From: Eubacterium sp.
Lineage (GTDB): Bacteria; Bacillota; Clostridia; Lachnospirales; Lachnospiraceae
Direction of reading: 5' to 3'
NCBI GenBank assembly: GCA_017433295.1
Contig: JAFRHL010000045.1
Span: forward strand, 1 to 32,835
Length of the DNA stretch: 32,835 nt
Shown: positions 1-32,835 of the stretch, piece by piece
Layout of the letters: every line of letters starts with the position of its first letter
Numbering within the stretch: position 1 is the stretch's first letter
The notes under the pieces: generated by a model
What the model was told of the DNA's origin: nothing
What the model saw: only the letters and a program-made list of their open reading frames with translations
Databases searched by the model: none
Made by a program: the position numbers and the translations under genes

Positions 1-232
1 CCTTAAGTATGCTGACTCTCCCGCCCCGGCAAGGGTGGAAAGGCGGGGTAAGAGCCCACCGATCCTCTGGTAACAGAGGATGCCATGTAAACCTCACCCG
101 AAGCAAGGCCGAAAGGAAAACCAGGATCTGCGCCCGGATCGTTTTCAGGTTGGCCGCTTAAGCCTGCCGGCGACGGCAGGCTCAGACAGATGATCATTCA
201 CGACATAACCCGGCTTATCGTCCGGCTCTGCT
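1..232 (+). ncRNA. rnpB: RNase P RNA, bacterial type A, 3' part (5' end outside window)
   Basis: This is the catalytic RNA of ribonuclease P, which matures the 5' ends of tRNAs. The sequence follows the 3' two-thirds of the type A RNA in order. AAGGGTG...GGTAAGAGCCCACC and TGGTAACAG come first, then GTAAAC..CACCCG and GCAAGGCC. A GGTTGG loop suited to tRNA-CCA binding and the terminal ACCCGGCTTATCG block follow. The last GTCCGGCTCTGC should pair with the missing 5' end (helix P1), which places the 3' end near 232. The open frame on the opposite strand here is only a shadow. The core block reads GACATAACCCGG, where the E. coli RNA has GACAGAACCCGG. Confidence 0.95.
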
Positions 233-271
233 TTTCATTATAGTGTCTCCGGGGGATGCCGGATAATCATT

Positions 272-436
272 CTAACCCTGAAGATCCTCCCTGAAATCTT
301 TGAGCAGCTCTTCAAGCTTCTCATCCGTCTCTTCCTTAGTGGCGGCCTTCTTAGCAGCCTCGACCCCTCTGATCACCTGTTTCAGCCAGCTTTTAAACTG
401 TAGATCTGTCATTCCCATTTCTTCATATCCTCCCAT
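272..436 (-). CDS. Small hypothetical protein, 54 aa
   Basis: This short gene encodes an acidic, probably helical protein. It begins MGGYEEMGMTDLQFKSWL, has a run of Lys and Glu in the middle, and ends in LLKDFREDLQG. The ATG at 436 is preceded by a clear AAGGAGAT ribosome binding site about six bases upstream, the main support for real coding. It lies 47 bases beyond the end of trmK on the same strand and faces the 3' end of rnpB. No known domain was recognised. It could be the last gene of the dnaG-rpoD-trmK operon or have its own promoter. Met7 and Met9 are less likely starts because neither has a good binding site. Confidence 0.6.
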   Translation of the reverse strand: MGGYEEMGMTDLQFKSWLKQVIRGVEAAKKAATKEETDEKLEELLKDFREDLQG

Positions 437-483
437 TATGATCTCCTTCCCGGACCGGTATCCCTATGATCCCGAATTGTCCT

Positions 484-1281
484 TTATCCTGTGAATATAT
501 TTACACGATAATATATTTTAGTAATATTGTCAATATCTTCTATTTCTTTTTTCAGTTCTTTATATCTGGCCAGGCCGGTCCGTCCCTGCCGGTCCATTTC
601 CTGAAGGATCTTTTTCTTTTTCCGGTATTCCTGCTTCAGGTACTCCAGAAGAACAGGATCACTCTCCCGGAGGAGATACCAGCCATACCTGAATATAACC
701 TCCTCATCCAGATCAGAAGCATCCGGGCAAAAATAATGAGGATCTTTCTCCGGCAATAACCCGGTACAGGTTCTCTGTCCGGATTGCTCTGTACCTTCGC
801 AGGTGTGAGCAGGCACAGCCCTGATCACCACATAATACCTGCCGTCCTCCTTAAGAAACCACTCTTTCTCAATCAGGTAGTTATGCTCACAGATAAAATG
901 TCTGACCTTGAACCACTCGGACTGGGGCTGAAGTACAAACTCCTTTCCTGCCGCAAGAAAGTCAGGCGCTGCTTTCAGGATCCGGCAGATCAGGTCACCG
1001 CCCATTCCGGCTATCACAACCGTATCTGCTTCCCGGGGAGATAGTCCCAGGAGACCGTCACTTTGCCGGATATGTATCTTATCCTCAAGGCCTTCCATTT
1101 TTATGTGCTCTTTTGCCCTGTCAAGGGGGCCGCTGTTAATGTCCATGGCCACAGCCTCCGGACAGATATGGTTCTTAACCAGATAAATCGGCACATATCC
1201 ATGATCTGTGCCGACATCCGCTATCCTGTGGCCGGGAGTGACTGCCCCGGCTACAGTTTGTAATCTTACTGACAATTCCAT
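484..1281 (-). CDS. trmK: tRNA (adenine(22)-N1)-methyltransferase, TrmK family
   Basis: The predicted product is a cytosolic, SAM-dependent Rossmann methyltransferase of the TrmK/COG2384 family. This family methylates N1 of A22 in the tRNA D-arm. The SAM-binding loop IADVGTDHGYVPIYL lies near residues 18-32, followed by an acidic AMDIN strand end and the family signature VVIAGMGGDLI. A Lys/Glu-rich helical tail of about 60 residues follows, as in the family. The start at 1281 (MELSVRLQ) is chosen because GGAG lies seven bases upstream, whereas the Met four codons earlier has no binding site. The length of 265 aa is slightly above the usual 230-240. It sits 31 bases after rpoD, the usual Firmicutes order, and is probably cotranscribed with it. 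Confidence 0.9.
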   Translation of the reverse strand: MELSVRLQTVAGAVTPGHRIADVGTDHGYVPIYLVKNHICPEAVAMDINSGPLDRAKEHIKMEGLEDKIHIRQSDGLLGLSPREADTVVIAGMGGDLICRILKAAPDFLAAGKEFVLQPQSEWFKVRHFICEHNYLIEKEWFLKEDGRYYVVIRAVPAHTCEGTEQSGQRTCTGLLPEKDPHYFCPDASDLDEEVIFRYGWYLLRESDPVLLEYLKQEYRKKKKILQEMDRQGRTGLARYKELKKEIEDIDNITKIYYRVNIFTG

Positions 1282-1312
1282 AGTTTTCTCCATTTATCAT
1301 CATAAAGAAGGA

Positions 1313-2419
1313 TCAGTCCAGGAAATCTTTCAGCCTGCGGCTCCGGGTAGGATGCCGGAGTTTGCGCAGCGCTTTTGCTTCGATCTGGCGGATCCGTTCC
1401 CTGGTGACCTGAAATTCCCTTCCCACTTCCTCCAGGGTATGGGGCATCCCGTCTTGCAGGCCGAAACGCAGGGCCAGCACCTTCTGCTCTCTTTCGGAGA
1501 GGGTTTCCATCACCTCAGAAAGCTGGTCTTTAAGCAGGGTGTGGGTCGCCTCATCGAGAGGGACCGGAATATGCTCGTCTTTTATAAAATCCCCCAGATG
1601 AGTATCATCTTCCTCACCCACCGGTGTTTCCAGGGAGACCGGGTCCATGGATATTCTGGATATTTCCTCTATTTTTTCGGGTGGCAGCTGTTCCTGCCTG
1701 GCCAGCTCGTAAACGGTGGGTTCCCTTCCATATTCCTGGGTCAGCTTCCTTCTGGCCCGGTTAATGCGGTTTATGGTCTCCACCATATGCACCGGTATTC
1801 TTATGGTACGACCCTGGTCCGCTATGGCCCGGGTGATGGCCTGGCGGATCCACCAGGTGGCATAGGTGCTGAACTTATAGCCTTTGCGGTAATCAAACTT
1901 ATCCACTGCCTTGATCAGTCCCAGGTTACCCTCCTGTATCAGGTCAAGAAAGGACATTCCTCTTCCCGCGTACCGTTTGGCGATACTGACTGTAAGTCTC
2001 AGATTGGCTTCTGCCAGCTGCCGTTTGGCCTCCTTGTCCCCGGCTTCTATCCTTTTTGCCAGGGCCACCTCCTCTTCAGGTTTAAGAAGGGGGATCCTTC
2101 CGATCTCCTTCAGATACATCCGGACAGGGTCTTCCGTCGATACATTTTCAGCCTCCAGAAGCCTGTCCGCCTCCCTGATCTCCTTTTCATCAGAGAGCCC
2201 CGTCAGATCGTCAGCCTCGGTTTCTCCCCCGGATACCGCCAGCACATCCACATGGTGTCCCTCCAGGATATGAACGATCCTCGATAACTGGGCGGGCGTA
2301 AGCATGATATTCTCAAAACAGTCAAGAATATCTGAAAGCTCCAGGACATTTTTGTCTGCTTTTGCTTTTTTCAGCAGATAATGTATCTGTTTGTCAAAAT
2401 TTCTATCTTCCCTGTCCAA
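1313..2419 (-). CDS. rpoD: Primary RNA polymerase sigma factor (SigA/RpoD)
   Basis: This is the housekeeping sigma-70 factor that directs core RNA polymerase to -35/-10 promoters. A short region 1.1 (about residues 1-75) is followed by region 1.2 ([16 protein letters not shown], 97-112). Region 2 carries [19 protein letters not shown] and the promoter-melting aromatics in [11 protein letters not shown] (about 184-194). Region 3 follows, and region 4 contains the helix-turn-helix [19 protein letters not shown] near the C terminus. The open frame extends to an ATG at 2476, but that codon has no binding site. A TTG at 2419 follows GGAGGGGG by seven bases and gives the normal N terminus ([16 protein letters not shown], 368 aa). 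It is the fourth gene of the block, after dnaG. Confidence 0.95.
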
Positions 2420-2426
2420 AATCTGT

Positions 2427-2433
2427 CCCCCTC
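2427..2433 (-). promoter_or_regulatory. Shine-Dalgarno sequence that fixes the rpoD TTG start
   Basis: On the minus strand GGAGGGG ends seven bases before TTG at 2419-2417. It is the only strong ribosome binding site near the rpoD 5' end and argues against the ATG at 2476. Confidence 0.75.
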
Positions 2434-2506
2434 CGGTTAAGATACAAAAACGATGTATATCCGGCAGCTGCCCCATGGGGGCGCTTTCTTCTGCCGGACA
2501 CTTATC

Positions 2507-4282
2507 TTATGCATTCCGTCGGATGTTCAGCTTTTGTACTTTATTTTTCAATGCCAGCAGCTCCTGCCATCGGACAATATCCCCCGTATGGCTCATCTCA
2601 TCTTCTATACTGGCAAGCTTTATCTTTTTTATCACATCGGTCAGGGCCTTATCCCTGTCTTCCTCCTCCGGAGCATATTTCAGGTGGGTGTTGAAAATGG
2701 CGGCCACCCGGCTCTGGTCACCGGCATCTGTAAACTGTGTCGTAATGGCTGCCGGATTCAGCTGTCCCCGGTCCAGCTGGTCAAAAAGCATCAGGGCAAC
2801 ATTATGATAAAGTGGAGTCAGGAAATCATCGGGGCCCACATAGGGTTTAATCAGCGGATAGACAGCGGGGTCTTCCACCAGCCAGGTCAGCAGGACACTC
2901 TGAGGCTGATTTTTCTGCCTGTCCTTTTTTTCCCGGCGCACTTCCCCGGTCTCCGGTTCCTTCTTGTACCGGGCATTACTTTTTTCAAACTGGTAATTCA
3001 CTCCGTACCGGTCCACCAGGTCCGAAAGATCCTTTCTTGCTATCATAAAACGATTGGCCGCAGAGGTGATATAGGCCTCCCGTTCCACATTGTCTTCTAT
3101 ACGGGCAAGATTTTTTGCCGCCTCATGGATAAACCGGGTCCTGGAATCCGGGTCTCTCTGGTCATATTGTTCATACAGCTTTAAAAGCTCAAACATCCTG
3201 CCGGATTCTGCCCGGGAGATTCTTTTCTCATACCCCTCCTGCCCTTCCGCCTTTACCAGCTCATCGGGATCCTTAAAGGGCTCCATGGAAACGACCTTTC
3301 CTGCAAGGCCATTATCCCTTAAGATGGGCAGGGCCCTGAGGGCAGCTTTCACCCCGGCCCCGTCACTGTCAAATGAAAGGATCACCTCATCTGTATACCG
3401 CTTCAGAAGCAGGGCCTGTCCCGGGGTGAAGGAAGTCCCCAGAGGTGCAACGGCATTGTCAAAGCCCGCCTGATGAAGGGAGATCACATCCATATATCCC
3501 TCACAGAGAATGATCCCTTTCTTCCTGGAACGTTTCGCGTAATTCAGGCCGTAGAGGTTCCTGCCTTTATCAAACAAAACGGTCTCACGGGAATTCAGGT
3601 ATTTGGGCTCTCCCTGGCCCATTACCCGGCCGCCGAAGCCAATCACCCGCTGCCCCGCGTCCATGATGGGAAACATCAGCCGGTTCATGAATTTATCATA
3701 GCTTCCCCGTCCACTGTCTATGGTGACCAGGGAAGATTCCTTCAGCTGAATATCCGAGTATCCCTTCCCTTTAAGATACTGATAAAGATCATCCCGGTAA
3801 ATATCCGCATAACCGAGACCGAACCGGTTGATCATCTCCGGGCTGATCCCTCTCTTTTCCAGGTACTCTCTGGCCCTGCCGCCCCTGCTGCTTTTCAGCA
3901 GATAATGAAAATAGACAGCGGCATCTTTATTCATATTCTTTAATGTTACTCTGGCATCCTCCTGCTGCCGTTCTTCCGGAGTCAGTTCTTTCTCCGGCAG
4001 GACAACTCCTGCCCGGTCAGCCAGCTCTTTTAATGCTTCCCCGAATGAAAGGCGATTATACTCCTGCAGGAAATGGTAGACGTCCCCGCCCTGTCCGCAG
4101 CCGAAGCAATAATACATCTGTTTCTCACGGCTTACAGAAAAAGAGGGGGATTTTTCATTATGAAAGGGGCACAGGCCGAAATAAGAAGAACCCTTCTTCT
4201 TCAGGGAGACATACCCGGATATGACATCCACAATATCATTCCGTTCCCTTACTTCTTCAATTATTTCATTTTCATATCTCAT
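2507..4282 (-). CDS. dnaG: DNA primase
   Basis: This is the bacterial primase that makes RNA primers for DNA replication with the DnaB-type helicase. The N-terminal CHC2 zinc-binding domain shows C38, H41, C59 and C62 (CPFH...CFGC). The TOPRIM catalytic core contains E261 (CEGYMD) and the D305-S-D307 pair (SFDSDGAG). The C-terminal 150 residues are helical, as expected for the helicase-interaction region. The start MRYENEI at 4282 has GAGG five bases upstream. Two in-frame Met codons further up (4297 and 4312) lack a site. At 591 aa it is of normal length. It lies 87 bases upstream of the TTG start of rpoD and follows the sigma-like gene, in a macromolecular-synthesis-type operon. Confidence 0.95.
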   Translation of the reverse strand: MRYENEIIEEVRERNDIVDVISGYVSLKKKGSSYFGLCPFHNEKSPSFSVSREKQMYYCFGCGQGGDVYHFLQEYNRLSFGEALKELADRAGVVLPEKELTPEERQQEDARVTLKNMNKDAAVYFHYLLKSSRGGRAREYLEKRGISPEMINRFGLGYADIYRDDLYQYLKGKGYSDIQLKESSLVTIDSGRGSYDKFMNRLMFPIMDAGQRVIGFGGRVMGQGEPKYLNSRETVLFDKGRNLYGLNYAKRSRKKGIILCEGYMDVISLHQAGFDNAVAPLGTSFTPGQALLLKRYTDEVILSFDSDGAGVKAALRALPILRDNGLAGKVVSMEPFKDPDELVKAEGQEGYEKRISRAESGRMFELLKLYEQYDQRDPDSRTRFIHEAAKNLARIEDNVEREAYITSAANRFMIARKDLSDLVDRYGVNYQFEKSNARYKKEPETGEVRREKKDRQKNQPQSVLLTWLVEDPAVYPLIKPYVGPDDFLTPLYHNVALMLFDQLDRGQLNPAAITTQFTDAGDQSRVAAIFNTHLKYAPEEEDRDKALTDVIKKIKLASIEDEMSHTGDIVRWQELLALKNKVQKLNIRRNA

Positions 4283-4329
4283 AACGTCCTCTTTCTTCAT
4301 TATATGACGCAAAATATGATTTTATTCTC

Positions 4330-5103
4330 TTAACGGCCGATCTTGCCCTGATCCAGAACCGCGACAGCATCTAATGACACCTTCATCAGCTCCCTTACTT
4401 CCTCCTCGGTGATCCCCATACGCTCTGCCAGTTCAGAGGGTGTAGCTTCCCTTTCGTATTCTCTGGCAAAAGCCGTGGCCAGGGCATTCAGTTCGTTGAC
4501 ACGGCTGGCCATCTTTCTGGCAGACCTGGTAGAATGACTGTATTCATTAAGAGCCGCTTCGATCTGCTGCCTTATCGTGCTCTCCTTGTAATCAGAAAAG
4601 CTGCCGTCAATCTCCGGTTCAAACTGGTTGATGGCCATCATCAGACCGATGTTGCTCTCCTGGATCAGGTCGCTGACGGGTAAGCCCCGTCCCCGGTACT
4701 CTTCTGCCAGCTCCATGGCCAGGGAAAGATTCGCTTCAATCAGCAGATTCCGGGCATTCTCATCCCCCGCCGTAAGCTTATAAACCAGCTGATACTCCTG
4801 GTCCCGGGTCAGACTGGCTGCTTTTGCTGCTTCCTTCTTATAGATACGGACCATCTCCTCATCCAGAGGATCTTCCCTTTCCTGATCATCGTCTGCTTCC
4901 GGATCTCCTCCATGGGGCACCCTGTTTTCAATATGAACCCCCTGCATCTCCAGATATTTACAGATATAATCCATCTGTTTTTCCGTAAGCTTCATATCTG
5001 AAAAATAATCCATGATCTCCTGCATGGCCAGTTGATCTCCCTGCGTCCGGGCAAGGCGTTCCAGTTCATGGATCGCAGCCATGAAATCTTCCTGTCCTGT
5101 CAT
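4330..5103 (-). CDS. Sigma-70-like paralog lacking region 4 (degenerate sigma factor)
   Basis: The 257-residue protein aligns by eye with RpoD from region 1.1 to region 3 and then stops. Residues 1-60 look like region 1.1. Region 1.2 is eroded (VRIYKKEAAKAASLT). Region 2 keeps the core-binding helix (ANLSLAMELAEEYRGRG, DLIQESNIGLMMAINQF). The melting segment, [11 protein letters not shown] in RpoD, is replaced by FSDYKESTIRQQIEAAL. Region 3 keeps EREATPSELAERMGITEEEV. No region 4 helix-turn-helix exists, so -35 recognition is not expected. The ATG overlaps the stop of the preceding fusion gene (ATGA), implying translational coupling, and dnaG follows. It may bind core polymerase or act as a regulator; its function is unknown. 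An N-terminal fragment of a pseudogene is the alternative, but the frame is intact. Confidence 0.75.
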   Translation of the reverse strand: MTGQEDFMAAIHELERLARTQGDQLAMQEIMDYFSDMKLTEKQMDYICKYLEMQGVHIENRVPHGGDPEADDDQEREDPLDEEMVRIYKKEAAKAASLTRDQEYQLVYKLTAGDENARNLLIEANLSLAMELAEEYRGRGLPVSDLIQESNIGLMMAINQFEPEIDGSFSDYKESTIRQQIEAALNEYSHSTRSARKMASRVNELNALATAFAREYEREATPSELAERMGITEEEVRELMKVSLDAVAVLDQGKIGR

Positions 5104-6734
5104 TCCTTCTTCCTCCTGATCTGTCCTGCTGCCTGTTCAAGTATTCCCACAGTAATAAACGTATTATCTCTTGCCTTCTCCCAGCCTGTCCCTGTACGGA
5201 CAGCCTTCATAAATGCCTCTGTTACATATTTTTGTATGTTATCGGACTGCTCAAAATGTATGGTCTGCTTCACGCCGTTCCGGTAGATCAGAAGATCTTT
5301 CACATTTTCTATTTCCCGGATCATCATGGCCCCTTCTTCTCCCTGAATCTGGCTGGACACTGCCCCTTTTGTCACGGCAGAGCAAAGAAGCTCACCGGTC
5401 ATGTCCTTATAGCTTAGCAGAACAGTCCCTGTCACATCAGGGCCATCGTCCAGAAAAACTCCCGCTGCCATCACCTGGTCAGGCTCTCCGAATAGATAAG
5501 CCATACAGGCCGCCGGGCAGGTTCCCATCTCCATAAGGGACCCCTGTGATATTTCCGGGTCAAAGAATCCTTTTACGTCGCCTCTTTTATAACTGTCATA
5601 GTCAGGACTTATGAGGCAATGGGAAAAGGTTGCCCTGCGGACGGGTCCCAGAGACCTGATATATGCGGACATTTTCTGAAAACCGGGGGTGTATAGTGTG
5701 GGAACAGCCTCCATCAGAATAACATTTTCTTCTTCTGCGATCCTGAATAATTCCCTGGTTCCGGATAGATCCGTCCACAGGGGCGCCCTGCATAAGACAT
5801 GTTTCCCGGCTTTCATCAGGGTCCGGGCCTGATCGTAATGAAGCCTTACCGGTCCGGCAATATAAACTGCGTCAATATCTTCTGCTCCGGCAAGATCAGA
5901 CAAATCCTTATAAGAGCTTATCCTGCCCTTTCTTGCACAAAAAGCATCTGCCCTTTCCGGGTCTTCATCATAAACTGCTGCCAGTTCAAAGCCCTGACTG
6001 AAACGATTGGCCTGATAGAACTTTTCCGCCAAATCACCGGTACCAACGATTCCAAACCTGATCAAACTATGATCCTCCTTTTCTTCCTCCTGATGTAACA
6101 GGAAATCCGCAAGCTTCTCCACTGATTCCACCAGATGGCATGCGCCTGCTTTTTTCAGTTCATCCTCCGAACCATATCCGTAAAGAACTCCCACCGAAAA
6201 TACACCGCAATACCTGGCCCCTTCTATATCATGCCGGCGGTCCCCCACCATAACAGCATCGGAAGCAGGAATACCACATTTCCATAACACCCGGGAAACC
6301 ACATCTTTTTTCAGTACCCTTCTTCCATCCAGCTCACTGCCGCAAACATAACTGAAATAATCCCTGATTCCAAAATGTTCAAGGATTCTTTCTACATACA
6401 CAGTCGGTTTTGAAGAAGCCACATACAATTCAAATCCGGCATTCTTCAGACAGGAAAGCATCTTTTCTGTGTCCGGATATATCTCATTTTCAAAAATACC
6501 GACGGGAGAAAAATATTCCCGGTAATACTCCACCGCAAGATCCGCCTGCACCGAATCAAATCCATAAAATTTCTGAAAAGATTCCTTCAGCGGCGGCCCG
6601 ATAAATGGAACCAGTTCTTTTAAATATCTGACTTCTATCCCGAATCTTCTGAGTGCATACTGAACAGATGAAGTAATTCCCACCATGGGATCAGTCAATG
6701 TACCGTCAAGATCAAAAAGTATATGTCTTCTCAT
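5100..6734 (-). CDS. HAD-family phosphatase fused to a Gfo/Idh/MocA-type oxidoreductase
   Basis: One open frame of 544 codons holds two enzymes. Residues 1-215 are a HAD phosphatase of the phosphoglycolate phosphatase type, with motif I FDLDGTLTD (D8, D10), motif II Ser (VASSKP) and motif IV GDRRHDIEGA. Residues 224-544 are a Gfo/Idh/MocA-type dehydrogenase, with the NAD(P)-binding loop FGIVGTGDLAEKF, AVYDEDPERA, and KHVLCRAPL, where the family usually has EKP. The substrate is not evident. A short acidic linker (about 216-223) joins them. The start at 6734 follows AAAGGAGGA; the longer frame to 6839 has no site. Inside the linker a second AGGAGG precedes TTG at 6065, so a separate 321-residue oxidoreductase may also be made. 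It overlaps the sigma-like gene by four bases. Confidence 0.8.
   Translation of the reverse strand: MRRHILFDLDGTLTDPMVGITSSVQYALRRFGIEVRYLKELVPFIGPPLKESFQKFYGFDSVQADLAVEYYREYFSPVGIFENEIYPDTEKMLSCLKNAGFELYVASSKPTVYVERILEHFGIRDYFSYVCGSELDGRRVLKKDVVSRVLWKCGIPASDAVMVGDRRHDIEGARYCGVFSVGVLYGYGSEDELKKAGACHLVESVEKLADFLLHQEEEKEDHSLIRFGIVGTGDLAEKFYQANRFSQGFELAAVYDEDPERADAFCARKGRISSYKDLSDLAGAEDIDAVYIAGPVRLHYDQARTLMKAGKHVLCRAPLWTDLSGTRELFRIAEEENVILMEAVPTLYTPGFQKMSAYIRSLGPVRRATFSHCLISPDYDSYKRGDVKGFFDPEISQGSLMEMGTCPAACMAYLFGEPDQVMAAGVFLDDGPDVTGTVLLSYKDMTGELLCSAVTKGAVSSQIQGEEGAMMIREIENVKDLLIYRNGVKQTIHFEQSDNIQKYVTEAFMKAVRTGTGWEKARDNTFITVGILEQAAGQIRRKKE
6063..6078 (-). promoter_or_regulatory. Internal ribosome binding site and TTG start inside the fusion gene
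   Basis: On the minus strand AGGAGG is followed after eight bases by TTG-ATC-AGG-TTT, in frame with the fusion and exactly at the start of the oxidoreductase domain. An out-of-frame TAG sits just before the TTG. This is what two formerly separate genes joined by a small indel would leave behind. Internal initiation is inferred, not shown. Confidence 0.5.
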
Positions 6735-6755
6735 CCAGCAGTCCTCCTTTAATTT

Positions 6756-6764
6756 AGTATACCA
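6756..6764 (-). promoter_or_regulatory. Candidate extended -10 promoter of the fusion/sigma-like/dnaG/rpoD block
   Basis: On the minus strand TGGTATACT is an extended -10 element (TG-N-TATACT). It would start transcription about 15 bases before the AAAGGAGGA-preceded ATG at 6734. No convincing -35 hexamer is present 17 bases upstream, so the assignment rests on the extended -10. Confidence 0.4.
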
Positions 6765-6959
6765 TAAAATCAGCCCCGGTGGGAGAAAAACAATATTCCG
6801 GCTGCCGGTACATAAATGTATCACCCCCCGGGAATCCATCGAAACCGCCCCGGGAAATTCGCGGGAAATTCAATCACAACAAAAGAGTGGAAGAATAATA
6901 AAAGCTGTGATATATTAAACACAGTGTTTTTTAATTCTTACTAATATAGGGAATAAGAT

Positions 6960-8207
6960 ATGACCAGGGGAAGAAATGATAAGAAAAACAATCAAAAAGA
7001 TATCAGCGAGCAGATCTTTGATCTGGTGATGAATTCTGTTGACAGTATGGACTTCTCTGATTTAAGCCGGCAGATCCGGGATACCGTAAACGATACCAGA
7101 GAGGAATTTGTCAGGCAGCTCAATAGTATTCAGAGTGGTTACAGAAACGGAAAAAACAGTTCCCGTAAGCCGGTCTCTCCTGACAGACAAACCTCTTACG
7201 GCCAGCGCTACCGCAAACATCCCGGGACGGAGATCGTGGTTCCGGAAAAGAAGCTGCCCGGGACCTACAGCGGTCCGGCCCAGATTGCCGCCGGCGGAAC
7301 AGGCCTGGCGATTTTCGGCAGTCTCAGCCTGGGATTCGGCCTTTCCGGTATCGGCCTGATCCTTGCAGGAAGTACTCTTGCCGCTGCAACTATCATCGCG
7401 GAAAGCATTTTTCTCCCCCTTACCCTTATCAGCGGACTTCTATTAGGCAGGGGCATTTTTACCAGAAACAGGGTAAAGAGAATGAAAGACTATATAAGTC
7501 ACTGGAAGGACAGGTCATTTATCATGCTGTCTGACCTGTCAGAGAAAAGCGGTCAGTCCTTAAAGCAGATCCGCCAGGATATCAACTACCTTCTGGATAA
7601 CCGGTTTCTGCCGGGAGCCAGGATGGATCAGGAACAGACCTGCCTTCTCCTGACAGACGAAGCCATCAGTCAGTATGAAGCCGCGAAAGAATCCCAGAGG
7701 CTCCGGGAAGCAGAAGAACTTCGCCGACAGGAGGAGGCTGCCCGATGGGCCGGGGCCAGCGAAGAAGAAAAGGACATGTTCTCATTTATCAGCCAGGCTG
7801 AGGGCGCCCTTACTGATATTGCGGGGTACCGGCAGACTCTTGCGTCTGGTCTTATGGACGAAAAGCTTGACCACCTGGAGCTGGTGCTGACCCGGATCTT
7901 TGTCTGTGTTAAGGATCACCCGGAAAAGCTCCGTCTGACCAGAAGGCTGATGAATTATTATATCCCTTCTGTCATGAAGCTGCTTTCTGTATACCAGGAT
8001 CTGGAAAAACAGCCCATTCAGGGCGAAAACATACAAAAGACCCGGGGAGAGATCGAATCTTCTCTGGACACACTCAATGACGCACTGGAAACAATGTTTG
8101 ATGAGCTGTTTCAGGAAGAAGCGCTGGATGTTTCAGCCGATATTCAGGTGTTAAAAACCATGCTGACCCAGGATGGCTGGGCTCCTTCCCCCATGAAGCC
8201 GGAATAA
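6960..8207 (+). CDS. xpaC: XpaC-like membrane protein (5-bromo-4-chloroindolyl phosphate hydrolysis family)
   Basis: The 415-residue product fits the XpaC family, which is named for an indolyl-phosphate hydrolysis phenotype; its biochemical role is unsettled. A charged N-terminal 100 residues is followed by a Gly/Ala/Leu-rich double membrane segment (about 105-160, GLSGIGLILAGSTLAAATII). A winged-helix-like stretch (SDLSEKSGQSLKQIRQDINYLL) comes next, then a Glu/Arg-rich coiled coil near 235-265. The C-terminal helical domain includes RLTRRLMNYYIPSVMKLL, typical of the family. AGGG lies about nine bases before the ATG. telA follows 45 bases later on the same strand, the usual xpaC-telA pairing, so the two products probably act together at the membrane. 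Confidence 0.85.
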   Translation: MTRGRNDKKNNQKDISEQIFDLVMNSVDSMDFSDLSRQIRDTVNDTREEFVRQLNSIQSGYRNGKNSSRKPVSPDRQTSYGQRYRKHPGTEIVVPEKKLPGTYSGPAQIAAGGTGLAIFGSLSLGFGLSGIGLILAGSTLAAATIIAESIFLPLTLISGLLLGRGIFTRNRVKRMKDYISHWKDRSFIMLSDLSEKSGQSLKQIRQDINYLLDNRFLPGARMDQEQTCLLLTDEAISQYEAAKESQRLREAEELRRQEEAARWAGASEEEKDMFSFISQAEGALTDIAGYRQTLASGLMDEKLDHLELVLTRIFVCVKDHPEKLRLTRRLMNYYIPSVMKLLSVYQDLEKQPIQGENIQKTRGEIESSLDTLNDALETMFDELFQEEALDVSADIQVLKTMLTQDGWAPSPMKPE

Positions 8208-8252
8208 GACGGCCCGGCACCTTTTTACGAATACCAAAGGAGGATATACCCT

Positions 8253-9389
8253 ATGAATATTGATGAATTATTAAAAGAAGGTCCCTCTTTGACACTGGAT
8301 CCCTTTGAGAATAAGCAGGAAGATCTCATTCTTCAGCAGGAAGCTGCGCCAGCCGCGGTTTTTGAAGAAGAAAAATATCTGACAGAAGAAGAAAAAAAAC
8401 AGGTGGAAGCATTTGTAGACCAGATCAGGCTCAATGACTCGGCTTCCATTCTTCAGTACGGATCCGGTGTTCAGCACAAAATGGCCGATTTTTCAGAAGG
8501 GACCCTGGAAAAGGTACGCACCAAGGACCTGGGAGAAATCGGTGATCTGCTGGGCGGCGTCGTCTCAGAGCTTAAGCATTTTGATGAGGAGGAAGCCAAA
8601 GGGATTAGCGGCTTCTTCAAAAAAAAGGCTGCCAAAGCAGAATCCCTGCGGGTCCGTTATGATAAGGCAGAAGCAAATGTAGAAAAGATCGCGAAAACCC
8701 TGGAAGGCCACCAGATCCAGCTGATGAAGGACAGCGCCCTGCTGGACAAGCTCTACGAGCTGAACAAGGTGTATTTCCGGGAACTGAATATGTATATCCT
8801 GGCAGGCAAGAAAAAGCTCAGGCAGGCAGAGGCAGAGGAGCTTCCGGCCCTGAGGGCAAAAGCCGCCGCCTCAGGACTGGCCGAAGATGCCCAGGAAGTC
8901 AATGACTTTGAGGCCATGATCACCAGATTTGAGAAAAAGATCCATGACCTGGAACTGACCCGCATGGTATCCCTGCAAATGGCTCCCCAGATCCGGATGA
9001 TCCAGTCCAGTGATATCACCATGTCCGAGAAGATCCAGACCACACTTACCAACACCATCCCCCTGTGGAAAAGTCAGATGGTCATTGCCCTTGGCATTGA
9101 ACACTCAAAGAAGGCGGCCCAGGCCCAGAAACAGGTCACTGACCTGACCAATGACCTGCTCCGTAAAAATGCCGAAAAGCTGAAAATAGCCACCGTCGAA
9201 ACGGCCAAAGAGAGCGAACGGGGCATCGTGGATATGGAGACCCTGATCTCGACCAACGAGTCCCTGATCTCAACCATTGATGAGGTAATGAAGATACAGG
9301 CCGAGGGCCGCCAGAAAAGACTGGAGGCCGAAACCCGTCTTACAGAGCTGGAGGAACAGCTGAAACAGAAGCTGCTCAGCGTAAAATAA
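8253..9389 (+). CDS. telA: TelA family toxic anion resistance protein
   Basis: This 378-residue soluble protein belongs to the TelA/KlaA family, linked to tellurite and other toxic-anion or cell-envelope stress resistance. Its mechanism is not established. It is almost wholly helical and charged. Family hallmarks visible are a start after an acidic N-terminal 45 residues, ILQYGSGVQHKMADFS, the GFFKKKAAKAESLRVRYDKA helix, and the long coiled coil of the last 130 residues that ends in LTELEEQLKQKLLSVK. The start is supported by AAAGGAGGA ten bases upstream of the ATG. It is the second gene of the xpaC-telA pair. No clean terminator follows; the hairpin at 9807-9844 could serve both strands. Confidence 0.88.
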   Translation: MNIDELLKEGPSLTLDPFENKQEDLILQQEAAPAAVFEEEKYLTEEEKKQVEAFVDQIRLNDSASILQYGSGVQHKMADFSEGTLEKVRTKDLGEIGDLLGGVVSELKHFDEEEAKGISGFFKKKAAKAESLRVRYDKAEANVEKIAKTLEGHQIQLMKDSALLDKLYELNKVYFRELNMYILAGKKKLRQAEAEELPALRAKAAASGLAEDAQEVNDFEAMITRFEKKIHDLELTRMVSLQMAPQIRMIQSSDITMSEKIQTTLTNTIPLWKSQMVIALGIEHSKKAAQAQKQVTDLTNDLLRKNAEKLKIATVETAKESERGIVDMETLISTNESLISTIDEVMKIQAEGRQKRLEAETRLTELEEQLKQKLLSVK

Positions 9390-9419
9390 GGTTTAAAGAG
9401 CAAACAAGAACAGCCCTGC

Positions 9420-9750
9420 CTGCCGCCTTTGATTGTATTTCCTTCAATAAGTATCGACCCTTTTGAAAATGCAGGTGCTTTCCCGAACACCGATACATGG
9501 CATCCTACAGAATAGGATTCTTTTGTCCGGCTGCTGTTTGAAATCATCGTGTTGTTTTTTATTATAGTGGTACCTGTTGCGGAATTTCTTGTCTACCTTT
9601 GCAAAGTTACAGGTTAGGGCGCGATTTCCCCGAATCACACAGTCTTTTACTGTAATGTTCCGGCAGGTAAGCCCGTTCTGGAATTTTTTTGAAAGGAAGG
9701 GTGCTGTTTTTGGTGCAGCAAGATCAATCTGCACCATTTCCTCCACACTT
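9420..9750 (-). pseudogene. Possible decayed beta-helix protein fragment in a gene-poor stretch
   Basis: Positions 9390-9798 contain no intact gene. On the minus strand, two frames read consecutively give beta-helix-like rungs: CRNITVKDCVIRGNRAL in one frame (within 9444-9746), then SKGSILIEGNTIKGGRQG in another (within about 9410-9540). The spacing suits successive coils of a right-handed parallel beta-helix protein interrupted by a frameshift. There is no ribosome binding site, no full domain and no identifiable enzyme, so the similarity could be chance. The rest of the stretch shows nothing recognisable. Confidence 0.3.
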
Positions 9751-9798
9751 TTTGATTTTCGACAACAGCTGAATAATTATAAGATAGGGTATCTAACC

Positions 9799-9844
9799 AA
9801 AAAAAACGTCAGGATTCCATGTGTAAGTACATGAAAACCTGACG
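9799..9844 (-). terminator. Rho-independent terminator after the NlpC/P60 gene
   Basis: The stem CGTCAGG/CCTGACG (9807-9813 with 9838-9844) extends through an inner CATGT/ACATG pair around a TAAG loop. On the minus strand it is followed at once by eight T residues. It lies about 35 bases beyond the stop at 9879. On the plus strand a T run occurs only 11 bases later, so action on telA is possible but weaker. Confidence 0.85.
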
Positions 9845-9878
9845 GTTAAGAAGACTTTTTTATGCGATGTCTCCCTGA

Positions 9879-10559
9879 TCAGAACACTCTCCTGATGGCA
9901 ACGATATGTCGGTAGGCAGCATTATTGGTGACCTTGATGCCGGTCCTGCGGTTGCTGGCATGTACGATCTTCCTGTTACCCAGGTAAATGGCCACATGAC
10001 CGTTGTAACAGATGATATCACCGGGCTTTGCAGCGCTCAGGCTGCCAACCCCTCTTCCGGCGTGTCTCTGGGAAGAAGATGTACGGGGAAGCTTCTTGCC
10101 GAAATGTCTGTACACGCTCATCACAAAGCCGGAACAATCTGTTCCGTTAGTCAGGCTGGTTCCTCCATACCGGTATGGATTCCCAACAAATCTCAGAGCA
10201 AAATTAGCTACCTGCTGTCCTCTGCTGTATCCGCCCTCGTCAGCGGCTGTCCCGCCGTAACCGGTAATCAGCAGCTTGCCCTGGGTATAACCAACCACTT
10301 TGCCCGACTGAACCTTAACCCATCTGCTTCCTGTGGTTAATACTCTCACCCGGTCATTACGGTGAAGGATCTTAAGGGTCTGGGAAGTGGTCCCTTCCTT
10401 CGCCCGAACCTTTAATATACCGGCATTGACCCTGGCCGATAGCACTTGCCTGGCCTGAACCTGTCCTGCTCCCTGATCTGCTACGGGCATGATCACTGTA
10501 CTCATCAGCAACCCTGATACCAATAAACCTGCGGCGATTCGCTTTACTATATTAAACAT
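9879..10559 (-). CDS. Secreted SH3b-NlpC/P60 peptidoglycan hydrolase
   Basis: The protein is an exported cell-wall hydrolase, probably a D-gamma-glutamyl-diaminopimelate-type endopeptidase. Residues 1-38 form a signal peptide with a basic start, a hydrophobic core and possible cleavage near VQARQ. Residues 40-98 look like a bacterial SH3 domain that would bind the wall (ILKVRAKEGTTSQTLKIL). Residues 112-226 are the NlpC/P60 papain-like domain, with catalytic C142 (TDCSGF), H188 (GHVAIYLG) and H200 (VHASN). The start at 10559 is preceded by GGAGG seven bases upstream; the frame's more upstream codon has no site. At 226 aa it is a compact, complete member with its own promoter and terminator. 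Confidence 0.92.
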   Translation of the reverse strand: MFNIVKRIAAGLLVSGLLMSTVIMPVADQGAGQVQARQVLSARVNAGILKVRAKEGTTSQTLKILHRNDRVRVLTTGSRWVKVQSGKVVGYTQGKLLITGYGGTAADEGGYSRGQQVANFALRFVGNPYRYGGTSLTNGTDCSGFVMSVYRHFGKKLPRTSSSQRHAGRGVGSLSAAKPGDIICYNGHVAIYLGNRKIVHASNRRTGIKVTNNAAYRHIVAIRRVF

Positions 10560-10601
10560 AAATGCCTCCAACATTCTGATCATTATTACTAACTACAAGT
10601 G

Positions 10602-10607
10602 ATTATA
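10602..10607 (-). promoter_or_regulatory. Candidate -10 box of the NlpC/P60 gene
   Basis: A consensus TATAAT lies on the minus strand about 43 bases before the ATG at 10559, in an AT-rich gap. The -35 is not convincing: TTGAAA is present but only 13 bases away. Confidence 0.35.
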
Positions 10608-10647
10608 ATTCCAGAATGTGTTTCAAATATGTCTTTTTATTATTTTT

Positions 10648-10674
10648 TTAATAAAACCGTAACAAATCTGTTAC
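10648..10674 (-). terminator. Weak terminator overlapping the stop of the McrB-like gene
   Basis: On the minus strand GTAACA-GATT-TGTTAC (10659-10674) begins at the stop codon and is followed by GGTTTTATT. The six-pair stem is AT-rich and the T run is broken, so termination would be inefficient. Confidence 0.4.
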
Positions 10675-13430
10675 TGATATATTTCTATATAGCTTCGCGG
10701 GTTAAAAAATGCATCTTCATTGATCTGGTAGATGATTCTTTCCGTGTCAAAGTCATCAGGGAGCTGACCTTTAAAGAGATTTTTCCTGAAAGGAATCACC
10801 TGATAAAACATTGCGGCAGGATCGGTCTTCCCGTTGTCTCCCAGAACATACCTGATCCTTTCCATATCACCGTCAAACCACTTCTCAAGCAGGGGGATGA
10901 TCTGTTCCCGGAATACCCTTCCCAGAGAAATCATGGGATCCTTCTCCGGTGATGCCAGGAAAAAGCCTTCCCCCAGCTGGTAATCCGGCGTCAGGAAATA
11001 TGAGATACGCAGGTTCATAACTGTCATCAGTCTCTCCAGTGTGATCCCTTCCACCCTCATATTGCCGAGGACCCCGGGTTCCGGATTCACATGCCTGATA
11101 AAGAAATCCTGATCGATGGCCCCCGTCACGGTATCTTCACATACCAGGGAATCACAGGTTGCCACAATGTAAAGATTTGACGGAAGCCTGAACAGGGCTT
11201 TCGATGCAGCTAATGTGACAGCCGTCTCACTACTGGCTCCTTCCCGCCGGTTTTCCCTTAAAAGAACAGTCGCTTCTCCAAACAGGTGCATCCAGTTTAG
11301 ATCCACATCTTCCATCATTACAACATAACGTCCTGCGCCGCAGCGGTTGGCGAAATCTTTAAAGATTCCGTCTCGGAGCACACCGTCCTTAATCTGTTCG
11401 ATCCACCCGGGATATCCGTTCTCTGCCAGATCCGGACAGGAAATCTGCAGGATCCTTCCTTCTTCCACATAGCCTTTATAGTGCTCTAACACATCAGGTA
11501 CCGGTTCGATACTGACCATACTGTATTCTTTTCCTTCAATGATCCCTACCGCTGTAAGGATGGCTTTATGATACTTCGCAGTTTTTACCTGCCCTTTGAT
11601 CAGGGTATTTTTAGGGTAAAGACGAAAGCTCTGGTCAGACCGGTCGGGATGTTCCACCGGAGAAACCCGGCTTTTTTCCGGTCCGGGGATTCCTGAGAAA
11701 CCGGACTGGGTATTCTGGTTTCTTATCGTCTTCTTACCCGAACCACCGGTCGCGGTATCTTCATAAGAGATATTTTCCGGGACTTCCTGCGCTGCCTGTC
11801 CGTATCCCTGGATGGCCCTGGTTACAAAATCCGTGGAGGCAGAGATTGTTCCTTCTTTATAAATGATCTGGGGGCCCGGTGTATCAGCGGCCTTTTTATA
11901 AATCAGCTTATCACCCAGAGCCGCTGCCATGGGATCCTGTTCCTGATCCCCTGCGTCTGCCGGATAATAATTCTGGCAGATGTCGGTATAATATGAAGCA
12001 AAAATCTCCATGGAGGAAGACATCAGGCCGATGATATCTTCTTCCTTCATACTGATAAACTCACTGTAGGGATAGACCACGGAAGCCTTGATCTTCCGGC
12101 TTTCCGGATCAAGGTCATAGTTTTCCGGGTTCCTGGTCTCCACCTGAAAGGCCGCGGAGGTCATCAGGGTCAGCTTATTGCATTTATCCTGAATGGCCAG
12201 CATGGCTTCCTCATCTCTGCAATAGGGCAGATTAAGAGATACTTCAATATTAACGGCATCTCCTTCAGGAATTGTAGCAAAAGAAATACAGGCTCCTGTA
12301 GCCTCATAATCCTTAATATAAAGCTGGTCATAAAAGATATAGGGAATCTTCTGTTCATCCTCCAGATACCAGGAGGACTTATGGGCCCAGGTAAAATTCG
12401 GATACTCTTTCAGCAGAGCCTCTGCCAGCATATGGAAAGTTGTCTCGGCATCTTCTCCGTCTGCCCGCAGGCTCAGAGCCTTCTCGGAATTGTCGGAGAG
12501 GTCGCAGCTTAAGCCACCCTTTCTTGTGAGAAAATCGGCAAGCCGTACAAATCCGTTGGCACTGCTTTGCTCCACATAGGACTCATCCACCAGGTGGGCA
12601 TACTCGTGCTCTATAAAATCATATAGCTGGTCCAGTGTCATGTATCCGAAAAGGCTGTAAACATAAAGACCATAATCCAGTTCTTCCGGATCCGGACGCT
12701 CCCTGTCCCCATCGAATTCTCCCGGAAAAGCGACTCTGTAATATTTATAAATATCCCGTAGGTAATTGAGACGGTGCCCTCTCTCATCTGCATTGCAGAT
12801 CACTGAAATGGTGTTGGCATCCACATCCTGGCCAAATACCTTCTGAGCCCGGGTCTGCACTTCATACTGCATCAGCAGAATGTCATCGGTGGAAATACCG
12901 GGGTACTGATAATATTTTTCATAAAGCAGCAGTGCCGAGGCAATCCATACAGAATCCTCCTGGCTGTATCTGTACTGAAGACTCCGGTCCACATCACTGA
13001 CGAAGGCATAATATGCCTGCTCCAGCTCCGGCCACAGCTGCCCCACCGCTTCTGAGAGCTCCGGCTGCATTTTAAGCTCCAAAGTACGGTACTGACTTAA
13101 GTTCTTTCCCCAGAAACACAAATACCACCAGTACTCATTTCCCTCATAATCCACCTCCGACTCCAGTTCGTTGGCCTTTCCCAGGGTCTCTCCCAGATGG
13201 TTGATCAGCTGCAGCGCATCTTCCGGCCCAATTTCATGATGAAAGGAGATCTGGATCAGATTGGCCGCGTGATTGTAGGAGCTGTAGATGAATTTGATGA
13301 GGGAAAGCATCTGGTCATCCAGCTGTCCGGAATTTAAGATGCCCGCCCACTGCTTTTGAGTGTAGGGACATTTATTCTTGTAATCGGCTTCGTATTCGAA
13401 ATCCTTTTGTCTCTGTTTATCTGTAATCAT
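10671..13430 (-). CDS. Large McrB-like AAA+ protein with decayed nucleotide-binding motifs
   Basis: The last 320 residues of this 919-residue protein follow the McrB GTPase/AAA+ fold in order, but the catalytic motifs are changed. The Walker A position reads GQVKTAKY (about 613-620) inside KNTLIKGQVKTAKYHKAIL, where McrB has GPPGTGKT. The Walker B region is VVMMEDVDLNWMHLFGEATVLL (about 703-724), where McrB has IIDEINRGN..GEL. FRLPSNLYIVAT (747-758), the MNLRI helix, EQIIPLLEKWFDGD, IRYVLGDN and the NPRSYIEIY tail are kept. The usual Arg-rich ALRRRF sensor is AIDQDFF. No McrC nuclease gene adjoins. Residues 1-550 match nothing I recognise; they are acidic and rich in Tyr and Trp. It lies 37 bases after the CorC-like gene, so the two may be cotranscribed. 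A non-hydrolysing scaffold is one possibility. Confidence 0.65.
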   Translation of the reverse strand: MITDKQRQKDFEYEADYKNKCPYTQKQWAGILNSGQLDDQMLSLIKFIYSSYNHAANLIQISFHHEIGPEDALQLINHLGETLGKANELESEVDYEGNEYWWYLCFWGKNLSQYRTLELKMQPELSEAVGQLWPELEQAYYAFVSDVDRSLQYRYSQEDSVWIASALLLYEKYYQYPGISTDDILLMQYEVQTRAQKVFGQDVDANTISVICNADERGHRLNYLRDIYKYYRVAFPGEFDGDRERPDPEELDYGLYVYSLFGYMTLDQLYDFIEHEYAHLVDESYVEQSSANGFVRLADFLTRKGGLSCDLSDNSEKALSLRADGEDAETTFHMLAEALLKEYPNFTWAHKSSWYLEDEQKIPYIFYDQLYIKDYEATGACISFATIPEGDAVNIEVSLNLPYCRDEEAMLAIQDKCNKLTLMTSAAFQVETRNPENYDLDPESRKIKASVVYPYSEFISMKEEDIIGLMSSSMEIFASYYTDICQNYYPADAGDQEQDPMAAALGDKLIYKKAADTPGPQIIYKEGTISASTDFVTRAIQGYGQAAQEVPENISYEDTATGGSGKKTIRNQNTQSGFSGIPGPEKSRVSPVEHPDRSDQSFRLYPKNTLIKGQVKTAKYHKAILTAVGIIEGKEYSMVSIEPVPDVLEHYKGYVEEGRILQISCPDLAENGYPGWIEQIKDGVLRDGIFKDFANRCGAGRYVVMMEDVDLNWMHLFGEATVLLRENRREGASSETAVTLAASKALFRLPSNLYIVATCDSLVCEDTVTGAIDQDFFIRHVNPEPGVLGNMRVEGITLERLMTVMNLRISYFLTPDYQLGEGFFLASPEKDPMISLGRVFREQIIPLLEKWFDGDMERIRYVLGDNGKTDPAAMFYQVIPFRKNLFKGQLPDDFDTERIIYQINEDAFFNPRSYIEIYQ

Positions 13431-13467
13431 TCCATTTACCCCAAATTACTCTTACTATCTGCAAAAT

Positions 13468-14760
13468 CTAAGTATTCTGTTCTCCGGAAAGCCTGATGAA
13501 TACCGTGCTGATCCGGTTGTTTTCAATCTTTTTGACAGAATAGAGATTATCCCCCTCCATGACAGTCTCCCCTTCCTCCGGAAGATGTCCCAGAAGCTCA
13601 ATCATATGTCCCCCTATGGAATCATAATCCTCGGATTCAATTTCTGTACCCAGTATATCATTTAAATCGTCCAGCTTCATGCTGCCGGGAACTTCATATT
13701 CCCGGTCCCCCACCCGGCGGACTGCTTCCGCCTCATCTTCATCAAACTCGTCCCGGATATCCCCTATGATCTCCTCAATAAGATCCTCCAGGGTGACCAG
13801 GCCTGCGGTAGTACCATACTCGTCCAGCACAATGGCAAAGCTAATTGATTTTTCTCTCATTTCCTCCATCAGGACAGAGGTCTTCTGAAATTCATAGGTA
13901 AAAAAAGGCTTTCGCAGGAGCCGGCGAATATCAAATTCCTCTTCCCCACGGGTTTCCCGATCAAAAAACAGGTCTTTCAGATTGAGAATGCCGATCACGT
14001 AATCCCTGGAATCCTCATAGACCGGCAGACGGGAATACTGTTCCTCAAGAAAAATCTTAACCAGCTCCTCATATTTCATATCCACAGAAGCAAACACCAT
14101 ATCGATTCGGGGAAGCATGACATCCTTGGCCACGGAATCTCCGAAATCAAATACATTATTAATAATCTCTTTTTCCTCTTCTTCAATCACTCCGTCTTCG
14201 TGACTTACATCCACTATAGTCCGAAGTTCCATCTCCGTCATTGCCTGGTTATGCTCCAGGTCAAGACCGAAAACATGACAAATTCCCCGGCTGATGGAAT
14301 TCACAAGAAAGATAACCGGGGTAAGGACCTGTGTCAGAAGATAAATCGGCCCGGAATAAAATAAAGACATGGGCTCACTGAGCTTAACAGCCATATTTTT
14401 CGGGGTAATCTCCCCAAAGATCAGAATCAGAAAAGTAAGAATGCCTGTGGCGATCCCCACAAAGGTGCCGGAATTGTTATCGAGTCCAGCCCGCCGGGAA
14501 AGGCTTATGGCCAGGGTCGTAGTCAGGGATGAAGCCGACAGATTCACGATATTATTACCGATCAGGATGGCGCTCAACATTTTATCAGGCTTTTCCACCA
14601 TGGCCAGTACCCTGGCGGCTCTCTTATTTCCCTCCTCGGAAAGTGCCCGGAGCCGGTGTTTGTTTACCGTAGTAAGGGCCGTTTCCGCCGAAGAAAACAG
14701 GGCAGAAAATATCAGCATGATCACCAGTATCACAATCTGTCGTATGGATCCGGGGTCCAA
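13468..14760 (-). CDS. CNNM/CorC/HlyC family membrane protein with CBS pair
   Basis: This is a hemolysin-C/CorC-type integral membrane protein. Family members are implicated in magnesium or other cation export. Residues 1-170 form the CNNM membrane domain with the signature SSAETALTTVNKHRLRALSEEG and hydrophobic segments including LTFLILIFGEITPKNMAV. Residues 200-325 are a CBS-domain pair (VMLPRIDMV, SRLPVYEDSRD, IGILNLKDL). The last 85 residues are the CorC_HlyC transporter-associated domain (YEVPGSMKLDDLNDILG). The start is TTG at 14760 with AAGGAG about nine bases upstream. A consensus SigA promoter lies 55 bases further out. The 430-residue length is typical. Confidence 0.9.
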   Translation of the reverse strand: MDPGSIRQIVILVIMLIFSALFSSAETALTTVNKHRLRALSEEGNKRAARVLAMVEKPDKMLSAILIGNNIVNLSASSLTTTLAISLSRRAGLDNNSGTFVGIATGILTFLILIFGEITPKNMAVKLSEPMSLFYSGPIYLLTQVLTPVIFLVNSISRGICHVFGLDLEHNQAMTEMELRTIVDVSHEDGVIEEEEKEIINNVFDFGDSVAKDVMLPRIDMVFASVDMKYEELVKIFLEEQYSRLPVYEDSRDYVIGILNLKDLFFDRETRGEEEFDIRRLLRKPFFTYEFQKTSVLMEEMREKSISFAIVLDEYGTTAGLVTLEDLIEEIIGDIRDEFDEDEAEAVRRVGDREYEVPGSMKLDDLNDILGTEIESEDYDSIGGHMIELLGHLPEEGETVMEGDNLYSVKKIENNRISTVFIRLSGEQNT

Positions 14761-14815
14761 ATCATCATCTCCTTCTTATTGTATAAGTCCGGCAGCGCCG
14801 GCATGTGCTTTTATA

Positions 14816-14844
14816 ATTATATGATGGCATGCCCCTCGTGTCAA
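14816..14844 (-). promoter_or_regulatory. Consensus SigA promoter of the CorC-like gene
   Basis: On the minus strand TTGACA (14844-14839) is separated by exactly 17 bases from TATAAT (14821-14816), a perfect match in both hexamers. The transcript would begin near 14809, giving a leader of about 50 bases to the TTG start. It probably also serves the McrB-like gene. Confidence 0.85.
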
Positions 14845-14929
14845 TTATCCTTTAAAAGCACAGTCATTTTTCTCATCAAAGAAAAATATACATAAAAGAA
14901 AGAAGTATTTTATCATTCAGGAGTAGCTA

Positions 14930-15523
14930 ATGGCTTTTAATATTTATATTGATCAGGGACACAACCCCTATGGTTTTAATGCGGGCGCGGAGGGTTTCGG
15001 CGTCCGGGAGCAGGATATTACCTGGCAGATCGGTCAGTATCTTTATAATATTCTTTCGGAGGACGACCGTTTTCTGGCCCGTCTTTCACGACCTTCACCC
15101 GATACGATTCTTGGTTATAATAACACCAGCAGCCTGCGGGAGCGGGTGACCCGGGCCAATGAATGGCCTGCCGATTACTTTATATCCATTCACGCAAACG
15201 CAAGCACCAATCCGGAGGCAAATGGATCGGAGGTCTATGTGGCGGCCAGCTACACCAGGGCCTGGTATCTGGCCATGGATGTGCTCAGCGAGATCGTCCG
15301 GAGGACCGAAACAAAATATAATGGTGTACTTCTCAATCCGGGATTGTATGTCCTGCGAAACACAACCATGCCCGCTATCCTGGTTGAGCTCGGCTATATC
15401 ACCAATTATGAAGACAACCAGAAGATGCTCAATAACGGTTACCAGTTTGCCTACGGGATCTATGTGGGTCTTTTGAATTACCTTGGTCTGCCCCAGTTGA
15501 CAGCAGCTCAGGAGGATCAATAA
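14930..15523 (+). CDS. N-acetylmuramoyl-L-alanine amidase (Amidase_3), no signal peptide
   Basis: This zinc amidase would cleave the bond between N-acetylmuramic acid and the stem peptide of peptidoglycan. The single Amidase_3 domain spans nearly all 197 residues. The zinc ligands are H11 (IDQGHNP), E27 (VREQDI) and H88 (ISIHAN), and the catalytic Glu is E153 (LVELGYITN). There is no signal peptide, membrane segment or wall-binding repeat. It may therefore act inside a mother cell or be released by lysis; that is inference. The binding site AGGAG lies seven bases before the ATG. The last 31 codons overlap the convergent subtilase gene. Confidence 0.93.
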   Translation: MAFNIYIDQGHNPYGFNAGAEGFGVREQDITWQIGQYLYNILSEDDRFLARLSRPSPDTILGYNNTSSLRERVTRANEWPADYFISIHANASTNPEANGSEVYVAASYTRAWYLAMDVLSEIVRRTETKYNGVLLNPGLYVLRNTTMPAILVELGYITNYEDNQKMLNNGYQFAYGIYVGLLNYLGLPQLTAAQEDQ

Positions 15524-16412
15524 GCCCCCAGCCCTGCTGGTTTCTGGGAAGCCCCAGATCCCTGCTGGTTTCCATCAGTCGAATCTTAATGTCCAGATTG
15601 GTAAGCCGGGGATTATCAGATAAAAGGAGTGCCGCGACACCTGAAACAATCGGGGCTGCCATGGAAGTACCGGATCTCCTTACATAACCGTCCCGGGAAT
15701 TATTGCAGCTTAAAATACCACTGGCCGGCGCTATTACATCCGGCTTGCAGACACAGGTTCCCGGAACCGGCCCACAGCCGGAATAATGTTTTTTCCCCGG
15801 TTTATTTCCGGCTCTTTCCGGTTCATAAGCCCCTACGGTAACCACTTTACGGCTGATTCCCGGTACGGTAACCGTGTAAGGCCCGGGACCCTCATTCCCG
15901 GCAGCAACAATCACCAGAAGCCCCAGATCCCACAGCTGTTCCACTTTCTTAAGCAGGATCTCCTGCTGGGGATCTCCCTTTTCGTCTAAAGGCATACCGA
16001 CAGATATATTAACGATCCGGACTCCATAGTTCTTGTAATGTTTAATAAGCCAGTCAATGGCCCTGATCATCGTTTTCATTTTTCCATTGCCCCGGCTGTC
16101 TAGAACCTTAAAAACCACCAGGCCTGATTCAGGAGCCATACCCGGACACCTGCCCCGGTAGATCCCCATATTCTTCATTTTTGAAAAGCCTTTGTCATAG
16201 CCTGCGATCAGTCCGCCGACGTGGGTCCCGTGCCCATTGTCATCATAGGGCTCCGCTTCCCCATTAACGAAGTCCTTAAATACTTTTATTTTATTTTCTG
16301 GTCCCGAAAAGGCCCTGTGAGGATAGATTCCTGTATCAAAAACAGCCGTGGTAATCCCGTTTCCGGTAATACCACGGCTGTATATTTTATTGAGATCACA
16401 TATCAGGTTCAT
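15429..16412 (-). CDS. Subtilisin-like serine protease (S8), leaderless
   Basis: The product is a subtilase with the complete catalytic triad D26 (VFDTG), H61 (NGHGTHVGG) and S250 (GTSMAAP), plus oxyanion N173 (AAGNEGPG). It starts almost directly at the catalytic domain, without a signal peptide or inhibitory propeptide, like intracellular or spore-type subtilases. The fold normally ends near GWGLIDPPELL (about 301). The remaining basic tail (STGADQGNSKDPHRSRR...) is encoded antisense to the end of the amidase gene and probably has no conserved role. The binding site GAGAAGATG before the ATG is weak. At 327 aa the length matches the leaderless family. The target protein is unknown. Confidence 0.92.
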   Translation of the reverse strand: MNLICDLNKIYSRGITGNGITTAVFDTGIYPHRAFSGPENKIKVFKDFVNGEAEPYDDNGHGTHVGGLIAGYDKGFSKMKNMGIYRGRCPGMAPESGLVVFKVLDSRGNGKMKTMIRAIDWLIKHYKNYGVRIVNISVGMPLDEKGDPQQEILLKKVEQLWDLGLLVIVAAGNEGPGPYTVTVPGISRKVVTVGAYEPERAGNKPGKKHYSGCGPVPGTCVCKPDVIAPASGILSCNNSRDGYVRRSGTSMAAPIVSGVAALLLSDNPRLTNLDIKIRLMETSRDLGLPRNQQGWGLIDPPELLSTGADQGNSKDPHRSRRQTGNRY

Positions 16413-16510
16413 ACTTCATCTTCTCAATCACTATCATGTTTCTGTATATATTATGATATAAGAGGCAATTGTGATATGAGAAGCAGGTCAGCTCTCTCCT
16501 TTTGGCAAGA

Positions 16511-16942
16511 TTACTGGATCTCTATCAGTTTTTTCTCTTCCACTGCCGGTTTTTCTTTTTCCTTGGGAAGAACAATACTCAGGATACCATCCTTAAAGCT
16601 TGCATGAATATCCTCCTCTGTGAGGGCATCTCCCACCTGGAAGCTTCTCTGGCAGCTGCCATAGTAGCGTTCTCTGCGGATATAGTTGCCGTCTGTATCC
16701 TTCTCATCGTTGTTCTGTTTCCTCTCGGCAGTGATGGTCATGATACCGTCTTTAAGCTCAGCCTTGATGTCCTCTTTGGCATATCCCGGAAGCTCCATGG
16801 AAAGCTCATAGTTATCACCCAGGTCCTTCACATCGGTCCTCATCACAGCACTGTCTGCTTTGCGATAGCCTGCCGGCCACCTGAACATATCATCAAAAAA
16901 GTTATCTACAAAATTGTTACTGAAAATACTTGGCATTAACAT
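16511..16942 (-). CDS. Small heat shock protein Hsp20/alpha-crystallin
   Basis: This ATP-independent cytosolic chaperone holds unfolding proteins. The alpha-crystallin domain spans about residues 30-130: the start MRTDVKDLGDNYELSMELPG, then YAKEDIKAELKDGIMTI, and the closing A.F.DGILSIVLPK motif (SFKDGILSIVLPK). The C-terminal LIEI gives an I/V-x-I type anchor for oligomerisation. The N terminus MLMPSIFSNNFVDNFFDD is typical of Clostridia. AAAGGAGAT lies eight bases before the ATG. At 143 aa the length is normal. The control region at 17153-17194 carries a CIRCE-type element, so HrcA control is likely, with a leader of about 200 bases. Confidence 0.95.
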   Translation of the reverse strand: MLMPSIFSNNFVDNFFDDMFRWPAGYRKADSAVMRTDVKDLGDNYELSMELPGYAKEDIKAELKDGIMTITAERKQNNDEKDTDGNYIRRERYYGSCQRSFQVGDALTEEDIHASFKDGILSIVLPKEKEKPAVEEKKLIEIQ

Positions 16943-17152
16943 GGTTCTTATCTCCTTTCACATTCCACACTGCAGGTCAGATTCGAAACGTAAGAATTAT
17001 TGATTCCCGGTCCGGGTCTGCTCTGACAGTATGTGTAAATATTATACATTCATACTACCCAAATGGGACTTTCGACTTTTCCTGGTCGGTTTAGGAATTC
17101 TGTTATCAGGCTTCCGATTTCTCAAAACCTCTGTCTCATTTGTTCTATGCGT

Positions 17153-17181
17153 AATATAACACTTATTTTAGCACTCGTCAA
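17153..17181 (-). promoter_or_regulatory. SigA promoter of hsp20
   Basis: On the minus strand TTGACG (17181-17176) and TATATT (17158-17153) are separated by exactly 17 bases. Transcription would start near 17146. The -35 hexamer and spacer overlap the CIRCE arm, so a bound repressor would block polymerase. Confidence 0.8.
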
Positions 17182-17194
17182 GTCCTTTGGCTAA
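17168..17194. promoter_or_regulatory. CIRCE-type operator (HrcA site), one arm degenerate
   Basis: The left arm TTAGCACTC is identical to the CIRCE consensus. After exactly nine bases the right arm reads TTTGGCTAA, where consensus is GAGTGCTAA, so only the last five bases match. The position over the -35 of hsp20 supports function. HrcA represses through CIRCE and is inactivated by heat; binding here would be weaker than to a perfect site. Confidence 0.65.
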
Positions 17195-17199
17195 TAAAT

Positions 17200-17218
17200 T
17201 TGTGAACATTTTGTGAAC
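17200..17218. repeat. Tandem 8-base direct repeat TTGTGAAC, 11-base period
   Basis: TTGTGAAC occurs at 17200-17207 and 17211-17218, about one helical turn apart. It lies between the hsp20 -35 box and the pckA -35 box. It may be a two-site binding element for a regulator of pckA; no known regulator is assigned. Confidence 0.4.
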
Positions 17219-17275
17219 TCTTCCGTTTTTTACCCTTTTTTATCTCGGTTTTGTTATGTAATTATCAATCTATAC

Positions 17276-17304
17276 TTGATTTTTTCCCTGATTTCCTGTA
17301 CAAT
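17276..17304 (+). promoter_or_regulatory. SigA promoter of pckA
   Basis: TTGATT (17276-17281) and TACAAT (17299-17304) are separated by 17 bases. Transcription would begin near 17311, leaving a leader of about 135 bases before the ATG at 17448. Confidence 0.65.
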
Positions 17305-17447
17305 CGGGTTCTGATGAAATTGCAGGATTGCAGACACTGTTATTCATCGGCAACCTTTTTATGGCAGAACGCAACCGCTTAAAGATTCCGTATGCGCAAC
17401 TGCCTGCTGCAGTTATTGGAATATTTTTAGAAAGAAGAGTGAATATT

Positions 17448-19052
17448 ATGGCAAAAGTTGATTTAACCAAATATGGTATCACAGGAACCACAGAAATCAT
17501 TTACAACCCATCCTGGGAAGATCTTTTCGAAGATGAGATGGATCCCTCCCTCACCGGATATGACAAAGGCCTGATCAGTGAGCTTGGAGCAGTGAACGTT
17601 ATGACAGGTATCTATACCGGACGTTCCCCCAAGGATAAATTCATTGTAATGGACGACATGTCCAAAGATACCGTGTGGTGGACCACACCGGAGTATCCCA
17701 ATGATAACCATCCTGCCAGCCAGGAAACATGGAAAACCTGCAAAGAACTGGCTATTAAAGAACTGTCCGGTAAAAAGCTTTACGTGATGGACACATACTG
17801 CGGAACCAACGAAGACACCCGCATGGCAGTCCGTTTCATTATGGAAGTGGCCTGGCAGGCACATTTTGTAAAAAATATGTTTATCCGCCCGACCGAAGAA
17901 GAACTTGAAACCTACGAGCCGGACTTCATCGTATACACTGCCTCCAAGGCAAAGGTTGAAAACTACAAAGAACTGGGCCTCAATTCCGAGACCGCAGTCC
18001 TCTTTAATGTATCCAGCCGTGAACAGGTTATCTTAAACACATGGTACGGCGGCGAGATGAAGAAGGGCATGTTCTCCATGATGAACTATTATCTGCCCCT
18101 TAAAGGCATTGCAGCCATGCACTGCTCCGCCAACACAGACATGAACGGCGAGAATACCGCCATCTTCTTCGGACTTTCCGGAACCGGCAAGACCACCCTT
18201 TCCACAGACCCCAAACGTCTCCTGATCGGTGATGACGAGCATGGCTGGGATGACAACGGCGTCTTTAACTTTGAGGGCGGTTGCTACGCAAAGGTCATCA
18301 ACCTGGATAAAGAGTCCGAACCCGACATTTACAACGCCATCAAGAGAAACGCTCTCCTTGAGAATGTAACCCTTGATGAAAACGGAAAGATTGATTTCGC
18401 AGATAAGAGCGTGACAGAAAACACCCGTGTTTCCTATCCCATCGACCACATCGAGAAGATCGTAAAACCGATCTCCCACGGTCCGGCAGCAGAAAACGTG
18501 ATCTTCCTGTCCGCAGATGCCTTCGGAGTACTTCCTCCTGTTTCCATCCTGACACCGGAACAGACCCAGTACTATTTCCTGTCCGGATTCACAGCCAAGC
18601 TGGCCGGAACAGAAAGAGGAATCACCGAGCCCACCCCGACCTTCTCCGCATGCTTCGGCCAGGCCTTCCTGGAGCTGCATCCCACCAAATATGCAGAAGA
18701 ACTTGTTAAGAGAATGGAAAAGAGCGGAGCAAAGGCTTATCTGGTAAATACCGGATGGAACGGAAGCGGAAAACGTATCTCCATCAAGGATACCCGCGGG
18801 ATCATCGATGCCATCTTAAACGGTGACATCAAGGATGCCCCCACCAAGAAGATCCCCTACTTCAACCTTGAGGTACCGACAGAGCTTACCGGTGTGGCAA
18901 CTGAGATCCTGGATCCGAGAGATACCTATGCCGACCCCGCTGTATGGGAAGAAAAAGCAAAGGATCTTGCGGGAAGATTCATTAAGAACTTTAAGAAGTA
19001 TGAATACAATGAGGCCGGGAAGGCACTTGTTCCTGCCGGTCCCCAGCTGTAA
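17448..19052 (+). CDS. pckA: Phosphoenolpyruvate carboxykinase (ATP)
   Basis: The enzyme interconverts oxaloacetate plus ATP with PEP, CO2 and ADP. In fermentative anaerobes it often runs toward oxaloacetate to fix CO2. The P-loop GLSGTGKTT (242-250), the metal-binding GDDEHGW (261-267), and [10 protein letters not shown] (56-65, substrate Arg) are all present. AFFGLS-type and HPTKYAEEL signatures of the ATP-dependent family also fit. The start at 17448 ([10 protein letters not shown], 534 aa) gives the usual N terminus; GAAGAG lies about nine bases before it. The frame extends 40 codons further upstream without a site. The gene is monocistronic, with its own promoter and terminator. Confidence 0.96.
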
Positions 19053-19072
19053 TCTGATATATCTGTAATAAT

Positions 19073-19110
19073 ACGGAGTGCTTTTGATAGTACTCCGTTC
19101 TCTTTATTTA
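19073..19110 (+). terminator. Rho-independent terminator of pckA
   Basis: The seven-pair stem ACGGAGT/ACTCCGT (19073-19079 with 19092-19098) closes a 12-base loop. A TTCTCTTTATTT tail follows, about 20 bases after the pckA stop. It stands between pckA and the convergent RluA-type gene. Confidence 0.8.
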
Positions 19111-19128
19111 CCCAAAAGTTTGATGTAG

Positions 19129-20055
19129 TTAAATAATTAAACATAACTCTTCCGGAACCGGGCATTCCAGCACGATTTTTTCTCCGGTTACGGGCTGGGT
19201 AAATTCCAGTCTGGAGGAATGCAGGGGAACCCGCTTTATATCCTGAAAAACTGGGTTATATAAATAATCTCCCGGCAGCGGGTGGCCGATGTACTTCATG
19301 TGGACCCGGATCTGATGGGTCCTTCCACTTTCCAGTCTCAATTTCAAAAGAGAATATTTCTCTGATGTCTCCAACACCTGGTACCAGGTAACGGCCGGTT
19401 TGCCGTGCCGGAAATCCACCTGTCTCATGAGGGCGGATCCCGGCATTCTTCCTATGGGAGCATCAATCTTATGCCACATTTTATCATCCGGCAGAGCCCC
19501 CTCCACGATAGCCCGATACTCCCTGTGAATCTGCCTGTTCTTTACATCCACTCCCAAAATGGCGGCTGACAGCATATTTTTAGCTACGATGGTAAGGCCG
19601 GAGGTCTCCTTGTCAAGACGGTTTATGCAGCGAAATACAAAAGATCCTCCCCCGTCTTCTGACGTGGAAGACTCCAGCCCTTTCCGGCCATAATAGCCCA
19701 GCACCGCATTGGCCAGGGAATCTTCATAATGATTGAAGGATGGGTGGATAGACATCCCGCCGGGCTTATTGACCACCAGGACATCCTCATCCTCATAGAC
19801 AATATCCAGGTTTGCCGCGACAGGAACCAGCTGCAGTGAACTCTCCTTTTGCTCCCGGATACTTATCTCAAGTCTGTCACCCCCATGCAGAGGTTTCCAG
19901 AGGGAAGCCGGAAGGGTGTTCAGCAGTACCTGAGATTCACTGTTCTTTAACTGCATCAGCACGGCTCTGGGATATCTGCGTTCCCTGAGAAAGTGCTTTA
20001 TGGTAGTGTAATCTTTGGAAATCTCATATCTGATCTGTCTTATATTTTGACTCAT
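19129..20055 (-). CDS. RluA-family RNA pseudouridine synthase
   Basis: The protein isomerises uridine to pseudouridine in rRNA or tRNA; the target site cannot be read from the sequence. The catalytic aspartate is D148 in the family signature RCINRLDKETSGL. Other core motifs are VVNKPGGMSIHPS (95-107), REYRAIVEG, and SGRTHQIRVHMKYIGHPLPGD. The N-terminal 65 residues resemble an S4-like fold but lack its clear signature. The 308-aa length is normal. The ATG at 20055 has GAGGA only a few bases upstream. It starts five bases after the small monooxygenase-fold gene, so the two are probably cotranscribed. Confidence 0.93.
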   Translation of the reverse strand: MSQNIRQIRYEISKDYTTIKHFLRERRYPRAVLMQLKNSESQVLLNTLPASLWKPLHGGDRLEISIREQKESSLQLVPVAANLDIVYEDEDVLVVNKPGGMSIHPSFNHYEDSLANAVLGYYGRKGLESSTSEDGGGSFVFRCINRLDKETSGLTIVAKNMLSAAILGVDVKNRQIHREYRAIVEGALPDDKMWHKIDAPIGRMPGSALMRQVDFRHGKPAVTWYQVLETSEKYSLLKLRLESGRTHQIRVHMKYIGHPLPGDYLYNPVFQDIKRVPLHSSRLEFTQPVTGEKIVLECPVPEELCLII

Positions 20056-20060
20056 ATTCC

Positions 20061-20339
20061 TCAGACCACAAACTTCTCCAGCTTTGTATCCTCCACAAAT
20101 CCTTCTTTGACAGCTCCCAGGCTTTTGAATATCTCAGTGGAAGTATGGGCACCCAGGGCTGTTTCATCTTCCCATTTCTCAACCAGAAGAAGCCGGTTCT
20201 CATCCTCCAGGGCCTCAAAATAAGCATACTGAATGCAGCCCTTCTCTTTGCGGAAGTATTCTGCTTTCGGTATCAGTTCCTCATAGAAAGCCCGGCGCTT
20301 TCCCGGCTTGCAGGTATATGTAACGTTAAGTACGATCAT
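20061..20339 (-). CDS. Antibiotic biosynthesis monooxygenase (ABM) domain protein, YgiN-like
   Basis: The 92-residue product is a single ABM-type ferredoxin-like alpha-beta barrel domain. Small family members act as quinol or heme-related monooxygenases or have unknown roles. Visible features are the first strand MIVLNVTYTCKPGKRRAFYEEL, the turn EKGCIQYAYFEALED, and LLLVEKWEDETALGAHTSTE, with the conserved W and H of the fold. AGGAGG eight bases upstream fixes the start at 20339; the frame runs 13 codons further without support. It precedes the RluA-type gene by five bases. Substrate and role are unknown. Confidence 0.88.
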   Translation of the reverse strand: MIVLNVTYTCKPGKRRAFYEELIPKAEYFRKEKGCIQYAYFEALEDENRLLLVEKWEDETALGAHTSTEIFKSLGAVKEGFVEDTKLEKFVV

Positions 20340-20405
20340 GTTTTTTTCCTCCTGATAATCATAACATTGTGTCGACATGCTGGTATTTATAAAGCAGGGC
20401 CATTA

Positions 20406-20818
20406 TTACCGGTCTGTTATTGTGATCCTTCCCTGACCATAGGGATTCTCATAGCCCTGTCCGACCTCTCCCCCCAAAGTATCTGTGATGTAATCGATGA
20501 GGGCCTGGCATCGTCCACCAGGAGAGTGGTATATCCCCGGGATTTCAGGGTGTCACGGATCTGAGCCAGGCCTGCATAGCCAAAGCCCTCGTCTACACCG
20601 CAGTGTACATCACTGGTAAAGAGGATCATAATGTCCTGATTGTCTTCTTTCCCTTCAGCGGCTGCAGCAGATGTTCCTTCGGCGGATGCGCCAATAGTAG
20701 TACCCTCTGCACCTGGAGAATCCCCTTTGCCGGACTTTGCCGTATTACAGGCTGCGGACGTGATGACCAGGATAAGCAGCATAAAATAACAATAAATTTT
20801 TTTCATTTTCTCATACAT
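20406..20818 (-). pseudogene. 5'-nucleotidase lipoprotein with large internal deletion
   Basis: The gene starts well: GGAGG precedes the ATG at 20818, and MKKIYCYFMLLILVITSAAC is a lipoprotein signal with a lipobox-like end. A low-complexity Ser/Gly/Ala linker follows, then the first metallophosphatase motif, ILFTSDVHCGVDEGFGYAGL, as in UshA-type 5'-nucleotidases. After TTLLVD (near 20522) the original frame becomes junk and ends at 20417. A +1 frame from about 20515 to 20406 reads CQALIDYITDTLGG and PYGQGRITIT, the usual C-terminal end of the same family. About 400 or more middle residues are therefore missing, and the two ends are joined out of frame. The product cannot be an active enzyme. 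Confidence 0.85.
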
Positions 20819-20852
20819 TTCCTCCAGATCTGATAAGTATGTTATTGTCTGA

Positions 20853-23042
20853 TTAGGTCAGTCTGCTGCCAGACAGTTCTTCTAAATATTCCCTCGCTCC
20901 GTCCATATCAAGCACATCACGGATGATCTCCTTCCCCTTCAGGTTCTCCGGCAGCAGCGGGAAATACTTTCCTCTCGTTCTGACAAATCGATTCACGTAT
21001 CCATAATCGATCAAATATTTCTCTCCCGCCAGTCTGCCGCATAGTGACCGCAGTTGTGCCTCATTCATTCCCCTGATGCGGATCCCGTAAAGGAAATCCC
21101 GGCAGAAAACCCTTTCACAGCTTACATCATGGGCTTTCAGAATATGATAGACCGTAAGGAGAGTCTTTCCTGAAAGTATGGGATGAAGCAGGAGACTTCC
21201 GTCCGCATCCCGGCTTATGACTTCATTCAGGCCCCAGCGGGCAGCCTTCGCCCGAAGATCGGCCAGAACCCCTTTGGCCTCCTCATCCAGATAGGCATAT
21301 TCTGTATCGGCGGAGAGGACCTCATGAATCTTTTCCATGAGCCTCCGGTCCGTGACCAGTTCTCCAAAGCCGCCAAAGCAGACCTCTGCCTCCTCTCCCG
21401 CTTCGATAACATCCAGCCGTTTTCTGCTCATATCCCGGTCAGTGACCTCCCAGCTTCGACCCGCCAGAAAGAAGCAGTCTCCGGGCCGGTAGGCTCTGTC
21501 AATGGTTCCGATCTCCAACCCGTCAGAAAAGACCGTCATGGGGATCTCCGCCACAAAGACCGCGTAAAAATCCATACTCCCGGCAATTCCTTCTCCCCGG
21601 TCATCCAGACCGATGGCACCGTCATCGTAAAGGCAGAGGACCTTTTTCTCTATCAGGTGAAGAAGCAGGTCCTTAAGGTCATCCTGGGAAATATCCCGGA
21701 AAACTGAAAGTTCAAGCAGATGAGAGGCCAGAGTCTTTGGCTGCAGGCAACCCCTTTCACACAGGACCGCGATGATCTCATGGACCAGGAGATGGTAAGG
21801 CAGGCCGGGAAGATCCTCATCCTCCAGATAGTGCTCTCTGAAATAAAGCTTAATCATGGCTATGGACCGGACCAGGGTCAGGTCCAGCTTTCTCCGGTCT
21901 CCTTTATCCTCCAGGTGGCGCAGCTGAAAAGAGATGGCAGCCTGACCGGTCCTTCTCCCGCTTCTGCCCAGGCGCTGTACCATACTGGATATACTTGGCG
22001 GATCACTGACCTGGATCACCTCATCCAGAGATCCTATGTCAATACCCAGCTCCAGGGTCAGGGTCGTACCGGTCAAAATGGGGCCCCGGTCCTGTTTCAT
22101 GATCCTCTCCGTATCCTCCCGGAGGTCCTTGGCTATGCTGCCGTGATGCACATAATATACGTCCGGCAGATTCCTCTCAAGAGCCATTTTTCTCACTTTG
22201 GAGACCAGCACCTCCGCCATCCTTCTGGAATTGGCAAAAAGCAGGGCTCTCTTCCCCCTGGACTGAAGGAATATCTTTTTGATGTACCTCTCCGGGAACT
22301 CCTCCTTTCCGATACGGGTGGTAGTGACAGAGCACATCACCCGGCGTCCCTCTTCATGCCAGGAGATCACCCGGCCCTTCCGTCCGCTTCCCTGACACAG
22401 CCAGGACAGAGCCTTTCCGGTATTGCCTATGGTGGCAGACAGTCCTATCCGCACAGGCTTACAGCCGGCCCTGCGGGACATACGCTCGAACAGGGTCAGC
22501 AGCTGAAGTCCCCTCTCACTGTTCATAAAGTAATGGATCTCATCGATGATAATGAATCTCAGCCCTGAAAAGAGAGGCACGATCCGTTCCGGGTGACAGC
22601 AGAGCATGGCTTCCAGGGACTCCGGGGTCATCTGGACAATGCCGCCGGGATCCTCCAGCAGTTTTTCCTTCCGGGAAAGAACAGCATCTCCATGCCATTT
22701 AGTAATGGAAATATCTGTATCCCTCAGCATTTCTTCGATCCTGATGAACTGATCATTGATCAGTGCCTTCAAGGGACTTATATAAAGGATGCCGACACCC
22801 TGGCTCCTGCCGCAGATGCCTGAAATTGCCGGCAGGAAGGCCGCCTCCGTCTTTCCCTGGGCGGTTCCTGCCATAAGCAGTACATTGTGCTTTTGGGGCA
22901 AAATGTACTCAACAGCCCTGATCTGCATGGGATTTAACCGGTCCCAGCCCATACGATATATATAATCCTGAATAAAATCAGCAAGAAGGCCATAGGCCTC
23001 CTGCTGGTCAAGATGGTTTTTCATTCTTTTATCATGCCTCAC
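20853..23042 (-). CDS. Lhr-like superfamily 2 DEAH-type helicase of the TerB-N/BrxD-like cassette
   Basis: This 729-residue ATP-dependent helicase resembles Lhr and the BrxH helicases of BREX type 2. Motif I is AGTAQGKT (58-65), motif Ia is ISPLKAL, motif II is DEIH (167-170), motif III is SAT (202-204) and motif VI is QRLGRSGRR (356-364). A Q-motif-like NPMQIRAVEY precedes motif I. The C-terminal half holds winged-helix and Lhr-type domains without a nuclease motif. The GTG start at 23042 directly follows the ATPase stop. An ATG six codons later, with AGGTGAGG upstream, is the alternative (723 aa). It is the third gene of a three-gene operon and would translocate along or unwind nucleic acid. 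Confidence 0.9.
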   Translation of the reverse strand: MRHDKRMKNHLDQQEAYGLLADFIQDYIYRMGWDRLNPMQIRAVEYILPQKHNVLLMAGTAQGKTEAAFLPAISGICGRSQGVGILYISPLKALINDQFIRIEEMLRDTDISITKWHGDAVLSRKEKLLEDPGGIVQMTPESLEAMLCCHPERIVPLFSGLRFIIIDEIHYFMNSERGLQLLTLFERMSRRAGCKPVRIGLSATIGNTGKALSWLCQGSGRKGRVISWHEEGRRVMCSVTTTRIGKEEFPERYIKKIFLQSRGKRALLFANSRRMAEVLVSKVRKMALERNLPDVYYVHHGSIAKDLREDTERIMKQDRGPILTGTTLTLELGIDIGSLDEVIQVSDPPSISSMVQRLGRSGRRTGQAAISFQLRHLEDKGDRRKLDLTLVRSIAMIKLYFREHYLEDEDLPGLPYHLLVHEIIAVLCERGCLQPKTLASHLLELSVFRDISQDDLKDLLLHLIEKKVLCLYDDGAIGLDDRGEGIAGSMDFYAVFVAEIPMTVFSDGLEIGTIDRAYRPGDCFFLAGRSWEVTDRDMSRKRLDVIEAGEEAEVCFGGFGELVTDRRLMEKIHEVLSADTEYAYLDEEAKGVLADLRAKAARWGLNEVISRDADGSLLLHPILSGKTLLTVYHILKAHDVSCERVFCRDFLYGIRIRGMNEAQLRSLCGRLAGEKYLIDYGYVNRFVRTRGKYFPLLPENLKGKEIIRDVLDMDGAREYLEELSGSRLT

Positions 23043-24377
23043 CTACAGGGTAAATGTTTCATACCTCATCTCGATCTCCTCATCCTCTTCCTCCTCTTTC
23101 CCGATCATGGAGGGGGTCATTTCAATACCTCCGCCCCGGTAAAGGAAGTCTTCCATGGAATCATCCGGTCGCTTGCCTGCTTTCAGGTTCAGGATGGTGA
23201 GGAAATCCCGTATGAACTCTCTGGGAGTCAGGTGGGAGGCCGCCCCGATCCTCTGGTATTCACAGTTTACAAACTTGATACGATCTTCTTCTGTGAAATA
23301 CCCCTCTTTATCATGAAGCATGGCATGCATATCCTCCACGCGTTCCACCAGTATGGCAAATTCTTCAGGGGTGAGCATGGAAAGCTTTATAATGGGGGCT
23401 CCCAGCAGTTCATCGCCCTGAAGCCTGGATACGGATAACCTGCTTTTTAATGCCTCGTAGGAGAATATTCCCCGCCTGGGATCGTGGATGGAAGAAGGGA
23501 TTCCGCATAAAATGATTCCCATATACCTGGCACCATTTCCGTAACAGTCATTGTACATGGAAAGAAGCCGCTCGAAATTATGTTCCCTGGTGGTGGAATT
23601 GACAATATTCCTGGTGATCTGGGTCAGCTCGTCCAAAATCATGTACATGCCGGTATAACCGGCCTCCTTAACAAAAACTGCCAGCAGCTTGATATAAGAA
23701 AACCAGTTGCTGTCCTCCACAATGGCGGGAAGTCCGGTGCTTTTCCTGGCTTCGGTCTTCGTATGATATTCTCCCCGGAACCAGCGCAAAAGCCGGTCTT
23801 TTTCCTCTTCTTTCCCGAAGGCCGCGCATTCCATGTACAGACGCAGGGCCTCATAGAAATCAAACCCGTGGGGCATGCCCTCTATTTTCTTTTTCATTCC
23901 GGCTGCCCCGGTCTCCATGAAGGAAAGGATCTCCTCCGGCGTCGAGATCCCCTGGTCCCCGGCTTCTTTACAGAGCCTTCCGGTAAAGGATTCCAGTATT
24001 TCAGGAAGGGCTCCGCCGGATGGACAAGTCCTGGTGGAAATCCGGCTCATCAGCATCCGGTAGGTTTCCAGACCTTCCTTTTTGGTGCCGCACAGCTTCC
24101 TCTCCGGGGCCAGCTCACAGTCCATAACCACAAAGCCCCGAAGGAGGGCCTCATTTTTTATCAGGCGGGCCATGAAGCTCTTCCCGGTACCATAGGCTCC
24201 CTCCAGCAGCCGGAAGGTAGAATGGCCTCCGGCAATCAGATCCATATCAGAGGTGATCACCTCCACTTCTTCCTTCCTGCCCACAGCAATATAGGGCAGG
24301 CCGTTTTCCGGCACCATACCACCCTCCAGTGCATGGAGGATACTTTTTGCAATTCCTTTACCGGCCTTTGTACTCAT
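23043..24377 (-). CDS. BrxD-like P-loop ATPase (DUF2791 family)
   Basis: The 444-residue protein is a P-loop NTPase of the DUF2791/BrxD type, the ATP-binding protein of BREX and related DNA-processing systems. The Walker A loop is GAYGTGKS (60-67) and the Walker B is MYMILDE (244-250). The N terminus (HALEGGMVPENGLPYIAVGR) and the following GGHSTFRLLEGAYG are typical of the family. The distal part includes ILCGIPSSIHDP and LTPREFIRDFLTIL. The end is strongly acidic (EEEEDEEIE). AAGGGG eight bases before the ATG supports the start. It lies 20 bases after the TerB-N gene and abuts the helicase. It probably powers or loads the helicase. Confidence 0.88.
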   Translation of the reverse strand: MSTKAGKGIAKSILHALEGGMVPENGLPYIAVGRKEEVEVITSDMDLIAGGHSTFRLLEGAYGTGKSFMARLIKNEALLRGFVVMDCELAPERKLCGTKKEGLETYRMLMSRISTRTCPSGGALPEILESFTGRLCKEAGDQGISTPEEILSFMETGAAGMKKKIEGMPHGFDFYEALRLYMECAAFGKEEEKDRLLRWFRGEYHTKTEARKSTGLPAIVEDSNWFSYIKLLAVFVKEAGYTGMYMILDELTQITRNIVNSTTREHNFERLLSMYNDCYGNGARYMGIILCGIPSSIHDPRRGIFSYEALKSRLSVSRLQGDELLGAPIIKLSMLTPEEFAILVERVEDMHAMLHDKEGYFTEEDRIKFVNCEYQRIGAASHLTPREFIRDFLTILNLKAGKRPDDSMEDFLYRGGGIEMTPSMIGKEEEEDEEIEMRYETFTL

Positions 24378-24397
24378 AGGATAACCCCTTTCGTGTA

Positions 24398-25780
24398 CTA
24401 ATTATAATCAATTTCATCATGATGCAGTAAATGCAGTACTGAATCAGCGTCAGATTTTGCCTTTTTAAATCTTTCATAATCAATTTTACCATCAGTGTCA
24501 GATCCTTCATGATCCATCTGATAAAGCAGCAGGTCATGATCCTTCTTACTCAGGGACTTTTTGTTTTCAAGGACAGGATGCATTTTCATGTATTCTGATA
24601 CCCCTTGTCCTATCGCCCTCTCAAACCTCTCATCCTTCAGGATCTCTTTCATGGCAAAAATCACAGATTTTTCATCCCCTGTACGAAGATATTTCTTTTT
24701 AAGAAAGCGGTCTGCCGTCCTCTTCCGCCTTGGTGCCCGGTAATACTCACGAACAAAGGATTCCGTATAAAGATGGATGACATACAGAAAGTCCCGGGCT
24801 CCCTCTTTCAGGGACCACTCTGTGCGGACCCACTGTTCCTTATGGGCACTGCCATAGGAAGGACGACTGTCCAGATAGCAGGTGTCTGCCAGGGCGATCC
24901 TTCGTTTTGCCCCCAGGACCCGTCTTCTCACCGGCAGAAGTTCCATCCTGGTGCCGGTCTCCTCACCGGCAGTCAGAAATTTCCGGAACAGGTGGCCTGT
25001 TTTGTCTCCGAAAGTGCTGTCAAGACTGGCAAAGACTTCAGGCATGGCCTTCCAGGTGGCGTCCACGTAGGCCTTATCTCCTGATATTTCCTCCTTTTTT
25101 AAAAGGCGGGCATACTTCTTAACAAATAATCCCGCCCTGGAAAAGCGTCCCTGCCGGATCTCGCCGATCAGGTCATATTTCCAGTAGAGGTCTCTTTCCA
25201 CCAGTCCTTTCCTGATCTCCTCAGCCATATCATAATGGGCAGTCAGGAAGGACAGACAAAGACGCCTCAGATACTCCTCATCCGATTCATTTACGCAGGA
25301 AGGATCAGAAGGAGAGCCGGTAAGTGCGGCACTCTGCCTGAATCCGGTGGTTCCGGGACCGTCTGACCCGGACTGATTCATTCTGTCCCAAAATGCAAAG
25401 ATTTCCCCAAGGGCATCTTTTGCCGAAGAGTGATGGAGCTCATTTGCCAGCTCCAGAAGGTATAATCCGGCATAATATTTTTCACCCTGCCGGATCACTC
25501 CCGCGGCAAAGCAGGGTCTTCGGGAACAATAATACAGCAGCTGTTCTTCTGTAAGTTCTTCCGGATAATGAACTTCCCTTTCCAGAGGAATCAGTTCAGG
25601 TTCTGAAAGAGTCAGTCCGGAAAGCTTCAGATCCAGCATACGAATCTGGTCAACGAATCTCTTACCTTCATCCGTATCAAAGTTAAAGCCGAAGCCCCCT
25701 CTTCTCCTGCTGTTTTCCGCTCTTATGTATCTTTTAAATTCATCCAGAATGATCTCCGGTGTTTTATTCTGTCCGGCCAT
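24398..25780 (-). CDS. TerB-N-domain-like protein, first gene of the ATPase/helicase cassette
   Basis: The 460-residue protein has a TerB-N-like N-terminal region: LTEEQLLYYCSRRPCFAAGV (about 77-95) followed by KYYAGLYLLELANEL (101-115). This recalls the family pattern of an aromatic-rich stretch followed by a Tyr/Leu-rich helix. The middle and C terminus are helical and basic (APRRKRTADRFLKKKYL near 370-388). No catalytic motif was seen, so it may bind DNA or act as sensor or scaffold. The start is ATG at 25780 with AGGGG upstream. A TTG 13 codons earlier lies at or before the transcription start and has no site. It is the promoter-proximal gene, ahead of the DUF2791 ATPase and Lhr-like helicase. 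The domain call is by pattern and moderately sure. Confidence 0.7.
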   Translation of the reverse strand: MAGQNKTPEIILDEFKRYIRAENSRRRGGFGFNFDTDEGKRFVDQIRMLDLKLSGLTLSEPELIPLEREVHYPEELTEEQLLYYCSRRPCFAAGVIRQGEKYYAGLYLLELANELHHSSAKDALGEIFAFWDRMNQSGSDGPGTTGFRQSAALTGSPSDPSCVNESDEEYLRRLCLSFLTAHYDMAEEIRKGLVERDLYWKYDLIGEIRQGRFSRAGLFVKKYARLLKKEEISGDKAYVDATWKAMPEVFASLDSTFGDKTGHLFRKFLTAGEETGTRMELLPVRRRVLGAKRRIALADTCYLDSRPSYGSAHKEQWVRTEWSLKEGARDFLYVIHLYTESFVREYYRAPRRKRTADRFLKKKYLRTGDEKSVIFAMKEILKDERFERAIGQGVSEYMKMHPVLENKKSLSKKDHDLLLYQMDHEGSDTDGKIDYERFKKAKSDADSVLHLLHHDEIDYN

Positions 25781-25823
25781 AATCCAACCCCTGTAATACC
25801 ATCTAAGGTTATTAAACAATTAC

Positions 25824-25852
25824 ATTATAGTAAATATCCACTGCTTTGTAAA
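25824..25852 (-). promoter_or_regulatory. SigA promoter of the TerB-N/ATPase/helicase operon
   Basis: On the minus strand TTTACA (25852-25847) and a perfect TATAAT (25829-25824) are 17 bases apart. Transcription would begin near 25817, giving a short leader to the ATG at 25780. The T run of the upstream gene's terminator touches the -35 box. Confidence 0.75.
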
Positions 25853-25885
25853 ACAAAAAAGAAGCCCCTTTATAAAAAGGGCTTC
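25853..25885 (-). terminator. Rho-independent terminator of the trigger-factor-like lipoprotein gene
   Basis: On the minus strand GAAGCCC/GGGCTTC (25861-25867 with 25879-25885) closes an A/T-rich loop and is followed by TTTTTTG. It sits about 20 bases after the stop at 25906. Confidence 0.9.
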
Positions 25886-25905
25886 CTTGTATTTTGGAAA
25901 TAGAA

Positions 25906-27096
25906 TTATTTATCTGCTTCAGTACTTGCGCTTTCCGCTGCGGCATCTGTTTTTTCTGCTTCGGTTGCTGCTTCTACAGTATTGATCTTTGAGGAACTGA
26001 AAAGGTTATCCAGCAGCTTATTCACAACCAGACTGGAACGGATATCATCCTCAGAATAGTAATCTTTGAGGGCTTCCACATTTTCAAGTCCGCTTTCCTC
26101 TGCAACCTTCTTCATCTCTTCCTGTAATTCTTCATCAGTTACAGTAATATTCTCTTTTTCCACCAGAAGGTCCTGAACACACTGTTGTTTTAAGGAGAAT
26201 TTTGCGTAATCCTCCAGGCTCATGCCGCTGGTCTCTTTAATATAATCTTCAACATCCATGCCAAAATAGTATTCTGCAACTTCCTGGTTCTCAATTTTGA
26301 TATTCTCAACCTCCTGCTTGATCATATTTTCAGAGAAGTCTTTTTTCTGTGTGCAATTATCAACGATCGCTTTCCACAGCTTATCTTTTGCCATGTCGTC
26401 AAATTCAGCCTGGGCCTGCTCTTCAAGGGTGGCACGCACATCTTTCCTGTACTGTTCTACACTCTGGGACTCGGTATTCTCCTTTACAAACGCATCATTC
26501 AGTTCCGGAATCACTTCTTCCTTGATCTCATTAATGGTTACTTCCATTTTGCATTTCTTTCCGGCAACTGTTTCATCATCATAATCTTTGGGGAAAGTAA
26601 ACTCTGTGGTCACGGTGGTGCCTGTTTTGGAACCGATTACCTTTTCCTCGATCTTAAAATCATCCCCCAGGCCTGAGCCGAGATACTCATCCATCTCACC
26701 GTCTCCGGCTTTTACGTCAATATCTGTATCGCTGTAATCATCACTTACTTTTCCGCCGATGGTGCAGGTGTAATCAACATTTACATAATCCCCTTTTTCA
26801 ACGGTGTCCCTGCCCTCAACCTTATTATAGCTGACATATCCTTCCAGATAGTTGTTGATTTCTTCTTCTACCTGGGACTCTGTTACTTCCGGCTTCTCCA
26901 CATCAACGGTAAGGCCTTTGTACTCACCCAGTTCAACATACTCGGAAGCGGTCAGCTCCACAGGAGTGATCTTAGCGTCCTGATTCATACTGCTTTCTGT
27001 CGTTGCCTCTGCAGCTTTTTTATCTTTTGTGCTGCCGCAGGCAGCAAGAATGAAAACTGTTGCTGCAAATAATGTAATCGTTATAAATTTCTTCAT
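25906..27096 (-). CDS. Trigger-factor-like FKBP peptidyl-prolyl isomerase lipoprotein
   Basis: This is an extracytoplasmic folding factor anchored by a lipid. The signal MKKFITITLFAATVFILAAC ends in a lipobox with C20. About 25 acidic, Thr/Ser-rich residues form a linker. An N-terminal region (45-85, LGEYKGLTVDVEKPEVTESQ) resembles the trigger factor lead-in. The FKBP-type PPIase domain spans about 85-180 (GDYVNVDYTCTIGG...VAGKKCKMEVTINEI). A helical trigger-factor C-terminal chaperone domain follows (190-360), then a low-complexity Ala/Glu/Thr tail. It lacks the ribosome-binding domain of cytosolic trigger factor. The ATG at 27096 has GAGG nearby; an upstream in-frame ATG is less likely. It is probably monocistronic. 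Confidence 0.9.
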   Translation of the reverse strand: MKKFITITLFAATVFILAACGSTKDKKAAEATTESSMNQDAKITPVELTASEYVELGEYKGLTVDVEKPEVTESQVEEEINNYLEGYVSYNKVEGRDTVEKGDYVNVDYTCTIGGKVSDDYSDTDIDVKAGDGEMDEYLGSGLGDDFKIEEKVIGSKTGTTVTTEFTFPKDYDDETVAGKKCKMEVTINEIKEEVIPELNDAFVKENTESQSVEQYRKDVRATLEEQAQAEFDDMAKDKLWKAIVDNCTQKKDFSENMIKQEVENIKIENQEVAEYYFGMDVEDYIKETSGMSLEDYAKFSLKQQCVQDLLVEKENITVTDEELQEEMKKVAEESGLENVEALKDYYSEDDIRSSLVVNKLLDNLFSSSKINTVEAATEAEKTDAAAESASTEADK

Positions 27097-27201
27097 AATC
27101 AAATACCTCATATCTTTCTTTCAGGATATTATTTTACTGATATGCTCTAATCTATCATTTTCAAACTGATAAAACAATCATTTTCACAAAAAATACAAAC
27201 T

Positions 27202-28728
27202 TTATGGTTTATCGGATTTTACTCCCGAAAAGGGATACAGAGGATCCCTCAATTTAAAATAAAAGAATTTCTGAGCCTCCAGGGCCCCTGTCATCAGTCT
27301 CCCTGCCGGAATCCAGTCGCCGAAAGCAGTATCATCCCTTTTGGGCAGGTAGTTGGAATCCAGAAGGAGAAACTTCTTTTTTGACCTGTCATAGGCCACA
27401 ACAGAAACATAGTGTCCCTGGACATGAACCACTGCCGTGTCTCCTTGATCGAGCTTCTTTATCAGCTGCCTGATGGACCCGCCGCTTCCGTCCCAGGTAA
27501 AATTATATTTGGCACCGAATCTCTTGCAGGCGGCTTTAAAGATTCCCTCATCGGTACCACTTCCTATAATGCGGTATCCTTCCTCCACAGCGTAATCGGC
27601 CAGTTCCATCACATCCATATACTGGCCTGATAAGGCATATACCGCATTGACCGTAGCCAGTATACCGCAGCCTGCGGTTCCCATACAGCCCTCGCTGCCA
27701 TAGGCAGTTCCACACCATAAAGGATCATATTGTGTAAACACCATCGGGGAGCCGGTATCCACTGTTTTTTCGGAGGCAGAGATCCTCCAGCAGACCTGGT
27801 CGCCATATCTGTATCTGTAAAGAGTCAGTTTTCCGCACTCGTCCAGGGCCAGATATAAGCTGCTTCTTAAATTCTTTATGGTATAGGATCCGGTGGCTCT
27901 TTCCAGGTGGAAAAGGCCATTGACCCGGTCCGGCTGTCCGGTCCGGCTGACTGTAAAGCTTAAACCACCGTCACCGGTACTGACAGAAAGATACTTTCCC
28001 GAGCCGGGCTCTCTGATATAATACTGATTTTCGGAATCATGGATCAGCTCCCAGGTAAAAGCTTCCTTCTTTAACAGGTCAGGCTGTTTTATCAGTGAAA
28101 CTCCACCATAATTATTATCCTGGTATCCCCCCCGGAAAAGATATATACCATCTGCCAGGGTCTGTTTCTCTCTTCCGTCATAAATCAGGGTATTAGTAAG
28201 ATCATCATCCGACATCCAGCCTGTTGCATAGGTGTTTTTCTTCTGGCAGATAACCTGTGCGCTGTCTCCTTCCTGTCCGATCACGATCACACCGGAATAC
28301 TTCTTTATGGAACAGAGGGTCTCATCCATACTACTGTCGGTATAAACTGTCATCCTGCTTCTTACAGTATAATATTCATCTTCATAATCCGGATCAGCCA
28401 CAAAGCTCCCAAGGTCAAACCAGCCGTTTTCCGCTTGTCCATCTTTTACAAAGCTTCCGTAGATTGCATGATTCCCGGCCTTTACTGCCAGCAGCAGTAA
28501 ATCTCTCTTATTCACATTGCCCTTCCAGTGAGTCAGGGCTGCGTCGGAGAAGAATTCGATCTCATCGGGAGCTTCGTACAGAGGATGGCACTCCACCGGC
28601 TTTTTCTCCATATCAGAGGGAAAGGCTGCCTGAGCTTTGATACCTGCTGCCATAAAAACTGCCATGAATAAGAGAAAGGCAGAAAAGACCTGTTTTATAT
28701 TTCTCCTGAAAATAAGTTCCAAAGACAT
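27202..28728 (-). CDS. Secreted C39-like cysteine peptidase with an internal beta-trefoil-like region
   Basis: A signal peptide (1-35, ending KAQAA) precedes about 290 residues of extracellular sequence and a C-terminal papain-like peptidase_C39 domain (about 328-480). Catalytic residues are C354 (TAGCGIL), H439 (VQGHYVSVVAYD) and D457 (LLLDSN). The domain opens with the family pattern FTQYDPLWCGTAYGSEG. Residues about 195-320 look like a ricin-type beta-trefoil: DGIYLFRGGYQDNNYGGV, YYIREPGSGKYLSVS and YTIKNLRSSLYLALDECGKL. This suggests carbohydrate binding. AAAGGA precedes the ATG. The substrate is unknown; it may act on the cell's own surface proteins or peptides. Confidence 0.85.
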   Translation of the reverse strand: MSLELIFRRNIKQVFSAFLLFMAVFMAAGIKAQAAFPSDMEKKPVECHPLYEAPDEIEFFSDAALTHWKGNVNKRDLLLLAVKAGNHAIYGSFVKDGQAENGWFDLGSFVADPDYEDEYYTVRSRMTVYTDSSMDETLCSIKKYSGVIVIGQEGDSAQVICQKKNTYATGWMSDDDLTNTLIYDGREKQTLADGIYLFRGGYQDNNYGGVSLIKQPDLLKKEAFTWELIHDSENQYYIREPGSGKYLSVSTGDGGLSFTVSRTGQPDRVNGLFHLERATGSYTIKNLRSSLYLALDECGKLTLYRYRYGDQVCWRISASEKTVDTGSPMVFTQYDPLWCGTAYGSEGCMGTAGCGILATVNAVYALSGQYMDVMELADYAVEEGYRIIGSGTDEGIFKAACKRFGAKYNFTWDGSGGSIRQLIKKLDQGDTAVVHVQGHYVSVVAYDRSKKKFLLLDSNYLPKRDDTAFGDWIPAGRLMTGALEAQKFFYFKLRDPLYPFSGVKSDKP

Positions 28729-28782
28729 AATACATTCCTTTATTTCATGATCCGGAAAAAATCCGGTGCAAGTGGCCCCGGT

Positions 28783-30951
28783 CTAAAGCTTAAGATTGGC
28801 GAGAGCTTCGGCCAGGCCGCTGTTTAAGGGTTCCTGTTCTTCTTTCTTCATCTTCTTCATATAATTTGCCACATCTTTTTTCGAAACCCCGGCCCCTTCT
28901 TTCTTTCGCCGGGCCTGGAATGCCGATAAGGCCTCCTTATGTCCACAGACGCAGACAAACTTCTGTTTATCTCCCTGACCCACCAGTTCCATTTTCTTAT
29001 GGCAGACAGGGCAGCGGGCATTGGTCAGTCTGGAAATTCTTTCCTTATGGCCGCACTCTCTGTCCTGGCAGACCAGCAGTTTTCCCTGTTTTCCATTGAC
29101 TGAGAGCATTCGCTTCCCGCAGACCGGACAAAGCTTATTGGTCAGATTATCATGACGGAAGGTACCACTGCCTCCTCTGATCTCATTCGTCAGCTCCTCC
29201 GTATAATGGCGGATCTCTTTCATAAAGGTATCCTGCCTGAGCTTTCCTCCGGCAATGTCAGCCAGCTTTGTCTCCCAGTCGGCAGTAAGCTCCGGCTTTT
29301 TCAGATCCTCCGGTACCAGATCAAGAAGCTGCCTTGCCTTACCGGTAAGATAGATCGCTTCCTCCTTCTTTTCAATCAGATAGCTGCTGAATAATTTATC
29401 AATGATATCCGCCCTTGTGGCAACTGTTCCCAGACCTCCTGTTTCCTTCAGAGTCCTGGCCGCTGCCGCATCTTTGTCGGTCATATACCTGACCGGGTTT
29501 TCCATGGCAGCCAGCAGGGTCCCTTCTGTAAATCTTGCGGGAGGCTTTGTTTTCCCCTCGGTGGCTGTCAGTCTGGGACTCCCCAGGACATCACCGGGAT
29601 TTAAATTTAAGCCGGAAAGATTTCCCCCATGTTCCTCTTCTTCTCCCTTTAACACTTCCTTAAAGCCGGCATTAAGAGTAACATTCACTTTTGAAACAAA
29701 AGTCTGGCCGCCGCATTCGATTGTAACCTTAGTTTCTTCATATTCAAAGGGTGGATATAAGACTGCCAGAAATCTTCTGACCACCAGATCAAATATCTTA
29801 TTCTCCTCCACAGACAGCGCGGATGGAATGACCGGCTGCTCTGTGGGTATGATCGCATGATGATCCGACACCTTTTTGTTATCCACAAAGGACTTTCGGG
29901 TCCTGATCTTCCCCTTCAGTATTGTGCGGACGAAGGGACGCCAGGGTCCGGCATTGATGGCCACAAGCCGTTCCTTTAATGTCTCCGCCACGTCCTCCGT
30001 AAGATATCCGGAATCCGTTCTGGGATAGGTCAGGATCTTATGATGCTCATACAGTCTCTGCATGATGTCCAGGGTCTTTTTGGCTGAGAAACCATATCGC
30101 TGGTTGGCATCTCTCTGCAGGGTCGTCAGATCATACAGGCCTTCCGGATATGTGGTCTTTTTTGTTCTTCTGACCTCTGTTATTTTGGCTGTGCCGGCTG
30201 CCGCCTGACTCATGGCCCTGTCTCTGCTCTGTTTTGAGAATACCGAGGAGCTCCCGCTGCCGGATTCCTTCCAGGTAAAGGAAAGGCCCTTAACAGATGC
30301 TGTCAGTCCATAATAAGCTGCCGGTGTAAAATGTCTTATCTCCTCTTCCCGTCTGGCGATCATGGCCAGGGTCGGTGTCTGAACCCGTCCACAGGAGAGC
30401 TGGGCATTGTACTTGCAGGTGAGAGCCCTGGTGGCATTGATTCCCACCAGCCAGTCCGCCTCTGCCCGGGCAACCGCAGCCCGGAACAGATTATCATATT
30501 TTCCTGCATCGGCCAGGTGATCAAATCCCTGACGGATCGCCCTGTCAGTCACGGAGGATATCCAAAGGCGCTTCAAAGGCTTTTTATTGCCGGCCTTGAT
30601 CAGGATCCAGCGGGCAACCAGCTCGCCCTCTCTTCCTGCATCTGTGGCAATGATGATATCGGATATATCCTTGCGGGCAATCTGGGTTTTTACTGCCTGA
30701 AACTGCCCTCTGGTTTTGGGGATCACCACCAGCTTAAGCCGTTCCGGCATCATCGGCAGATCCTCCATCCTCCAGGTCGCAAGCTTTTTGTCATAGCCTT
30801 CGGGATCTGCCAGGGTCACCAGATGACCCAGCCCCCAGGTGACCACATAGCTGTCTCCTTCGATATAATTTCTGGTCTGTTTCTTACAGCCGAGTACCCT
30901 GGCAATGTCTCTTGCAACCGATGGCTTCTCGGCAATTACCAGTTCTTTCAT
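28783..30951 (-). CDS. topB: DNA topoisomerase III (type IA)
   Basis: This enzyme relaxes or decatenates DNA through a transient single-strand break. The TOPRIM domain shows VIAEKPSVA (5-13, with E7-type Glu) and ATDAGREGE (102-110). Type IA core motifs follow, such as RALTCKYNAQLSCGRVQTP. The active-site tyrosine is Y309 in ILTYPRTDSGYL. The C terminus carries two or three zinc-ribbon Cys clusters (CPVCGKRM, CQDRECGHK, CPVCHKKM, CVCGHKEA), typical of the Firmicutes TopB subgroup. GGAGAT seven bases before the ATG fixes the start at 30951; the frame extends 18 codons upstream without support. At 722 aa it is complete. It sits alone between the GGDEF gene's terminator and the C39 peptidase gene. 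Confidence 0.95.
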   Translation of the reverse strand: MKELVIAEKPSVARDIARVLGCKKQTRNYIEGDSYVVTWGLGHLVTLADPEGYDKKLATWRMEDLPMMPERLKLVVIPKTRGQFQAVKTQIARKDISDIIIATDAGREGELVARWILIKAGNKKPLKRLWISSVTDRAIRQGFDHLADAGKYDNLFRAAVARAEADWLVGINATRALTCKYNAQLSCGRVQTPTLAMIARREEEIRHFTPAAYYGLTASVKGLSFTWKESGSGSSSVFSKQSRDRAMSQAAAGTAKITEVRRTKKTTYPEGLYDLTTLQRDANQRYGFSAKKTLDIMQRLYEHHKILTYPRTDSGYLTEDVAETLKERLVAINAGPWRPFVRTILKGKIRTRKSFVDNKKVSDHHAIIPTEQPVIPSALSVEENKIFDLVVRRFLAVLYPPFEYEETKVTIECGGQTFVSKVNVTLNAGFKEVLKGEEEEHGGNLSGLNLNPGDVLGSPRLTATEGKTKPPARFTEGTLLAAMENPVRYMTDKDAAAARTLKETGGLGTVATRADIIDKLFSSYLIEKKEEAIYLTGKARQLLDLVPEDLKKPELTADWETKLADIAGGKLRQDTFMKEIRHYTEELTNEIRGGSGTFRHDNLTNKLCPVCGKRMLSVNGKQGKLLVCQDRECGHKERISRLTNARCPVCHKKMELVGQGDKQKFVCVCGHKEALSAFQARRKKEGAGVSKKDVANYMKKMKKEEQEPLNSGLAEALANLKL

Positions 30952-31033
30952 AAATAATCTCCATTTCCGATCCTGTTCGTAATCTGCCTGCAGGCAATCC
31001 TGCAAAGTGTTTATCAGTGTATCACATATAAAT

Positions 31034-31069
31034 TAAAAAATAAAGGCAGACTCTCTTACAGAATCTGCC
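31034..31069 (-). terminator. Rho-independent terminator after the GGDEF gene
   Basis: On the minus strand GGCAGA/TCTGCC (31064-31069 with 31045-31050) is followed by TTTATTTTTT. It lies about 65 bases after the stop at 31133 and separates the GGDEF gene from topB. Confidence 0.8.
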
Positions 31070-31132
31070 CGGGTTTTACATTTTTACCTGATACCCTCAC
31101 TTATCTCAGTCTTCTGTTCAGCAGAGAGCGGC

Positions 31133-32209
31133 TCATCTGCTTCTTCGGTTGTTCTCCGAATGACTGTAGAATTCCCGTTTCGCTAAGAACATACTGTTTT
31201 CAGCCTCTTTGACAATTTCACGCATATCAAAAGAATCCTGTTCTTTCACACAGACAGCGGTTCCGAAAGATACATGATACCCTTTATCTGCCAGATCCTG
31301 ATTCATCCGTCCAATATCATCACAAATCTTGTCCGGATGAACATCCATCTGGAATGCTACAAACTCATCACCGCCAATGCGATAGGTATGCTCCAAACCA
31401 AAGTACTCCTGCATCGTTGCGGCAACCTCCCGCAGCATTCTGTCGCCGGCCGGGTGCCCCTGCATGTTGTTTATTTCATGGAGGCCGTTCACATCAATGT
31501 AAACACAGATCAGATTCGACCAGCACATTTCCGGGTATTGCTTCAGCTGGTTCTCAAAGTGATTCCGGTTATTCAGTCCCGTCAGCAGATCCGTACGACT
31601 CATATACTCAATCCGCCCTGACTGTACCAGCGCACGAATCTTAATTCTCATTATGAAGATCGCAATGGCTACAGCCACCACCCCAAAAGTCACCATATTC
31701 CAGATATCGGTTTCCGCTATTTCCGGTTTCTTGAAGTAAAGAGCCAGCCCGCAAAACACTGCGACATCAACTGCAATCAGGGCAGATAATTTGACAGGCC
31801 GGTCGTAGAACAGCAATGGGGTCACCAGCAGAAAGACCACTGCCGACACGGCCGGCATCTCCGCATGAAGCATTGAAATACGGATACTGAAGAGGTACAG
31901 CACGATCTCGAATAAATAAACAAGTGTCATCACAAGGACAGGATACTTTGGCACGATATAATATGTACACAACATAATCATCAGCATAACCAATCCACAT
32001 GCAAGATATGTCGAACTGTTCACTGTGGCGAATCCGTTGGAAAGAGTACTCACAATGGACAGCATGAAAAAAAAGATCCCTGCAATCTGTGAAAACATTT
32101 TCAGCAACACCCGGTTTTCTTCACGGATGCTGGCGGTTAAAGCATCGAACTCTGCTTTGTCCACCCCGGCATATAATAACAATTCTTTCAGTGTTCTTAA
32201 TAAATCCAT
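31133..32209 (-). CDS. Membrane-bound GGDEF diguanylate cyclase
   Basis: This is a likely cyclic di-GMP synthase. About six hydrophobic segments span residues 38-188, with a short charged N terminus; no known sensor fold was recognised. A GGDEF domain covers residues 205-358. It opens with RTDLLTGLNNRNHF. Metal and substrate residues lie in YIDVNGLHEIN...GHPAGD, and the active loop is intact: RIGGDEF (277-283). No RxxD inhibitory site precedes the loop, so product feedback is not expected. AAGGAG lies 11 bases before the ATG, somewhat far. The gene is probably monocistronic and ends with its own terminator. A relic of a LytS-type sensor sits beyond it on the other strand. Confidence 0.92.
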   Translation of the reverse strand: MDLLRTLKELLLYAGVDKAEFDALTASIREENRVLLKMFSQIAGIFFFMLSIVSTLSNGFATVNSSTYLACGLVMLMIMLCTYYIVPKYPVLVMTLVYLFEIVLYLFSIRISMLHAEMPAVSAVVFLLVTPLLFYDRPVKLSALIAVDVAVFCGLALYFKKPEIAETDIWNMVTFGVVAVAIAIFIMRIKIRALVQSGRIEYMSRTDLLTGLNNRNHFENQLKQYPEMCWSNLICVYIDVNGLHEINNMQGHPAGDRMLREVAATMQEYFGLEHTYRIGGDEFVAFQMDVHPDKICDDIGRMNQDLADKGYHVSFGTAVCVKEQDSFDMREIVKEAENSMFLAKREFYSHSENNRRSR

Positions 32210-32335
32210 ACTTTGTTAAACTCCTTGATGAAAAAAGAACTGTTTACATTTTGCCTTTTTCAGCATCGCTTTTCAAGGGGGTATTCCATTATGTCATACC
32301 CGAATACAGGATCCCATTGTTTTTTATTTCTCTAA

Positions 32336-32835
32336 CAGGTCCATGATCTTGTCCTGCATGAGATCTTTCACTGCTGCAGGGAGCTGCGGAACAAAGACCG
32401 GCTGCTGATCGGAGTGATTTACGGGCTGTGTTCTGTATTATCTACTCATTATGGGGTGGATTATGGAGACATGATGCTGAATGTAAGAGACATCGGCCCC
32501 CTGGCTGCCGGATTGTTCTTTCACCCTTTAAGCGGTGTGATCTCCGGTCTACGCCTTCTTCATGGGGGCAGTGATGGAGGTCTTCCATATGTATGTGGTG
32601 TTCATCACACATCGTGGAGATATGAAGATGGCTTTTTACAGTCACAACGGGTGTTTTTGCCATTAATTTCGGTTTCAGTTTTGCCCTGCAGACCGGGGGG
32701 ATAAATGAGATCGATCGCAGCTTCCTTGAAGAACTCTGCCGTATTTATGGTATGGATGCTGTTTATGTACAGGATGGAGATGGCCAAATCGTCTGTCAGG
32801 CCGGAAAGCGATGGAGGGAAAGATCTGCAGACGCC
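32336..32835 (+). pseudogene. Frameshifted relic of a LytS/YhcK-type 5TM sensor protein (runs off window)
   Basis: Three frames read in turn give one sensor-like protein. Up to about 32550 the frame reads DMMLNVRDIGPLAAGLFF and HPLSGVISG, which match the 5TM receptor (LytS-YhcK) pattern of a conserved N.RD..PL..GLFF stretch. A second frame near 32550 begins FMGAVMEVFHMYVVFITH, the later helix of the same domain, after an apparent deletion. A third frame, open from about 32620 to the right edge, reads VFAINFGFSFALQTGGINEI and continues to the end. A stop precedes the first segment at 32333. The 5TM domain normally heads GGDEF, EAL or histidine kinase proteins. What follows outside the window is unknown. 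Confidence 0.6.

Follow-up and report, generated by a model that had tools for sequence, protein, structure and literature searches.

A probable divergent Shango-type operon in a Eubacterium genome, with an SngA-like protein lacking the distal TerB_C lobe

Three adjacent genes in the window, by which we mean the whole 32,835-nucleotide stretch of Eubacterium sp. DNA analyzed here, probably constitute a divergent Shango-type system, one that is very probably defensive. Shango was reportedly first described by Millman in 2022. In PMC10250203, it is an arrangement of three genes encoding a TerB-like protein, an ATPase and a helicase, and the version from P. aeruginosa PA14 lowers the plating of several phages, mostly modestly; the accessible portions of the Shango literature give no mechanism. 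A search for papers dealing with DUF2791 together with TerB found none. We infer phage defense by the window copy, and the defensive role assigned to the operon in the original prediction is probably right.

Results

The three genes are intact, lie on the minus strand in the order sngA-like, sngB, sngC (Table 1), and are packed as had been proposed, with every coordinate holding: 20 nucleotides separate sngA from sngB, and the GTG start of sngC abuts the sngB stop codon. An in-frame TTG further upstream would extend the sngA product to 473 residues. For sngC, an alternative ATG at 23024 would give a protein of 723 residues; since the helicase of a relative, G005, begins at the equivalent point, this ATG may be the true start, leaving a gap of 18 nucleotides after sngB. 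The proposed promoter was also recovered, just past a terminator-like hairpin. It matches the consensus at 11 of 12 positions and ranks first among the 13 promoter-like sites in the 8.3 kb scanned, a total near chance (9.4 ± 2.6 expected), as is that of terminator-like sites (12 observed, 9.1 ± 3.2 expected). The next gene downstream (20417–20818) resembles a remnant of a larger gene.

Table 1 Features of the operon and its candidate control sites, in window coordinates
Feature	Position	Strand	Description
sngA-like gene, 460 aa	24398..25780	-	ATG start; Helical core resembling TerB_N; beta module of four strands plus a long helix; first TerB_C helix; without distal TerB_C lobe
sngB, 444-aa AAA+ ATPase	23043..24377	-	PF10923; PADLOC SngB; both Walker motifs (A and B) intact; acidic tail with RYETFTL-COOH as its last residues
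sngC, 729-aa SF2 helicase (Lhr/BrxHI-like)	20853..23042	-	PADLOC SngC; motifs intact; GTG start
Promoter-like site, TTTACA-17-TATAAT, 5′ of sngA	25824..25852	-	Sequence scan
Terminator-like hairpin between the upstream trigger-factor-like gene and the operon	25858..25888	-	14 pairs and T-run

The ATPase scored 403 bits (4e-121) against the PADLOC SngB model PDLC03959 and 152 bits (4.7e-45) against the BrxD model, while the helicase scored 598 bits (7.6e-180) against the PADLOC SngC model PDLC03960 and 400 bits (3.4e-120) against the BrxHI model, so that the Shango models lead by ~250 and ~200 bits, respectively. The 444-aa protein had been assigned to DUF2791 and the third protein to the Lhr-like helicases, and both assignments stand: the former matches PF10923, the present name of which is BrxC_BrxD, at 1.6e-116, and the latter is an SngC-family, Lhr/BrxHI-like SF2 helicase. 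Also as predicted, the motifs of the ATPase (Walker A GAYGTGKS, Walker B ILDE) and of the helicase (AGTAQGKT, DEIH, SAT, QRLGRSGR) are intact. When conserved columns were defined as those with one residue in at least 95% of 28 sequences, the window among them, all 86 such columns of the ATPase and all 116 of the helicase were unchanged in the window.

The original prediction had regarded the operon as a minimal stand-alone set whose ATPase and helicase are of kinds found in BREX type 2. That it is a remnant or minimal form of BREX type 2, composed of BrxD and the BrxHI helicase, would agree with the matches to both BREX models and with the statement in PMC12839542 that BrxD and BrxHI stay linked in BREX type 2. 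However, the scores against the SngB and SngC models are much higher, the score against the NCBI BrxD equivalog model, 154 bits, is far below its cut-off of 350, the first gene is SngA-related, and the arrangement is the known one of Shango. Two BrxD-like proteins found elsewhere in the phylum, only one of them above the BrxD cut-off, also lack the Shango tail described below. Because the SngB and SngC models fit best, we consider a stripped-down BREX extremely unlikely. A Pfam scan of 20 window proteins found none of PglX, PglZ, BrxC and PglW; a genome search confined to PF10923 found this family at one other place, in two neighboring open reading frames on another contig.

The 460-aa protein had no Pfam or NCBIfam match, and neither Pfam TerB_N (PF13208; E up to 0.01) nor the PADLOC SngA HMM (E up to 1) detected it directly. 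By contrast, profile–profile comparison aligned it with columns 97–442 of the 573 in the SngA profile (E 2.2e-12, probability 97.7), and its two halves matched separately and co-linearly (1.3e-8 for the N-terminal and 2.5e-5 for the C-terminal half). The lowest E value among 11 controls was 0.051, given by the unrelated SngB profile; SngC gave 0.24, the reversed profile 0.55 and eight column shuffles 0.088–0.94. The predicted folds of this protein and of one classic SngA present a helical domain, four strands and a long helix in the same order. The profile comparison shows the 460-aa protein to be a strongly diverged SngA whose core is TerB_N-like. Its earlier description as TerB-N-like is upheld by profile–profile comparison, although not by a direct HMM match to PF13208.

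The divergence is considerable: the median identity between window-type SngA and the classic SngA of the order is 14.5% (115 pairs). Median pairwise identities for SngA, SngB and SngC are 37, 70 and 58% within the window type (10 pairs) and 23, 57 and 43% within classic Shango (253 pairs), as calculated from 28 loci with all three genes after L046, L144, L141, L138 and L137 had been set aside. Sixty-six SngA residues are invariant across six sequences. The SngA of G005 is 61% identical and retains a TerB_C domain above the Pfam cut-off.

Pfam TerB_C was matched in all 15 classic SngA proteins scanned, whereas the window SngA matched neither this model nor two lobe models. The distal lobe is absent from the window and three relatives and kept in one relative, G005. 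We considered whether the lobe is encoded elsewhere, in a gene of its own or as part of a fusion with SngB or SngC. The window genome had no match to Pfam TerB_C or to one lobe model in a search that was positive for G005, G022 and G057 (the G022 match being independent of the model, those of G005 and G057 not), and six-frame translations of the window and of the G003, G010 and G016 loci gave none either. Weak lobe-like matches were seen in G017 (E 0.015) and G004 (E 0.094). The 36 ends used to build our own lobe HMM include those of G005, G022, L043 and L045, and the only independent positives of this model are a Paenibacillus plasmid SngA and a 1545-aa SMC-like protein. It is not fully sensitive, since it missed three of nine plasmid SngA proteins that Pfam TerB_C matches. 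A TerB_C domain on SngA is not part of the Shango definition in the published text accessible to us.

As the distal lobe region is gone, the window copy could be altered or weakened. A stronger version of this idea, in which a decaying, non-functional Shango has lost the lobe and is disappearing, would also draw on the many related genomes without the system and on the remnant-like gene at 20417–20818, which would be evidence of deletions in this region. Against it, every column at least 95% conserved is kept in SngB and SngC, the 66 invariant residues persist in SngA, and the lobe-less form is common to four genomes whose SngA identities are 31–64%, and is therefore too old for plain decay. 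We thus regard decay as very unlikely. On the SngB tree, G005, which bears the lobe, and the window form a pair; therefore, the lobe was either lost about three times or regained by G005. The same tree joins the window clade to the SMC-associated ATPases, a possible long-branch artefact that we did not use.

Of 39 SngB sequences from genomes with SngC, 37 finish in an acidic tail of the form F-x-[LIV]-COOH, as against none of seven from genomes in which SngC was not matched. These seven represent seven of the 11 such genomes, and two of them are identical. The count omits three of 49 rows: L046, a 110-aa fragment; L141, a duplicate locus; and L043, on a contig that runs out before a helicase is reached. 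Two of the 39, in G054 and G289, lie next to SngC and lack the tail; these exceptions, loci L044 and L144, group as sisters on the tree. On plasmids, eight of nine SngB tails end exactly in F-x-L, the Bradyrhizobium one reading FRLGT. Because the tail goes with the presence of SngC, these sequences suggest that SngB may dock on the helicase and load it.

SngB is present in 61 of 392 genomes of the order, and SngA and SngC matches lie within 500 bp of it on the same strand in 27 of those 61. In the others, the partners are apart, on other contigs, or one is unmatched, so the co-occurrence expected of the three genes holds in part. The window genome is not counted with the 27, since its SngA escapes the SngA HMM. 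SngC was counted in 54 genomes, including G058, G150 and G253, where a weak match in a frame of ~1400 residues or more is probably another helicase. The window-type operon was encountered in a single genus, with a patchy distribution.

An alternative role, as a DNA repair or housekeeping set serving stress or replication-fork processing, would fit the core-like neighbors of the operon (a trigger-factor-like lipoprotein, topB and rluA), the presence of SngB in 24 of 38 genomes of one family, and the five draft genomes in which the genes lie on three different contigs, unlike a compact defense cassette. No defense gene besides the operon was recognized among the 20 window proteins scanned. However, SngB occurs in only six of 24 genomes of the window's genus, its relatives appear in 691 plasmid records, and the cassette did not appear near the corresponding trigger-factor-like gene in any of 18 stretches from relatives, some of which end soon after that gene. 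The anti-phage activity of classic Shango, as given in PMC10250203, also speaks against this role, which we consider unlikely.

Discussion

How might a divergent Shango-type system act? SngB, which belongs to the BrxC/D-like AAA+ ATPases, would be the loader or activator of the Ski2/Lhr-like helicase SngC and would dock on it through its conserved C-terminal tail, which is acidic and ends in F-x-hydrophobic. Sensing of the invader, or of intermediates in its replication, would fall to SngA, which evolves fastest of the three subunits, and would trigger loading; SngC would then translocate on or unwind phage DNA and, lacking a nuclease itself, block replication of that DNA. In the window subtype, SngA would have to reach SngB without the TerB_C lobe. 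Taken alone, this loader and sensor mechanism is a reasonable possibility that stops short of being probable, its loader part drawing on tail conservation and analogy.

More speculatively, Shango might be an SngB loader and SngC helicase engine, coupled by the docking tail, with an exchangeable sensor slot, the window operon being the far end of a sensor series. The docking tail would then be conserved from Clostridia to Proteobacteria and haloarchaea, and the sensors would comprise TerB_N-TerB-TerB_C proteins in Proteobacteria and archaea, TerB_N-TerB_C proteins in Clostridia, short lobe-only proteins, and a lobe-bearing SMC-like protein in a BrxL relative. If so, the window sensor would do without the lobe by which sensor and engine are ordinarily connected. 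The lobe-lacking subtype shows which part of SngA may be dispensable, and the near-universal SngB tail offers a single point at which docking and loading of the helicase can be probed. Surveys that require an SngA HMM match can miss loci like this one.

Among known systems, BREX type 2 shares a homologous ATPase–helicase pair with the window, but its first gene differs and its models score lower on the window proteins. G396 and G401 also have an SngB-family ATPase, beside a protein ending in a TerB_C-type lobe (for G401, by gene layout); unlike in the window, an SMC-like part replaces TerB_N, BrxL replaces SngC and the ATPase has no FxL tail. Like the window operon, Shango (SngABC, as in Pseudomonas aeruginosa PA14) consists of three neighboring genes with a shared direction and order, encoding a TerB_N-related first protein, an SngB-family AAA+ ATPase and an SngC-family SF2 helicase, with no nuclease. 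The SngB tail is shared with the classic loci compared here, all from genomes other than PA14. The window operon differs from Shango in that its SngA is missed by the SngA, TerB_N and TerB_C HMMs, lacks the distal TerB_C lobe and is of a type found here in a single genus.

The operon encodes the ATPase and helicase of Shango

Shango is described (PMC10250203) as a three-gene anti-phage system, tested in P. aeruginosa, that consists of a TerB-like protein, an ATPase and a DEAD/DEAH helicase. The 444-aa protein of the operon matched Pfam BrxC_BrxD at 1.6e-116. With the PADLOC models, it scored 403 bits for SngB versus 152 bits for BrxD of BREX, and the NCBI BrxD model gave 154 bits, far under its cut-off of 350. 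The 729-aa protein likewise scored 598 bits for SngC versus 400 for the best model of BrxHI, the helicase partner of BrxD in BREX type 2. On sequence grounds, the two proteins are Shango's ATPase and helicase. The original prediction had described the three genes correctly, and its interpretation of them, a minimal stand-alone set with a phage-defence or DNA-damage role, is supported in part.

Features of the operon and its surroundings in the window
Feature	Position	Strand	Remark
sngA-like gene	24398-25780	minus	460 aa
sngB	23043-24377	minus	444 aa
sngC	20853-23042	minus	729 aa (723 aa if the ATG at 23024 is the start)
Strong promoter-like site	25852-25824		TTTACA-17-TATAAT; between the upstream gene's terminator-like hairpin and the first ATG
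Trigger-factor-like gene	25906-27111		lipoprotein-type start; paralogues exist
Lipoprotein-like ORF	20417-20818	minus	133 aa; just downstream of sngC

The operon is intact, and its GC content is 0.511 versus 0.483 for the window. The lipoprotein-like ORF had no match in a Pfam scan; it resembles the start of what we take to be a 5′-nucleotidase/metallophosphatase, and a piece like the end of such a protein follows directly in a different frame. The ORF looks like a remnant left by a large internal deletion.

The first protein is a distant SngA

Neither Pfam nor NCBIfam gave a match for the 460-aa protein (E up to 0.01), and PADLOC returned a lone stray match to a type IIG enzyme (15 bits, E 0.0011). 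Five relatives, all of the same genus, were found in 61 genomes searched (6/61 including the window's own); the one in genome G005 has 606 aa and a C-terminal TerB_C domain above the Pfam cut-off (28.8 versus 26.3 bits). When the profile of these window-type proteins, without the extra G005 end, was compared with a profile of 23 SngA proteins from typical Shango loci (classic SngA), the probability was 97.7 and the E-value 2.2e-12. The two halves matched in the same order (N half, 1.3e-8; C half, 2.5e-5), and the controls gave E-values of 0.088-0.94 (eight column-shuffled profiles), 0.55 (reversed), 0.051 (SngB) and 0.24 (SngC). It is thus the profile comparison, not Pfam, that bears out the description of this protein as TerB-N-like.

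The predicted folds of the window protein and of the classic SngA of G057 (pLDDT 78 and 81, respectively) run through the same elements in turn: a helical domain, four strands, a long helix and further helices. After this shared part, the G057 model adds a helical lobe that includes a two-strand hairpin, and the window protein ends. Foldseek also related part of the G057 protein (L041:8457-10418), probably its extra N-terminal domain, to the YjbR/DUF419 fold (3h9x_A, E 2.2e-5).

The slot before sngB is modular

All 15 classic SngA scanned with Pfam, six from the window's order and nine from plasmids, contain TerB_N and TerB_C. A central TerB was matched in six of the nine plasmid proteins (Proteobacteria and haloarchaea) and in none of the order's six, which suggests that SngA may have shrunk stepwise. 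Four of the matches, those in the Proteobacterial plasmid proteins L152, L154, L155 and L147, are above the Pfam cut-off and are flanked by TerB_N and TerB_C.

G005 retains the distal TerB_C lobe; the window, G003, G010 and G016 lack it, and the G011 copy runs past the contig end. Pfam TerB_C matched 7 of 61 relatives; G003, G010, G016 and the window's own genome had no match. Our lobe HMM is not fully sensitive, having missed three of the nine plasmid SngA. It matched G005 SngA, which is in its training set, and two proteins from outside that set: one plasmid SngA, of Paenibacillus, and, at its C-terminus, a 1545-aa SMC-like protein of G396. It had no match in any frame of the window or the G003, G010 and G016 loci. 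A second lobe model, run on 12 whole genomes at E up to 0.1, matched G005, G022 and G057, with marginal matches in two further genomes (0.015 and 0.094) and none in G003, G010, G016, G011 or G000, the genome of the window. In G051 and G053 (contig 59), the first protein is little more than the lobe: the 199-aa protein matched the SngA model's C-terminal part (1.8e-7), and the 165-aa protein is linked by a 36-bit match to our own-built SngA model. Since the lobe is absent in some first proteins and nearly the sole part of others, the slot before sngB is modular. A SngA without the lobe implies that SngA–SngB coupling does not strictly need it, or that window-type proteins make contact in another way.

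In G396 (L125:4060-12230), a SngB-family ATPase lies between BrxL and the 1545-aa SMC/LmuB-like protein, whose end is the SngA-type lobe. A locus in G401 (L126) has the same arrangement, proteins having been scanned for G396 only; both are possibly another composite defence system.

SngB carries a C-terminal tail

Among 49 SngB ends listed, most consist of an acidic stretch followed by aromatic-x-x-F-x-[LIV]; the window SngB has RYETFTL. Three rows omitted (a 110-aa fragment, L046; a duplicate locus, L141; and L043, whose contig stops short of any helicase), the tail is present in 37/39 SngB from genomes with SngC and in 0/7 SngB-family ATPases whose genomes gave no SngC match. Of nine plasmid SngB (Paenibacillus, alpha- and gammaproteobacteria, haloarchaea), eight have F-x-L at the end and the ninth has FRLGT, and neither of two BrxD-like proteins examined, one above and one below the NCBI BrxD cut-off, has the tail. 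The portions of the literature on Shango and related systems that we consulted make no mention of it. In Shango, it would offer the helicase a natural place to dock.

The operon is patchily distributed

SngB occurs in 6/24 genomes of the window's genus, in 24/38 of one family and in 61/392 of the order (E up to 1e-30); SngC (1e-60) and, by the classic HMM, SngA (1e-5) were each found in 54 genomes of the order. Of the 61 genomes with SngB, 34 have SngC at most 500 bp away on its strand, 33 have SngA so placed and 27 have both, and 11 have no SngC match. The usually adjacent genes are on three different contigs in five draft assemblies (G145, G161, G201, G215 and G228), and on G005 contig 103 (L033, L034) sngB and the sngA that keeps its TerB_C lobe are ~14 kb apart, the genes in between being mainly metabolic (permeases, pyruvate-ferredoxin oxidoreductase, a PucR regulator, an aminotransferase). 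Plasmid records with an SngB relative number 691, and Klebsiella (449) and Salmonella (144) account for most of them; window-type SngA was found in no plasmid record.

All 24 of 24 genomes of the genus carry a relative of the trigger-factor-like gene that neighbours the operon, adjoined in several by topB or a C39-peptidase gene. None of the 18 stretches fetched for its 23 relatives has the cassette after it, the G011 contig ending ~170 bases beyond the gene. The pattern is consistent with a module that was gained or is often lost.

The five window-type ATPases group together in a single clade (100/100), set on a long branch, when 46 SngB-family proteins are placed in a tree. For SngA, SngB and SngC, median pairwise identity is 37, 70 and 58% within the window type (10 pairs); for classic loci (253 pairs), it is 23, 57 and 43%. 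Judged by these identities, SngA is the fastest-evolving subunit, as an arms race would lead one to expect of a sensor.

Contig 53 of the window's genome (L047) has a Wadjet-like locus, whose JetC match was given an E of 0. Close to it lie two overlapping ORFs with BrxC/D-like ATPase matches, an SF2 helicase whose C-terminal match is XPB-like, and a DUF3427 helicase that carries a PLD domain.

Discussion

We propose that SngB would load or activate the SngC helicase on phage DNA once SngA senses infection. The helicase activity would then block phage replication, the operon having no nuclease gene. For BREX, a survey of 2026 raises the possibility that BrxD loads BrxHI or activates it, and describes BrxD as without an extra regulatory domain (PMC12839542).

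Homologous to Shango in all three genes, the operon is a divergent Shango-type system. As its first protein has no SngA HMM match, which a strict definition requires, we file it as a Shango variant and not a standard member. Among SF2 helicases, a published phylogeny places SngC together with BrxHI, DruE and DpdJ in what may be a distinct clade of defence enzymes (PMC12278908).
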